This document shows, piece by piece, positions 1 to 64,000 of a stretch of 64,000 nucleotides of DNA. The first letter of the stretch is position 1. Each line of letters begins with the position of its first letter. Below the pieces are notes generated by a model. It was not told the origin of the DNA. It ran no database searches and saw only the letters and a list, made by a program, of their open reading frames with translations. The stretch spans positions 1 through 64,000 of the forward strand of contig JAGDMF010000006.1 of the NCBI GenBank assembly GCA_017860455.1, read 5' to 3'. The translations under genes were made by a program, and so were the position numbers. The DNA comes from Bacteroidota bacterium. Lineage in GTDB: Bacteria > Bacteroidota > Bacteroidia > Bacteroidales > WCHB1-69.

Positions 1-1
1 A

Positions 2-619
2 GGTACAGTAACTGCAATCACTGCAGCAGCCGTAACCACAGTAGGAACAACCGCAACTATAAATAATACGGGAGCTTACTGGAATGCCAACCAATTACAG
101 AGTAGAGATGTTGCTTCCACTGCTCCAACTGATGGACAAGTTTTAGCTTGGGATAACGCGAATTCTCATTGGGAACCTTCAGGAAATACTTACCAGGCAA
201 CCATTGTTGAAATTTACGATGCAGCTGGAACACAGAATTTATCTGCATCATTTGCTGATATTACTTTTGGTACTACAAATATTAATGATGCCGGATATAC
301 TATTGGAGGAAGTGGATCTCAAATTACAATCACTACAGCAGGAACTTATAGAATAACATACAGAGTTACAGCAATTGTAACTAATAATACCGGCACCGGT
401 GGCGAATTCCGATTAACTCAAAATGGAACAGAAGTTCCAGGCACTTTAGGATATACATTTCATCAAAATAGTAGTCGTAATAAAGGTACCGTTACAGTTG
501 TTAAACTTTTAACATTATCAGCGAATGATATTATCAGAGTTGAAGGTAGAAAATATACTGGAGGAAATCTTTCTTTGGTAGCAAATGGATCATCATTAAT
601 AATAGAAAGGATTCGATAA
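2..619 (+). CDS. Secreted tail-fibre/adhesin-like protein, C-terminal part only (5' end outside window), C1q/TNF-like C-terminal region
   Basis: Open frame from base 2 to TAA at 617-619: GTVTAITAAAVTTVG...YWNANQLQSRDVASTAPTDGQVLAWDN...GTYRITYRVTAIV...SLIIERIR; shares the NANQLQ/GQVLSW module with the next gene. Confidence 0.7.
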   Translation, partial: GTVTAITAAAVTTVGTTATINNTGAYWNANQLQSRDVASTAPTDGQVLAWDNANSHWEPSGNTYQATIVEIYDAAGTQNLSASFADITFGTTNINDAGYTIGGSGSQITITTAGTYRITYRVTAIVTNNTGTGGEFRLTQNGTEVPGTLGYTFHQNSSRNKGTVTVVKLLTLSANDIIRVEGRKYTGGNLSLVANGSSLIIERIR

Positions 620-621
620 TT

Positions 622-3354
622 ATGAGAAAATTTTTACTTTTTTTTCTATTCATTTCATTTTCTTTTCTCATAAATGCTCAAATTTTAATAACATCATCTC
701 AGGTAAATGCTATAAATACCGCACAATCAGCAGCAGAAGGTGATATTTATAAAGATACTGAAAACAATATATTTTATATTGGAACCAGTAGTGGTTTTTT
801 AAAAATTATCGGGGATATTTCAAAAGTAAATGCAACATTAACCGGTGATGGATCTGCAGGAAATCCTTTAGGAATTGCTCCAATGGGTGCTTCAAATGGA
901 CAAGTTCTTTCCTGGAATGGAACCACATGGGTTCCGGTAAATGCCGCACCTTCTACAACCACTGTTAGTAACAGTATTGCATCAGGACAGCTAACCACAA
1001 CAGTAAATGGAGTAAGTGCAACAGCTGTGACTTTACCCACTGCAGATGGAAGTGAAACAAAATTAAGTAACGGTACCAATACGACAGTTACAGGAGCAGG
1101 AACTATTGCTTCCCCTTATACTGTAAGTGTTGCAGATGCAACAACTTCAGCAAAAGGGGTAGTTCAGTTAGCCGGAGATTTAACAGGAACAGCCACTTCT
1201 CCCCAGATTACAGCCAATGCAGTGACTACAGCGGAAATCAATAATGGGACGATACTTAATGAAGATATATCTGATAATACGATCGCAACAGGAAAAATAT
1301 TAGATGGTACAATCGCTACAGCAGATTTAGGCAATGCTCAAGTTACTTATGCTAAAATTCAAAATGTAACAGCACAACGAATATTAGGCAATCCAACAGC
1401 ATCGGCAGCAGCCCCGTCTGAAATTTCATTAGGATCAGGTCTTAATTTTTCAGGCTCTGTTTTGAATACAGTAAACAATGGAACTGTTACTACAGTTACA
1501 GGTACATCTCCAATTGTGATAACTGGGACACCAACATCCACACCTAACGTTACGATAACCAGAAATAACATTGTTGCCGGAACCAGTTTAAGTTCTGCAT
1601 CTAATCCATTGGTTTTAGATGCCGGAGCAACCAATGCAGTAGTAGGAGGCGCAAATGCCACGTTAACGGTAAATAATACAGCACCATTATGGAATGCCAA
1701 TCAATTGCAAACGAATCCTATTTCAGCAACAGCCCCAACAAATGGACAAGTGCTTTCATGGAATGGGACAGCATGGACACCTACTTCGACTTCAACCGGT
1801 TGGAGTTTAACAGGTAATTCAGGAACAGCACCAGCAACCAATTTTTTAGGAACTACAGATGCTCAAAGGTTAGTGTTTAGAACCAATAATACTGAGAAAA
1901 TGACCATTTTATCAGCAGGAAATGTTGGAATTGGTGCTACTAACCCTCAAAATAAACTTGAAATAACTCAAGGAACAGCTGGAAATTCAGGGTTGAGATT
2001 TACTAATCTAACCAACGCCGGAATATTAGCGACAAATGCCAATGGTGATGTAATCGTTGGAAATGATATCAAAGATCACCATATTACAAGAGCCAATAGT
2101 ACATCTAATGTTGCTCCCACATCAGGTGAAATTAGTAATCCTGTGAATGGATATACAGCTAAAATAAAATTAACAAACGGAATTATTGAATATTGGACAT
2201 ATACCAGTGGTTCCTGGACTTTAAATTGGTCTCAAAATGCAACAGCAGATGGTATAGATCTCGGCTACATTGTGGGCTGGACATCAAATGGAACACCTCC
2301 TGATTATTTATTACCATTAACCGGAGGTACTTATAATTGGTCTGATTTCCCTCATTTTCAGAGTTTTCATGCTTCATTTCCTTGTCAATATATTGCCTCA
2401 TCCAATGCATCAACTTTTACACTGGTTAATATAAACACTTCAGGAAGATTTTTAAGAGGTGGTACAAGTGCAGGTGTTTTACAAGGGTATTCTACAGCAT
2501 TACCTATTAACCCGTTTGTTCTTTCTAATAGTACTCATAATCACAATTATATAAACACAACTTATAGTTTTACTAATCAAAGATTGTATAATACTGTTGA
2601 TGGAGATGTTCTAACATATTCATCTGAAACCACATCTAATCTTACTACAAATGATAATACTCATACTCATACCTTTAGCGGAGGTGATGTTGAAACACGT
2701 CCAATAAATGCCAGTGTTATTTGGTGTATTAAAGTCAAGCCTACCAGTACAACCGGAAACATTACAATTAATAATAATACTTTAACTGAAACTGTTACAA
2801 ATTTATCACAAAATACTTCAACCGGACAAATTTCATATACTAATGAAAACAATGTTACACAAACTGCTAATGTTGTGAGTACTAATACAAATAATTCTGT
2901 TCAGGTAGGTACCGATGGTGGAGCTTATTATCAAAAAAAGGTTTTTGAAGCTTATGATAATACTGTTACTACTCAAAGTATTTCGGCTACTGCTACTACA
3001 CTAAATATAAATACAATAAGAACAAATTTAGGGTCAATATATTCATTAAATAATGATGAAATCACCATTTCAGAGGATGGTATTTATAGAATTTCCTATA
3101 CTGCAGGTTTATATTATACAGGAAATACTAATAATATTAACGGACAATTTTGGTTGGAAGTAAACTCCACCTTTTATAATGGAACCCAACTTTATATTGG
3201 TTCTAAAAATACAACTTATTCAACAGCAGCAAAATCAGTAATTATTCAGCTAAATAACGGTGATGTAATAAGAGTTAGGCATCAACGTATTAATGGTATA
3301 AATCTTAATACAATACCTCAATGTTCCTCCATTAACATTGAAAAATTGAATTAA
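622..3354 (+). CDS. Secreted phage-tail-fibre-like repeat protein with tail-collar-like segment and C1q-like C-terminus
   Basis: Signal peptide MRKFLLFFLFISFSFLINAQ; KGVVQLAGDLTGTATSPQITANAVTTAEI, LGNPTASAAAPSEISLGSGLNFSG; THTHTFSGGDVETRPINASVIWCIKVKP resembles tail collar. Confidence 0.75.
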   Translation: MRKFLLFFLFISFSFLINAQILITSSQVNAINTAQSAAEGDIYKDTENNIFYIGTSSGFLKIIGDISKVNATLTGDGSAGNPLGIAPMGASNGQVLSWNGTTWVPVNAAPSTTTVSNSIASGQLTTTVNGVSATAVTLPTADGSETKLSNGTNTTVTGAGTIASPYTVSVADATTSAKGVVQLAGDLTGTATSPQITANAVTTAEINNGTILNEDISDNTIATGKILDGTIATADLGNAQVTYAKIQNVTAQRILGNPTASAAAPSEISLGSGLNFSGSVLNTVNNGTVTTVTGTSPIVITGTPTSTPNVTITRNNIVAGTSLSSASNPLVLDAGATNAVVGGANATLTVNNTAPLWNANQLQTNPISATAPTNGQVLSWNGTAWTPTSTSTGWSLTGNSGTAPATNFLGTTDAQRLVFRTNNTEKMTILSAGNVGIGATNPQNKLEITQGTAGNSGLRFTNLTNAGILATNANGDVIVGNDIKDHHITRANSTSNVAPTSGEISNPVNGYTAKIKLTNGIIEYWTYTSGSWTLNWSQNATADGIDLGYIVGWTSNGTPPDYLLPLTGGTYNWSDFPHFQSFHASFPCQYIASSNASTFTLVNINTSGRFLRGGTSAGVLQGYSTALPINPFVLSNSTHNHNYINTTYSFTNQRLYNTVDGDVLTYSSETTSNLTTNDNTHTHTFSGGDVETRPINASVIWCIKVKPTSTTGNITINNNTLTETVTNLSQNTSTGQISYTNENNVTQTANVVSTNTNNSVQVGTDGGAYYQKKVFEAYDNTVTTQSISATATTLNINTIRTNLGSIYSLNNDEITISEDGIYRISYTAGLYYTGNTNNINGQFWLEVNSTFYNGTQLYIGSKNTTYSTAAKSVIIQLNNGDVIRVRHQRINGINLNTIPQCSSINIEKLN

Positions 3355-3627
3355 TTTTCTTTATTTCTTGTTTTTAAAAAGGTATGTTTTTTAAAATTAT
3401 TGAATTTTGGTTCAAAAGATATTTATTTTTATTTGTAACAAACAGAAAAATAATTGTGGAAAATAAATGAATTTAATAATTTTTGTGATTTTTTATCAAT
3501 TTGTTCCAAGACTAAATAGAATTTTGTATATATTTGCACTCAGTAAGAATACAATCCGAATAAAACTTTAACAAGTTAGACCATTTTATATAAAGTGGGT
3601 ATTAGTCATATATTAAAGTGGAAAAAC

Positions 3628-5334
3628 ATGAAAAAAATTTTACTTTTAACACTGTTTTTAACATTTATAATTGCAATAGATGCTCAAATATTGATCAATA
3701 CAACCCAAGTAAATGCCATAAACACTGCTTTGTCTGCTCCTGAAGGAGATATTTATAAAGATACTGTTACTAATACATTTTATATTGGAACAAGCAGCGG
3801 AAAACTCAAAATTATTGGTGATTTGAATGTTGTGAATTCAAATTCTACTTTATCAGGAAATGGAACTACTACAAGCCCTTTGGGATTATCTTCAATGGGT
3901 GCATCAAACGGACAAGCTTTGATATGGAATGGTACCAGCTGGGCTCCTTCTAATGTTGCTACTGGTACTACATACATGCAAAACCATTCTACCACTAATG
4001 TTTATGGAGATGGTACCATATTCAATCCATATTCTATTGAAGCTAAAGGAGCAACAACAACTACGCGGGGAATCATTCAATTAACAGGTGATTTGGCAGG
4101 TACTGACTATTGGCCAGTGATTGGAAATGGAAGGGTAACACATGAAAAACTAGCAGATAATTCTGTCTATTCTAATAACATTCTCAATACTACTATTATT
4201 TCAGAAGATCTTGCATGGGGAGCAGTTACTACAGATAAAATAGCGTTATACAATGTCACTTACGACAGAATACAACAAATGCCTGCCCAATCATTACTAG
4301 GAAATCCTTATGGAGCAACAGCAATTCCCACTGCCATTACTATTGGAACCGGCTTAAGTTTCAGTGGAACAACATTAAACGCCACTGGAGCAAGCTGGAG
4401 CTTAGTTGGAAATTCCGGAACTAATCCTTCTACTAATTTTTTAGGAACGACAGATTATAACAGATTGATTTTCAAAACCAATAATATAGAAAGGGCAACT
4501 TTTTTACCAACAGGTTATTTTGGACTAGGAACTACAACACCAGATGCTACATTTCAAAATAATGGGACGACCATATTTTTTGTTAGACCTATAACTAATA
4601 AACCCACAGGTGGAGATATTGAAACAGCTGCAAATTCTGTTAATATTGGGACCAACTTTTCGGTAAATCAAACTACAACAGGACAAACCTTGACACTACC
4701 CTGGCCAACTCCGGCTACAGAAGGAAAAATGGTTAAAGTATCTAATACCGGAACTGCTTCTTTTACCATGTATAACACTTTAATTGCTCCTTCAAAATTT
4801 GCAGAATTTATGTGGACAGGAACAACATGGATTCCTACTGCTGGAGGAAATACTGTAGTTAATAAAAAATTTGCAGTATCTGCTGAATATGCTGGTGCTG
4901 TTGTGGTTCCAGGTTCAGGAACCAATCATAATGGGGATCTTTATGCAGGTAATTCAGGAGCTGTATCTCCTTATTACTATACGAATTACTATGAATGGAT
5001 GGGAAGATCTTCTTCTGGGGCTCAAACTTATCAAGTTATTGCCAGAATAACACTTCCTAATGATTTTACAGAATGGCAAACAAATGCACTTCAAATTGTG
5101 AATATGGCTCAAACCGGTTGTTCAGTAACTATTCAAATTTTTAATGTTAGTTCAGGTGCTTCCATATATAACGGTTCAGCGCTAACAAACACTTCATGGA
5201 CAACCACTTCCATTTCTAATGCTAGTTTATCAACTTGGATTACACCCGGACAAACTGCTGCATTTGTTATTACTTTTTCTTCGACTAATAGTTCATATTC
5301 AAGAATTGGTGATATTATTTTAAATTATAAATAA
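3628..5334 (+). CDS. Secreted tail-fibre-like protein, paralog of previous gene
   Basis: ATG at 3628 gives signal peptide MKKILLLTLFLTFIIAIDAQ (ORF track start 3595 is upstream); shares ILINTTQVNAINTA.SAPEGDIYKDT..NTFYIGTSSG.LKIIGD module. Confidence 0.75.
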   Translation: MKKILLLTLFLTFIIAIDAQILINTTQVNAINTALSAPEGDIYKDTVTNTFYIGTSSGKLKIIGDLNVVNSNSTLSGNGTTTSPLGLSSMGASNGQALIWNGTSWAPSNVATGTTYMQNHSTTNVYGDGTIFNPYSIEAKGATTTTRGIIQLTGDLAGTDYWPVIGNGRVTHEKLADNSVYSNNILNTTIISEDLAWGAVTTDKIALYNVTYDRIQQMPAQSLLGNPYGATAIPTAITIGTGLSFSGTTLNATGASWSLVGNSGTNPSTNFLGTTDYNRLIFKTNNIERATFLPTGYFGLGTTTPDATFQNNGTTIFFVRPITNKPTGGDIETAANSVNIGTNFSVNQTTTGQTLTLPWPTPATEGKMVKVSNTGTASFTMYNTLIAPSKFAEFMWTGTTWIPTAGGNTVVNKKFAVSAEYAGAVVVPGSGTNHNGDLYAGNSGAVSPYYYTNYYEWMGRSSSGAQTYQVIARITLPNDFTEWQTNALQIVNMAQTGCSVTIQIFNVSSGASIYNGSALTNTSWTTTSISNASLSTWITPGQTAAFVITFSSTNSSYSRIGDIILNYK

Positions 5335-5353
5335 TTTTTTGATTTTTTTTAAA

Positions 5354-8300
5354 ATGATTATTCCAAAATTATATTTTAAAATCAATTTTAAATTTCTTGT
5401 AATTTTAATTTTGTATCTATTTCAATTATCCTATAATCATCTATATGCTCAAATAACTGATACAATAACAGCATCAATGGATGATGATATTAGTCAAAGT
5501 TCACCATATAGTAATTATGGATCATCTTCAGATATATGGGTTGGAGATAATAATAGATGGAGAGGACTCGTGTACTTTGATTTATCAGCCATACCCGGAA
5601 ATGCTGTAATTACGAATGCTTCTGTAATATTAAGAGTTGTTGATGGATCAGGAAATGATTTGAGTGTAGGTGTTTATAGAGTAACATCTGAATGGACTGA
5701 ATTAGATGCCTCATGGTATTATAGGACTTATTATGATCAATGGAATTCAGATGGGGGTGATTTTAATTATACCGCATTAGCTTATAAAAATGTTACTAAT
5801 GCCTTAATTGACAATGCGTGGAATGTAACATCAGCTGTACAGGATTGGACAAATGGAACTTATGCTAATTATGGATTTATTTTTATGGGGACCAATAGTG
5901 CCAATCACGAAAAACATTTTGCATCCAGAGATAATTCAACCATTAATTATAGACCAAGATTAGCTATCACCTACACAACGACAGTTGACTCTCTTTGGTT
6001 AAGAGGAAATTATGGAACCAATACGACAACGGAAGGTGCTGCAATATCACAATGGACGAATGTTTATGCCAATAATAGTTTTATTCAGGATAATACTATT
6101 TATAGACCCATTTATAGAAGTACAACAAATTTAATCAACTTTAACCCAACCATACAATTTGATGGTGTTAATGATTATTTGAAAGGACAATTGAACTATG
6201 GAATTTTTGGACAAAATTATTTTACAACTTTTAGTGTAGTTAAGTCTTCGGGTTCAGATAAATACATTTGGAGCCAATATAGTTATAGAACCAATTCTGC
6301 ATCTCATTCTATTTTAACGCAACAAAGAGTAGGGGCATATACACTTTTTCGTTATGGGACTAATAGTTTGACAACTCCTACATTATTAAGTGTTCGGCGT
6401 TCATTATCCAATAATTTTCATTTGTTTTATAATGGAACTAATGAATCGAGTGGATCTATTACAGGTTTCACCGGTTCATTTATTGGAAATAATCTATTGA
6501 TAGGAAGTAGAGGTAATCCTCCGTCTAATACTTTTAATGGGCAAATTGCAGAAATGATGATTTTTAATCGTTCTCTTTCTGATATGGAAGAGAATGAAAT
6601 AAATAGTTACCTGGCTGTTAAATATGGCCTTCATATGACCATTAATTATCTTGCATCCAATGGGGGAACAATTTGGAATCAATCTACAGATGGAGCATAT
6701 AACAATGGAATATTCGGAATTGGAAAAGATAACATAAACGCTCTTCATCAGCAGATTTCTTCTTCCACATCTAACTCATATAGTTTTTTAACGATATCAA
6801 CCGATACAAATTTTACTCTTCTTAACTCTCAACATGCAGCAATTACAAATAATGTAAGTTTTCTTATGTTAGGAAGCAATTCCAATAACGATTTTTTATT
6901 TCAATTTTCTGAATTTAATGCGTCAACGTATTCTTCCAGAATAGATTATGAATGGTTGGTTCAATCCACAAATTTCAGTCAACCTGTAAATTTAAAATTT
7001 CAAGGTTGTGGATCAACAGAATTAAGGATCGCCTATTTAGTCAAAAAAAATGGCAACTCTAACTTTACCTCAGGCATTACAGAAGTTGGTGTAATTGACT
7101 CCAATGGTGTCATTAATGGTGTCATTCTTAATAATAATGATTATTTTACTGTTTTTTTCAAAAATTTATCTCCAGGAGGTGTAAATGATTTCTTAAGATT
7201 TTGGGCTAAAGCAGATTATGGAACTATTTTATCTGGAACTTCAGTTGTTCAATGGAAAGATGTTGCAAACAACTTCTATTTATCTCAATCTACATCTGCG
7301 AGAAGACCAACTTATATAACTAATGGACAGAACTTTAATCCTTCCATATCATTTAATGAAGCTAATTCTCAATATTTTGATAGAAATACTAACTATAATA
7401 TTTTTACTTCCTCATATTCTATTTATATTGTTGGCTATAATCGATCCGGTCAAAGGACTTTCATGGCAGTGAGTCAAACTGGTGGAACATCTTTGAATAG
7501 TGGTATAATTATTGAAACAGGCGATCCTTCTTCTTTGCGTTTCCTTCATAGATACCCACCAAGTCAGTCCGGAGGAGATAATTTTATACAAGACATTACC
7601 ATGTCAACATCTTCACATAATATTTTTTCATTTTTTAGAAATACAAATACTAAACATAAATTTTGGGTAAATGGGACCAATTCCTATTCACTTTCACCAA
7701 TAACCAATGGAGCTTTTTCTAATGGTGTATTTACTGATTTAACAGTTGGTCGATTAGGTTCGGAAAATATGAGATATCTTGATGGAGAAATTGCCGAGAT
7801 AATAATATTCAATAATGAAAATGAAACAAGTAGAATCAAGATAGAATCTTATCTTGCTACTAAATATGGAATTTCATTAAACGATGGAGTAGGAGCAAAT
7901 TATATCGCTTCAGATTCAACTACTGTTTATTGGAATAGTACAGCTAATAATGGCTACAATTATGATATATTTGGTATTGGAAAAGATGAAATAAGTACAT
8001 TAAATCAAAAACAATCAAGATCCGTTAATTCCGATGCTTTTTTCTCCGTTTATTTAATTCCTCTGATTGATGATATTTTACCTACAACCAATCAATTAAA
8101 TACCAGCCAATTTGAATCTGATAAGTCATATTTAATGTTTGGAAATAATAATGATACTATTTCTAATTGGTCCACAGGGATTACAATGCCTTCAAAATTC
8201 AAATACAGACTCAGAAGAATTTGGAAATATCAAAAAACTGGTACCATTAGTAATGCATTAATTTCTATAAATATAGCAGATTTACCCACTAATACAGGTT

Positions 8301-8500
8301 CACATCCTCTTTATTTACTTGTTTCAAATTCAACAGATATGTCTAATGCAAGTTATTATCCTATGACTTTAGTTGGACCCACATGGAGAGTGATATATGA
8401 TTTTTCGGAGGGTTCTTATATAACATTTGGATATGGATTTTTTAGCCGATTAAGGCATGGGAAAACGGTAATTGAAGGGGTTCGGTTTCCATATAAATAG
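5354..8500 (+). CDS. Secreted DNRLRE-domain protein with two LamG/concanavalin-like modules
   Basis: ITDTITASMDDDISQSSPYSNYGSSSDIWVG...RGLVYFDLSAIP (DNRLRE-like); EIAEMMIFNRSLSDMEENEINSYLAVKYG and EIAEIIIFNNENETSRIKIESYLATKYG duplicated modules. Confidence 0.7.
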   Translation: MIIPKLYFKINFKFLVILILYLFQLSYNHLYAQITDTITASMDDDISQSSPYSNYGSSSDIWVGDNNRWRGLVYFDLSAIPGNAVITNASVILRVVDGSGNDLSVGVYRVTSEWTELDASWYYRTYYDQWNSDGGDFNYTALAYKNVTNALIDNAWNVTSAVQDWTNGTYANYGFIFMGTNSANHEKHFASRDNSTINYRPRLAITYTTTVDSLWLRGNYGTNTTTEGAAISQWTNVYANNSFIQDNTIYRPIYRSTTNLINFNPTIQFDGVNDYLKGQLNYGIFGQNYFTTFSVVKSSGSDKYIWSQYSYRTNSASHSILTQQRVGAYTLFRYGTNSLTTPTLLSVRRSLSNNFHLFYNGTNESSGSITGFTGSFIGNNLLIGSRGNPPSNTFNGQIAEMMIFNRSLSDMEENEINSYLAVKYGLHMTINYLASNGGTIWNQSTDGAYNNGIFGIGKDNINALHQQISSSTSNSYSFLTISTDTNFTLLNSQHAAITNNVSFLMLGSNSNNDFLFQFSEFNASTYSSRIDYEWLVQSTNFSQPVNLKFQGCGSTELRIAYLVKKNGNSNFTSGITEVGVIDSNGVINGVILNNNDYFTVFFKNLSPGGVNDFLRFWAKADYGTILSGTSVVQWKDVANNFYLSQSTSARRPTYITNGQNFNPSISFNEANSQYFDRNTNYNIFTSSYSIYIVGYNRSGQRTFMAVSQTGGTSLNSGIIIETGDPSSLRFLHRYPPSQSGGDNFIQDITMSTSSHNIFSFFRNTNTKHKFWVNGTNSYSLSPITNGAFSNGVFTDLTVGRLGSENMRYLDGEIAEIIIFNNENETSRIKIESYLATKYGISLNDGVGANYIASDSTTVYWNSTANNGYNYDIFGIGKDEISTLNQKQSRSVNSDAFFSVYLIPLIDDILPTTNQLNTSQFESDKSYLMFGNNNDTISNWSTGITMPSKFKYRLRRIWKYQKTGTISNALISINIADLPTNTGSHPLYLLVSNSTDMSNASYYPMTLVGPTWRVIYDFSEGSYITFGYGFFSRLRHGKTVIEGVRFPYK

Positions 8501-8509
8501 AACTATCAG

Positions 8510-8544
8510 GTCTCAGTTTTCAGGTTTCAGTTTTCAGGTCTCAG
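8510..8544. repeat. Heptamer array A, 5 x 7 bp (GTCTCAG/TTTTCAG/GTTTCAG)
   Basis: GTCTCAG TTTTCAG GTTTCAG TTTTCAG GTCTCAG, exact 7-bp phase. Confidence 0.9.
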
Positions 8545-8571
8545 ATATTAGATAACAACTAAATTTGACTC

Positions 8572-8742
8572 ATGAAAACTCATTATATGCAAAATTTTCG
8601 TAACATTATCGCTTGGAAGAAAAGTCATTTATTTACTTAATTGATATATCAGTTGACAGACAATTTTCCAAAAGAAGAAACTTTTGGCCTTAAGTCTCAA
8701 TTAAGAAGAACAATATCTTCAATAAAAATGGTTTCAAATTAT
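8572..8742 (+). pseudogene. Four-helix-bundle (23S rRNA IVS / TIGR02436-type) protein remnant
   Basis: Single frame MKTHYMQNFRNIIAWKKSHLFT*LIYQLTDNFPKEETFGLKSQLRRTISSIKMVSNYYSG with one in-frame TAA (8638-8640); pattern typical of 4HB proteins (W.K.H.L...IY.LT..FPKEE.FGL.SQ.RR). Confidence 0.85.
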
Positions 8743-8847
8743 TATTCCGGAAAAGTGTTGGAAAAGTGTTTTGTATCTAACTCGTTATATTATTGTTGCA
8801 AAAATATGTATTTTTAAATGGAACAGTTTCCACACTTTCCCGGAATA
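8743..8847. repeat. Inverted repeat with 16-bp arms (15/16 match) at the broken end of the 4HB remnant
   Basis: TATTCCGGAAAAGTGT (8743-8758) vs ACACTTTCCCGGAATA (8832-8847); left arm overlaps an 11-bp direct duplication GGAAAAGTGTT x2 (8749-8770). Confidence 0.8.
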
Positions 8848-8859
8848 TTCTACAAACGT

Positions 8860-8887
8860 TTATCTCATAACTCTTATCTCTTATCTT
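8860..8887. repeat. Heptamer array B, 4 x 7 bp
   Basis: TTATCTC ATAACTC TTATCTC TTATCTT. Confidence 0.8.
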
Positions 8888-8888
8888 T

Positions 8889-8907
8889 AAAACCGCTTGC
8901 GGTTTTT
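8889..8907. terminator. Hairpin, likely Rho-independent terminator (possibly bidirectional)
   Basis: AAAACCGC TT GCGGTTTTT. Confidence 0.7.
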
Positions 8908-8908
8908 C

Positions 8909-9068
8909 GCATTAGGGATGTGGAGGGCGGCGAAGCCGGTGCGAGCTGGAACGAACGCCGTCATGAATTGTCGATGAATAGCTAATTGTCCTAAGTGAAG
9001 TGCAGCGAAGTACGGAAGCGAAGCGGACCCCGGAACAAGCCCGACCCCGAGTGAAGCGAGGGGGAATG
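8909..9068. repeat. GC-rich structured/REP-like intergenic element
   Basis: GCATTAGGGATGTGGAGGGCGGCGAAGCCGGTGCGAGC...GAAGTGCAGCGAAGTACGGAAGCGAAGCGG...CCCCGAGTGAAGCGAGGGG; much more GC-rich than surroundings; GCATTAGGG recurs at 30909. Confidence 0.5.
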
Positions 9069-9079
9069 CCCAAATAATT

Positions 9080-9107
9080 AAAAATGAAAAATGATAAATG
9101 ATAAATG
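9080..9107. repeat. Heptamer array C, 4 x 7 bp
   Basis: AAAAATG AAAAATG ATAAATG ATAAATG. Confidence 0.75.
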
Positions 9108-9147
9108 AAAAAAACTGGAAAATCAGGATTTTAACCCTAACTTTCCA

Positions 9148-9217
9148 GCCTTTAGCCTTTAGCCATTCGCCTTTAGCCTTTCGCCTTTCGCCCTTCGCCT
9201 TTCGCCCTTCGCCCTAA
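9148..9217. repeat. Heptamer array D, 10 x 7 bp (GCCTTTA/GCCTTTC/GCCCTTC)
   Basis: Ten consecutive in-phase heptamers ending 2 bp before the stop codon of the minus-strand gene at 9220. Confidence 0.95.
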
Positions 9218-9219
9218 GT

Positions 9220-9513
9220 CTACATCATTTCCAAACAAGGCATCACAAAGGCTCTTATACCTTGTAATGGGGCGGCTTTATCTAGTTTTCTTAACTCTTC
9301 AAGTAATGGTAATACGTGTTTTTCTTCGACAAAGGTCATAAAAGAACAATTTAATGTAGGCCAGGCATGAGTGCCATAATGGGGTTCCCCATCATAGCTT
9401 CCTCTACCTTGAACTTCTTCCCAATAGGTGAACCCTCTTATTTCAAGTTTATCAAAAACATTTATAACATCTTGATGAAATGCCTGATATGCTGATATAA
9501 ATACTGCTTTCAT
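9220..9513 (-). CDS. Small PII-like regulatory protein associated with RND efflux
   Basis: 97 aa, MKAVFISAYQAFHQDVINVFDKLEIRGFTYWEEVQGRGSYDGEPHYGTHAWP...; position directly after RND permease. Confidence 0.55.
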   Translation of the reverse strand: MKAVFISAYQAFHQDVINVFDKLEIRGFTYWEEVQGRGSYDGEPHYGTHAWPTLNCSFMTFVEEKHVLPLLEELRKLDKAAPLQGIRAFVMPCLEMM

Positions 9514-9531
9514 ATTTTATTAATTTAAAAA

Positions 9532-12500
9532 TTATTGAATTACACTTTGAACTTGTAAAGCATGCTTTCTGGCTTTTCTTTCTTTTCTTTTTACTCCAAA
9601 ATGTGCAAATGATGCATATATGGTAGGAATTAAAATGAGTGTAATTAAAGTAGAAAAAGATAATCCCCACGCAACAGTCATACCTAATGAGTTCCACATT
9701 TCTGCACCTTCACCTTTACCAATTGCCAGAGGAATCATACCTAGAACAGTAGTAAGTGTAGTCATTAAAATTGGGCGTAAACGAGAACGACCTGCAGCAA
9801 CTACTGCTTCTCCAATCGACATACCACGTTCTCTACATAGAATTGTGTAGTCAATCAATACAATGCCGTTTTTAACAACAATTCCAATTAACATGATAAG
9901 TCCTAAGAAAGCCATTAACCCTAATGCAGTACTTGTTATTGCCAATCCATATAAAACACCTGTTAAAGCAAATGGAATTGAAAACATAATAACGAATGGA
10001 TATACAAAAGATTCAAATTGTGAAGCCATAACAATATAAACAAGGACTAATATCAGAATCATTAACGTAAACATATCCCCAAAAGATTCTTGTTGATCCT
10101 GGTATGTTCCGGCTAATTCTGTAGTCAAACCTGAAGGAACTTCGGTTTCATCCATCACTTTTTTTGCGATTTCAGCAATTTCACTTAAAGCAACACCATC
10201 ACTAGCAGTACATTGTACTTTTACAATTCTGGATCTGTCTTTTCTTTCAATAGTTGGCGGAGTTAATTGTTCTTCAACCTGAGCTAATTCACCTAATTTG
10301 ATACCTGTACCCTGATTATTATACAATGTAATATTTTTTATAGCTTCTACATCTTGTCTGAATTCAGGAGCATAACGCACTTTGATAAAATACTCTTTTC
10401 CGTCTTCTCTATAAACAGAAGCGATCGATCCACCTATTCTATTTTTAGCCAAAGTTGAGGCTGTTCCTAAATTCATTCCATTTTCTGCTAACTTTTGTCT
10501 GTTAAAATTAATTGCAATTTCAGGGGCGTACTCATCTCTTGAAATCTTAGCAGAAGCACACTTCGGATCTTTTTTCATTTTTTCAGATACAATTGCTGCA
10601 TATTTATCGGCAGCAATAAAGTCATTTCCATAAATTTCAATGTCAACAGTACTTTGACCACCCATACCTCCTTGTCCAACAGAAACGTTATAAGTATTGA
10701 TTTCAGGATATGCTTTTAAATCTTGTCTAATCTCATCAGCTAATAAAAGAATTCCTCTTTTTCTTTCTGTTTTTTTATTGAATTTGAGCGTAAATGCCAT
10801 CATGTGAGAACCATTATCAGAAAGTTTTCCCCAAGTATTCTCTTCAGCAGGTTGACCTACACTAAAATTACAGTTTACAATTTCCGGATATTCTTTCTTA
10901 AATTGTTCTGTTAATTTTATCCCTAATGCACGAGTGGTTTCCATACGGGTACCCTGAGGTAGTTTTACAGTAACATTTAACATGGCGTTATCCTGAACAG
11001 GGAAAAACTCAGTTGGAATAAATCTAAATAGGAATATACTGGATATAAAAATACCTAAAGCAATAAAAATAACGGATTTTCTATGTTTAACAGCCCACCC
11101 TAATAAACGGGAATACCAACCATCAAGATTGTCTAAGAAATTTTCAAATTTACCCTGGATTTTACCAAAAAATCTACCTTTATTAGGATTGTTTTTTAAT
11201 AAAAGAGAGGATAACATTGGCGTTAAAGTTAAGGCAGCTGCCATAGAAACAGTGATTACAATACTCATAATCCAACCCATTTGTTTGAACATGATACCGG
11301 CCATTCCAGTTAGAGTAGTTAAAGGTAAAAATACAGCTAAAAGGACTAAAGTGGAAGCAATAATGGAAAGAGAAACTTCACTGGTGGCAAAAACCGCAGC
11401 AGATTTTGGTTTAGTTCCTCTTGTAATATGGGTACTTATATTCTCAAGTACCACAATCGCATCATCGACGACCATCCCAATAGCAATACTCAGTGAAGAT
11501 AAAGAGATAACGTTCAACGAATTTCCGGTTACTAAAAGATAAATAAATGATGCAATTAAAGAAACAGGAATAACCATAGCAATAATAAAAGTAGCCCTCC
11601 ATCTTCCCAAAAACATCATAACCACAGCAATAACTAGAATCAATGTTATAATAATCGCTTCTTTTAAGCTGGCGATTGTATTTAAGATACCATCTGTTGT
11701 ATTATAGATTGTTCCAATTTTAATATCCGCAGGTAATGATTTTGTTAATTCAGGTAGTTTTTTCTGAATTTCATTTACTATGTCAACAGAGTTTCCACCA
11801 CTTTGTTTTTGAACTACTATAGTAGCTCCACGAACACCATTGGTGTAAACTTCCTGAAGTCTTTCCTGAACAGTATCCTTCACTTCTGCAACATCTTTTA
11901 AATAGATGTTTTTGTTATTCATACTTCCAACCACCAAATTCTGCATTTGTCTGGCCTCAGTAAATTCTCCCATAGCACGAACTGAGAATGAGGATTTACC
12001 CATATCTATTGTACCTATAGGAAGATTCATATTTTCCGCTCTGATGATATTAGTGATCCCTTCAACAGTTAGTCCGTAAGAATCCAATTTATAAGGATCG
12101 CAGTAGATATTTATTTCACGTTGTGGTGCCCCGGAAATAGATACAGTACCTACTCCATCAATTCTACTTAGTGGGGATACAATTTTATCATCTAAAATTT
12201 CATACAAAGCATTGGTGCTTTCATTACTTTGAACAGAAAGCATTATGATAGGAATATCTGCTGTACTAAATTTAAAGATAAATGGTTTTGATGCTGCATC
12301 GGGCAAAACTGAAGAAACAAGATCCAGTTTGTCACGGATATCATTTGTAGCATCATCAATATCAATACCATAATTAAATTGAATGGTTATAATAGAGTAG
12401 TTTTCTTTAGAACTGGATGAAATATGTTTAACATTACTTACACTATTCAACACATTTTCCAAGGGTTTAGAAACATTGGTCTCAATATCGGAAGCACTTG

Positions 12501-12660
12501 CTCCTTGATAATTGGTTAAAACCATAATATTATTCGTTCCAATATCCGGAAGTAAATCAACAGATAGTTTGGAATACGAATAGATCCCTATAATCGCAAT
12601 GGCAACATAAACCAATAATGTTGTAATTGGATTTTTGACTGATTTCTGATATAAACTCAT
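9532..12660 (-). CDS. RND (HAE1/AcrB-type) multidrug efflux permease
   Basis: 1042 aa, MSLYQKSVKNPITTLLVYVAIAIIGIYSYSKLSVDLLPDI..., VVDDAIVVLENI, GIVVKNGIVLIDY. Confidence 0.95.
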   Translation of the reverse strand: MSLYQKSVKNPITTLLVYVAIAIIGIYSYSKLSVDLLPDIGTNNIMVLTNYQGASASDIETNVSKPLENVLNSVSNVKHISSSSKENYSIITIQFNYGIDIDDATNDIRDKLDLVSSVLPDAASKPFIFKFSTADIPIIMLSVQSNESTNALYEILDDKIVSPLSRIDGVGTVSISGAPQREINIYCDPYKLDSYGLTVEGITNIIRAENMNLPIGTIDMGKSSFSVRAMGEFTEARQMQNLVVGSMNNKNIYLKDVAEVKDTVQERLQEVYTNGVRGATIVVQKQSGGNSVDIVNEIQKKLPELTKSLPADIKIGTIYNTTDGILNTIASLKEAIIITLILVIAVVMMFLGRWRATFIIAMVIPVSLIASFIYLLVTGNSLNVISLSSLSIAIGMVVDDAIVVLENISTHITRGTKPKSAAVFATSEVSLSIIASTLVLLAVFLPLTTLTGMAGIMFKQMGWIMSIVITVSMAAALTLTPMLSSLLLKNNPNKGRFFGKIQGKFENFLDNLDGWYSRLLGWAVKHRKSVIFIALGIFISSIFLFRFIPTEFFPVQDNAMLNVTVKLPQGTRMETTRALGIKLTEQFKKEYPEIVNCNFSVGQPAEENTWGKLSDNGSHMMAFTLKFNKKTERKRGILLLADEIRQDLKAYPEINTYNVSVGQGGMGGQSTVDIEIYGNDFIAADKYAAIVSEKMKKDPKCASAKISRDEYAPEIAINFNRQKLAENGMNLGTASTLAKNRIGGSIASVYREDGKEYFIKVRYAPEFRQDVEAIKNITLYNNQGTGIKLGELAQVEEQLTPPTIERKDRSRIVKVQCTASDGVALSEIAEIAKKVMDETEVPSGLTTELAGTYQDQQESFGDMFTLMILILVLVYIVMASQFESFVYPFVIMFSIPFALTGVLYGLAITSTALGLMAFLGLIMLIGIVVKNGIVLIDYTILCRERGMSIGEAVVAAGRSRLRPILMTTLTTVLGMIPLAIGKGEGAEMWNSLGMTVAWGLSFSTLITLILIPTIYASFAHFGVKRKERKARKHALQVQSVIQ

Positions 12661-12693
12661 AGTTTTGTAATTTTCTTAGTTGAGTTGTTACAA

Positions 12694-13716
12694 TTATTTA
12701 ACAATAGTAACATGTGATCCATTTTTAAGTTTTAAGAAAGAAGTGATAGCTACTTTATCCCCATCCTTTAAACCAGAAAGTACTTCGTACCCATTTTCTA
12801 ATCTTCTACCTAAAACAATTTTTGTATAAACTACTTTATCCCCAACAAGTAGATAAACATATCTATCAGGAGATCCTGTAATTTTTACAATAGCTTGTTC
12901 AGGAACGACAACATTTTGAGTGGCTCCAAAATTGAGATACACTTTTCCGTACATTCCGGGTCTCACTTTGCTGTTTTTATTAGGAAGTTTTACTTCAGCA
13001 GTAAAAGTGTGGGTTCTGGGATCTAAAGTTGGATAGATTAAACTGATTGACCCTGGAAATGTTTCATTTTGGAAAACATCAATTTTAACATTTGCTTTCA
13101 TCCCTTTTTTAACTAAGGAATACTGACTTTCTGAAATATTAATCAACAGTTTAACAGGACTGATTTGCTGAACCTGAAGAATTGGATTGCCGGCATAAAG
13201 ATCACCTGAATCATAGTTTCTCATAGTGACAATACCACTAATAGGGCTTAAAAGCTGGGTATTTTCCTCTAATGTTTTGATATTGTTTTTAGCTACATCC
13301 AATTGTGTTTTTTGAGCATCATACTCCGCTTTTGAGATCCCACCAACTTTAAAGAGTTCTTCAAATCTCTCAAAATTTTTCTCTAAATTATTGAGTTGTG
13401 TTCTGGATTGACGGAGCATCGTTGCATCCATTTGAATCAACTTTTGTCCTTTAACAACATAATCACCCACTTCAACAAAAATCTGATCAATTCTACCAGG
13501 TGTAGTTGGAGCAATATTATTTAATGCTTCCGGTTTTACAATTGCAGAATATTCATAATCATCTTCAATCATCTGAAGAGACACAGTGTCAACTTTTATG
13601 GTCACAGTATCATCCAATTGTTGGGTTGCAGTAGTTTCATTATTTTTTTTGGAACATGAGGTAAAAAACATGCCCGAAGCGATCAATATCATGATCATAA
13701 ATTTCATTTTTTTCAT
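12694..13716 (-). CDS. RND efflux periplasmic adaptor (membrane fusion) lipoprotein
   Basis: Lipobox FFTSC, SPISGIVTMRNYDSGDLYAGNPILQVQQISPV, RPGMYGKVYL. Confidence 0.93.
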   Translation of the reverse strand: MKKMKFMIMILIASGMFFTSCSKKNNETTATQQLDDTVTIKVDTVSLQMIEDDYEYSAIVKPEALNNIAPTTPGRIDQIFVEVGDYVVKGQKLIQMDATMLRQSRTQLNNLEKNFERFEELFKVGGISKAEYDAQKTQLDVAKNNIKTLEENTQLLSPISGIVTMRNYDSGDLYAGNPILQVQQISPVKLLINISESQYSLVKKGMKANVKIDVFQNETFPGSISLIYPTLDPRTHTFTAEVKLPNKNSKVRPGMYGKVYLNFGATQNVVVPEQAIVKITGSPDRYVYLLVGDKVVYTKIVLGRRLENGYEVLSGLKDGDKVAITSFLKLKNGSHVTIVK

Positions 13717-13741
13717 ATTATAATTTTTTTATTTTTTTCAA

Positions 13742-15079
13742 TTAATTATTTCCAAGATATTTTTCTAAGTCTGAATATGCAGATAAATAGTCATGAATAG
13801 ATTGTAAGAACTGTAATTTTGCTCTTGTTAAAGCCAGATCTGCATTATTCAAATCTAACCAGGTACTCATTCCAATTTCATATTGTCTTTTGGCAATATC
13901 ATAAGCTCTCTGAGCCATTTTTAAAGTTTCCTTAGAAGAAGTATGATTTTCAATGGCTTTATCAATGTTATCTACTGCAGTAAAAACATTAATCCAAACC
14001 GATTTTTCTAAAGTTTTTTTGGTATCCTGTAAGTTTTGAATAGTTAAGTTGGTTTGTTTTATTTTATAATGAGTAGAAGCCCATGAAGTAATAGGAATCT
14101 GAAGACTAAAACCAACCATAGAATATGGAAACCAGTTATAGTTGGCAAAATCATAATCATTAGATAAACTTGCGTATTGATAAACTCCAGACATTGCTAA
14201 TGTAGGAAGAGATGAAGATAACACCAAAGATTTAGTTCTATTTAATTGTTGAATAGATAAATCAATTTGTTTTAAATCGGTATTGTTTAAAATAGATAAA
14301 GCCTCTTTAACAGGAACAGCCTTAGCATCCATTTGAGATTCAAATTGACTTAATTCCCCATCAAAAATTATATTTTCATTGATGTCAATCCCCATTAACA
14401 TTTTGAGTAATTTTTTATTTAATTCAATAGCATTTTGAGTTGCTAGAAGATTTGGTTTTTGATTTTCCAACTGAACATCAGCTCTTAATTTTTCAAATTC
14501 AGAAACCAATCCTTGAGAGAACTTATCAGCAATTATTTTATTGTTATCCTCGGTATTTTTATAACTAGCCAATAAAACATTGTAAGATTCCTGCATCATG
14601 AGTAAAGAAAAGTAAGCTTTTTTAATTTGGTTTACCAACTCGATTTTAGAAGATCTGGCTTTTTCCATGGTCATTTCCACATCCAATTGGGTAAGTTTTA
14701 GATTATTCCAAAGAACAGGCATAACCAAAGGTAATGCAAAAGAAGCCCCCGCATTATAGGAATTAGAAGAACCGATTTCAATTTCCATAGGAGTGCCCAT
14801 AAATTCCATCACCATTTTTTGTTTTTTAAGAGTTCTGTTGTAGGAAGCGGCAATAGATACGCTAGGGAAAAGTCCAACGATTTGCTCACTTTTGTAATAT
14901 TTTTTAATCAGAATATTACGTTCAGCAATTTGAATGGAAGGGCTTTCAGAAAGTCCAATTTCAATAGCTTTGTTAAGATCGACATGCACCACATTTTGAG
15001 CATTCAGGAAAATGGGGGTAGAAAATACAAGGAAAAGAAGAGTTCCTAAAAGATTTTTATTGAAGATAAATTTTTTCAT
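13742..15079 (-). CDS. TolC-family outer membrane efflux protein
   Basis: Signal peptide, two coiled-coil halves, YEIGMSTWLDLNNADLALTRAKLQFLQSIHDYLSAYSDLEKYLG. Confidence 0.93.
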   Translation of the reverse strand: MKKFIFNKNLLGTLLFLVFSTPIFLNAQNVVHVDLNKAIEIGLSESPSIQIAERNILIKKYYKSEQIVGLFPSVSIAASYNRTLKKQKMVMEFMGTPMEIEIGSSNSYNAGASFALPLVMPVLWNNLKLTQLDVEMTMEKARSSKIELVNQIKKAYFSLLMMQESYNVLLASYKNTEDNNKIIADKFSQGLVSEFEKLRADVQLENQKPNLLATQNAIELNKKLLKMLMGIDINENIIFDGELSQFESQMDAKAVPVKEALSILNNTDLKQIDLSIQQLNRTKSLVLSSSLPTLAMSGVYQYASLSNDYDFANYNWFPYSMVGFSLQIPITSWASTHYKIKQTNLTIQNLQDTKKTLEKSVWINVFTAVDNIDKAIENHTSSKETLKMAQRAYDIAKRQYEIGMSTWLDLNNADLALTRAKLQFLQSIHDYLSAYSDLEKYLGNN

Positions 15080-15211
15080 ATATTTTATTTTTTTTTAGAT
15101 CGAGATTAAAGTTATGATAATAATGCTGCAAAAATAGTGCCATGAGTCAAATTTTGAGTTTGCGAAAATACAATAAAATAGTGTATTAAATTAAAATTCA
15201 ATGGAGTAGGG

Positions 15212-15272
15212 GGGAGAATTTCAATCAAAAAAGGGAAAATTTCAGTGAAAATGGGAGAAATTTCAGTAATAC
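15212..15272. promoter_or_regulatory. Three imperfect ~20-bp direct repeats upstream of the efflux operon
   Basis: GGGAGAATTTCAATCAAAAAA / GGGAAAATTTCAGTGAAAAT / GGGAGAAATTTCAGTAATAC. Confidence 0.4.
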
Positions 15273-15309
15273 TGAGAATCTTTCGACCGAATGACAGCCT
15301 TACCCCAAT

Positions 15310-16975
15310 ATCCTGACTTTGACACTTTTTTTAGCACAAGTTTGTAACTTATTAAAAGACAGAATAATATAATTTATGCGTCACCGAAATGGGTGACGCA
15401 AGGTAAAATTGTTTGTACGTAAAAAGAAAAATAGATCAGGAACAACAAGTGTTATTGTTGTTAATAAATCACAGGGTAGATTCAAAGAGGTAAAAACTAT
15501 AGGGGTAAGCGACGATGAATCTCAAATTGAGAAATATATCAATCAAGCCCGTCAATGGATTGAAATTCAAAGTGGGACTCCTGATATTTTTAAACAAAAA
15601 GCAAGAGAAGAGGAAGAGAAACAAGTTACAGAGCATTTGTTGTCAAATATTGAAAATGTGCTGATAAATGGCACACAATTAATTTTAGATAAAGTGTTTA
15701 AAATCATAGGATTTGATGCCATAGAGGATGATATTTTACGTCAATTGGTGATTGCTCGTTTAGGACAACCTATGAGCAAATCTGCTACAGTCGATTATCT
15801 TAAATCATATTTTGATGAAGATCTTCAATTATATAAGATTTATCGTTATTTAGATAAACTTTATAATACACAGCAAGAACAGATCCAACAAATCAGCGTT
15901 GAACATACTCGAAAGATATTAGGTGGCAAAATTGGACTCATGTTTTATGATGTGACTACGCTTTATTTCGAATCCGATTATAGCGATGAACTAAGAGAAA
16001 ATGGGTTTTCAAAAGATGGCAAACACAGTCAACCACAGGTTGTACTAGGATTGTTAGTGAGCAAAGATGGTTATCCGCTTTCATATTCATTATTTAATGG
16101 CTCTCAGTACGAGGGAAGAACAATGTTGCCCATTGTTGAAGATTTTGTTCAAAGATTTAATTTGGAAGATTTTGTGGTAGTTGCTGATTCCGGGTTAATG
16201 AGTAAATCAAATATATCTTTACTGCAATCAGGTGAATACAAATATATTGTAGGAGCAAGAATAAAAAATGAAACAGAAGTAGTAAAAAGGAAAATTTTGT
16301 CTTTACCAAAGCATGATAATGAATTTCATGAACTTAAAAAAGGTGATTCTCGATTAATTGTAAGCTATTCTTCAGTGAGAGCAAAGAAAGATAAATATAA
16401 CAGAGATAAGGGTATAAAACGACTTCAAAAAGCATATAAAACGGGCAATATTACCAAAGAGAACATCAACAAACGAGGGTACAATAAGTTTTTGGAGATA
16501 TCCGATAATGTAAAGGTAGTTATCAATCATGAAAAAATACAAGAAGACGAAAAATGGGATGGATTAAAAGGATACATAACGAATACATCGCTTTCAGCTA
16601 AAGATGTTTATGAACAATACAACGGATTATGGGTTGTTGAAAAAGCGTTCAGAATAACAAAAGGAACTCTTGAAATCCGACCTATGTTCCACTTTACACC
16701 ACGAAGAATTGAAGCACATGTTTGTATTTGTTTTGTTGCTTATAAGGTGTATAAAGAACTGGAACGAGTCTTAAAAACTAATAAGATAAATTTAAGTGTA
16801 GATAAAGTTCTTAATATTGCAAAAACAATAACAACTATTAAAGTTAAATTACCAATTAGTGATACAACACTCACAAAAACTATGCTAATAACGTCTAGAC
16901 ATAAATCAATTGCTATGCTTTTTGATGATCATTTCTGGAAATCCATTTAGGGTGACGCATTGTCAAAGTCAGGAT
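15310..16975 (+). mobile_element. IS1634-like insertion sequence with 15-bp perfect TIRs
   Basis: ATCCTGACTTTGACA (15310-15324) / TGTCAAAGTCAGGAT (16961-16975) bracketing a transposase ORF; 1666 bp. Confidence 0.9.
15409..16950 (+). CDS. IS1634-like (IS4-type DDE) transposase, TTG start
   Basis: MFVRKKKNRSGTTSVIVVNKSQGRFKEVKTIG...GLMFYDVTTLYFES...VVADSGLMSKSN...YNGLWVVEKAFRITKGTLEIRPMFHFTPRRIEAHVCICFVAY. Confidence 0.9.
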   Translation: MFVRKKKNRSGTTSVIVVNKSQGRFKEVKTIGVSDDESQIEKYINQARQWIEIQSGTPDIFKQKAREEEEKQVTEHLLSNIENVLINGTQLILDKVFKIIGFDAIEDDILRQLVIARLGQPMSKSATVDYLKSYFDEDLQLYKIYRYLDKLYNTQQEQIQQISVEHTRKILGGKIGLMFYDVTTLYFESDYSDELRENGFSKDGKHSQPQVVLGLLVSKDGYPLSYSLFNGSQYEGRTMLPIVEDFVQRFNLEDFVVVADSGLMSKSNISLLQSGEYKYIVGARIKNETEVVKRKILSLPKHDNEFHELKKGDSRLIVSYSSVRAKKDKYNRDKGIKRLQKAYKTGNITKENINKRGYNKFLEISDNVKVVINHEKIQEDEKWDGLKGYITNTSLSAKDVYEQYNGLWVVEKAFRITKGTLEIRPMFHFTPRRIEAHVCICFVAYKVYKELERVLKTNKINLSVDKVLNIAKTITTIKVKLPISDTTLTKTMLITSRHKSIAMLFDDHFWKSI

Positions 16976-18202
16976 TTCAAACACTGATTTAAATTTATCT
17001 ACAGATTCAAAAAAATGAGTTGTATCATTTTTTAAATGCGAAAAATGAGTTCCAATAAAATAGGTTTCTAAATGAAACTCATTACATAGATTTACAATTT
17101 TCTCATGTTCATCTGAAGAAAAATCACCCAATTCAAACATATCTCCCAAGACAGCAACTTTTTCAGAAGCATTGATCATCATAAAGTTTTCAATAGCTGC
17201 TTTCATGCTCGTTGGATTTGCGTTGTAATAATCAGCAATGATCGTATTGTTTCCCAACATTTTCACTTGTGAACGTTGATTATTGGGTGCATAAGATTGA
17301 ATAGCCTCAATAATTTGTGCATCAGAAACACCGAAAAAACGCCCTATTGAGGCAGCACATAAGATGTTATCCAGATTATAAGCTCCAGTTATTTGAGTTT
17401 TAATTTGTTGATCAAAAATTTGTATTGTTAAATAGGGATCAATCGCGGTAACTGAACCGTTAATAAATGGATCCTGATCAACCCCATAAAACTGTATTTG
17501 GGTATTATTATGTCCTGTTTTCTTAAAAGATGTTTCGATTCTGGTTTTGGCTTCTTTTACTAATAGCAGATCCTTTCCATTAACAAAAAGAACGCCGCTG
17601 TCATGAATCACGGCATCATAGAGACCCATTTTGGTTTCAACAATATTTTCATAAGATTTAAATCCTTCCAAATGGGCATTGCCGATATTGGTAACCACGC
17701 CATGAGTAGGATAAGCAAAGGTACATAATTCTGAAATTTCATTTACATGATTAGCGCCCATTTCAACAACTGCTATTTCATGTTCTTTTGTGATGGAAAG
17801 AATGGTTAAAGGAACTCCAATATGGTTATTCAGATTACCTACCGTAGATTGCACATTATACTTTTGAGACAACACTTTCGTAATCAATTCTTTAGTGGTT
17901 GTTTTACCATTTGTACCTGTGATACCGATAACGGGAATTTTCAATTCTAACCGATGGTTTGTAGCTAAAATCTGAAGGGTTTCCAAAACATTTTTAACTA
18001 CGAAGCATTGAGGATGATCTGTAAAAGATGAATTTTCAGTAACTACAAATTTTGCTCCTAATTCAAGAGCTTGATTTACAAATAGATTTCCATCAAATTG
18101 TTCCCCTTTTAGGCAGAAAAAGATAGAATAAGGAATAATTTTTCTAGTATCTGTTGAAATAACAGGGTAATTTAAAAATTGAGAATAAATTTCACTTATC
18201 AT
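16913..18202 (-). CDS. murF: UDP-N-acetylmuramoyl-tripeptide--D-alanyl-D-alanine ligase, C-terminus truncated and replaced by IS-encoded residues
   Basis: GITGTNGKTTTKELI, VGNLNNHIGVPLTIL, DYYNANPTSMKAAI; last 20 codons plus stop (ILTLTMRHPKWISRNDHQKA*) lie inside the IS at 16913-16975. Confidence 0.9.
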   Translation of the reverse strand: MISEIYSQFLNYPVISTDTRKIIPYSIFFCLKGEQFDGNLFVNQALELGAKFVVTENSSFTDHPQCFVVKNVLETLQILATNHRLELKIPVIGITGTNGKTTTKELITKVLSQKYNVQSTVGNLNNHIGVPLTILSITKEHEIAVVEMGANHVNEISELCTFAYPTHGVVTNIGNAHLEGFKSYENIVETKMGLYDAVIHDSGVLFVNGKDLLLVKEAKTRIETSFKKTGHNNTQIQFYGVDQDPFINGSVTAIDPYLTIQIFDQQIKTQITGAYNLDNILCAASIGRFFGVSDAQIIEAIQSYAPNNQRSQVKMLGNNTIIADYYNANPTSMKAAIENFMMINASEKVAVLGDMFELGDFSSDEHEKIVNLCNEFHLETYFIGTHFSHLKNDTTHFFESVDKFKSVFEILTLTMRHPKWISRNDHQKA

Positions 18203-18233
18203 AATCTGGTTTTTTAAAAATCATTTTTTACTT

Positions 18234-18263
18234 AAAAAAAAAACGGCTAAAAGCCGTTTTTAT
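18234..18263 (-). terminator. Rho-independent terminator downstream of gldJ
   Basis: AAACGGCT AAA AGCCGTTT hairpin with A-run on the + strand at its left (U-run on the minus-strand transcript). Confidence 0.8.
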
Positions 18264-18267
18264 TTTA

Positions 18268-19758
18268 CTAGTTGCTGGTTGGAGGCCCTAATCGTGCCAT
18301 TGCGCAACGGAATCCGATATAATCGGTAGCTTCATCTTCATCAAGATAGCGTCTTTGTCCTGGAGCAGCCCAATATTGAAGGTCTTTCCATGATCCACCT
18401 TTCACAACGCGTGCTTTATCACCAACTAATGAATATTTATAACTTTCATTCATATTTTTTCTATACATATAATCTGTACTCACTTTATTAGTATCTCCCC
18501 CTTGCCATCTTTCACTTTCAAGTACAGAGGCCCAGTCGCCATCTAAGAAATTTTTATTATCAGCAGTTCTATAATTTCTTCTTCTATCATTTTTGAAATC
18601 AGAAACAGGAACCATAGGCACACGACCTACACTATCTCTCTCTTCAACGGTACCATCTTCCAATAATTTTTTAGTTTCGTAGTAGTTACCTCTGAATGGG
18701 TTTAAATCAGCAGCATCCAATGCAGTATTAGGACGATAAACATCTAATACCCACTCTGCAACGTTACCACCCATATTATATAGACCGTAGTCATTAGGCC
18801 AGAATGATTTCACAGGAGCAGTTTTTTCAGCAGCATCATTTAAGTGACTGGCAACACCCATATAATCACCTCTACCTCTACGAAGGTTAGCAACGTTATC
18901 ACCCATATATTTTTTCTCTTCTGTACGAACATAAGAGCCGTTCCAAGGATAGATTCTTCTTTCAAGAACTCTTTCGTTGTAAGTATTTCCAATTAAGCCA
19001 TAAGCAGCATATTCCCATTCAGCTTCAGTGGGGAGTCTGTACTTAGGTAGAAGGATACCATCTTCCATTTTTACATTTCTGTATTCTCCGGAAGTAATAT
19101 ATTGTAATCTTCTGTCAGAGTTGGATTCATAAGCATTATCACCATAAGTTAAATATGCATCAGTATTGAAATATCCTTCTGGAGATGGAGCAACATTATA
19201 ATTTGCGAATCCCATATCCACCAATATTTTTTCATTAACACGGTCAGTTCTCCATGCAGCATAGTTCACAGCTTGTAACCAGCTAACACCAACTACAGGA
19301 TACTCTTGGAAAGCAGGGTATCTAAGATAATACTCAACATAGGTTTCTTCCATAGCCATTTTGTTTCTCCAAACATTTTCGTCTGGTACAGCATTGTCAT
19401 AAACCACTTTAAGGTCAGCAGGAACAAAAACTCTTTCCAACCAATTGAGGTATTCCAAATAGTTTAAATTGCTAATTTCGCATTCATCCATATAGAATGA
19501 GGAAACAGTAACACGTTTAGGATCGTTATCCCAATCATACATTACATCTTGTTCAACGCGGCCCATTTGAAAAGTACCACCTTCAATCAAAACCAAGCCG
19601 GGACCTGTTTCTTGTTCAGTAAATGGGAAAACTTCAAATCCTCCATTTTCAGGATCATTGAATTCCCAACCGGTAGTTGAACTGGATTCACTAGAGCAAG
19701 AAGCAAAAAGAACAGCTGCAAAGATGGATAAACCTAAATACTTTGTGATCTTATTCAT
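18268..19758 (-). CDS. gldJ: GldJ-like lipoprotein (formylglycine-generating-enzyme/SUMF1 fold), T9SS/gliding
   Basis: Lipobox FASCSS; STTGWEFNDPENGGF...EQETGPGLVLIEGGTFQMG; WLQAVNYAAWRTDRVNE; MGGNVAEWVLD. Confidence 0.85.
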   Translation of the reverse strand: MNKITKYLGLSIFAAVLFASCSSESSSTTGWEFNDPENGGFEVFPFTEQETGPGLVLIEGGTFQMGRVEQDVMYDWDNDPKRVTVSSFYMDECEISNLNYLEYLNWLERVFVPADLKVVYDNAVPDENVWRNKMAMEETYVEYYLRYPAFQEYPVVGVSWLQAVNYAAWRTDRVNEKILVDMGFANYNVAPSPEGYFNTDAYLTYGDNAYESNSDRRLQYITSGEYRNVKMEDGILLPKYRLPTEAEWEYAAYGLIGNTYNERVLERRIYPWNGSYVRTEEKKYMGDNVANLRRGRGDYMGVASHLNDAAEKTAPVKSFWPNDYGLYNMGGNVAEWVLDVYRPNTALDAADLNPFRGNYYETKKLLEDGTVEERDSVGRVPMVPVSDFKNDRRRNYRTADNKNFLDGDWASVLESERWQGGDTNKVSTDYMYRKNMNESYKYSLVGDKARVVKGGSWKDLQYWAAPGQRRYLDEDEATDYIGFRCAMARLGPPTSN

Positions 19759-19812
19759 AATCTATTGTAATATAATTTTATTAACGATTTTTTTAATTTT
19801 TTATTATAAAGA

Positions 19813-20802
19813 CTAGTAATGTGGACATTCTAGGTCTTTAATATGTTTCACTTTTTCAGGACAAGGTAATAATAATTGGAAAGTAACTTCATGAGCACCG
19901 CCTGAGCTACCTGAAAGTTCATTTACAGTAATATCATAAGAGTATCCGATTCTGAATTGTTCGTGTTGTAAACCACTGGTAAAGATCAAAGCATCTGAAC
20001 CTTGTAAACTATGGCGATACCATAGACCTACGGTAAAAGGATAGAAATTCAAATAGAAACCTTCATTAAAGTAGTGGTATGTCATTTGTTGTTGGTAGAT
20101 AAAATTAGGGCTAATAGAAACATCTCCGAAGGTCAATTCTTTTTTACTTTTTCTATAAATATCGAAAGTACCTCCCATGTGAGCAGTATATTTAATTGGA
20201 TGTCTATAAGTTTCAGAAATAAAACCAACATACATTGGAACTAAATGGTGTGCTGCAAATCCAAAGTAAAAATTTTTGAAATAGCCTAACATCCCGGCAG
20301 AGATATCCAGTTGACCCTTAACCAAGTCTCCGGGAGGAACTTCAGCCGTTTGGTATACAAATCCGTATTTTGGATCGATCATATCACCAAAAGTGAGTTT
20401 GCTCCAGTCTAAGCTTCTTTGATAGTAACCAGCTGAGAGGGCAAATCTCATATTGAATTTTCTAGTCACTTTCAACTTGAATGAATACATAAAGTTGGCA
20501 CTATACGTTTTAAATGTTCCGGTACCTTCGTGGTCACCATACAACAAAACACCAATACCCCCATTAATTTTATCAAAATGTTGATCATAACTTACGGAAT
20601 AAGTTACAAATTCACTCGGCATGCTGGGCCACTGATCTCTGAAACTGGTTGCTATTCTAGGACAAACATTTGTACCTGCCATAGCCGGATTCAAGTAGAG
20701 CGGATTAGCATAGAACTGTGAAAAATGGGCATCTTGTGCGTTTACCATACTTGTGGTAAGTAATAATGCCGTGGTTAATAGAACACAAAATAGTCTTGAC
20801 AT
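19813..20802 (-). CDS. PorP/SprF family T9SS membrane protein
   Basis: Signal peptide then QDAHFSQFYANPLYLNPAMAGTNVCPRIATSFRDQWP...GLQHEQFRIGYSYDITVNEL. Confidence 0.9.
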   Translation of the reverse strand: MSRLFCVLLTTALLLTTSMVNAQDAHFSQFYANPLYLNPAMAGTNVCPRIATSFRDQWPSMPSEFVTYSVSYDQHFDKINGGIGVLLYGDHEGTGTFKTYSANFMYSFKLKVTRKFNMRFALSAGYYQRSLDWSKLTFGDMIDPKYGFVYQTAEVPPGDLVKGQLDISAGMLGYFKNFYFGFAAHHLVPMYVGFISETYRHPIKYTAHMGGTFDIYRKSKKELTFGDVSISPNFIYQQQMTYHYFNEGFYLNFYPFTVGLWYRHSLQGSDALIFTSGLQHEQFRIGYSYDITVNELSGSSGGAHEVTFQLLLPCPEKVKHIKDLECPHY

Positions 20803-20944
20803 ATTAAAATTCGATTTTTGCGTTGCAAAAGTAATTATTTTTTTCTAATATTCGTTTTATATTTATCATTAATCTTATAATTTTTTTCTTTTTTAATCGT
20901 TATTTATCAAAAAAATAACCGAATATCAATTATTATAACGGAAT

Positions 20945-23900
20945 ATGGAACAAAAATCTTGGGTGCTGATACTATTTTTTATTAGTTTTTTGCTTTTTTC
21001 ATTTGATAATCAAGCACAAAATATTAATAAAACCTATACTATTGAGTGGGAAAATCCTCAAATGAACATCAACGAAGATGGATCTGAAGTAAAATTACTC
21101 TATTTTAAAGAGGCATTTTATGAAAATGAGTTCCCTTCCTTACCTGTTTATGTTGATAAAATTTTAGTTCCGGCAAATTATAATACATACCAATATATTA
21201 TTACCGATTTAATAACTGAACCTTTCAGTGCAGAGGATGCTGCATTGATTCCATCCGGATATCGTAAAAACAATGTTTCCGTTCAAATAACTACCGCTGC
21301 TTCTAAAAATCAAAATTTTGCATTAATTCATTTTATTCCCATTATATACTCAGGAAATAAAGCTCAAAAAGTAACTTCATTTAAAATAGAGATTACACCC
21401 AGTAGTGTAGCACCTATCAAAAAATACAAAGGGGTTTCAAATTCTGTTTTATCCTCTGGAAACTGGTATAAAATTGGAATCGTTAATTCAGGCATTTATA
21501 AAGTGACTTATGAAAATCTCGTAGCTATGGGAATATCTTCATCTGCAATGAATTCATCCCATTTATCCCTTTTCGGAAATGGAGGCAATATGTTACCTGA
21601 ACGCAACAATGTAGACAGACCTTCCGATTTGGTTGAAAATAGTATCTGGATTCAGGATGGAGGTGATGGCGTTTTTAATGCCGGTGATTACTTTTTATTT
21701 TATGGTAAAGGGATCCATTCCTGGTCAGTTGATGCTCCATTGCAAACTTTTACACATAATTATAATGTATACGCTGATAAAACTTATTATTTTATCACTT
21801 TTGATCCCACAATTGGTTTAAAAAAAAGGATAACTCAAGTGGATAATTCAGGTTTGTCGGATAATATATCCATCAATTCTTTTACTCATTACGATTTTTA
21901 TGAAAACGATAAATATAATTTTGCTGAATCGGGAAGACAATGGTTTGATGAAGGATTTGAAATTGAAAACACAAAATCATATAACTTTAACTTACCAGAA
22001 CCCTTAGGAACTCCATTAAGATTAACTTTTGTGGCAGGAACTACCATTAGTCAAAGCTCCTCATTTTCGATTGTTGTTAACAATACGACTTTACAAAACA
22101 TGTCACTATCTGCAGTCATGTCAGGAAATTTTGGGGTTTCCAATGTTAAAAATTACTCCGTTAATAATCCTTCAACTCCTTTACATATTTCAATGACTTA
22201 CAACAAACCGCAATCTTCATCGATAGCCTATTTGGATTATATTGAACTGCAATTGGACTGTTATTTAAAATTCTACAAAGATCAGTTTCCATTTTGTGCT
22301 CCTCAGTCTGTAGGTGAAGGGAATATTGCAGTTTTTGAAATGAGTAACGCCAATAGTGCAACAAAAATCTGGGATATTTCCAATCCTTATGAACCTGTTC
22401 AAATACTAGGCAATTTAACTAATTCTGTATTTTCTTTTAAAACTTCCACCAATACTTTAAAGTATTTTCAGGCATTTAATGGAAATAGTTTTTTAAGTGT
22501 CTCAACTATCGGGAAGATCAATAATCAAAATCTGATTGGAACCTCTGATGTAGATATGATCATCATTACTCATCCTGATTTTCTGTCTGAAGCAAAAAGA
22601 CATGCCCAATTGAGATCCAATAGTGAAGGATTGTCTATTGTTGTGGTTACTCCGGAGCAGGTTTACAACGAGTTTTCATCCGGAACTGCTGATCCTACAG
22701 CTATTAGAGATTACATGAGAGCTGTTTACAAAAAAACAGAAGGTGAATTTCCTCAGTATTTATTGCTATTCGGAAGACCCTCTTATGACTACAGAGGAAG
22801 AGTTTCCGGCACCAAATTATTCGTTCCAAACTATCAATTACAGGAATCTTTCAGTGAAAACAATTTGAGAGCCAATGACGATTATTTTGGGGTATTGGAT
22901 GATAATGAGGGGGAATCCGGTTTTGGATTGATCGATATCGGTATCGGTAGATTTCCGGTAACAACATTAAATCAAGCAGCCATCTGTGTAGATAAAACAG
23001 CCAATTATACTGCCAGACAAAGTTTAGTATCCGATAATTCTACCATCATTTCCAATTATGGAGATTGGAAAAATGTGATCACTTTTGTTGGAGATGATGA
23101 GGAGGATAATTACCACATGATGACTGTAAATGCAGGCGCTATCAAAGTTGGGGCCAGATATCCCCATTTCAATTTGGACAAAATCTATTGTGATGCGTTT
23201 GAACAAGTTTCTTATGCCGGAGGACAAAGATATCCTGAAGTAAACAAAGCGATCAATAACAGAATGCAAAAAGGATCTTTGATTTTTGCTTATGCCGGTC
23301 ATGGTGGTGCCAATGGTTGGGGACATGAACGCTATTTGGAAATTTCTGATATCAACAAATGGACTAACAAATACAATCAACCCTGGATGTTTAATTTTAC
23401 TTGCTCTTTTGGGTGGATTGACAGAAAATCTGTATCTCCTTCTGAACTGATCTTTATTAACGACAAAGGGGGAGCTTCAGCCATGCTCACAACAACAAGA
23501 GTTGCTTTTGCAGGACCCAATTATATTTTTTGCGAACATCTTTTTAATGTACCATTTATTGATGATAATAACAACGTCATCACAATTGGAAATTTGAATA
23601 AAGAGGGAAAAAACAGAGCTTCCAATAATGATAATTTAAGAATGTTTGTTGTTTTAGGAGACCCTTCTTTAAAATTAAGTTTTCCAGTTTACAATGTGAT
23701 AACGGATTCTATAAATGGAGTTTCTGTTTTGCAGGAATCTGACACCATCAGAGCATTGGAAAAAGTAACAATTAAAGGTCACGTAACCGATTTGAATGGT
23801 ACTATTTTAGAGCAGTTCAACGGCTCAATTTTCCCTTCTGTCTATGATAAAAGTGTCAGAGTCTCTACCTTAATGAATGATCCTGATCAAGTAGATGGTC

Positions 23901-24772
23901 CTTTTGAATTTGAGGTTCAAAAAAATATCATTTTTAAAGGAAATGCTTCAGTAATAAACGGTTATTTTGAGTTCACGTTTATTGTTCCTAAAGATATCAA
24001 TTATGCTTATGGAAACGGAAAGATAAGCTATTACTTCAAATCTTCCAATATGGATGGAAAAGGGTACACTTCAAATTTCATTATTGGTGGTGTGAGTCCA
24101 AATCCAATAACTGATGAAAAAGGTCCTGAAATTCACATTTTTTTAAATGATGAAAAATTTGTCAACGGAGGAATTACGAATCCTAATCCTCAATTGATCG
24201 TAAAACTGAAGGATGATAATGGTATTAACACAACCGGAAACGGAATTGGGCACGATTTAATTGCGATTTTAGACAATAACTCTGACTCACAAGTAACACT
24301 CAACGACTTTTATCAAGCTGAAAAAGATAGTTTTAACACAGGAATTGTTAGATATCCATTGACCGATATAGCTCCAGGCACCCATACTTTAAAAATCAGA
24401 GCCTGGGACATTGCCAATAATGTATCGGAATCCACCATCGAATTTACGGTTATGAATGATGCAAATCTTGAAATTGAGCATGTTCTCAATTATCCAAATC
24501 CATTCACAACCCATACTCAATTTTTCTTTGAGCACAATCAACCCGGTCAAACCTTTGACATTATGGTTCAAATCTTTACTATTTCCGGTAAATTAGTGAA
24601 GACTATCCACTCTACACAATTTTTAACAGGCACCCGTTCAGAGGGTATCGACTGGAATGGGTTGGATGATTTTGGCGATAAATTGGCAAAAGGAACTTAT
24701 GTTTACAAATTGCTGGTTCGAAATGCAAATCATGATACTGTAGAAAAATTTGAGAAAATTGTTATCTTATAA
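20945..24772 (+). CDS. porU: T9SS sortase PorU (C25 gingipain-like peptidase)
   Basis: VDMIIITHPDFLSEAKRHAQLRSNSEGLSIVVVTPEQVYNEFSSG..DPTAIRDYMR; catalytic FAYAGHGGANGWGHE and FNFTCSFGWID; C-terminal FlgD-like segment. Confidence 0.92.
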   Translation: MEQKSWVLILFFISFLLFSFDNQAQNINKTYTIEWENPQMNINEDGSEVKLLYFKEAFYENEFPSLPVYVDKILVPANYNTYQYIITDLITEPFSAEDAALIPSGYRKNNVSVQITTAASKNQNFALIHFIPIIYSGNKAQKVTSFKIEITPSSVAPIKKYKGVSNSVLSSGNWYKIGIVNSGIYKVTYENLVAMGISSSAMNSSHLSLFGNGGNMLPERNNVDRPSDLVENSIWIQDGGDGVFNAGDYFLFYGKGIHSWSVDAPLQTFTHNYNVYADKTYYFITFDPTIGLKKRITQVDNSGLSDNISINSFTHYDFYENDKYNFAESGRQWFDEGFEIENTKSYNFNLPEPLGTPLRLTFVAGTTISQSSSFSIVVNNTTLQNMSLSAVMSGNFGVSNVKNYSVNNPSTPLHISMTYNKPQSSSIAYLDYIELQLDCYLKFYKDQFPFCAPQSVGEGNIAVFEMSNANSATKIWDISNPYEPVQILGNLTNSVFSFKTSTNTLKYFQAFNGNSFLSVSTIGKINNQNLIGTSDVDMIIITHPDFLSEAKRHAQLRSNSEGLSIVVVTPEQVYNEFSSGTADPTAIRDYMRAVYKKTEGEFPQYLLLFGRPSYDYRGRVSGTKLFVPNYQLQESFSENNLRANDDYFGVLDDNEGESGFGLIDIGIGRFPVTTLNQAAICVDKTANYTARQSLVSDNSTIISNYGDWKNVITFVGDDEEDNYHMMTVNAGAIKVGARYPHFNLDKIYCDAFEQVSYAGGQRYPEVNKAINNRMQKGSLIFAYAGHGGANGWGHERYLEISDINKWTNKYNQPWMFNFTCSFGWIDRKSVSPSELIFINDKGGASAMLTTTRVAFAGPNYIFCEHLFNVPFIDDNNNVITIGNLNKEGKNRASNNDNLRMFVVLGDPSLKLSFPVYNVITDSINGVSVLQESDTIRALEKVTIKGHVTDLNGTILEQFNGSIFPSVYDKSVRVSTLMNDPDQVDGPFEFEVQKNIIFKGNASVINGYFEFTFIVPKDINYAYGNGKISYYFKSSNMDGKGYTSNFIIGGVSPNPITDEKGPEIHIFLNDEKFVNGGITNPNPQLIVKLKDDNGINTTGNGIGHDLIAILDNNSDSQVTLNDFYQAEKDSFNTGIVRYPLTDIAPGTHTLKIRAWDIANNVSESTIEFTVMNDANLEIEHVLNYPNPFTTHTQFFFEHNQPGQTFDIMVQIFTISGKLVKTIHSTQFLTGTRSEGIDWNGLDDFGDKLAKGTYVYKLLVRNANHDTVEKFEKIVIL

Positions 24773-24828
24773 AATATTATTAGTATTTTTGCGTTTCTTT
24801 TGAATTATTATCAGCAATTTATATCTAT

Positions 24829-26076
24829 ATGACAAACAAAAGCATATTTTTAACTGTACTTATCTTACTATCAATAACTTTAGCTCATTCTCAGGACTCT
24901 TTTGATTTTGAAAATCCTTCTGCTCCCTACTATAATGCCATGACTACAGCAGTTCCATTTCTTATGATTTCCCCTGATTCAAGAGGTGCAGGAATGGGAG
25001 ATATTGGGGTTGCTTCATCCGCAGATATCAATTCTCAACATTACAATGCTGCTAAATACGTGTTTAGCAAAAGTAAATTCGGGATCTCAATGTCCTATAC
25101 TCCTTGGTTAGCCGAGTTGGTGAATGATATTGACTTAGCCTATGTTTGTGGGTTTGTTAAATTAACAGACATGGATGCTATTGCATTTTCTTTAAGATAT
25201 TTTTCATTAGGTTCTATTCAATTTACTGACTATTTTGGATATAATATCGGACCGGAAAGAACACCACACGAATTTGCGATTGATGCTTCCTATTCCAGAA
25301 AATTCTCTGACCATTTTTCAATGTCTTTGACTCCTCGTTTCATATACTCCAATCTTGCATCTGATGTAGTGGTTACCGGTGTTGAAATGAAACCGGGAAC
25401 AGCTATCGCTGCTGATTTAGGTATGTTTTATGAACAAGATTTTGATTCTCAAAGTTTTGAAAATCAAACATTTAGAGCAGGTGTCTGTTTCTCAAATATT
25501 GGAAATAAAATATCCTATACTGATGGTAGTATCAATAAAGATTTTCTACCTACCAATCTTAGAATTGGTCTTTCCTACACCATGGATATTGACAAGTACA
25601 ACAAATGGAGTTTCTTAGGGGAAGTAGGAAAACTGTTAGTACCAACCAATCCCGTTAAAAAGGTCAATGAATTAGGTACTCCGATTACTAATCCGGATGG
25701 AAGCTATGTGTATTATGGTAATGGTATGAATCCAAAAGATATCAGTACTTTTCAAGGTATTTTGAGATCTTTCTATGATTCTCCGGGTGGTTTTAATGAA
25801 GAGATGAGAGAAATTGTATTTGCTGTTGGTACAGAATATGTGTACAACGATCTGTTTTCCATTAGATTAGGAACATTTTTTGAAAACCAGTATAAAGGGG
25901 ATCGAAAATTTGGAGAAGTGGGAGTTGGTTTGAAATACAATGTATTTATTATTGATGTTTCTTATCTGGTCACATTCACCAACAGAAATCCATTAGCCAA
26001 TACGTTAAGATTCTCATTATCCTTTGATTTTGAATCGTTTTATGCTAAAGATATAAAAAGACAAGGCAAAAAATAG
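24829..26076 (+). CDS. porV: T9SS outer membrane protein PorV
   Basis: ITTAVPFLMISPDSRGAGMGDIGVAS-type motif (TAVPFLMISPDSRGAGMGDIGVASSADINSQHYNAAKYVFS). Confidence 0.92.
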   Translation: MTNKSIFLTVLILLSITLAHSQDSFDFENPSAPYYNAMTTAVPFLMISPDSRGAGMGDIGVASSADINSQHYNAAKYVFSKSKFGISMSYTPWLAELVNDIDLAYVCGFVKLTDMDAIAFSLRYFSLGSIQFTDYFGYNIGPERTPHEFAIDASYSRKFSDHFSMSLTPRFIYSNLASDVVVTGVEMKPGTAIAADLGMFYEQDFDSQSFENQTFRAGVCFSNIGNKISYTDGSINKDFLPTNLRIGLSYTMDIDKYNKWSFLGEVGKLLVPTNPVKKVNELGTPITNPDGSYVYYGNGMNPKDISTFQGILRSFYDSPGGFNEEMREIVFAVGTEYVYNDLFSIRLGTFFENQYKGDRKFGEVGVGLKYNVFIIDVSYLVTFTNRNPLANTLRFSLSFDFESFYAKDIKRQGKK

Positions 26077-26082
26077 CGTTTC

Positions 26083-26577
26083 ATGAAACTGAAAGTTGGG
26101 TTAGGCTACGATTCTCATAAATTGGTTGATAAGGATATCAACCAATTTCCATTTATATTAGGTGGTATTATCATTCCTAATGACAAGAGTTGCGTAGCTC
26201 ATTCTGATGGGGATGTTGTGATCCATGCTGTATGTGATGCATTGTTAGGCGCTGCAGGATTAGGAGATATTGGCACCCTTTTTCCTGATACGGATCCTCA
26301 ATTTTTCAAAAAGGATAGTCAGGAACTGCTTGACCATGTAGTTACTCTTATTTCAGATCAGGGATTTTTCGTGAATAACATTGACCTCACTATTATTTTA
26401 GAAAAACCGAAACTTTTTCCTTATAAACAAGCGATTGCCAATAATCTGGCCCGAATCCTTAAAATTACACCCGATTCCGTTTCTGTAAAAGCCAAAACCA
26501 ATGAAGGATTAGATGCAGTTGGCAACGGAGATGCTGTTGTGGTACATGCTATTTGCTTATTAATAAACAATTTATAA
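26083..26577 (+). CDS. ispF: 2-C-methyl-D-erythritol 2,4-cyclodiphosphate synthase
   Basis: KVGLGYDSHKLV, HSDGDVVIHAVCDALLGAAGLGDIGTLFPDTDP, KAKTNEGLDAVGNGDAVVVHA. Confidence 0.95.
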   Translation: MKLKVGLGYDSHKLVDKDINQFPFILGGIIIPNDKSCVAHSDGDVVIHAVCDALLGAAGLGDIGTLFPDTDPQFFKKDSQELLDHVVTLISDQGFFVNNIDLTIILEKPKLFPYKQAIANNLARILKITPDSVSVKAKTNEGLDAVGNGDAVVVHAICLLINNL

Positions 26578-26580
26578 ATT

Positions 26581-28728
26581 ATGAAAAAACTTTTTTTATT
26601 CACCCTTTTAAGTCTGACCGTCATGTTGTCGAATGCACAAAAACCTAAAGACCAAAATACTACAAAACCTGAAACCAACAATTCTGCTCCTACAGATATC
26701 CTAAAAAATCCATTAGTTGCAGAATGGGATACCCCATTTCAAACGCCACCTTTTGAATTGATCAAATTGGAACACTATTTGCCTGCTTTTGAATATGCTT
26801 TAAAACAAGCTAAGCAAGATATTTATATGATTGCCAATCAAAAATCTGTTCCTACATTTGAAAATACTGTTGTAGCCATGGATCGTAGTGGTGCGTTGTT
26901 GAGCAGAATTTCTAATGTTTTCTTTAATATGTTATCAGCTAACACTTCACCTGAACTACAAAAAATTGCGCAAGAAGTGAGCCCACTATTAACCCAACAC
27001 TCTAATGAAATTTATCACGACAAAGCACTTTTCAATAGAGTTAAGGAAGTTTATAAAATAAAAGAAAAATTGGAAAAACCGGAAGATAAAATGTTATTGG
27101 AGAAAACATACAAAGCATTTATCAACAGTGGTGCTGAACTTTCATTAGAAGACCAGGAAGTGTACAACAACATCTCTATGCAACTCTCTAAACTTTCTTT
27201 ACAATTCAGTGAAAATGTATTATCTGCAACGAATGCTTTTGAAGTAGTATTTTCCAATAAAGAGGAATTAAAAGGGTTACCAGAGAACGAGTTAGCAATT
27301 GCTCAGGAAAAAGCAAAAGCAAAAGGACAAGAGGGTTATCTATTTGATCTTTCAGCTCCCAGTTATGGTGCCATTATGAAATATGCCGATGATCGTAAAT
27401 TACGAGAAAAATTCTATAAAATTTACAATTCCAGAGCCTTTGAAGGTGAGTTTGACAACAATGGAATCATTGCAGAGATCGTAAGCTTAAGATTCAAATT
27501 GGCACATCTTATGGGATTTGAAAACTATGCGGAATATGCTCTTCAGGATCGTATGGCTGAAAATCCAAAAAATGTGTATAACCTTTTAGATCAGCTTTTA
27601 GAAGTTTCCTACGCAGCAGCAAAAGGGGAGATTGAAGAGATCACAAAATATGCCCAAAGCATTGGTTTTAAAGGAAATTTAGAAAGATGGGATTTCACTT
27701 ATTATTCAGAAAAATACAAAAACTTTAAGTTTAACATTTCTGATGAGATGGTAAAACCCTATTTCAAATTGGAAAATGTGATTGATGGTGTATTTAAATT
27801 AACCAACAAATTGTATGGTATTACATACAAACAAAATAAAAAAATTCAGGTTTATCATCAAGATGTAACTGTTTATGAAGTATACAGAAATAAAAATCTT
27901 CTTGGAATTTTATATTTAGATTTTCACCCAAGAGCTTCTAAAAGAGGTGGTGCCTGGATGACCTCTTTCAGAGAACAATCGATTGATGCCAAAGGGAATA
28001 ATATCAGACCACTTGTTTCATTAGTGATGAACTTTACTCCTTCCACTCCAGGAAATCCCTCTTTGTTGACCTATGATGAAGTGACCACTTTCCTTCATGA
28101 ATTTGGACACGGTTTACATGGATTGTTATCCAATGTAACTTATGAATCGATTTCCGGTACCAGTGTTCCGAGAGATTTTGTTGAATTACCATCTCAAATC
28201 ATGGAAAATTTTGCATCCAATCAGGAATTTTTAAAATTGTTTGCTTACCATTACAAAACTAAAAAACTGATCCCTGAAGAAACCATTCAAAAATTGAAAG
28301 ATATGGATAATTATTTATCCGGTTACACATTTTGCAGACAATTAACTTTTGGATATCTGGATATGATGTGGCACACTTTAACTCCTGAAAGATTAACCGA
28401 AATAACAGAAATGGAACGTGAAGCGATTGCTAAGACCGAACTACTTCCTAGAGTGGATGGAACCTGTATCAGTACTGCATTCAGTCATATTTTTGCAGGT
28501 GGTTATGCTGCAGGATATTATGGATACAAATGGGCAGAGGTATTAGATGCTGATGCTTTCTCTTATTTCGTTGAAAATGGCGTATATAATAAAAAAATTG
28601 CAGATTCATTTGTTGAAAACATCCTTTCTAAAGGGGGAACTTTAAAAGCGATGGATATGTACACCAAGTTCCGTGGTAGAGAACCTCAGGTAGACGCTCT
28701 TTTGAAACGCAGCGGGTTAAAAAAATAG
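26581..28728 (+). CDS. M3 family oligopeptidase (peptidyl-dipeptidase Dcp-like)
   Basis: TFLHEFGHGLHGLLSNVTYESISGTSVPRDFVELPSQIMENF. Confidence 0.93.
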   Translation: MKKLFLFTLLSLTVMLSNAQKPKDQNTTKPETNNSAPTDILKNPLVAEWDTPFQTPPFELIKLEHYLPAFEYALKQAKQDIYMIANQKSVPTFENTVVAMDRSGALLSRISNVFFNMLSANTSPELQKIAQEVSPLLTQHSNEIYHDKALFNRVKEVYKIKEKLEKPEDKMLLEKTYKAFINSGAELSLEDQEVYNNISMQLSKLSLQFSENVLSATNAFEVVFSNKEELKGLPENELAIAQEKAKAKGQEGYLFDLSAPSYGAIMKYADDRKLREKFYKIYNSRAFEGEFDNNGIIAEIVSLRFKLAHLMGFENYAEYALQDRMAENPKNVYNLLDQLLEVSYAAAKGEIEEITKYAQSIGFKGNLERWDFTYYSEKYKNFKFNISDEMVKPYFKLENVIDGVFKLTNKLYGITYKQNKKIQVYHQDVTVYEVYRNKNLLGILYLDFHPRASKRGGAWMTSFREQSIDAKGNNIRPLVSLVMNFTPSTPGNPSLLTYDEVTTFLHEFGHGLHGLLSNVTYESISGTSVPRDFVELPSQIMENFASNQEFLKLFAYHYKTKKLIPEETIQKLKDMDNYLSGYTFCRQLTFGYLDMMWHTLTPERLTEITEMEREAIAKTELLPRVDGTCISTAFSHIFAGGYAAGYYGYKWAEVLDADAFSYFVENGVYNKKIADSFVENILSKGGTLKAMDMYTKFRGREPQVDALLKRSGLKK

Positions 28729-28738
28729 ATCTCATTTT

Positions 28739-28770
28739 TTTGGAAATTAGGTTATTTTTATGTATATTTG
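28739..28770 (+). promoter_or_regulatory. Bacteroidota-type promoter (-33 TTTG, N20, -7 TATATTTG) of kdd
   Basis: TTTG at 28739-28742 and TATATTTG at 28763-28770. Confidence 0.65.
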
Positions 28771-28846
28771 CCGCGCAATAAAAAAAAGCAAAAAACAAAC
28801 ATAAAATATTAAAAATTAATTATTTACATTTTAATTCAGATTAAAA

Positions 28847-29890
28847 ATGCAAAAAAAAGGAAACAAATACGGAACACACCGCGTAATCGAGCCAGTAGGA
28901 GTATTACCACAACCAGCAAATAAAATTGACAACAACATGGATGAGATCTATGACAATGAGATCTTAATTGATGTTCAGACCTTAAATGTAGACTCTGCTT
29001 CATTTACTCAAATCAAAGAACAAGCCGGTGGTGATCATGAAAAAATTAAAGAGATCATGTTAGGCATTGTTGCAAAACAAGGAAAACATAGAAATCCGGT
29101 AACCGGATCAGGTGGTATGTTACTAGGAACAGTTGAAAAAATCGGAGATGCATTAAAAGGTAAAATTGATCTAAAAGAGGGTGATAAAATTGCCACATTA
29201 GTATCATTATCTTTAACTCCATTAAGAATAGATAAAATTAAAGCGATTCGTGACTCTATCGACCAAGTGGACATTGATGGAAAAGCGATCCTTTTTGAAA
29301 GTGGTATTTATGCCAAAATACCTACTGACATGCCTGAAACATTAGCATTATCAGCACTTGACGTTGCCGGAGCTCCTGCACAAACAGCCAAATTATGCAA
29401 ACCGGGTCAAACTGTATTGATTATTGGTGCCGGAGGAAAATCAGGTATGTTATGTTGTTATGAAGCTAAAAAACGTGTAGGTGTTACCGGAAAAGTGATT
29501 GGTATGTGTGGAAGTCAACACTCTGCTGAAAGATTAGAGAAACTAGGATTCTGTCATGAAGTATTTGTTGGAAATGCGAAAGATCCAGTAGCGATGATGA
29601 CAAAAATTGAAGAGTTAACCAACGGTCAGATGGCAGATTTAACCATCAACAATGTAAATGTTCCTGACACTGAAATGACCAGTATTCTATGTACTAAAAA
29701 TGACGGTATGGTATATTTCTTCTCTATGGCAACCAGCTTCACCAAAGCAGCTTTAGGAGCTGAAGGAGTTGGAAGTGATGTTACTATGATTGTAGGAAAC
29801 GGTTATACCAAAGATCACGCTGAAATCACTTTAGAATTACTACGTGAAAGCAAAGAATTACGCGAATTATTCACAGAATTATACGCATAA
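28847..29890 (+). CDS. kdd: L-erythro-3,5-diaminohexanoate dehydrogenase
   Basis: MQKKGNKYGTHRVIEPVGVLPQPANKIDN; NAD-binding VLIIGAGGKSGMLCCYEAKKRVG. Confidence 0.88.
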   Translation: MQKKGNKYGTHRVIEPVGVLPQPANKIDNNMDEIYDNEILIDVQTLNVDSASFTQIKEQAGGDHEKIKEIMLGIVAKQGKHRNPVTGSGGMLLGTVEKIGDALKGKIDLKEGDKIATLVSLSLTPLRIDKIKAIRDSIDQVDIDGKAILFESGIYAKIPTDMPETLALSALDVAGAPAQTAKLCKPGQTVLIIGAGGKSGMLCCYEAKKRVGVTGKVIGMCGSQHSAERLEKLGFCHEVFVGNAKDPVAMMTKIEELTNGQMADLTINNVNVPDTEMTSILCTKNDGMVYFFSMATSFTKAALGAEGVGSDVTMIVGNGYTKDHAEITLELLRESKELRELFTELYA

Positions 29891-29908
29891 TTTTTTATAA
29901 AACTATCG

Positions 29909-29940
29909 AAAAAAGGCTCCTTTTGGGGTCTTTTTTTTTT
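29909..29940 (+). terminator. Rho-independent terminator of kdd
   Basis: AAAAAAGGCTCC TTTT GGGGTCTTTTTTTTTTTT (G-U pairs in stem). Confidence 0.7.
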
Positions 29941-30003
29941 GACCAGAGACGAGAGACTGGAGACTGGAGACGAGAGACTGGTGACTGGTGACTGGTGACG
30001 AGC
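29941..30003. repeat. Heptamer array E, 9 x 7 bp (GACTGGA/GACGAGA/GACTGGT)
   Basis: GACCAGA GACGAGA GACTGGA GACTGGA GACGAGA GACTGGT x3 GACGAGC. Confidence 0.95.
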
Positions 30004-30021
30004 TCAGATATAAGAGTGATG

Positions 30022-30056
30022 CATTTTTCATTCTTCATTTTTAATTATTCATTTAA
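30022..30056. repeat. Heptamer array F, 5 x 7 bp (CATTTTT-type)
   Basis: CATTTTT CATTCTT CATTTTT AATTATT CATTTAA; inverted relative to array C. Confidence 0.7.
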
Positions 30057-30208
30057 TATTTGCTCATTTGCTTTTTTTATTATATTTGCCTTTCTAAGTC
30101 CATACATTGAACTCTAAAAATCGAGTACAATAGTGGAGTTGATATTTATACAAAATTAAATCTATTCAGACTTATATAAAATTGTCATTTATCTATAAAT
30201 TAAAACAC

Positions 30209-30646
30209 ATGAGAAAATTGCTTTTGTTTGTATTTATTATTTTTATTTTTTCTTCTTGTTTTAAAAGAGAAAAAGTAATTTATATTTACAACGATAGCAA
30301 ATCAGAATGTGTTACCATTATTTGGAATAAAAAATTCAGGTATATTATTCCCGAAAAATGTGATAAAATCCCTAAATCCAAATATTTGAAATTGGATATA
30401 AGTCATATTTCCCTATCTGATGATTATATATATGTTTGCTTTCACAATAAAGGGTGGAAATTAGTTAACCCAAGTGCGATAATTGCTTATTCCGGAATAG
30501 ATACATCTCAATATAAATTTGAAAGTGATTTACCAATCATTGATAAAGTTCCAAATCAGCTGAAGTTTACACAACACAATTGTGCAATATTTGGAGTTAA
30601 ATATATGGAGGTTTGCTCACAAAATGGGACAAACATCGAATTTTAG
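30209..30646 (+). CDS. Small hypothetical lipoprotein
   Basis: MRKLLLFVFIIFIFSSCFKREKVIYIYNDSKSE with lipobox FSSC; 145 aa from ATG 30209. Confidence 0.65.
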   Translation: MRKLLLFVFIIFIFSSCFKREKVIYIYNDSKSECVTIIWNKKFRYIIPEKCDKIPKSKYLKLDISHISLSDDYIYVCFHNKGWKLVNPSAIIAYSGIDTSQYKFESDLPIIDKVPNQLKFTQHNCAIFGVKYMEVCSQNGTNIEF

Positions 30647-30762
30647 TTACTAAAAAATATGTCTTGATTATTTTAAAAAACTTTCATTTTTTATATTCAC
30701 ATTCCCAAGAGCTTTCGCTTGATTTCATTTTCAATATTCATTATTTTTTCACGCAGAGAACG

Positions 30763-30832
30763 CGGACTACTGACAGCAGACTACGGACTACATACGACGG
30801 ACGGCAGACGGCTGACGGCAGTCAGCAGACGG
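30763..30832. repeat. Heptamer array G, 10 x 7 bp (CGGACTA/CAGACGG)
   Basis: CGGACTA CTGACAG CAGACTA CGGACTA CATACGA CGGACGG CAGACGG CTGACGG CAGTCAG CAGACGG. Confidence 0.9.
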
Positions 30833-30852
30833 ACAAATGTAGCGGTTTCATC

Positions 30853-30908
30853 GTCGAACGTCGAACGTTTAACGTCGAATTTCTCCAGTCTCCCGTCGCC
30901 AGTCCCAG
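30853..30908. repeat. Heptamer array H, 8 x 7 bp (GTCGAAC to GTCTCCC); 3' half is the inverse of array E
   Basis: GTCGAAC GTCGAAC GTTTAAC GTCGAAT TTCTCCA GTCTCCC GTCGCCA GTCCCAG. Confidence 0.9.
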
Positions 30909-30923
30909 CATTAGGGCGTAGGC

Positions 30924-30993
30924 CAGATAAAAAGTAATAGGTAAAAAGTAATAGGTAATAGGTAATAGATAATTGGTAAAAAGCAACAGGTAA
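30924..30993. repeat. Heptamer array I, 10 x 7 bp (TAGGTAA/AAAGTAA)
   Basis: CAGATAA AAAGTAA TAGGTAA AAAGTAA TAGGTAA TAGGTAA TAGATAA TTGGTAA AAAGCAA CAGGTAA. Confidence 0.95.
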
Positions 30994-31049
30994 ATTAACA
31001 ACATTAAATTATTAATTTACCTGTAATAAGTTTATAACAAAGGTTAACT

Positions 31050-31086
31050 GAGCACATGAGCAAATCGAGCATCATGAGCACATGAG
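31050..31086. repeat. Octamer array J (GAGCACAT/GAGCAAAT)
   Basis: GAGCACAT GAGCAAAT CGAGCATCAT GAGCACAT GAG. Confidence 0.75.
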
Positions 31087-31098
31087 TTAAATGCCCTA

Positions 31099-32475
31099 CT
31101 ATTTCTTTTCCATTTCTGCAAAATATTTATAGAAATATGGAACGGTTTCAATCCCTTTGAATAGTTGTTCCAATGGGAAACATTCGTTAGGTGAGTGAAT
31201 ACCATCCTCTTCAATACCGAAACCTAAAAGGATAGATTTGATACCTAATATTTTTTCAAAATCGGAAATGATTGGAATAGATCCACCACTTCTGGTTGGG
31301 ATTGTTTTCTTTCCATCATAAGTAGCTGCAAATGCTTTTTCAGCTGCTCTGTACGCAGGAAGATCGATTGGAGAAACATAAGCATCACCACCGTGGTGAG
31401 GTTTTACAGTAACTGTTACATAATCAGGAGCGATTGATTCGAAATATTCTTTGAATAATTTCATGATTTTATCAGGATCTTGATAAGGAACAATTCTCAT
31501 CGAAACTTTTGCATTTGCTTCTGATGGAAGAACGGTTTTGGTACCTTCACCAATATAACCACCCCAGATACCACAAACATCAAATGTTGGTCTGATCCAG
31601 GTTCTTTCAACAGTTGTATATCCTTTTTCCCCTTTAACTTCTTTAATTCCGATCATATCCTTAAATTCTTGTTCATCATAAGGAGCTTCTGCCATTAATG
31701 CTCTCTCTTCAGCTGATACTTCAAGTACATCATCGTAAAATCCGGGAATTGTAATTTTTCCATCTTTGTCAATGATTGATGATAACATATCACAAAGAAC
31801 GTTGATTGGGTTTGCTACTGCACCGCCAAAAACGCCTGAGTGTAAGTCACGACAAGGACCAACCACTTTAACTTCCAAATAAGTTAAACCACGAAGTCCC
31901 ACATTAATAGAAGGAACACCGGCCGCTAACATACTGGTATCAGACACTAAGATCACATCTGCTTTTAATTTTTCAACATTTTGAGTACAGAAAGTAAACA
32001 AACTTTCGCTGCCCACTTCTTCTTCACCTTCAATCATAAACTTCACATTACAAGGAAGTTGATTTGTTTTAACTAAATATTCAAATGCTTTGGCATGGAT
32101 AAAAGATTGTCCTTTATCGTCATCAGCACCACGAGCAAAGATTTTACCATCAATAATAGTTGGTTCAAAAGGAGGCGTATTCCAAAGGTCAATTGGTTCA
32201 ACGGGCATTACGTCATAGTGACCATAGATCAGAACGGTTGGAGCGTTAGGATCGATCATTTTTTCACCATAAACAACAGGAGCACCTTCAGTTTTGATTA
32301 CTTCCACTAGATCCGCGCCTGCTTCTTTAATTAATTCAGCCCAGCGGTTAGCGCAACGAACCATATCCTCTTTATTTTCAGTTTTAGAGGAAATAGAAGG
32401 GATTCTGATCAATGAAAATAGTTCTTCTAGAAATCTTTCTTTGTTGTCTTCGATGTATTGTTTTAAATCGTTCAT
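31099..32475 (-). CDS. M20 family dipeptidase
   Basis: MNDLKQYIEDNKERFLEELFSLIRIPSISS; VLIYGHYDVMPVEP, GEEEVGSESL; ATG at 32475 preferred over ORF-track start. Confidence 0.92.
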   Translation of the reverse strand: MNDLKQYIEDNKERFLEELFSLIRIPSISSKTENKEDMVRCANRWAELIKEAGADLVEVIKTEGAPVVYGEKMIDPNAPTVLIYGHYDVMPVEPIDLWNTPPFEPTIIDGKIFARGADDDKGQSFIHAKAFEYLVKTNQLPCNVKFMIEGEEEVGSESLFTFCTQNVEKLKADVILVSDTSMLAAGVPSINVGLRGLTYLEVKVVGPCRDLHSGVFGGAVANPINVLCDMLSSIIDKDGKITIPGFYDDVLEVSAEERALMAEAPYDEQEFKDMIGIKEVKGEKGYTTVERTWIRPTFDVCGIWGGYIGEGTKTVLPSEANAKVSMRIVPYQDPDKIMKLFKEYFESIAPDYVTVTVKPHHGGDAYVSPIDLPAYRAAEKAFAATYDGKKTIPTRSGGSIPIISDFEKILGIKSILLGFGIEEDGIHSPNECFPLEQLFKGIETVPYFYKYFAEMEKK

Positions 32476-32571
32476 ATAATATTGTTTAAAAATAATTTTC
32501 CGGCGCAAAGATACTAAAAAAAGATCTTTTAAAAAAGCAAAAAAATGGATATTTTTAGGAAAATAGTGTAG

Positions 32572-32598
32572 AAAAAAAAAGGGGAGAAATCCCCTTTT
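32572..32598 (-). terminator. Rho-independent terminator of ferredoxin gene
   Basis: AAAAGGGG AGAAAT CCCCTTTT, A-run on left. Confidence 0.7.
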
Positions 32599-33343
32599 AT
32601 ATCCAGGTGTCAAAACGTTTACTACCGTCCATTCCGATCACAATTTTGCGAATTGGGATATTTCTTTGGGCTTTATCTCTAGCCATCTCAGCAATTTTAC
32701 CTAATCCACCGCAACAAGGAACTTCCATGATAAGAAGTGTTAAGGTATTGATTTGAGCTTCATCGATTAAGGTAACCAATTTATCAATATATCTTTCTGT
32801 ATTGGCATCCAGTTTAGGACAACCGATCACTAACTTTTTACCTTTTAAGTATTTAGAATGGAAATTGCCGGCTGCAAAAGCGGTACAATCAGCAGCTAAC
32901 AAAAGATCTGCTTCATAGAAAAAAGGTGCAGCAGGGTTGGCTAAGTGAAGTTGGACAGGGAAATTACCCAATTCGGAAGGAGCATCGGTAAGAGATGCTT
33001 GCATTTCCGGTTTAGACTCTTTTTTCAGTTCTCTGGCCATTGAACCGGGGCAACCGCAAGCAAGAGGTTCCTCTTTTGCACTCAACAAATCATGAGCGAC
33101 CACTTTTGGATGGTGTTCTGTTGGTGTTTGAGTTGGTTTTACTTCATTTTCAGGAGCATCTATTAATGTTAATGCACCTGTCGGACATTCCCCGATACAC
33201 ATGCCTAATCCGTCACAATAATCTTCACGTACTAATTTTGCTTTTCCGTTGATGATTTGTAATGCATTTTGATGACATCCACTGGCACATGAGCCACAGC
33301 CTGTACATTTTTCTTCGTTGATTCTGATAATTTGCCTTTTCAT
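32597..33343 (-). CDS. 2x[4Fe-4S] ferredoxin-domain protein
   Basis: CTGCGSCASGCHQNALQI and CDGLGMCIGECPTGAL cysteine motifs. Confidence 0.88.
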   Translation of the reverse strand: MKRQIIRINEEKCTGCGSCASGCHQNALQIINGKAKLVREDYCDGLGMCIGECPTGALTLIDAPENEVKPTQTPTEHHPKVVAHDLLSAKEEPLACGCPGSMARELKKESKPEMQASLTDAPSELGNFPVQLHLANPAAPFFYEADLLLAADCTAFAAGNFHSKYLKGKKLVIGCPKLDANTERYIDKLVTLIDEAQINTLTLLIMEVPCCGGLGKIAEMARDKAQRNIPIRKIVIGMDGSKRFDTWI

Positions 33344-33653
33344 ATTATTTTGTTTTTTTGTTCATTTTGATGATGCAAAGATCACGTCATTTTGGATACT
33401 GAAATTGTAATGTTTATTACATCCAAACATCCCGTAAAGTGTCATTAATTGCCTTAACTGTCATTTTGTCACCTATATTTTTTAATAAATGCGCCATTTT
33501 GTCAGTTATTATTAAAGAGAAAAATTATATAATTGTCTATTTTTCAATTTTTTATAAAATGATTAAAAAATAAAAAATGAAAAAGGTACATCATTTGCAA
33601 GTAATAGGCAGAACAAAAATTAAAAAAAATAATAACATAAAAAAACAAAAACC

Positions 33654-34079
33654 ATGACACTAGTAAAATTTAGAAACCCAAGAATGATGTTTTTCGATCA
33701 AATGTTTGGCAACGATTATTACGGAGGAGGAAGATCGGTACAATACCCTGAATTTGCACATCCCGCTACCAATATTTCTGAGGACGCTGAAGGGTATAAA
33801 ATTTGTATGGCTGTTCCCGGAATAAACAAGGAACAGATCAAAATCGATTTGGAAAAAAATGAATTAACGATCTCCTATGAAGGCAATTCGGAAGAAACCG
33901 GCGTTAAATATATCAGAAGAGAGTTTAACAATCACTCTTTCAGCAGAACATTTTTAATTTCAGAGCGGACAAATCCGGAAAAAACGAAAGCCAACTATAA
34001 AGATGGAATATTAACATTATATATTCCTAAAAAGGAACCTCAAAAAGAGATAGGACCCAAAAACATTCAAATTCAATAA
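33654..34079 (+). CDS. Hsp20/alpha-crystallin small heat shock protein
   Basis: NISEDAEGYKICMAVPGINKEQIKIDLEKNELTIS...NYKDGILTLYIPKKE. Confidence 0.93.
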   Translation: MTLVKFRNPRMMFFDQMFGNDYYGGGRSVQYPEFAHPATNISEDAEGYKICMAVPGINKEQIKIDLEKNELTISYEGNSEETGVKYIRREFNNHSFSRTFLISERTNPEKTKANYKDGILTLYIPKKEPQKEIGPKNIQIQ

Positions 34080-34109
34080 ATTTAATAACCCTAAAACAAG
34101 GAGGTAAAT

Positions 34110-34556
34110 ATGTCACTCGTAAAAAGAAATGAAGATTTTCCAATGTGGCCATCCATTTTCAATGATTTTTTTGGAAGAAATTTCATGGATTTTGCCAACA
34201 AAAATTTCTCGGCCACTAATACAACGCTTCCTTCTGTGAATATCAAGGAGGATCACGATCAATTTTCAGTTGAACTGGCTGCACCCGGTTTTAGCAAGTC
34301 AGACTTCAATATTGAACTTAACAACAATGTTTTAACGATCTCTTCTGATAAAAAAATTGAAAACGAAACCAAAGAGGGAGAAAATTTCAGTAGAAAGGAG
34401 TTTAGCTATCAATCATTCAGCAGATCTTTTTCATTGCCTAACACCATTGATGAGGAACAAATCAAAGCCCAATATGAAAATGGGATCCTTATTTTAACGC
34501 TCCCCAAAAAGGATGAAGCAAAGCCAAAACCAGCTATTCAAATCAATATTGAGTAA
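34110..34556 (+). CDS. Hsp20/alpha-crystallin small heat shock protein
   Basis: NIKEDHDQFSVELAAPGFSKSDFNIELNNNVLTISSDKK...QYENGILILTLPKKDEAKPKPAIQINIE. Confidence 0.95.
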   Translation: MSLVKRNEDFPMWPSIFNDFFGRNFMDFANKNFSATNTTLPSVNIKEDHDQFSVELAAPGFSKSDFNIELNNNVLTISSDKKIENETKEGENFSRKEFSYQSFSRSFSLPNTIDEEQIKAQYENGILILTLPKKDEAKPKPAIQINIE

Positions 34557-34565
34557 TCAAAAAAA

Positions 34566-34594
34566 GGAAGTTTTTTCAAACTTCCTTTTTTTTT
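34566..34594 (+). terminator. Rho-independent terminator after Hsp20 pair
   Basis: GGAAGTTT TTTC AAACTTCC TTTTTTTTT. Confidence 0.85.
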
Positions 34595-34600
34595 GTCATT

Positions 34601-34634
34601 TTTGGCAAAATTATCGCAATATTTATTATATTTG
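34601..34634 (+). promoter_or_regulatory. Bacteroidota-type promoter upstream of 34696 gene
   Basis: TTTG (34601) N22 TATATTTG (34627-34634). Confidence 0.5.
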
Positions 34635-34695
34635 CAGTGTTAAAAACACTAGAAAAGCAATAGTTAAAAAAACGGAAAACTAAAACCTGTCAATT

Positions 34696-35256
34696 ATGAA
34701 AAAGTACATTTTATTTTTAATTTTATGCTCCTGGTTCATTAGTTATGGACAAGTGAGGGTTGAGCAGGTATCTTTTAATAAATTAGTAGATGTTAAAGGA
34801 ACCGACAATGTGATTGCACTAGAAGTAAACACGAATAGTCTGGGTGACATTAACAGCATGAACATATTGTTTATCAACACTAAAACCATTGAAACAACAG
34901 ATGCCAAAATTGCTAATGAGTACATCATTCAGGATTTTAAACAAGTAAAAATTGATGATTTGAACATCAATACGATTATTGTTGCAGTTCGGATGTTTGA
35001 CATTGACAATAATGTAAGAATCAATTTAAAGGATCCTATCACCCTGGTTTCTGTAGGTACAGATGGAAAGTCCAAACACATTCTCACTGACACAACATTT
35101 AATGTTCGTGTGTGGGAAGTCAATGAGAAAAGTGGCACATTAGTGGTTGCCGGATACTATGACAATAACAGAAACGGCAGGTTTGATCCCTTGGAATTAA
35201 ATGAAATTCAGATCTTTGATTTAAGGACATACCAACTACTTCACAAAGTAAAATAA
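34696..35256 (+). CDS. Hypothetical secreted protein
   Basis: 186 aa with signal peptide MKKYILFLILCSWFISYGQ. Confidence 0.7.
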   Translation: MKKYILFLILCSWFISYGQVRVEQVSFNKLVDVKGTDNVIALEVNTNSLGDINSMNILFINTKTIETTDAKIANEYIIQDFKQVKIDDLNINTIIVAVRMFDIDNNVRINLKDPITLVSVGTDGKSKHILTDTTFNVRVWEVNEKSGTLVVAGYYDNNRNGRFDPLELNEIQIFDLRTYQLLHKVK

Positions 35257-35259
35257 GCT

Positions 35260-35553
35260 ATGTTTGGAGGTGGAGCTGGAAGCGTTGCGGATATGATTGC
35301 CCGAATGAAGGAGGTCCCCAATGCTAAAAAAAATATCAAAAAATATCGTGAATATGCGAAAACATTAAAAAACGGTAAAAAACGATATAGGGAAAAAGAG
35401 ATTACTCAGGAAGAACTGGATCGAATAAAACTTGATTTAAAGCCTTATAAAATTCATCAAAGGAATACCGTTATTCTTTTTGCTGTTTTATTTATTCCAA
35501 TTGTGGGAATTCTGATATGGGGAATTTTTAAATTATTGAATATTAGTATATAA
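35260..35553 (+). CDS. Small hypothetical membrane protein
   Basis: 97 aa with C-terminal TM helix NTVILFAVLFIPIVGILIWGIFKLL. Confidence 0.65.
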   Translation: MFGGGAGSVADMIARMKEVPNAKKNIKKYREYAKTLKNGKKRYREKEITQEELDRIKLDLKPYKIHQRNTVILFAVLFIPIVGILIWGIFKLLNISI

Positions 35554-35558
35554 TTGAT

Positions 35559-36242
35559 ATGGAACATTCACCTTTAGAAATATTAGAAAAATGTCCTTTA
35601 TTTATTGGGCTTTCATTAGATCATATTTTGGAACTTTTAAATGGACAATTTAAAATTTTCTCTTATAAAAATGGAGATTTAGTGTTGGCTCAGGGAGAAG
35701 TTTTCAATCATGTATACATCATTAAGAAGGGACGTGTATCTGCTGAGATGCTGGATGCAATGGGTAGAAACACTACTATTGAGGAATTGGATCCATCAAG
35801 AATTATTGCCCCGGCATTTTTATTTGCCACCAAGAATAGAGTCCCCGTTGATGTGATTGCCCGCATGGAGACACTTATTATCAGGATATCTAAAGAAAAA
35901 CTGATGGAGATGATGCAAAAGGAGTTGGTCATACTTCAAAATTATTTGAATATTGTTGCTAATCGTGCTTATTTTCTTTCAGAAAGAATCAGAAGTTTTC
36001 GGTTTGGAACGATCAAGTCCAAATGGGCCAATTATTTGTTGGAACAAGCCCAAATCAACAATGATACCATTTTCCAAATTCCTCATTCTCAGCAGGAATT
36101 AGCAGATTTATTTGGAGTTACACGTCCTGCGGTTGGGAAAGCACTTTCTCAGTTGATTGAAATGGGGGTCGTACAATCTGATCGAAAATATTTTAGAATA
36201 ATGAATATCCAATTATTGCAAAAGATCATTTCCGAGCAGTGA
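35559..36242 (+). CDS. Crp/Fnr family transcriptional regulator
   Basis: Cyclic-nucleotide-binding-like N-term; C-term HTH PHSQQELADLFGVTRPAVGKALSQLIEMGVV. Confidence 0.88.
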   Translation: MEHSPLEILEKCPLFIGLSLDHILELLNGQFKIFSYKNGDLVLAQGEVFNHVYIIKKGRVSAEMLDAMGRNTTIEELDPSRIIAPAFLFATKNRVPVDVIARMETLIIRISKEKLMEMMQKELVILQNYLNIVANRAYFLSERIRSFRFGTIKSKWANYLLEQAQINNDTIFQIPHSQQELADLFGVTRPAVGKALSQLIEMGVVQSDRKYFRIMNIQLLQKIISEQ

Positions 36243-36432
36243 TGATTTTTCAGGGCAAAAGCATAAAAAATGTAACGATAAGTATATGAGATGTTTCATA
36301 TTTTTTCTATACAAAAATCACTTATCTGTCTAATTGTTAGTTACTTATGAATTATTTGATAACTATTTGTATTTCAAATAATTAAATCATTTTTAGATGT
36401 TTTTGTTAGTAATTGGAAAATAGTGTTTTAAA

Positions 36433-37554
36433 TTATTTAGTTTCTTTATAAACATTCCATAGATTTTGTGCAATTTTTTCTTCCGAAAAACAAAGAGCCT
36501 GCACTTTTCCTTTTTGAATCATTGATTCAGATAATATTTTGTCTCCTATAATGTTGTTGATGTGTTGTGCTAATGCTTCATGATCTGTCGGATTGATATA
36601 TAAAGCAGCATTTCCACCTACTTCTGGTAAAGAGGACGTATTGGATGTGATGACAGGCACACCACAATGCAGAGCTTCTAAAACAGGTATTCCGAATCCT
36701 TCGAAAAAAGATGGATATACAAATACTTCAGCATTAGCATAAATAGCCGGAAAATCATAAAAATCAGCGTTGTGTATAAAATGAATCCGGTTTGTAAGTT
36801 TTAAAACGTTTGTTTCTTCATTAATTATCGAAAAATAATCGGTTGTTCTTCCTACTGCAACTAAATGGATTTCCTTATCGATAAGCGGCATAGAACGTAT
36901 AATTGTTAGTAGGTTTTTTCGTTCCTCCATTGTTCCTACAAATAAAATATAACGATTAGGTAAGTTATATTTCGAAGCAACGTCTAGTTTCTGCGCTGAC
37001 GTTAAGGTTTGTGTAAAAATTGAAGAACAGGGTTGATAAACTACTTTTATTTTTTCTTGTTCAATGTTTAATATTTCAATTAAATCCTGTTTTGTTTGTT
37101 CACTGATGGCTATGACAATATCTGCTATTTTACAAGCATATAGTTGTTTTTTCTGATAAGTTATCCTATCAATATATTTGAAATATTCAGGATGTCGCCA
37201 TACAATAAGATCGTGCATCGTAACAATGCTCTTTATGCTGGAATGATGAATGTTGACAGGCAATTCATGGCTTAAACCGTGATAGATATCAAGTTTATCT
37301 TTTAGAGCAAAGTTTGTTAAGCTTAAACTTCTCCATAAGTTAGGAAACATTCTTCCTATTTTATTGGGTGTTGTAATTTGAATATTTTGAAAATCTTTAA
37401 AATAATTTTCATAAGCATTGCTTTGTTTAGATGTATATAAAATGTATTCATTATCAGAAAAATATTTGGACATTATGTTAATAATGGCTCGACTATAGTT
37501 TCCCAAACCGGTAGAATTATTAAAAGCACGTTTGGCATCAAATCCTATTTTCAT
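36433..37554 (-). CDS. Glycosyltransferase family 4
   Basis: MKIGFDAKRAFNNSTGLGNYSR; VFVYPSFFEGFGIPVLEALHCGVPVITSNTSSLPEVGG. Confidence 0.9.
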   Translation of the reverse strand: MKIGFDAKRAFNNSTGLGNYSRAIINIMSKYFSDNEYILYTSKQSNAYENYFKDFQNIQITTPNKIGRMFPNLWRSLSLTNFALKDKLDIYHGLSHELPVNIHHSSIKSIVTMHDLIVWRHPEYFKYIDRITYQKKQLYACKIADIVIAISEQTKQDLIEILNIEQEKIKVVYQPCSSIFTQTLTSAQKLDVASKYNLPNRYILFVGTMEERKNLLTIIRSMPLIDKEIHLVAVGRTTDYFSIINEETNVLKLTNRIHFIHNADFYDFPAIYANAEVFVYPSFFEGFGIPVLEALHCGVPVITSNTSSLPEVGGNAALYINPTDHEALAQHINNIIGDKILSESMIQKGKVQALCFSEEKIAQNLWNVYKETK

Positions 37555-37608
37555 GGTATTGTATTTTGAGTGTTGGTGAATTAATAAATGTAATATATTC
37601 ATTTTCAC

Positions 37609-38097
37609 TATTGTCCGATAAAAAAAATTAAAAGTAAGGGGATAATTTTCAATTGACCTCCATTACCCATTTTTGTAGTTTTATATCGACCAAAATTTAA
37701 ATCTATAATGAGCAAAAATACACTTTTTTTTTGATCTGTTTGTTTTCTGACAGCTGATTTCTCGTATTAAAAATAAATATTTATCTCCCAAAACACAAAA
37801 AAGATTAAAGCAAATTATTACACTAAACGCTTTATAGTTATAGATCAAATAATTAACATACTGTTTAGTGTATTTGTAAATTATAGCTCTTTAAAGATAG
37901 TATCAGGGGCAATTTTAGGGTTGTCGTGAAAACTAAACATATTTAATTACCTATGGTCTTCTGAAAAATTAGCAAATCTTAGGTGCTATTTTAGGGGGAG
38001 TTTACTTTTAGTTTTTAATAGTTTAAAAATTTGTTTGTATTAACATTCAGCATTATACAGTTCAAAATTAATAGTTAATAATTTTTATCGGACAATA
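37609..38097. mobile_element. Decayed IS (IS4-like transposase remnant) or MITE-like relic with 16-bp perfect TIRs
   Basis: TATTGTCCGATAAAAA (37609-37624) / TTTTTATCGGACAATA (38082-38097); internal frame-broken MSKNTLFF...QLISRIKNKY resembling IS4-type transposase N-terminus. Confidence 0.7.
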
Positions 38098-38145
38098 ATG
38101 TAAAAAAATGTAACTTTGCAGTCAAGTTTAAAAATTCAATAGATT

Positions 38146-38934
38146 ATGGCTCAAATAACAGGAATTATTACAACCCTCAATGAAGAACACAATATAGTTG
38201 ATGCAATAAGTTCACTTCAACTTATTTGTAATGAAGTTATTGTTATAGATTCCAATAGCAGTGATCAAACGATTGAATTAGCAAAATCGATGGGTGCTAT
38301 AACCTATCTGCAAGCATATTTGGGTGACGGGATTCAAAAAAATGTAGGAATACAATTTGCAAACAACGATTGGATTTTTAGTATGGATGCTGATGAAAGG
38401 ATCACTCCTGAATTAGCCCAAATCATTAATACCATTGATTTTCAAAACACTACTTATTACGGATTTGCAATCCGAAGAAGAAATATGATAGGTAGTCGCT
38501 GGGTAAAAAGTTGTGGTTGGTACCCTGATTATCTCGTACGTCTTTTTAAACATTCTCAGATTCGTTTTGGAGAAGAAAAGCAACATGCCTCTGTTCCTAA
38601 TGTAAATACCCTAAAATTAAAAGGTGACTTACTCCATTTCAGTTATAAAAACATAGGAGAACTCTTTGCTAAACCAGAACGGAATTTCAGCACTAGAGGT
38701 GCTAAAATATTATATCTTAAAGGTAAAAAAGCTACTGTTTTTACTCCGTTTTTACATGGATTTAGTGCATTCTTTGTGAATTACTTTTTTAAAGGAGCCA
38801 TTTTAGAAGGGATTGATGGATTTACATTAGCTTTATCAATAGCAGTGAACAGCTTTTTAAAATATGCCAAATTACTGGAATATCAAAGGGATCCTAAAGT
38901 TAGGGAACAGGAAGATTTTAACAGTGTCTGGTAA
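38146..38934 (+). CDS. Glycosyltransferase family 2 (LPS core-type)
   Basis: ITGIITTLNEEHNIVDAISSLQLICNEVIVIDSNSSDQTIELAK; WIFSMDADERITPEL. Confidence 0.9.
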   Translation: MAQITGIITTLNEEHNIVDAISSLQLICNEVIVIDSNSSDQTIELAKSMGAITYLQAYLGDGIQKNVGIQFANNDWIFSMDADERITPELAQIINTIDFQNTTYYGFAIRRRNMIGSRWVKSCGWYPDYLVRLFKHSQIRFGEEKQHASVPNVNTLKLKGDLLHFSYKNIGELFAKPERNFSTRGAKILYLKGKKATVFTPFLHGFSAFFVNYFFKGAILEGIDGFTLALSIAVNSFLKYAKLLEYQRDPKVREQEDFNSVW

Positions 38935-38955
38935 AACTACACAAAAAATAGAAAT

Positions 38956-41229
38956 ATGCAACCATTAGCAGAGATCTTAAGACCAAAAACACTGGAGTCC
39001 TATATTGGACAAAAGCACCTTGTCGGGGAAGGTGAAGTGTTGAGGATAGCTGTGGAAAACCGACAGATTCATTCCATGATTTTATGGGGCCCACCGGGAG
39101 TAGGAAAAACAACTTTAGCGCTCCTTATTTCTGAACTGGTAGATGCTGAATGTTACATGTTGAGTGCAATCAGTTCCGGAGTTAAAGATATTCGTTCCGT
39201 TATTGACAAAGCGGAACAATCTGAAAAAGTATCCGTATTATTTATTGATGAAATCCATCGTTTCACCAAAGCACAGCAGGATTCTTTATTAGGAGCTGTG
39301 GAGCGGGGTGTTGTTACTCTAATTGGTGCAACTACCGAAAATCCATCGTTTGAAGTGATTGCACCTTTGCTTTCCAGATGCCAGGTATACGTCCTTAACT
39401 CTTTGGACAAAAGCGACCTGGAGCAAATCAAAGATACTTGTATTACGTATCTACAACAAGAGATGGGAATAACCATTGAAGTTGAAGAGAGTGAAGCTCT
39501 GTATCGGATTTCGGGAGGAGATGCACGTAAGTTGATCAATGCCATTGAGTTAACAGTAAAATATATCAAACCGGAAAATGGAGTTTTAAGGATTACCAAT
39601 GAGAATGTAACCAAATGTATTCAGAAAAACTTAGCCATTTATGACAAAGCCGGTGAAAATCATTACGATATTATTTCAGCATTTATCAAATCGATCAGAG
39701 GTTCTGACCCAAATGCAGCGGTTTACTGGATGGCGCGGATGATTAATGCCGGCGAAGATCCCCTTTTTATAGCAAGAAGAATGATTATCCTTGCATCTGA
39801 AGATATTGGAAATGCAAATCCCAATGCATTACTTTTGGCCAATAGTTGTTTTCAGGCTGTCCATCAGATCGGAATGCCGGAAGGTCGTATCATTTTGTCA
39901 CAAACTGCCATTTACTTAGCCTCATCACCTAAGAGCAACGCTTCTTATAGTGCTATAGATGAAGCGATTGAATGGGTTTATAAAACCGGAGACCTTCCTG
40001 TGCCACTCCACATCAGAAATGCCCCCACTTCTTTGATGAAAGAGTTAAATTATGGCAAAGATTATCAATATGCACACTCTTTTGAGCACAATTTTGTAAA
40101 TCAGGAGTTTCTACCGGAATCGATCAGCGGCAAAAAATTTTATGAACCACAAGATAATCCTCGTGAAAATGAACTTAGGAAATACTTAAAAAATTGCTGG
40201 AAAGATAAATACAGATATATTTTACTCTTTTTGATCGGATTATTCTCATTTGGACTCATCCAGGCTCAGGATTTACACTATTCTCAGTATTATACTGCAC
40301 ATTATCTTTTGAATCCGGCCATGACAGGCGTTTATGATGGCACTTTCAGGGCCAATCTGAATCAAAAAACACAATGGTTATCGGTAACTAAACCATTTGT
40401 ATCTTTATCGGGAAGTATTGATGCACCGATTTACAAAAACAACAAATTGAAGCATTTAGTGGGACTTGGGTTAAACATCAACAGTGACGAAGCGGGAGAT
40501 TCAGAGTTCAGATCCTTAGATATCAATTTAGCTGCATCATTTGTAAAAAGTATCGGGTATAAAAATAACCATAAAATCGGAATTGGCGTCACCGGAGGCT
40601 ATGTACAACGCTCTTTAAATTATGCAGCACTCCATTTTGATGAACAATTTCAATTTGGATTTTACGATCCCACCAATCCTATAACCGAGCTCTTTGGAGA
40701 TTCTAAAATCACCTATTTTGATATGGGATTAGGCGTGTTTTATAGCTATTCCCCTAAGAAAAATCAGATCTATTCCTTTGGATTCAGTGCCTATCATTTA
40801 GGAAGGCCCAATCAATCTTACCGACAAGGAACAGTGGTATTGCCTATCCGTTTTACACCCTATTTTGGAGCCAGAATCCCATTAACCGGATTTTTAACTT
40901 TAACTCCGTCCGCATTTGCTTCTTTACAAGGCAATTTTAGTGAATACACTTTAGGTAGTAATCTGGAATACAGCATCAAAAAAAATTCTTATACAACTTT
41001 GGTCACATTTGGAGCCGGTTTGTTTTACAGATGGAGCGATGCTTTGATTATCAATGTGATCATGGACATTCAAAACTTGCGGATTGGTGCCAGTTACGAT
41101 TTGAATCTCTCCACTTTTACACCGGCTACCAGAGTTCGGGGTGGTTTTGAGATCTCTATACAATATTTATATAAAAAATCTTCTATTGGAAGAACCGGTA
41201 GAGAACCGTGTCCTTATGAAATCATGTAA
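38956..41229 (+). CDS. RarA/MgsA AAA+ ATPase fused in frame to a PorP/SprF-family T9SS membrane protein
   Basis: N-terminus [18 protein letters not shown]...[14 protein letters not shown]...[17 protein letters not shown] (RarA), ends ..[14 protein letters not shown]; then [50 protein letters not shown] (signal peptide + PorP/SprF) with no intervening stop. Confidence 0.85.
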
Positions 41230-41238
41230 GCTATTAAA

Positions 41239-42852
41239 ATGAAGACATTTACACTGGTTTTTCTACTCTCTTTTGTTTCTCTTTATCTTGCAGCACAAGA
41301 TATACCCAAGGATGTTGCATTCCGGTTGCAACAAATTCAATTTATTAAAAACAATAATCTTCCTGTAAAGGTTGAGTTATTACCCAGATATATCAACACC
41401 GACAATTCAGAATACAAAGGGGAATTAACACCCGATTCCATATTTTATTTTTCATCCTTAATCTCATTAAGTGATGATGACAATGAAAATATATTTGACG
41501 CTTACTGGATGGGCAAAATTTACTCTTCTAATCTCACTATTAGCGGTTATTCAACACCGGAGCCATTGCCCAAAAATATCAACAGTAAAAAATATTACAA
41601 TATCAATTTTAGTTTCAATAAAGCCCGAAACATTCTATTTTTTACCCGTTGTTCCAAAACGGCCTATCCACACCTGATATGTGATATCTGGCAATCTGAG
41701 CTTAAAAATGGGTCATGGCAGAAAGCTGTAAAACTTCCGGAACAAATCAATCAGCCGTTTTGTAATAACACACAACCTCATCTGGTTGAAACACCTAAAT
41801 ATTCAGTTTTATATTTTGTTTCAAACCGAACCGGTTCTGAAGGGGGTTTAGATATCTGGTACTCCATATATAAAGATGGTAAATTTGAAGATCCGGTTAA
41901 TCTCGGATCTATAATTAATACACAAGGAAATGAAGTGACCCCATTTTATGATTTAAAGGATGGAATGCTCTATTTTAGTTCTGATGAACACATTGGAATT
42001 GGCGGATATGATATTTTTTATTCCAAAGGGGCACTCAGTGACTGGAGTGAGCCAACTAATATCGGGGTTCCTTTCAATTCAGACTATAATGATGTGTATT
42101 TAACTTTAAATCAGGACCAAAAGAGTGGTTATTTTTCCTCTAACCGACCCAATAAAAAATATTCTCATCGGGAATGTTGTAATGACATTTACTCTTTTCA
42201 ATGGAATTATCCAAAAGATTCTACCAAACAAATTGTTACAATTGACACGATTTCTAAAATGGAACAAATCCAGTCATTAATACCACTAACTTTGTATTTC
42301 AACAATGATGAACCCGATCCAAAATCGGATGCAACAACGACCCTCACCAATTACAAGCTAACGATATCCAATTACATTGCTATCAAAGAGAAATTCAAAC
42401 AAGAGTATGCACGTGGTTTAAATGCTGATGATCAACTCATTGCCAAACAAGCGATTGAAGTATTCTTTAAAGATTCTGTTGAAAAAGGGTATTACCAATT
42501 ATTAGATTTTTGTCAATTGATCAAAGAAGTTCTACAAGATGGCAAAACAGTGACCATCACAGTACAAGGATATGCCAGTGCTTTGCATAAATCGGATTAC
42601 AATTTTAAATTATCCTCCCGCAGAATCTCCAGTTTTGTTAATTTTCTAAGGGAATATAATGATGGTGAACTTCTCCCCTACCTCACCGGGGAAACCAAAA
42701 ACAGATTACAAATCATTGAAGTCCCTTTAGGAAGTCAGGAAGCAGTAGCAAAGAATCTAAGTGCCAATATTCATGACCAGCGCAACTCTGTTTATAGTAT
42801 AGCAGCTTCCAAAGAAAGAAGAATTCAGGTTGTTAACATTCAAATAGATTAA
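41239..42852 (+). CDS. PD40 repeat protein with OmpA-like C-terminus, T9SS-associated (PorE-like)
   Basis: Signal peptide; VLYFVSNRTGSEGGLDIWYS, GMLYFSSDEHIGIGGYDIFYSKG; C-terminal VTITVQGYASALHKSDYNFKLSSRRISSFVNFL. Confidence 0.8.
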   Translation: MKTFTLVFLLSFVSLYLAAQDIPKDVAFRLQQIQFIKNNNLPVKVELLPRYINTDNSEYKGELTPDSIFYFSSLISLSDDDNENIFDAYWMGKIYSSNLTISGYSTPEPLPKNINSKKYYNINFSFNKARNILFFTRCSKTAYPHLICDIWQSELKNGSWQKAVKLPEQINQPFCNNTQPHLVETPKYSVLYFVSNRTGSEGGLDIWYSIYKDGKFEDPVNLGSIINTQGNEVTPFYDLKDGMLYFSSDEHIGIGGYDIFYSKGALSDWSEPTNIGVPFNSDYNDVYLTLNQDQKSGYFSSNRPNKKYSHRECCNDIYSFQWNYPKDSTKQIVTIDTISKMEQIQSLIPLTLYFNNDEPDPKSDATTTLTNYKLTISNYIAIKEKFKQEYARGLNADDQLIAKQAIEVFFKDSVEKGYYQLLDFCQLIKEVLQDGKTVTITVQGYASALHKSDYNFKLSSRRISSFVNFLREYNDGELLPYLTGETKNRLQIIEVPLGSQEAVAKNLSANIHDQRNSVYSIAASKERRIQVVNIQID

Positions 42853-42861
42853 TCAAATCCT

Positions 42862-43902
42862 ATGAAAAAACTCATATTTTTTATACTATTTTTTAATTTC
42901 ATTAACATTATTTCTGCTCAGGATCTATTTTATGACATTAGAGTAACTCATTTTTTTGACAACAGAGAGTATGAAAATCCCTATTGTGATCCTCAGACAC
43001 TATTTGGCATCCGTTTTTCACCGGAATTAGGGTGGAAAAAAACGGACAGGGAAGGGTCTACCCATTTTGTAAAACTGGGAGTCCATTATTTACAGCCGTT
43101 GGGTGCTCCTATTCAAATGGGACAATGGGATCCGATAATCTATTATCAATATCAAAAGAAAGGGTACAATCTTCATTTTGGGATTATTCCCTACCAAAAA
43201 TTAATAGAAAAGTTACCGTTATATGTGAAGTCAGATTCGATTTCCTATCAATATCCGAACATTAATGGAGCATTGTTTCAATATAAAGGTGATCATGGGT
43301 TTTTTGAAGGGATTTTAGACTGGCGGGGAGCGATGAGTTCACAAACCAGAGAAGCTTTCAGAGTGATTTTAAAAGGACGATACTACATCCATAATTTCTC
43401 GATTGGTGGGATCACTTTTTTGAACCATCTATCCAACAAAGCGCCAACAGAACCAAAAGAGGGTGTTTGTGATGACTATTTTGTTTCTCCTGAAATAGGT
43501 TTTCATTTGACTAAAAATAAAATTTTAGACACCACGAGTATCAAAGTTGCCTACTTATTTGGATCCACCAGAGAGCGGATCACCAATAAGCAATATCAGG
43601 CACACGGTATTGGGATTGATCTTTTCCTTAAATGGAAGTATTTGGGATTCAACAACAGTTTTTATTGGGGGGACAACTTATTCCCGTTTTACGAAAAATA
43701 TAACAGTACGCTTCATTTAGGAGATCCATTTTACAGAGCAACAAGATACAACAAGACATCCCTCATTTTATATTTAGTACAAAAAGAGTTTGTCACTTGT
43801 TCCTTTTCCTGGAATTTTCATTTTTTAAAAGGGTATCCTGTTGGACATCAACAACTGTTACAAGTACAAATCGACTTAGATAAACTCACTTTTAAACACT
43901 AA
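42862..43902 (+). CDS. Hypothetical outer-membrane/secreted protein
   Basis: 346 aa, signal peptide MKKLIFFILFFNFINIISAQ, beta-rich aromatic sequence; overlaps no other ORF, same operon. Confidence 0.7.
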   Translation: MKKLIFFILFFNFINIISAQDLFYDIRVTHFFDNREYENPYCDPQTLFGIRFSPELGWKKTDREGSTHFVKLGVHYLQPLGAPIQMGQWDPIIYYQYQKKGYNLHFGIIPYQKLIEKLPLYVKSDSISYQYPNINGALFQYKGDHGFFEGILDWRGAMSSQTREAFRVILKGRYYIHNFSIGGITFLNHLSNKAPTEPKEGVCDDYFVSPEIGFHLTKNKILDTTSIKVAYLFGSTRERITNKQYQAHGIGIDLFLKWKYLGFNNSFYWGDNLFPFYEKYNSTLHLGDPFYRATRYNKTSLILYLVQKEFVTCSFSWNFHFLKGYPVGHQQLLQVQIDLDKLTFKH

Positions 43903-43913
43903 AATTTACGATT

Positions 43914-44384
43914 ATGACACATGAAGAATTAATGAAAATAGCTTTTGAAGAAGCTTTTCAGGGAATGAGAAACAACGAAGGAGGTCCTTTTGGTGCAGTT
44001 GTTGTGATTGACGGGCAAATTGTAGGAAGAGGGCACAATAAAGTCACTTCGACCAATGACCCAACGGCACATGCAGAGGTGGTTGCTATTCGCGATGCGT
44101 GTAAGAAATTAGAACGGTTTCATTTACCTGAAGCGATCATTTATGCCACTTCGGAACCTTGTCCGATGTGTTTATCCGCCATTTACTGGGCCAATATAAA
44201 AACGGTCTATTATTGCACCGACAAAAGTCAGGTTGAAGCTATTGGGTTCAGTGACAAGTTTATATACGATGAATTTGCTTTACCACAGGAAAAAAGAAGC
44301 TTACATATAGATAAAATCAATCTCAAAGAAGGAAACGATCTATTTTTTGAATGGATGAGTAAGGGGGATCGGAGGGAGTATTAG
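43914..44384 (+). CDS. guaD: Nucleoside deaminase, guanine deaminase-like
   Basis: HAEVVAIRDACKKLERFHL, SEPCPMCLSAIYWANIKTVYYC. Confidence 0.85.
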   Translation: MTHEELMKIAFEEAFQGMRNNEGGPFGAVVVIDGQIVGRGHNKVTSTNDPTAHAEVVAIRDACKKLERFHLPEAIIYATSEPCPMCLSAIYWANIKTVYYCTDKSQVEAIGFSDKFIYDEFALPQEKRSLHIDKINLKEGNDLFFEWMSKGDRREY

Positions 44385-44562
44385 CTGTTCGGAATGCTCG
44401 GAATGCTCAGATTGCTCAGATTGCTCAGATTGCTCGGATTGCTCAGATTGTTCGGATTGCTCGATTGCTCGGATTGCTCGGATTGCTCGGATTGCTCGGA
44501 TTGCTCGGATTGCTCGGAATGCTCGGATTGCTCGGATTGCTCAGATTGCTCTATTGCTCGAA
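44385..44562. repeat. Nonamer array K (TTGCTCGGA/TTGCTCAGA), about 20 units
   Basis: Begins on the base after the guaD stop codon and ends 4 bp before the 4HB stop codon; inverse of array L. Confidence 0.97.
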
Positions 44563-44566
44563 AGTT

Positions 44567-44917
44567 TTATGATTGATCTTTTGATTTTGAAATCATAATG
44601 GAAAGAATTCTTTGAATATGATTGAGGTGATCTAGGAGTAAATCATCTTTTGGAATCATTTTCCCTTCGAATATTAATCTTAACCAAAATTCTGTTTCAT
44701 TAGCTTCTTTTGCCGCAATTTTAAGCTTATGAATAAAATCTGACCTGCTTTCTGAATGTTGAGACTCATGAATATTGGCTCCAATTGAAGTCCCAGATTT
44801 TAATATTTGATTGGAGATTGTTTTTTTGTTTAATGAATCTAAAGTTGATGATAATTCAACAATTTTCAAAGCAAATTGAAAACTTAATTCAACTATTTTT
44901 ATTTCACTTTTAGCCAT
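44567..44917 (-). CDS. Four-helix-bundle protein (23S rRNA IVS / TIGR02436-like)
   Basis: MAKSEIKIVELSFQFALKIVELS...QILKSGTSIGANIHESQHSESRSDFIHKLKIAAKEANETEFWLRLIFEG. Confidence 0.92.
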   Translation of the reverse strand: MAKSEIKIVELSFQFALKIVELSSTLDSLNKKTISNQILKSGTSIGANIHESQHSESRSDFIHKLKIAAKEANETEFWLRLIFEGKMIPKDDLLLDHLNHIQRILSIMISKSKDQS

Positions 44918-45013
44918 GTGAGTTATTTTAGAGATGTTAGTATAATTTTTTCACTAACTTTTAACGACAAAATTTATCAATTTATTGCCATCATTATTCA
45001 AAATAATTAAAAA

Positions 45014-45181
45014 TCGAGCATTCGAGCAATCGAACATTCGAGCATTCGAGCAATCGAACATTCGAGCATTCGAGCATTCGAGCATTCGAGCATACGAGCA
45101 ATCGAGCATTCCGAGCATACGAGCATTTGAGCATTCCGAGCATTCCGAGCATTCGAGCATTCGAGCATTCGAGCAATCGAA
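45014..45181. repeat. Octamer/nonamer array L (TCGAGCAT/TCCGAGCAT), about 20 units
   Basis: Inverse-complement relation to array K (TTGCTCGGA -> TCCGAGCAA); lies upstream of the 4HB start on the minus strand. Confidence 0.97.
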
Positions 45182-45232
45182 AAATTTTGATTTTTTTTGT
45201 TTTTTTTTATAAACTTTTTCTATATCTTTGCG

Positions 45233-45240
45233 GCGATAAA
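45233..45240 (+). promoter_or_regulatory. -7 element TATCTTTG upstream of the T9SS cargo gene
   Basis: CTATATCTTTGCGGCG before ATG at 45268; -33 not clearly assigned. Confidence 0.45.
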
Positions 45241-45267
45241 AAAATTATTAACTTAAATGTTATCATT

Positions 45268-46089
45268 ATGAAAAAATTATTTACACTTTTAATGGCAATT
45301 TGCTTTGTTGCAACCCTTAGTGCACAACAACAATTGCAAAAAACTGCACAAAATGTTCAGTCTTCAAATATCATTGAAAAAGCTGAATTTCCTCCTATGA
45401 CAAAAGCAAATGCTAGGATTATTTTAAAAGCAGGTGATGTTTGGGGAGATGGAACAGGATATCAAATGTTATTAGATGTGACTCATTCTTTATTTGGTAC
45501 TACAATTCCTACAACTGGACCATTAACAACAGGAGGTGATGTTCCAGCTTCTGTTTATGCTCAATTTTCTCACAAAATTCCTGCAAATGCAGACGGTGCT
45601 TTAAACACAACTAACATGATTTTAAATGGTCAAGGCTATGTAGATGTACCATCTGGTCTTTATGATTATTGTATTACAAACCCTTCTCCAGCAACTCCTC
45701 CATATAACGTTATGTGGATTGCTGGTAGCCCTTTAAGTAGAGGTGATGATTATAATTTTATTTCAAATATGTTTTATACATTTGAACTAGTTAGAAACGG
45801 TAATAATGATTCAACAATTGTAAATTCATCAACAGTATCTATTGCAGAAATTTCTGCAACCAATCTTTTAATCTATCCAAACCCAGCTAAAACTAATTTA
45901 ACCATTACAGCTTTTTCTAATATTCAAAGTGTTGAAATTTACAACATCGTTGGACAATTAGTTACATCTGAAAACTTCAATGCTGAGTTAGTAAATGTAA
46001 ACATCAATGACTTAAGCGACGGTTTATACATTGCTAAAGTTATCACAATTGATGGTATTATGACCAAAAAATTCAATGTAGCTCGCTAA
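45268..46089 (+). CDS. Secreted protein with type A T9SS C-terminal sorting domain
   Basis: ATG 45268 with signal peptide MKKLFTLLMAICFVATLSAQ; NLLIYPNPAKTNLTITAFSNIQSVEIYNIVGQLV...DLSDGLYIAKVITIDGIMTKKFNVAR. Confidence 0.88.
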   Translation: MKKLFTLLMAICFVATLSAQQQLQKTAQNVQSSNIIEKAEFPPMTKANARIILKAGDVWGDGTGYQMLLDVTHSLFGTTIPTTGPLTTGGDVPASVYAQFSHKIPANADGALNTTNMILNGQGYVDVPSGLYDYCITNPSPATPPYNVMWIAGSPLSRGDDYNFISNMFYTFELVRNGNNDSTIVNSSTVSIAEISATNLLIYPNPAKTNLTITAFSNIQSVEIYNIVGQLVTSENFNAELVNVNINDLSDGLYIAKVITIDGIMTKKFNVAR

Positions 46090-46119
46090 TTTTTTAGTTT
46101 CTATTTGAAAACATAAAAA

Positions 46120-46147
46120 GGCTGCTCACAAGGCAGCCTTTTTTTTA
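46120..46147 (+). terminator. Rho-independent terminator
   Basis: GGCTGC TCACAAG GCAGCC TTTTTTTTT. Confidence 0.85.
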
Positions 46148-46178
46148 TTTACAAAAGGTAAGAAAGTTTTATATAGGG

Positions 46179-46228
46179 GAAACTCTGTGAAACTTTTAAT
46201 TACTTTGTGAAACTCTGTGGTATGTGTA
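46179..46228. repeat. Decamer array O, 5 x 10 bp (GAAACTCTGT)
   Basis: GAAACTCTGT GAAACTTTTA ATTACTTTGT GAAACTCTGT GGTATGTGTA. Confidence 0.6.
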
Positions 46229-46333
46229 ATAAAAAAGAAAAAAAATTTTTAAAAAAAATATACTATTTGATTTCAAAAAATAGTGTAAATTTGCATTGCA
46301 AAATTTTTATTCCATTGCATGTAAAATTTCGTT

Positions 46334-47701
46334 ATGCAAAAAACCATCAAAACAAAAAAAGGTTTGGACATCAGGCTTATAGGAGAAGCTGCTCAACATG
46401 TTCAGACTTATCAGACTTCTCATTATGCCATCACTCCTGATCATTTTAAATGGCTTACACCTAAATTGTTAGTACAAGAAAACGAACCTGTTTTAGTAGG
46501 GCAACCTCTTTTCTTTGCTAAAGAGAACAATCAAATCACCATCACTTCGCCGGTGAGCGGAAAAATCGCTCAAATCATCAGAGGGGAAAAAAGGAAAATT
46601 GAACACATCACGATTGAATCGGATCAATTATTCCAGACTGTTGATACCTCCGGAAAAATTAATGATGGAAATGCGGAAGAGATTGTTCAGACACTCCTCC
46701 ATTTTGGACTTTGGCCAATGGTCAGACAGCGACCTTATGGCACTATTGCCCAACCTGCTCAAAAACCAAAAGCTATTTTTGTATGTTGTACCGACACGGC
46801 CCCTTTAGCTCCAGAGATCTCCTATTTATTAGAAGGAAAAATGGATCTATTTTTTAAGGGATTATCAACCATTGCAAAATTAACGGAAGGAACGCTATAT
46901 CTTACTGTAAAAACGGGAACTAAATTGTTTGATCTTTTTACAAATGATGCCACCACTGGAAAACAGATTGCAGCCATTCCAAATTGTAAATGGGTTCCCT
47001 TTTCAGGACCACACCCTTCAGGCAATGTGGGTACTCAAATCCATTTCTTAGCTCCTATTCAGAAAGGGGATATTGTTTGGACCATTGATCCTCAAAATGT
47101 TGCGACTATTGGGAATCTGTTTCTTAATCAAAAACTTGATTTTACCAAACGAATCGCATTAGCTGGTGGTGGATTAAAAAACGGTTCCTATTTTGATATT
47201 GTAAACGGTGCATCCGTTTCGGGAATAATTAAAGATCAATTGGTACAGGATGATGTTCGTGTTATTAGTGGAAATGTTTTAACCGGTTCCAATATTGGGA
47301 AAGAGGGGTATGTAGGTTTTTATGACCATTTAATCAGTGTCATTCCTGAGAGTGAAGAGCGGGAACTTTTTGGATGGATCATGCCTAATTTTAACAAATT
47401 TAGCGTATCGAGAACATTTTTCTCTTACTTAATGCCCCATAAAAAATACAATATGGATACCCGTTTATTCGGTGGAAAAAGGGTTCCCATGTTCTCCGAT
47501 GTTTACAGTAAAGTTTTCCCGATGGATCTGTTGCCGGATCAATTGTTAAAAGCTTGTTATATCAAGGATATTGAAGCCATGGAAGCCTTGGGTATTTACG
47601 AAGTGATTGAAGAGGACTTTGCTCTTTGTGAGTTTGTTTGTCCTTCCAAATCCGATTGCCAGCAAATAGTAAAAGATGCCCTTTTTGAATTGAATAAATA
47701 G
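46334..47701 (+). CDS. nqrA: Na+-translocating NADH:quinone reductase subunit A
   Basis: MQKTIKTKKGLDIRLIGEA...KPKAIFVCCTDTAPLAPEISYLLEG. Confidence 0.93.
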   Translation: MQKTIKTKKGLDIRLIGEAAQHVQTYQTSHYAITPDHFKWLTPKLLVQENEPVLVGQPLFFAKENNQITITSPVSGKIAQIIRGEKRKIEHITIESDQLFQTVDTSGKINDGNAEEIVQTLLHFGLWPMVRQRPYGTIAQPAQKPKAIFVCCTDTAPLAPEISYLLEGKMDLFFKGLSTIAKLTEGTLYLTVKTGTKLFDLFTNDATTGKQIAAIPNCKWVPFSGPHPSGNVGTQIHFLAPIQKGDIVWTIDPQNVATIGNLFLNQKLDFTKRIALAGGGLKNGSYFDIVNGASVSGIIKDQLVQDDVRVISGNVLTGSNIGKEGYVGFYDHLISVIPESEERELFGWIMPNFNKFSVSRTFFSYLMPHKKYNMDTRLFGGKRVPMFSDVYSKVFPMDLLPDQLLKACYIKDIEAMEALGIYEVIEEDFALCEFVCPSKSDCQQIVKDALFELNK

Positions 47702-47713
47702 CTCTGAAAAATC

Positions 47714-48868
47714 ATGAAAAAAATAGAAAAAATATCAAAAAATATTGAAAAATGGTTCGAAAAAGGGAAACCGTTGCATCCATTGTATCCATTATATGAT
47801 GCTATAGACACTTTTTTGCTGACCCCAAAAACCCGGACTAAACTGGGCACCCATATTAAAGATTCTGCAGATATGAAGAGAACCATGTTTATGGTGATCA
47901 TCGCTATGATCCCGGCGGTTCTTTTTGGAATGTGGAATGTGGGGCACCAACACTTTTTATCTCAGGGGAGTGATTCCTCCCTATTGCAAGAATTCTGGTT
48001 TGGCTTTCTTAAAGTGTTGCCTATCATTATTGTAACCTATATTTCGGGGTTAACTGTTGAGATCATTTTTGCAAAAATCAGAAAGCATGAAGTGGCAGAA
48101 GGATTTTTTGTTACTGGATTGTTAATTCCTATGGTTTTACCACCGGAAACGCCACTTTGGATTGTGGCTATTGCAACTGCATTCTCTGTTTTATTTAGTA
48201 AAGAAGTGTTTGGTGGGAATGGATTTAATTTTTTAAATCCTGCATTAGTAGCCCGTGCTTTCATTTTCTTCGCTTATCCTAAAGTGATCACCGGTGATCT
48301 TGTTTGGATCGCTGATAAAGCGGATGCTTACTCAGGAGCAACCCCATTAGCTAATTTCGCCTCTGAAAACATGAGTGCATTACCTTCTATCATGGATATG
48401 TTTATTGGAAACATGCCGGGTTCGATTGGTGAAACATCCAAAATTGCTATTTTGTTAGGAGCTATACTACTGGTTTATACAGGAGTAGGAAGTTTACGGA
48501 TTATGTTGTCCGTAGTTGCCGGTGGATTAGGCATGGGACTCATTTTCAATCTTATCGGCGGATCACCATTATTTGATTTCCCAGCATGGCAACATCTTTT
48601 GATGGGAGGTTTTCTATTTGGAACCGTATTTATGGCAACTGATCCTGTAAGTGCTGCTCACACGAAATCGGGCAAAATTATTTACGGTGTCTTTATCGGG
48701 ATGATGGCGATGCTGATCCGGGTTGTAAACAAAGGGTATCCGGAAGGGATGATGTTAGCCATTCTTCTAGGAAATATTTTTGCTCCACTGATCGACTACT
48801 GTGTGGTTCAGATCCATATCAGCAGACGGAAAAAAACAATTATCAAAATCAACAACGCACAAAATTGA
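47714..48868 (+). CDS. nqrB: Na+-translocating NADH:quinone reductase subunit B
   Basis: SGATPLANF flavinylation motif, DSADMKRTMFMVIIAMIPAVLFGMWNVG, MATDPVSAAHTKSGK. Confidence 0.95.
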   Translation: MKKIEKISKNIEKWFEKGKPLHPLYPLYDAIDTFLLTPKTRTKLGTHIKDSADMKRTMFMVIIAMIPAVLFGMWNVGHQHFLSQGSDSSLLQEFWFGFLKVLPIIIVTYISGLTVEIIFAKIRKHEVAEGFFVTGLLIPMVLPPETPLWIVAIATAFSVLFSKEVFGGNGFNFLNPALVARAFIFFAYPKVITGDLVWIADKADAYSGATPLANFASENMSALPSIMDMFIGNMPGSIGETSKIAILLGAILLVYTGVGSLRIMLSVVAGGLGMGLIFNLIGGSPLFDFPAWQHLLMGGFLFGTVFMATDPVSAAHTKSGKIIYGVFIGMMAMLIRVVNKGYPEGMMLAILLGNIFAPLIDYCVVQIHISRRKKTIIKINNAQN

Positions 48869-48875
48869 TTCTACC

Positions 48876-49526
48876 ATGAAATTTTCAAATCGATATATAT
48901 TTATTTTTATCACGATTATTGTAGTGATTTGTGCTGCAATACTCACCTTTGCTTCGGTTGGATTACAACCTTTTCAAAAAGCAAACCGGGAACGTGAAAG
49001 GATGTCACAAATTTTACAGGCATCCGGTTATGTTAATGTACCAGATGTTATAGGTTTTTACAAAAAAGTGGCATCTGACACCATTATTAAAGGGGAAAAA
49101 GAGGAACTTCCTCTTATTAAAGTAAAGGCAAAAAATGGGGACACTAATTATGTTCTTCCATTAAGGGGTAAAGGACTTTGGGGCCCAATCTGGGGATTCA
49201 TTGCGGTTAAATCTGATGGTAAAACCGTTAATGGTGCCGTTTTCGATCATAAAAGTGAAACTCCAGGCTTAGGAGCTGAAATCAACACTATGAAGTTTAT
49301 GGCTCAATTTGAAGGGAAACTATTATTTGACGAACAAGGCAATTTTTCAAGTATTAAAGTGGTAAAAGGGGGTGTTGCCAATAGTAATATTGCACCGACT
49401 AACGGTGTTGATGCCATTTCAGGGGGATCCATTACAAGTAAAGGCTTAGAAAAGATGTTAGAAGATTGCATCATTAAATATGTGCCTTACCTAAAAGAAA
49501 TTCAAAATAAAACAACAACTAAATAA
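48876..49526 (+). CDS. nqrC: Na+-translocating NADH:quinone reductase subunit C
   Basis: ATG 48876; GKGLWGPIWGFIAV, DAISGGSITSKGLEKML flavinylation-type motif. Confidence 0.93.
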   Translation: MKFSNRYIFIFITIIVVICAAILTFASVGLQPFQKANRERERMSQILQASGYVNVPDVIGFYKKVASDTIIKGEKEELPLIKVKAKNGDTNYVLPLRGKGLWGPIWGFIAVKSDGKTVNGAVFDHKSETPGLGAEINTMKFMAQFEGKLLFDEQGNFSSIKVVKGGVANSNIAPTNGVDAISGGSITSKGLEKMLEDCIIKYVPYLKEIQNKTTTK

Positions 49527-49535
49527 CAGCATATT

Positions 49536-50129
49536 ATGAGTCTCAAAAAATATTTAGGACCTTTAAATAAAGATAATCCTGTTTTAGTTCAGATTTTAGG
49601 TGTTTGTTCTTCATTAGCTGTAACGGCTCAGTTGAAACCCGCCTTTGTGATGGCCCTTTCTGTTACAATCGTAACGGCTTTTTCCAATTTAATCATTTCT
49701 CTTTTAAGAAATACAATTCCACCAAGAATAAGAATTATTGTTCAGTTGGTTGTTATTGCCACATTGGTTATTTTAGTAGATCAGGTTTTACAAGCCTTTT
49801 TCTATGATGTTAGTAAGATGTTATCTGTATTCGTAGGATTGATTATCACCAACTGTATCATTATGGGAAGAGTAGAAGCTTATGCGCTTTCCAACCCTCC
49901 AATGCCTTCATTCTGGGATGGCATATTTAACGGTTTAGGGTATGGTTTGGTTTTAGTAACTTTAGGTACTGTAAGAGAAATATTCGGGTCCGGTACCCTT
50001 TGGAAAATGCAAATTATTCCAACATCATTCTATGAACATGGTTACTTAAACAACGGCCTTATGGTTTTACCACCCGCCGCATTGATTTTAGTAGGGGTGA
50101 TGATTTGGGTGCAAAGGTCGAAGGGCTAA
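49536..50129 (+). CDS. nqrD: Na+-translocating NADH:quinone reductase subunit D; stop codon supplied by heptamer array
   Basis: MSLKKYLGPLNKDNPVLVQILGVCSSLAVTAQLKPA...GRVEAYALSNPPMPSFWDGIFNGLGYG; last codons AGG TCG AAG GGC TAA lie almost entirely within array M. Confidence 0.93.
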   Translation: MSLKKYLGPLNKDNPVLVQILGVCSSLAVTAQLKPAFVMALSVTIVTAFSNLIISLLRNTIPPRIRIIVQLVVIATLVILVDQVLQAFFYDVSKMLSVFVGLIITNCIIMGRVEAYALSNPPMPSFWDGIFNGLGYGLVLVTLGTVREIFGSGTLWKMQIIPTSFYEHGYLNNGLMVLPPAALILVGVMIWVQRSKG

Positions 50130-50220
50130 AGGCGAAAGGCGAAGGGCTAAAGGCGAAGGGCGAAAGGCGAAAGGCGAAGGGCTAAAGGCGAAGGGCTAAG
50201 GGCGAAGGGCGAAGGAGAAT
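50116..50220. repeat. Heptamer array M, 15 x 7 bp (AGGCGAA/GGGCTAA/GGGCGAA)
   Basis: GGTCGAA GGGCTAA AGGCGAA AGGCGAA GGGCTAA ... GGGCGAA GGAGAAT, exact phase; same family as array D in inverse orientation. Confidence 0.97.
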
Positions 50221-50254
50221 GTTATATAAACTTGTAAAACTAAATAATACTAAT

Positions 50255-50608
50255 ATGGCTACAGTAAGACAATTCGAAGACCTGGAGGTTTGGCAAAAAT
50301 CAATATCTTTAGTTCAAGAAATCTATTTACAATTTAAAGATTGTAAGGATTATGGATTTAAAGATCAAATACAAAGAGCATCTGTTTCAATTCCCTCAAA
50401 TATTGCTGAAGGATTTGAAAGAAATACGGATCAAGATACTTCACGTTTTTTTATTATAGCAAAATCTTCTGCCGGTGAAGTACGAACACAATTGCATATT
50501 GCGTTTTTATTAGGATATGTTCAAGAGATTGAATCAATTACACTCATTGAAAAGGCAACAACAATATCAAAAATGCTTGCAACTCTAATAAAATATAGAT
50601 TAAAATAA
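50255..50608 (+). CDS. Four-helix-bundle protein (23S rRNA IVS / TIGR02436-like)
   Basis: MATVRQFEDLEVWQKSISLVQEIYLQFKDCKDYGFKDQIQRASVSIPSNIAEGFERNTDQDTSRFFIIAKSSAGEVRTQLHIAFLLGY. Confidence 0.96.
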   Translation: MATVRQFEDLEVWQKSISLVQEIYLQFKDCKDYGFKDQIQRASVSIPSNIAEGFERNTDQDTSRFFIIAKSSAGEVRTQLHIAFLLGYVQEIESITLIEKATTISKMLATLIKYRLK

Positions 50609-50614
50609 AATTTT

Positions 50615-50649
50615 ACGCTTTTCGCCTTTTGCCTTGCACCTTTTGCCTT
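50615..50649. repeat. Heptamer array N, 5 x 7 bp, inverse of array M
   Basis: ACGCTTT TCGCCTT TTGCCTT GCACCTT TTGCCTT. Confidence 0.9.
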
Positions 50650-50664
50650 TTTTTCGTATTTTTG
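50634..50664 (+). promoter_or_regulatory. Candidate eno promoter (TTG N20 TATTTTTG); its -33 element lies in array N
   Basis: TTG 50634-50636, TATTTTTG 50657-50664. Confidence 0.5.
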
Positions 50665-50690
50665 CATGTTAAAAAAATTAAAAAAATTAA

Positions 50691-51995
<1,305 letters not shown>

Positions 51996-52023
51996 TTCCA
52001 TTTTTTTGATCTTTGAAAATAGT

Positions 52024-52052
52024 AAAAAGAGTTCTCATGAACTCTTTTTTTT
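52024..52052 (+). terminator. Rho-independent terminator of eno
   Basis: AAAAAGAGTTC TCAT GAACTCTTTTTTTT. Confidence 0.9.
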
Positions 52053-52084
52053 GTCAAAAAATCTGTAGATCGGGAAAGATAACG

Positions 52085-52092
52085 TATATTTG
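52085..52092 (+). promoter_or_regulatory. -7 element TATATTTG of the giant adhesin gene
   Basis: AACGTATATTTGCACTC 20 bp before ATG 52112. Confidence 0.55.
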
Positions 52093-52111
52093 CACTCTTA
52101 AATATAGCAAT

Positions 52112-55100
52112 ATGAAAAATATAAAATATACATTTTTAAGCATTGTTTTTTTACTCTTTTTTATTCACCAAAATGGGAATGCTCAGAACGCACCCGGTGG
52201 TAATGTTTCGAGTGCAGGTTCTTTTGTAACAGCACTTGGTGGAAATGCCTACACTTCCTATCAGGCTGGAGTTCAGATTATTCATGTTACAAAAGATATA
52301 AAATTAAACGCTCCTATCAATATCATTTATGGAATTTATAAATTGGTTCCTGCTGATTCTACTTGTGAAATTGCTCCGGCTACATCGATAAATCGTTTGT
52401 TTTCTATTCAAACTAACGCCAATTTAACCTTGCAAGGATTTGATGGGGAAACTCCAAATGAAACAAAACAATTAAAATTTGAAGGGAAAATAAATGATTC
52501 TGAAAAATGTTTGCAAAATATTTTTCAGAATTCAGGAACACTAATTATCACCTCTAATGTAATCATTGAAAACCACAATGGGGCTCAGGCTGCGATCAGT
52601 AATCAGGGGAATATTTTTATTTATGGAGGGATCATTCAAAACAATCAATCTTCCGAAAATGGGGGTGCACTATTCTTAAATTCAGGAAATGCAACTATTG
52701 ATAGTGTTCAATTTATTAACAATACAGCACTTAAAGGAAGTGCCATTTATCAAAACAGTTACGCTTCCCTTTTATTAAAACAAACCAATGTCAATAATGG
52801 TACCATTTATCTAGCTGAAAATGCATCCATATCGATTATTGACCAGTTTCAAACCAATCAGATTATTACGCTTCAAAAAGACAATTTCACATTATGTTCA
52901 CCTATTATTTCCATACTTACTCCTTTAGCTCCTGCTCAGGTTGAAGAAATTTATAGCTCATTTCAATTTGAGCAAATTCCTGATCCTTATGTGTTTGAGA
53001 TCGCCAATGATAGTGCTTCGATCATAATTAATGGAATATGTGATACCTTATTTTTCAGAAATTGTCAGCAATTTTATATTCCTTACACAGATTCCATTTA
53101 CACCTCATCTACCCAGTTTGTTCATAGAATTGAAACGAATCAAACCTGTGATAGTTTGGTTAAAATAATGATAGAAATTGAACCCTATATTGACACCATT
53201 GCCTTAACATTATGTTCTTATGATTTTCCATATTCTATTGAAAATGGAACAATTGACACAGCCGGAACTTACACGTATCAATATCAGGCTATAGATGGAT
53301 GTGACAGTACTCTCATCTATCAGGTTACGATGATTCCTACTATTGTTGACACTCAATTTGTATCTGTTTGTGATATTGAATTACCCTATACTTTCAGAGA
53401 TTCTGTATTAATCACTTCAGGAGAATATATTTTTGGATCAGCCTGCAATAGTTTCACTCATCTTTTCTTTCAGGTGAACTCTTCCTACAACGACACAATC
53501 TGGGCTTCTATATGTGAATCAGCATTACCTTATATGTTTTCTAATGGTCAAACCTATACAGTTTCAGGAATTTATACAAATTCGTATTTGACACAGAGTG
53601 GGTGTGACAGTATTGTGACTTTGGATTTAACCGTATATCCTTATTTTGAAGCTACTATTGCAGGTGATACCTTAATTTGTGAAAATGAATCCACTATTTT
53701 TACAGCTTCCGGAAGCACACAATTTTTATGGAGTACAGGAGCAACAACTGCTTCTATTGAACCTCTCCAATCGGGGTTATATAGTGTTACTGTTTCTGAT
53801 GAGTTGAACTGCTATATTTCCAGCAAACAGGTTCATTTAACGATTCAAAACACTCCTCAGCTGGTAGTAACAGGAGAGGAACCTTTTTGTCAATTTGATT
53901 CCATAACACTTTCATGTACGGGAGCCGATTTTTATATCTGGAATGAGGTTGACACTGCTGTACAAAAACATATTTTTAACGGCAATAGTTTGACCATTAA
54001 AGCATTAAACACAAATGGTTGTTTTGTTTTAGACACTATTGAACCCATTATGTATCCTGCCCCCATTTTAGAAATTATAGGGGATCAGGAGATTTGTTTA
54101 GGTGATTCCACTACTCTTCAGGTACCATCCGGAAATAGCTATTTATGGTCTACCGGATCAACGGATACCACTATTGTAGTGAATCCATTAATAACCACAA
54201 CCTATTTTGTAACAATAACATCAGCGTTACAATGTAGTTATGTTGATAGTATAACTGTTTTTGTGCGACCTATTCCTGAAATTCAAATTTTGGGAGATAC
54301 CATACAATGTTATGGAAATTTGATTCAGTTAACGGCAAATGGAGGAGATCAATACTTGTGGAGTAATGGAACAGCAGATGCAACAGTTGCATTGGATCAA
54401 ACTGCAGTAGTTTCAGTAACTGTTTCAAATGAATTCAACTGTTCAGCAATAAAAACAATTCAAGTTAGAATAGATACTGTTCCAACCTTAGATATATCAG
54501 GGAATAATGAAATTTGTATGGGCCAAAATGGTGCCCTTACAGCCCAATCTGATGCGCCATTTGTATGGTCAACCAATGAAATTACGGAACACATTTTAGT
54601 ATCTCCCACTATAAACACTACTTATTTTGTGACCGCTACAAACTCTTATGGATGTCAAACTATTGATAGTTTTGAAGTTGTTGTACATGAGTTACCTATA
54701 GCTCAAATTTCCGGGACAGATCAATTTTGCAGTAACACTTATACACAATTAACGGCAACAGGTGGAGGATCCTATTTATGGAATAATGGGGAATCCGGCA
54801 GTTCTCTGGTTACCAATATCGGAGGAACATATACAGTAACTGTCACCAATCAATATGGTTGCAGTGCTTCAGTTTCCAAAAACATTTCATCATTACAGGC
54901 ACCTGATGTTACAATATTCGGTGATTCAGTGAAATGTGTAGGTCAATCCACTCAATTCAGTGCATCCGGAGCAAACACTTATCAGTGGAACAACGGATCC
55001 ACATCACCACAAATCACAGCCATAAATGGTGGAATCTATACTGTAACAGGGACATCTGTTAATGGATGTAGTGCAACAAGATCGATAGAATTTATTCAAT

Positions 55101-58100
55101 CACAGCCCAATATTGTGATAAGTGGAGACACTTCGATTTGTGTTGGGGAAACAACTATATTAACTGCTTCCGGTGGAGGAACCTATTTATGGAGTGCCAA
55201 CAATCAAACTTCTGCGTCCATATTTTTATCACCTGTTCAAACTTCGTTTTATTACATTACTGTAACCAATTCACTAGGATGTTCTGCTGTAAAACTAGTA
55301 ACATTACTAGTTAATCCTAATCCGAACGTATCCATAATGGGTGAAAACTCCATTTGTCAAGGAGATTTAACAACATTAACTGCGAATGGGGGAACCAGTT
55401 ATGCATGGTCCAATGGATCCAATACTGCCAGCATTTATGTAAGTACTGCAGGATTTTACACTGTTACAGCCACTTCTTCTTTAGGATGTACTTCAACAGC
55501 CATCACATCAGTGAATGTAAAAACGAAACCTAATGTTTCGATATTGGGCGTTCCCTCTTTTTGTCAGGGTTTATCAACAACTTTAACAGCAACGGGTGGT
55601 AATAATTATGTTTGGAGTAACGGAACCAGTACTCAAAATAATACAATCAATATTCCGGGTACCTATTCAGTAACGGTTACCAATTCAAATAACTGTACTG
55701 CAGTTGCATCCATTGTTGTAGTTATGAACGAAAAGCCAACCGCTTCCATATTAGGGAACAGAAATTTCTGTGCTAATAGTCAAACCTCATTAACTGCGAT
55801 GGGTGGCACTAACTATTTATGGAATGATGGATCATCCAATCAAACGATAACTGCAACAACAGGAGGCACTTATACAGTCACAGTAACCAATCAAAATGGA
55901 TGTACTTCAAGTGTTTCTGCTGTTACAACCGTTTATTCAGTACCAACACCTTCCATATCGGGGAGTTCAGAATTTTGTCAGGGATTGAGCGTCAATTTAA
56001 TTGCTTCCGGAGGAGTATCTTATTTGTGGAGCTCCGGTGCAACTTCAACCTATATTAATGTCAATCAAACAGGTACATATATTGTAACTGCTACAGATTC
56101 AAGAGGGTGCACTGCTGAAGCAACCAAAACTGTAATTGCGCACCCATTACCGGTAATAACGATTACTGGTGATACAAATATTTGTACGGGGGGTTCCAGT
56201 TTTCTGGTAGCCAATGCAAGCGGAGCAACTTCCTTTGTGTGGAGTACTGCTCAAACAGCACCATTTATTAATGTTTCTCCCAGTGCAACAACTAACTATA
56301 CCGTAATTGTAACCAACGTCAATGGATGTTCCAATTCTTCCACTTTAAAAGTAAATGTAAGACCCTACCCTACTCCTTCTATAGTAGGCAATAACTCATT
56401 TTGCGACGGTGACACGTTACATCTTACCGCTCAGGGGGGAGCATCCTATTTGTGGAATAATTCTGCGACCAATTCATCTATTGATATTACTAATGCAGGA
56501 ACCTATACGGTTACCGTTACTTCCCAATATGGTTGTAGTTCCACCATTTCAAAAACAGTAACAAAAAATAGTTTACCTATTCCTGTTATTACAGGCAATG
56601 GAACAATTTGTGAAGGTCAAAACGGAACACTTACGGCGTCCGGCGGTGTTTCCTATTCGTGGTCCAATAATGTATCAACAGCCATTATTCATCCATCAGC
56701 TGCCGGTACCTATACTGTAACAGTTACAGATGCAAATGGTTGTAGTTCTTCTGTTTCAACGAATATTACAGTAAATACACCTCCCAATGTTTCCATTATT
56801 GGTGATACTTCATTTTGTCAGGGCAATTCTATCATTTTGGCTGCATCAGGTACACCAAATGTTTCCTATTTATGGAGTAATAGCAGTACAGGAACCTCTA
56901 TCTCTGTCAATTCATCAGGTATTTATTCTGTAACAGCCACCCATTTGAATGGGTGTACTGCAAATGCCTCAAAATCAATAACATCATTATCGTTACCTAA
57001 TGCTCAAATTTCAGGGGTACTGAATCCTTGTTTAGGTAAAGGCACAACATTAACCGCTTCAGGAGGTGTTTCATATATTTGGTCTAACGGATCACAAAGT
57101 AATACAATAAATATTAGTCCTACCGTTTCAAGTACTTATTTAGTTACAGTTACTGGAATTAACGGATGTACTCATCAAACATCAGTAGTAGTTAATCCAT
57201 TACCTGTACCCGGAATTACCATTACAGGTGGGGAACCCATTTGTCAAGGTGAGATGGCAACAATAACAGCATCTGGAGGAAGTTCCTATCAATGGTCAAC
57301 AGGTATTAATAGCGCAACAATAAATGCCACAGTTACAGGTACCTATACTGTTACTGTAACCAATTCAATGGGTTGTACAGCTACATCATCCGTTCCATTG
57401 TTGGTAAATCCTACTCCAAGCTCAGAAATCACAGGTGTTTCAACTCTTTGTGAAGGTACTTCCACAACTCTGGAAGCAACAGATGGAATCTCCTATTTAT
57501 GGAGTAACAACGCAACAACACCTACCATTTCTATCAATCCTGCCACTTCAACATCTTATTCTTGTACCGTTACGAATAATTATGGATGTCATGTGGTTGT
57601 TAATAAACCTATAACTGTTGTTGCTCTACCAACTCCTCAACTCTTTGGCGGAAGCCAGTTTTGTGAAGGAGGTTCTTTAACACTATCAGTAGCCGGTGGT
57701 GATAGTTATCTGTGGAATACCAATGAAACAGGAAATGAAAAAATTGTTACCTCTCCCGGATTATATAGTGTAACTGTTACTTCAAATGGTTGTTCTGCTT
57801 CCACATACACTTATGTATCAACACTTCCATTACCTACCCCTACAATAACAGACCCAGTCAGTATTTGTCAGGGTCTTTCTACAACGCTTACTGCCGGAGG
57901 AGGAACTGATTACCATTGGAGTACAGGAGCTAATAATGGATCCATCAACACAGGAGTGGGTGGAACCTATTCTGTCACTGTAACAAACAGTGATGGTTGT
58001 TCGGCAACCACTTCGACCACTGTTACTTTACTTGATATTCCCAACATTCAAATCACCGGAGATTCGACTATTTGTAATGGTCAGTCAACACAATTGATGG

Positions 58101-58936
58101 CAAGCGGCGGGATTTCTTATTTGTGGAATACAAGCGAATCCAATGCTTTATTAAATGTATCTCCTACAACAAATACCAATTATAGTGTTACCGTAACCAA
58201 TTCTGCAGGTTGTACCTCTTCAAAAAATATTTTGGTTCAAGTTTTCCCTGTTTATCAGGTGGATAGAGTGGCTCAGATTTGTCAAGGTCAATCTTACAAC
58301 GGACAAGGGTTCACAATTCCGGTTCAAAATAGTGCCGGTGAGTTTGAGTTTTATAACAATTTTCAAACCACTCAGGGTTGTGATAGTATTATCAAATTAA
58401 CATTAACTGTAAATCCAAAACCGGTGATTACTCAGGCTATTTCCGGACCATCAGTGATCAACACAACCGGAATGTACTCCTATATTATTTCTAATGTACA
58501 ATTTGCTGACTCTTATGAATGGTCTATTAATAATCCAACATGGACATTAAGCAATTCCACTTCCAATTCTGTCAATTTAACAGTAAATAACACCGGCAGT
58601 GGAATTTTGACAGTTTATGGAGTAAACGAATGTGGTGTCTCCAATCCGGGAACATTGAATATTTTATCTTCAGTAGCAGTTGAAACGTTTGATATAACAG
58701 ATCAAATCACTATTTCCCCCAATCCATCACCGGGAATAGTTATCGTTGAAAACAGTAGTGATATCTTATTAACTCGTTATGAATTATATGATTTAACAGG
58801 AAAAATGATTAAAACTGAAACCATTTCAAGTTCAAAATTTGAAATAGATATAAATAATTGTTCAAATGGAGTATATATCATTAAACTTTTTGAAAAAAAT
58901 CAATTCAGATATTCCGGTAAAGTTATAAAACAATAA
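52112..58936 (+). CDS. Giant T9SS-secreted multi-repeat (Ig-like) adhesin with beta-helix-like N-terminal part and C-terminal sorting domain
   Basis: ATG 52112 with signal peptide; N-terminal GGIIQNNQSSENGGALFLNSGNATIDSVQF; 22 units of the type ISG..xFCxGxSTTLTASGGxSYLWSNG...GTYTVTVTNxxGC; C-terminal ITISPNPSPGIVIVENSS...YELYDLTGKMIKTETI...GVYIIKLFEKNQFRYSGKVIKQ. Confidence 0.9.
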   Translation: MKNIKYTFLSIVFLLFFIHQNGNAQNAPGGNVSSAGSFVTALGGNAYTSYQAGVQIIHVTKDIKLNAPINIIYGIYKLVPADSTCEIAPATSINRLFSIQTNANLTLQGFDGETPNETKQLKFEGKINDSEKCLQNIFQNSGTLIITSNVIIENHNGAQAAISNQGNIFIYGGIIQNNQSSENGGALFLNSGNATIDSVQFINNTALKGSAIYQNSYASLLLKQTNVNNGTIYLAENASISIIDQFQTNQIITLQKDNFTLCSPIISILTPLAPAQVEEIYSSFQFEQIPDPYVFEIANDSASIIINGICDTLFFRNCQQFYIPYTDSIYTSSTQFVHRIETNQTCDSLVKIMIEIEPYIDTIALTLCSYDFPYSIENGTIDTAGTYTYQYQAIDGCDSTLIYQVTMIPTIVDTQFVSVCDIELPYTFRDSVLITSGEYIFGSACNSFTHLFFQVNSSYNDTIWASICESALPYMFSNGQTYTVSGIYTNSYLTQSGCDSIVTLDLTVYPYFEATIAGDTLICENESTIFTASGSTQFLWSTGATTASIEPLQSGLYSVTVSDELNCYISSKQVHLTIQNTPQLVVTGEEPFCQFDSITLSCTGADFYIWNEVDTAVQKHIFNGNSLTIKALNTNGCFVLDTIEPIMYPAPILEIIGDQEICLGDSTTLQVPSGNSYLWSTGSTDTTIVVNPLITTTYFVTITSALQCSYVDSITVFVRPIPEIQILGDTIQCYGNLIQLTANGGDQYLWSNGTADATVALDQTAVVSVTVSNEFNCSAIKTIQVRIDTVPTLDISGNNEICMGQNGALTAQSDAPFVWSTNEITEHILVSPTINTTYFVTATNSYGCQTIDSFEVVVHELPIAQISGTDQFCSNTYTQLTATGGGSYLWNNGESGSSLVTNIGGTYTVTVTNQYGCSASVSKNISSLQAPDVTIFGDSVKCVGQSTQFSASGANTYQWNNGSTSPQITAINGGIYTVTGTSVNGCSATRSIEFIQSQPNIVISGDTSICVGETTILTASGGGTYLWSANNQTSASIFLSPVQTSFYYITVTNSLGCSAVKLVTLLVNPNPNVSIMGENSICQGDLTTLTANGGTSYAWSNGSNTASIYVSTAGFYTVTATSSLGCTSTAITSVNVKTKPNVSILGVPSFCQGLSTTLTATGGNNYVWSNGTSTQNNTINIPGTYSVTVTNSNNCTAVASIVVVMNEKPTASILGNRNFCANSQTSLTAMGGTNYLWNDGSSNQTITATTGGTYTVTVTNQNGCTSSVSAVTTVYSVPTPSISGSSEFCQGLSVNLIASGGVSYLWSSGATSTYINVNQTGTYIVTATDSRGCTAEATKTVIAHPLPVITITGDTNICTGGSSFLVANASGATSFVWSTAQTAPFINVSPSATTNYTVIVTNVNGCSNSSTLKVNVRPYPTPSIVGNNSFCDGDTLHLTAQGGASYLWNNSATNSSIDITNAGTYTVTVTSQYGCSSTISKTVTKNSLPIPVITGNGTICEGQNGTLTASGGVSYSWSNNVSTAIIHPSAAGTYTVTVTDANGCSSSVSTNITVNTPPNVSIIGDTSFCQGNSIILAASGTPNVSYLWSNSSTGTSISVNSSGIYSVTATHLNGCTANASKSITSLSLPNAQISGVLNPCLGKGTTLTASGGVSYIWSNGSQSNTINISPTVSSTYLVTVTGINGCTHQTSVVVNPLPVPGITITGGEPICQGEMATITASGGSSYQWSTGINSATINATVTGTYTVTVTNSMGCTATSSVPLLVNPTPSSEITGVSTLCEGTSTTLEATDGISYLWSNNATTPTISINPATSTSYSCTVTNNYGCHVVVNKPITVVALPTPQLFGGSQFCEGGSLTLSVAGGDSYLWNTNETGNEKIVTSPGLYSVTVTSNGCSASTYTYVSTLPLPTPTITDPVSICQGLSTTLTAGGGTDYHWSTGANNGSINTGVGGTYSVTVTNSDGCSATTSTTVTLLDIPNIQITGDSTICNGQSTQLMASGGISYLWNTSESNALLNVSPTTNTNYSVTVTNSAGCTSSKNILVQVFPVYQVDRVAQICQGQSYNGQGFTIPVQNSAGEFEFYNNFQTTQGCDSIIKLTLTVNPKPVITQAISGPSVINTTGMYSYIISNVQFADSYEWSINNPTWTLSNSTSNSVNLTVNNTGSGILTVYGVNECGVSNPGTLNILSSVAVETFDITDQITISPNPSPGIVIVENSSDILLTRYELYDLTGKMIKTETISSSKFEIDINNCSNGVYIIKLFEKNQFRYSGKVIKQ

Positions 58937-58941
58937 AGTTT

Positions 58942-60300
58942 ATGAACAAAAAAATCTCACTATTACTTCCGGTATTCCTTTTTTATTTTATTATTGGACA
59001 ACTTTCAGCATCTACTTTAAGTAGTAATGGTTATAAAATTAAAATTCAGTTATTAGATCCACAATCCAAAACCATTTATTTATATGGTTATTATGGAGGG
59101 GAATCTTATCTATTTGACAGTGCCTATTCTGCCAAAGGAAAATTTGAATTTAAAAGTAAAACAAATAAAATTGAAAAAGGGATCTATTCTGTTCAAACTA
59201 CTCCGGAACTGAAATTGTTTGATATTATGATTAATCAAACCACCCAATTTGCGATTATTACGAATGAAAAAAAACCTTTTGAACAATATAAAATTGACAA
59301 AAGTGATGAAAATGTTCTGTTTTTTGAATACCAGAAAGCAATCATCAATCATTTGAATATCATCCCTTTTATTGAAACTTCTCCCAATTCTTTCTTGTCA
59401 AATTATGCTAAAGCTCTTCAAGAAGTTGATTTTCAGGATTTTTTAAAAAATATTTCTACAGAAAAGCCCAATGAATATTTTGGGATTGACCAATTGGAGC
59501 AGTTGGTGATGTTTCATTATTTTGATCAAATTAATTTTAAAGACAAAAGACTCTTAAGAACACCTTTAAAAATAAATGTACCTTATTATTTCGGTTCGCT
59601 TTTTGAAACCTATATTGAAGATCGCAATACTTGTTTCATTTTATTAAATCATTTTTTAGAAGGAACAATTGACACAAATAATCGTCCAATAGACCTGGAA
59701 GTACAGTTTTATTATCTTAAAAAAATAATGCAAAATTACTTATACAACAAGCCTGGGTTTGATACCCTATTTGTATATCTTTATGATCATTATTATAAAC
59801 CAGAGATGGATCAGTGGAATATTTTCAATGACTCAGATCAAAGGATTTATGAAAACATGCAAGCCAGAAAAAGGAGAACTTTTCCCGGACATTACATTAA
59901 TGCTATAGAAGCTTATGATATTCAAAAGAATAAAGTTAACTCAGATTCAGTAAAAACCAAATATAAAATCCTATGGTTATGGGATCCGGATTGTGATCAT
60001 TGTGTGGAAGAAACACCTCATCTTTTTGAATTTTACAAACAAAACCATGTGCAATACAACTTTGAAGTGATTGCTATTTCTATAACCGAAGATTATGATC
60101 GCTGGAAAAGTTTCATTGAAGAAAATCAATTGTTTTGGATTAATCTAAGTTATGCCATGGGTGAACCCAATTACGATTTAATCGATTTTTTTGATTTAAT
60201 GGTGACTCCCGGAATTTTTTTAATAGATGAAAACAATAAAATTGTCGCAAGACAGTTTCCAATAAAAAATTTAAAAACTATTTTTGAACAAATTAATTAA
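58942..60300 (+). CDS. Thioredoxin-like (TlpA/DUF5106-type) secreted protein
   Basis: KYKILWLWDPDCDHCVEETPHLFEFYKQ; signal peptide; N-terminal DUF4369-like region. Confidence 0.78.
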   Translation: MNKKISLLLPVFLFYFIIGQLSASTLSSNGYKIKIQLLDPQSKTIYLYGYYGGESYLFDSAYSAKGKFEFKSKTNKIEKGIYSVQTTPELKLFDIMINQTTQFAIITNEKKPFEQYKIDKSDENVLFFEYQKAIINHLNIIPFIETSPNSFLSNYAKALQEVDFQDFLKNISTEKPNEYFGIDQLEQLVMFHYFDQINFKDKRLLRTPLKINVPYYFGSLFETYIEDRNTCFILLNHFLEGTIDTNNRPIDLEVQFYYLKKIMQNYLYNKPGFDTLFVYLYDHYYKPEMDQWNIFNDSDQRIYENMQARKRRTFPGHYINAIEAYDIQKNKVNSDSVKTKYKILWLWDPDCDHCVEETPHLFEFYKQNHVQYNFEVIAISITEDYDRWKSFIEENQLFWINLSYAMGEPNYDLIDFFDLMVTPGIFLIDENNKIVARQFPIKNLKTIFEQIN

Positions 60301-60313
60301 AATATAAAGAGTG

Positions 60314-61807
60314 ATGAAAAAAAGTGCGCTACTATTTATGATGTTATTGATGGGGATCTCCTCAGTACTTTATGCTCAAAAAATCAAAACTATCAATCCA
60401 AGACCTGGGCATAAACTGGTTTTCAAAATTGATTATGCACAAGATAAAATTGTGTATTTAGCGATCCATTACAGGGAAAAACTTTTACTAAAAGATTCTG
60501 CGCGTAATGATGGAAGAGGTGTTTACATTTTTGATGGAGAAAATAAATTGGAAGAGGGGTTATATACTGTTGTTTCTGAAAATAAAAAACCATATTGTAA
60601 TTTCATAATTGATGGAGAACAACATTTTACCTATTTTATTGATACTATAGGTGATGTGAGAAATTTCAGAGTTGAAAACTCTCCTCAAAATACGGAGATG
60701 TTAAAATTTCAAAGAAGAACAGTAAAAGCCCAAAAAGATGTAAAATTGTATCAGGATAAACTGAAAGAGTTTGAAAATGGGAATAAAGATAGTTTAGAGT
60801 TTTACACTCAAAAAATGAAAAATGTCAATACAGAGATGGAGGAATTCATTAAAAATATGATTGCTGAAAATCCCACATTTTTATTTTCAAAATTACAAAA
60901 ATCATATCAATTCATCAATGTTCCTGATCCTCCTGTATTACCTAATGGTACTATAGATTCAACTTTTCAATCTATTTATTACCGAACTCATTATTGGGAT
61001 AATTTTGACTTAACAGATAGAAGATTTTTATTTTTGCCTTCCTTAGAACCCAAAATGAAAGACTATTTTACTAAAATTTTATGGATGTATGAACCCGATA
61101 CTATCAATAAATATGTAGATATGGTATTGGCCAAAACGGAACCGGACAGTATGATGTACATGTTTTTTGTAGAGTGGTTATCGTATCAGTTTGAATCGAG
61201 TAAAATTATTGGACATGATGCCGTTTTTGTTCATATTGCTAAAGAAAACCAATTGAAAGGAAAATGTAAATGGTTAAATGAAGATATGATTGGAAAATAT
61301 GAAAGAAGGGTAAAAAGTTTAGAACCACTTTTGATTGGGAAAAAAGCAGTTGAATTGATTATGCCCGATACCACTTTGACCACAGATTTCACTAAATGGC
61401 ACTCCTCTTATAATTTTCAAAAACCTTATGTTGTGATGTGGTTTTATGATCCGACCTGTCACACTTGTCAGGAGGAATCTGAGAAGATGAAACATGTGTA
61501 TGATTCATTGGAAACGATTGGAAAAAGAAATTTTGATGTATATGCCGTTGGAAGTGATACCGATTTGGAGAGATGGAAAAGATATGTGAGAGAGAAAAAA
61601 TATCCCTGGATAAATGTTGGTGGAAATACTGCAAATATTGATTATATTGAAACTTATAATATTATTGGCAATCCTACCATGTTTATTATTGACAATACAA
61701 CTAAAGAGATTATTTTAAACAGACGTATTGAGATGGTTGGAATTCCTTCATTTTTAGATCAATACGAAAAAATCAAAGAAGCTAAAAGTAAATTACAACC
61801 TAAATAA
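60314..61807 (+). CDS. Thioredoxin-like (TlpA/DUF5106-type) secreted protein, paralog of previous
   Basis: [29 protein letters not shown]; signal peptide [22 protein letters not shown]. Confidence 0.78.
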
Positions 61808-61808
61808 T

Positions 61809-63098
61809 ATGATGAATTTTGTAGAAGAACTGAAATGGCGTGGCATGCTCCACGATGTGATGCCCGGAACAGAAGAACAATTGGCTAAAGAGATTACGGC
61901 TGCTTATGTTGGAATCGATCCTACAGCAGATTCCTTACATATTGGCCATTTGGTTAGTGTGATGATGTTATATCATTTTCAAAGATGTGGACATAAACCG
62001 ATCGCTTTGTTAGGAGGCGCTACCGGTATGATTGGGGATCCTTCCGGAAAATCACAGGAAAGAAATCTCTTAGATCTAGAAACTTTAAGACATAATCAAC
62101 ATTGTATACAACAACAACTATCCAAATTTCTCAATTTTGAAGACGATGCTCCCAATAGCGCTTTATTAGTTAACAACTATGATTGGATGCATCAATTTTC
62201 GTTTTTAGATTTCATCAGAGATATCGGAAAACACATCACAGTTAATTACATGATGGCTAAAGATTCTGTTAAAAAGAGATTATCCGGAGAAGGAGAAGGA
62301 ATGTCTTTTACAGAATTCACGTATCAATTGGTACAAGGATATGATTTTCTTTATTTGTATCAACATCATCATTGTAAATTGCAAATGGGAGGTTCTGACC
62401 AATGGGGAAATATTACAACCGGAACAGAACTAATTCGCAGAAAAGCAAGTGGTGATGCGTTTGCATTAACTTGTCCCTTAATTACAAAAGCGGATGGTGG
62501 AAAATTCGGAAAAACTGAAAAAGGGAATATCTGGTTAGATCCAGAAAAAACATCTCCTTACGCTTTTTATCAATTCTGGCTTAATTGTTCCGATGTTGAC
62601 AGTAAGAAATATATTCGTATCTTTACCCTCTTAAATAAAGAGGAGATCGAAACATTGGAAAAAGAACATGATGAAGCACCTCACTTGAGGATTTTACAAA
62701 AAGCATTAGCTAAAGAATTGACTATCAGAGTACATTCTTTGGAAGATTACAACCAAGCTTTGAATGCTTCTGAGATTCTTTTTGGCAAAGGCACTTCTGA
62801 GACTTTGGCTTCCCTAGATGAGGCCACTTTTTACTCAGTTTTTGAAGGTGTTCCTCAATTTAATGTTATGAAAGATGAACTTATGAACCCTATATCTATT
62901 GTAGATTTCTTGACAGACAAAGCAGCAGTATTTCCATCCAAAGGGGAAATTCGCCGCACGTTAAAAGAGAATGCGTTATCTATCAATAAAGAAAAAGTAG
63001 ATGAAAACTATCAGATTACTACCCATGCTTTAATTAACAACAAATATATTCTGGTTCAAAAGGGCAAGAAAAACTATTTTATTATTAATATTAAATAA
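61809..63098 (+). CDS. tyrS: Tyrosyl-tRNA synthetase
   Basis: [46 protein letters not shown]. Confidence 0.97.
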
Positions 63099-63104
63099 TT
63101 GTAT

Positions 63105-63563
63105 ATGAGCTGGTTGGTCATTGTTTTTTTAATTGTATTAGGCATTTTTGCCTTAGTATTAGAACTTTTTGCATTACCCGGTGCTGTAGTAGGAATAGCC
63201 GGATCGATCTTTATCATTATTGGAATTGTGCTATCTTATGTAAAGTTTGGGCCTTTAGCAGGTAACCTTACATTGTTGGGAACTGTAGTGCTTATCGTTG
63301 TAGCTGTTGTTTTATTTTTACGATCCAAAACCTGGCGTAAAATGACATTAACTACTCAAATAGACAGTAAAGTAAATATTCAACCTGAGCATTTGCATGA
63401 AGGGATGGAGGGTGTAACCCTTTCCCGATTAGCTCCAAGTGGAAAAGCAATTTTTGGTGATGATGTTGTAGAAGTGTTTTCTACACTCGATTTTATTGAT
63501 CCCAATCAACCGATCATTATTTATAAAATAGAAGGAAGTAAAATTATTGTTAAACTTAAATAA
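63105..63563 (+). CDS. NfeD-like membrane protein
   Basis: N-terminal TM helices plus C-terminal OB-like [27 protein letters not shown]; directly upstream of floA. Confidence 0.8.
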
Positions 63564-63570
63564 ATTTTTT

Positions 63571-64000
63571 ATGGATCCAATTTCAATTTTAATTGTTGTA
63601 GGAATTATTTTCCTACTTATTTTGTTCTTGTGGATTGTTCCCCTTGGACTATGGTTCAATGCTTTGTTAAATGGTGTTAGAATCTCATTACTTCAGTTGA
63701 TTTTAATGCGTTGGAGAAAAGTTCCACCCAGCATTATTGTTAATTCACTAATTACTGCAACTAAGGCAGGTATTCCATTAAACAGAGACCAGTTAGAAGC
63801 GCACTATCTTGCCGGTGGACGTGTAATTCCTGTTGTAAATGCTTTAATTTCTGCAGACAAAGCCAATATTCCCCTTGATTTCAAAGCTGCAACAGCGATT
63901 GACTTAGCGGGTAGAAATATTTTGGAAGCTATCCAAACATCTGTTATTCCGAAAGTTATTGACACTCCTCCAGTATCAGCAGTTGCTAAAGATGGGATTC
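63571..64000 (+). CDS. floA: Flotillin-like protein FloA, 3' truncated by window end
   Basis: [68 protein letters not shown]...[13 protein letters not shown]. Confidence 0.92.

Follow-up and report, generated by a model that had tools for sequence, protein, structure and literature searches.

In Bradyrhizobium japonicum, cytochromes b and c1 are made from a single reading frame as the FbcH polyprotein, which signal peptidase cuts at an internal signal peptide. Signal-anchor regulators of the ToxR/CadC type (type II) likewise place a folded N-domain in the cytoplasm, followed by one N-in/C-out segment and an exported C-domain. Within the type IX secretion system (T9SS), proteins of the PorP/SprF family form complexes with PorE and type B CTD proteins, as described for PorP-PorE-PG1035 of P. 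gingivalis and for SprF-SprB of F. johnsoniae (PMC9143113, PMC12635249), and the C-tail cysteine of F. johnsoniae SprF is disulfide-bonded to GldK (PMC12635249).

Here, we describe a gene that joins a RarA ATPase to a PorP/SprF protein in one frame, within a stretch of 64,000 nucleotides of Bacteroidota DNA that was analyzed as a whole (herein referred to as the window). A literature search returned no paper joining RarA and PorP; its apparent matches turned out to concern Prevotella rara or to mention rarA in an unrelated context. We propose, with a probability of roughly 0.78 and on the strength of comparative sequence evidence, that RarA-PorP is a clade-conserved fusion made as one polyprotein and cut by signal peptidase I.

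Organization and Distribution of the Fused Gene

The frame at 38956-41229 on the forward strand runs from an ATG to a TAA (41227-41229) through 757 codons without a stop and leads from a complete RarA into a PorP/SprF protein, as an earlier note on this DNA had claimed. The RarA/MgsA moiety (residues 1-421; 38956-40218, forward strand) matches the Pfam families AAA, AAA_assoc_2, and MgsA_C (PF12002; residues 249-414, 240.8 bits against a cut-off of 27), possesses the features by which a RarA is recognized (an AAA+ core with invariant GPPGVGKTT in Walker A and DEIHRF in Walker B, and the MgsA C-terminal domain), and matches the E. coli MgsA/RarA structure 3pvs (E=4e-106). It ends at Tyr421 (TAT, 40216-40218), the position at which stand-alone RarAs of the same family also stop (..CWxxKYxY*). 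The codon that follows is ATT (Ile422, 40219), the first of a 16-residue hydrophobic core (40219-40266, forward strand), after which the mature PorP begins at Gln438 (40267) with QDLHYSQ, a typical opening of mature PorP/SprF proteins.

The mature PorP moiety (320 amino acids; 40267-41226, forward strand) matches Pfam PorP_SprF (PF11751) over residues 436-737 (138.4 bits vs. 22.3) and NCBIfam T9SS_PorP_fam (TIGR03519; 174 bits vs. a cut-off of 90.55). The AF2 model of this moiety (pLDDT 80) predicts an outer-membrane β-barrel of 14 strands, a feature that belongs to the model, and Foldseek searches with it returned FadL, OmpG, and the T9SS translocon chains 8gl6_F and 6h3i_F. The hinge and the RarA C-domain are of low confidence in the full-length AF2 model, and we hence draw no geometric inference for either. 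Toward the C-terminus of PorP, a cysteine in the tail (Cys752; EPCPY..M; 41209-41211, forward strand) is invariant in 35 of 35 aligned PorPs, fused and split alike. Because the fused PorPs have this single invariant cysteine in their tails, a covalent link like that between SprF and GldK is possible, and Cys752 may by analogy be regarded as a candidate disulfide anchor.

Among close pairs with estimable dS, dN/dS ranges from 0.01 to 0.06 for RarA and from 0.03 to 0.09 for PorP; such ratios indicate strong purifying selection on each half. A second clear rarA is absent from nearly all of the fused genomes, several of which are at least 95% complete, and the one genome that departs from this, G098, is 9% contaminated. 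For RarA, whose family comprises DNA-dependent ATPases active at replication forks, the low dN/dS implies that function has been retained.

The next gene downstream (41239-42852, forward strand) encodes a PorE-like OmpA/PD40 protein (PD40; 151 bits to NF052230 T9SS_PorE, for which the cut-off is 600), which matches 85 loci and is a conserved neighbor of this porP whether the locus is fused, split, or from an outgroup. Beyond it lies an open reading frame of 346 amino acids (42862-43902) that has a signal-like sequence at its N-terminus; it matches nothing in Pfam or NCBIfam, and the related loci contain no equivalent. Upstream of the fused gene, a family 2 glycosyltransferase gene (38146-38934, forward strand; PF00535) is syntenic only in the closest relative (L074/L094, one and the same contig) and is hence placed outside the system. 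SprA was found in 8 of 8 fused genomes tested, each of which also has 12-19 matches to type B CTD proteins, none of them assigned to this PorP. The window also contains a T9SS neighborhood about 13 kb from the fused gene (16916-26076), made up of murF, gldJ (18271-19758, reverse strand), a second, stand-alone porP (19813-20802, reverse strand), porU (20945-24769), and porV (24829-26073), with a transposase of the IS1634 family (15409-16947) adjoining murF.

An initial search of 60 relatives recovered the uninterrupted fused frame from 15 other genomes at ~60-68% identity. Across the host's Bacteroidales family, the stop-free frame with the same junction occurs in 59 of 105 genomes and 9 of 17 genera, a count that includes a few loci cut by contig ends as well as G072, which has a TAA near the RarA start. 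Of 71 loci from a scan of named genomes, about 56 are fused, and every locus comes from uncultured Bacteroidales/Bacteroidetes MAGs; these belong to many independent projects and to sources such as horse faeces and the rumen and further stomachs of sheep, goat, yak, buffalo, and deer. Outside the family, no fused gene was found among 295 genomes sampled from 185 genera of the order, which were searched with a strict threshold that should still admit fused genes. Two loci depart from the pattern. In G072 (L115), the in-frame TAA near the beginning of RarA is either an error or a sign that RarA is translated from a later start; in G068 (L151; locus L057:5231-5242), the frame is broken in a T run inside the signal peptide, near-identical relatives are fused, and the break probably stems from faulty assembly or a recent lesion.

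An Internal Signal Peptide That Begins within RarA

The junction has the makings of a signal peptide (40159-40266, forward strand) in which the basic RarA tail serves as the n-region, the hydrophobic core follows directly, and a signal peptidase site is predicted at Ala437|Gln438. These features recur in 55 of 55 fused sequences: the last 20 residues of RarA carry a net charge of +3 to +6 in every one, the core is 16-19 residues long with a best 12-residue mean hydropathy averaging 2.84 (n=55), and the distance from the last RarA tyrosine to the glutamine keeps to a fixed range of 16-19 residues. Position -1 is alanine in 42 sequences, glycine in 10, serine in 2, and threonine in 1 (n=55), and position -3 is small (A, S, T, C, G, or V) in 47 of 55. 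Positions +1 and +2 are QD or QN in all 55, although the motif used to find the site itself fixes Q and D/N, such that only the preceding residues are free observations. A single open frame spans an internal hydrophobic signal whose -3/-1 site is conserved, the arrangement expected of a polyprotein processed by signal peptidase. The earlier note had offered a real fusion with processing as one explanation; the fusion and the conserved internal signal and site stand in 55 of 55 sequences, and cleavage is what we infer from them.

Typical PorPs have an N-terminal Sec signal with a start codon of its own, which is present in the split and outgroup orthologues and missing from the fused proteins. 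As this signal characterizes typical members and not the profile, membership of the PorP domain in the family stands. A stand-alone outgroup PorP opens MRRYIILFYFILFISCFSEAQDIHF, close in sequence to the fused junction, and L177, a stand-alone orthologue from another family of the order, begins M-RRYIILFYFILFISCFSEAQDIHF. To judge from these sequences, the natural K-Y-x-Y ending of RarA stands in for an n-region of the L177 type. Among eight fused genomes, signal peptidase I was detected in seven and a protease of the RseP type scored above the cut-off in five.

A Proposed Polyprotein Route to RarA and PorP

We hypothesize that a porP-porE pair landed behind rarA in an ancestor of the fused clade and that the rarA stop was lost, whereupon the basic C-terminus of RarA would have replaced the 'MKKYI'-like n-region of the PorP signal peptide; with the RarA tail in this role, the start codon of porP would have become dispensable. 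The pair itself appears to predate the fusion, since the orthologous porP of other genera stands alone, with this PorE-like gene coming after it in most cases (12 of 16 outgroup loci). The fused gene would be translated as a single chain, with RarA made and folded in the cytoplasm and the hydrophobic stretch read by SRP/Sec as an internal N-in/C-out signal. PorP would then be exported and released by signal peptidase I at Ala437|Gln438, a site whose conservation is observed and whose cleavage is predicted, and would, by analogy with its family, form a 14-stranded barrel in the outer membrane and act there as a carrier of type B CTD proteins with its PorE-like partner.

RarA would be left with a hydrophobic tail of 16 residues, which might tether it to the inner membrane or from which it might be freed by an RseP-type intramembrane protease; RseP acts on signal remnants. 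A further consequence can be put forward only tentatively: if the C-terminus of RarA doubles as the n-region of the signal of an outer-membrane protein, the only RarA of the cell would, once cleavage has taken place, be bound to the inner membrane at least for a time, and its output or location might be coupled to the export of a type IX surface carrier.

Fusion, Splitting, and Persistence

To place the fusion in its evolutionary context, we compared a RarA tree (77 rows) with a PorP tree (72 rows), each built from the corresponding part of the protein. The two are congruent, both need seven changes between the fused and split states (at least six of which are forced by well-supported branches in the RarA tree and at least four in the PorP tree), and in both the split loci of genus g7 are nested within the fused clade. 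The simplest account of these topologies would be one fusion followed by several secondary splits. The hydrophobic cores of fused genes share an identity of 0.37 across genera (0.18 when shuffled), and those of g7 fused genes an identity of 0.40 with other genera (0.27 shuffled), whereas cores are dissimilar for the g7 split genes (identity of 0.32; 0.28 when shuffled). In split porP genes, the n-region and usually the start belong to porP itself, and the signal peptides are unrelated to those of fused genes. An independent fusion in each genus is unlikely, given that the cores are alike and the junction length is fixed. The earlier note had raised the prospect of separate rarA and porP frames in close relatives, and some do exist, but the trees make most of them secondary splits with new signals.

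Split RarAs end exactly at KYxY*, which would suit selection against a stranded hydrophobic tail. In one genus, such endings could also mean that unfused alleles have to some extent recombined in, or that fusion occurred more than once, and because they leave this room for recombination the number of independent splits is uncertain. Within g7, recombination of split alleles is possible, as several split signal peptides have a FALLLxLC core in common. Several split loci contain toxin-antitoxin-like pairs between rarA and porP (L063:5240-5845; also L125, L146, L147, L155, and L061), called by eye as RelE-like with HTH or as HigB/HigA-like, and the fusion joint is an apparent hot spot for insertion.

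That splits are tolerated indicates that the covalent link between RarA and PorP is not essential, and the fusion may be a non-adaptive relic: a working polyprotein whose link brings no benefit, fixed once and occasionally undone by insertions or splits. This concerns why the fusion persists and is compatible with the polyprotein explanation of how its products are made. We would give it even odds, setting the state changes forced on the RarA tree, the split loci with toxin-antitoxin-like inserts, and their newly acquired signal peptides against the long retention of the fusion in nine genera.

Alternative Explanations of the Junction

PorP could instead be made separately from an internal start, either at a non-ATG codon at the junction or at an in-frame methionine such as Met361, with or without some readthrough from RarA. 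As the earlier note observed, the PorP start lacks an ATG, and the one at 40169 lies in another frame. That note missed a TTG at 40231, which is in frame; this codon is not conserved and would as a start give a signal of 12 residues without an n-region. The first codon past the last tyrosine of RarA (n=35 fused sequences) is ATC in 14, ATT in 7, GTG in 7, GTC in 3, GTA in 2, ACT in 1, and ATA in 1; it is kept as an isoleucine or valine residue, not as a codon. A codon-by-codon table of the 35 sequences revealed no shared ATG, GTG, or TTG position at the junction; L051 has no such codon in frame anywhere between -45 and about +40 codons of the junction, and L007, L011, and L017 have none within the signal or closer than 11 codons upstream. 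In a raw scan, synonymous divergence seemed to dip close to the junction, but the dip was gone after correction for amino acid composition (O/E of 0.97, 0.92, and 0.98 at -30, -15, and 0 codons), and the corrected ratios near 1 give no indication of an overlapping signal for ribosome binding or initiation.

These scattered or absent codons, together with the unconstrained synonymous sites, exclude a conserved internal start at ATG, GTG, or TTG, and the non-ATG initiation that the earlier note had entertained is thereby refuted for GTG and TTG as a conserved mechanism; initiation at ATT, ATC, or GTC is still compatible with the sequence, as is an uncleaved product. Separate production of PorP has in its favor the GTG, GTG-ATG, or TTG codons near the junction in some members (including the seven with GTG as first codon), the TTG of the window, and the near-invariance of Met361. 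Met361, however, lies within the conserved C-terminal domain of RarA and would leave ~60 residues ahead of the signal, and a start at the junction would give a 16-residue signal shorn of the basic RarA tail and hence of any n-region, whereas split porP genes have n-regions of their own. We consequently regard separate production as unlikely. In a sub-clade of g7 (L006, L041, and L042), GTG-ATG stands exactly at the junction (Y-V-M), and an added internal start is therefore possible there, though not family-wide.

A stable, uncleaved fusion, anchored in the membrane with RarA in the cytoplasm and PorP past the inner membrane, is very improbable. The hydrophobic stretch is long enough for a signal-anchor, and the fusion has lasted across nine genera; however, the PorP barrel begins directly past this stretch, leaving no linker that could bridge the periplasm, the A/G|Q-D/N site is conserved, and splits are tolerated. 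Finally, the suggestion of the earlier note that a sequence or assembly error removed the stop and start is refuted for the clade, as is chance, and has a negligible probability overall: the window genome is 65% complete and its assembly incomplete, and G068 has a homopolymer frame break within the same segment, but the fixed junction recurs in independently assembled genomes from 9 genera (59 of 105 genomes), when an artefact would be confined to one assembly and lack conservation, and dN/dS is low on both sides of the junction.

Comparison with Known Systems

If the polyprotein explanation is correct, Sec and signal peptidase can use a signal that lies ~420 residues into a chain, behind a folded cytoplasmic enzyme, and the natural C-terminus of a soluble protein can double as the n-region of a signal peptide. 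The fused and split orthologues would then constitute a natural series for studies of internal-signal recognition, which also bears on whether signal remnants tether or release an N-terminal partner and on how such polyproteins originate and are undone. Software that annotates genes or repairs frames automatically would mistakenly split the RarA-PorP gene.

The known PorP-PorE and SprF complexes resemble this locus in the PorP family itself, the PorE-like neighbor, the C-tail cysteine, SprA, and the many type B CTD proteins. They differ in that known PorP/SprF proteins are encoded by separate genes with N-terminal signals, whereas the signal of the fused PorP is internal and starts in the RarA tail, and in that the SprF tail has Cys-X-Cys where the fused PorP tail has one conserved cysteine. 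Other RarA fusions, represented by the NCBIfam PRK13341 models (599-736 amino acids), likewise consist of RarA with an extra C-terminal part, and the match to our protein is through the RarA part; their C-terminal part is unmatched here, the scores fall below the cut-offs, and the models imply no signal peptide or outer-membrane domain. Regulators of the ToxR/CadC type share the cytoplasmic N-domain, the single N-in/C-out segment, and the exported C-domain that we propose for RarA-PorP, but are not processed to yield a separate outer-membrane barrel. The nearest known precedent for a RarA-PorP polyprotein is FbcH, in which one bacterial frame also encodes two proteins with an internal Sec signal between them, the cleavage being predicted in our case; FbcH yields two subunits of one inner-membrane complex, whereas the gene described here would yield a soluble DNA-repair ATPase and an outer-membrane secretion protein.
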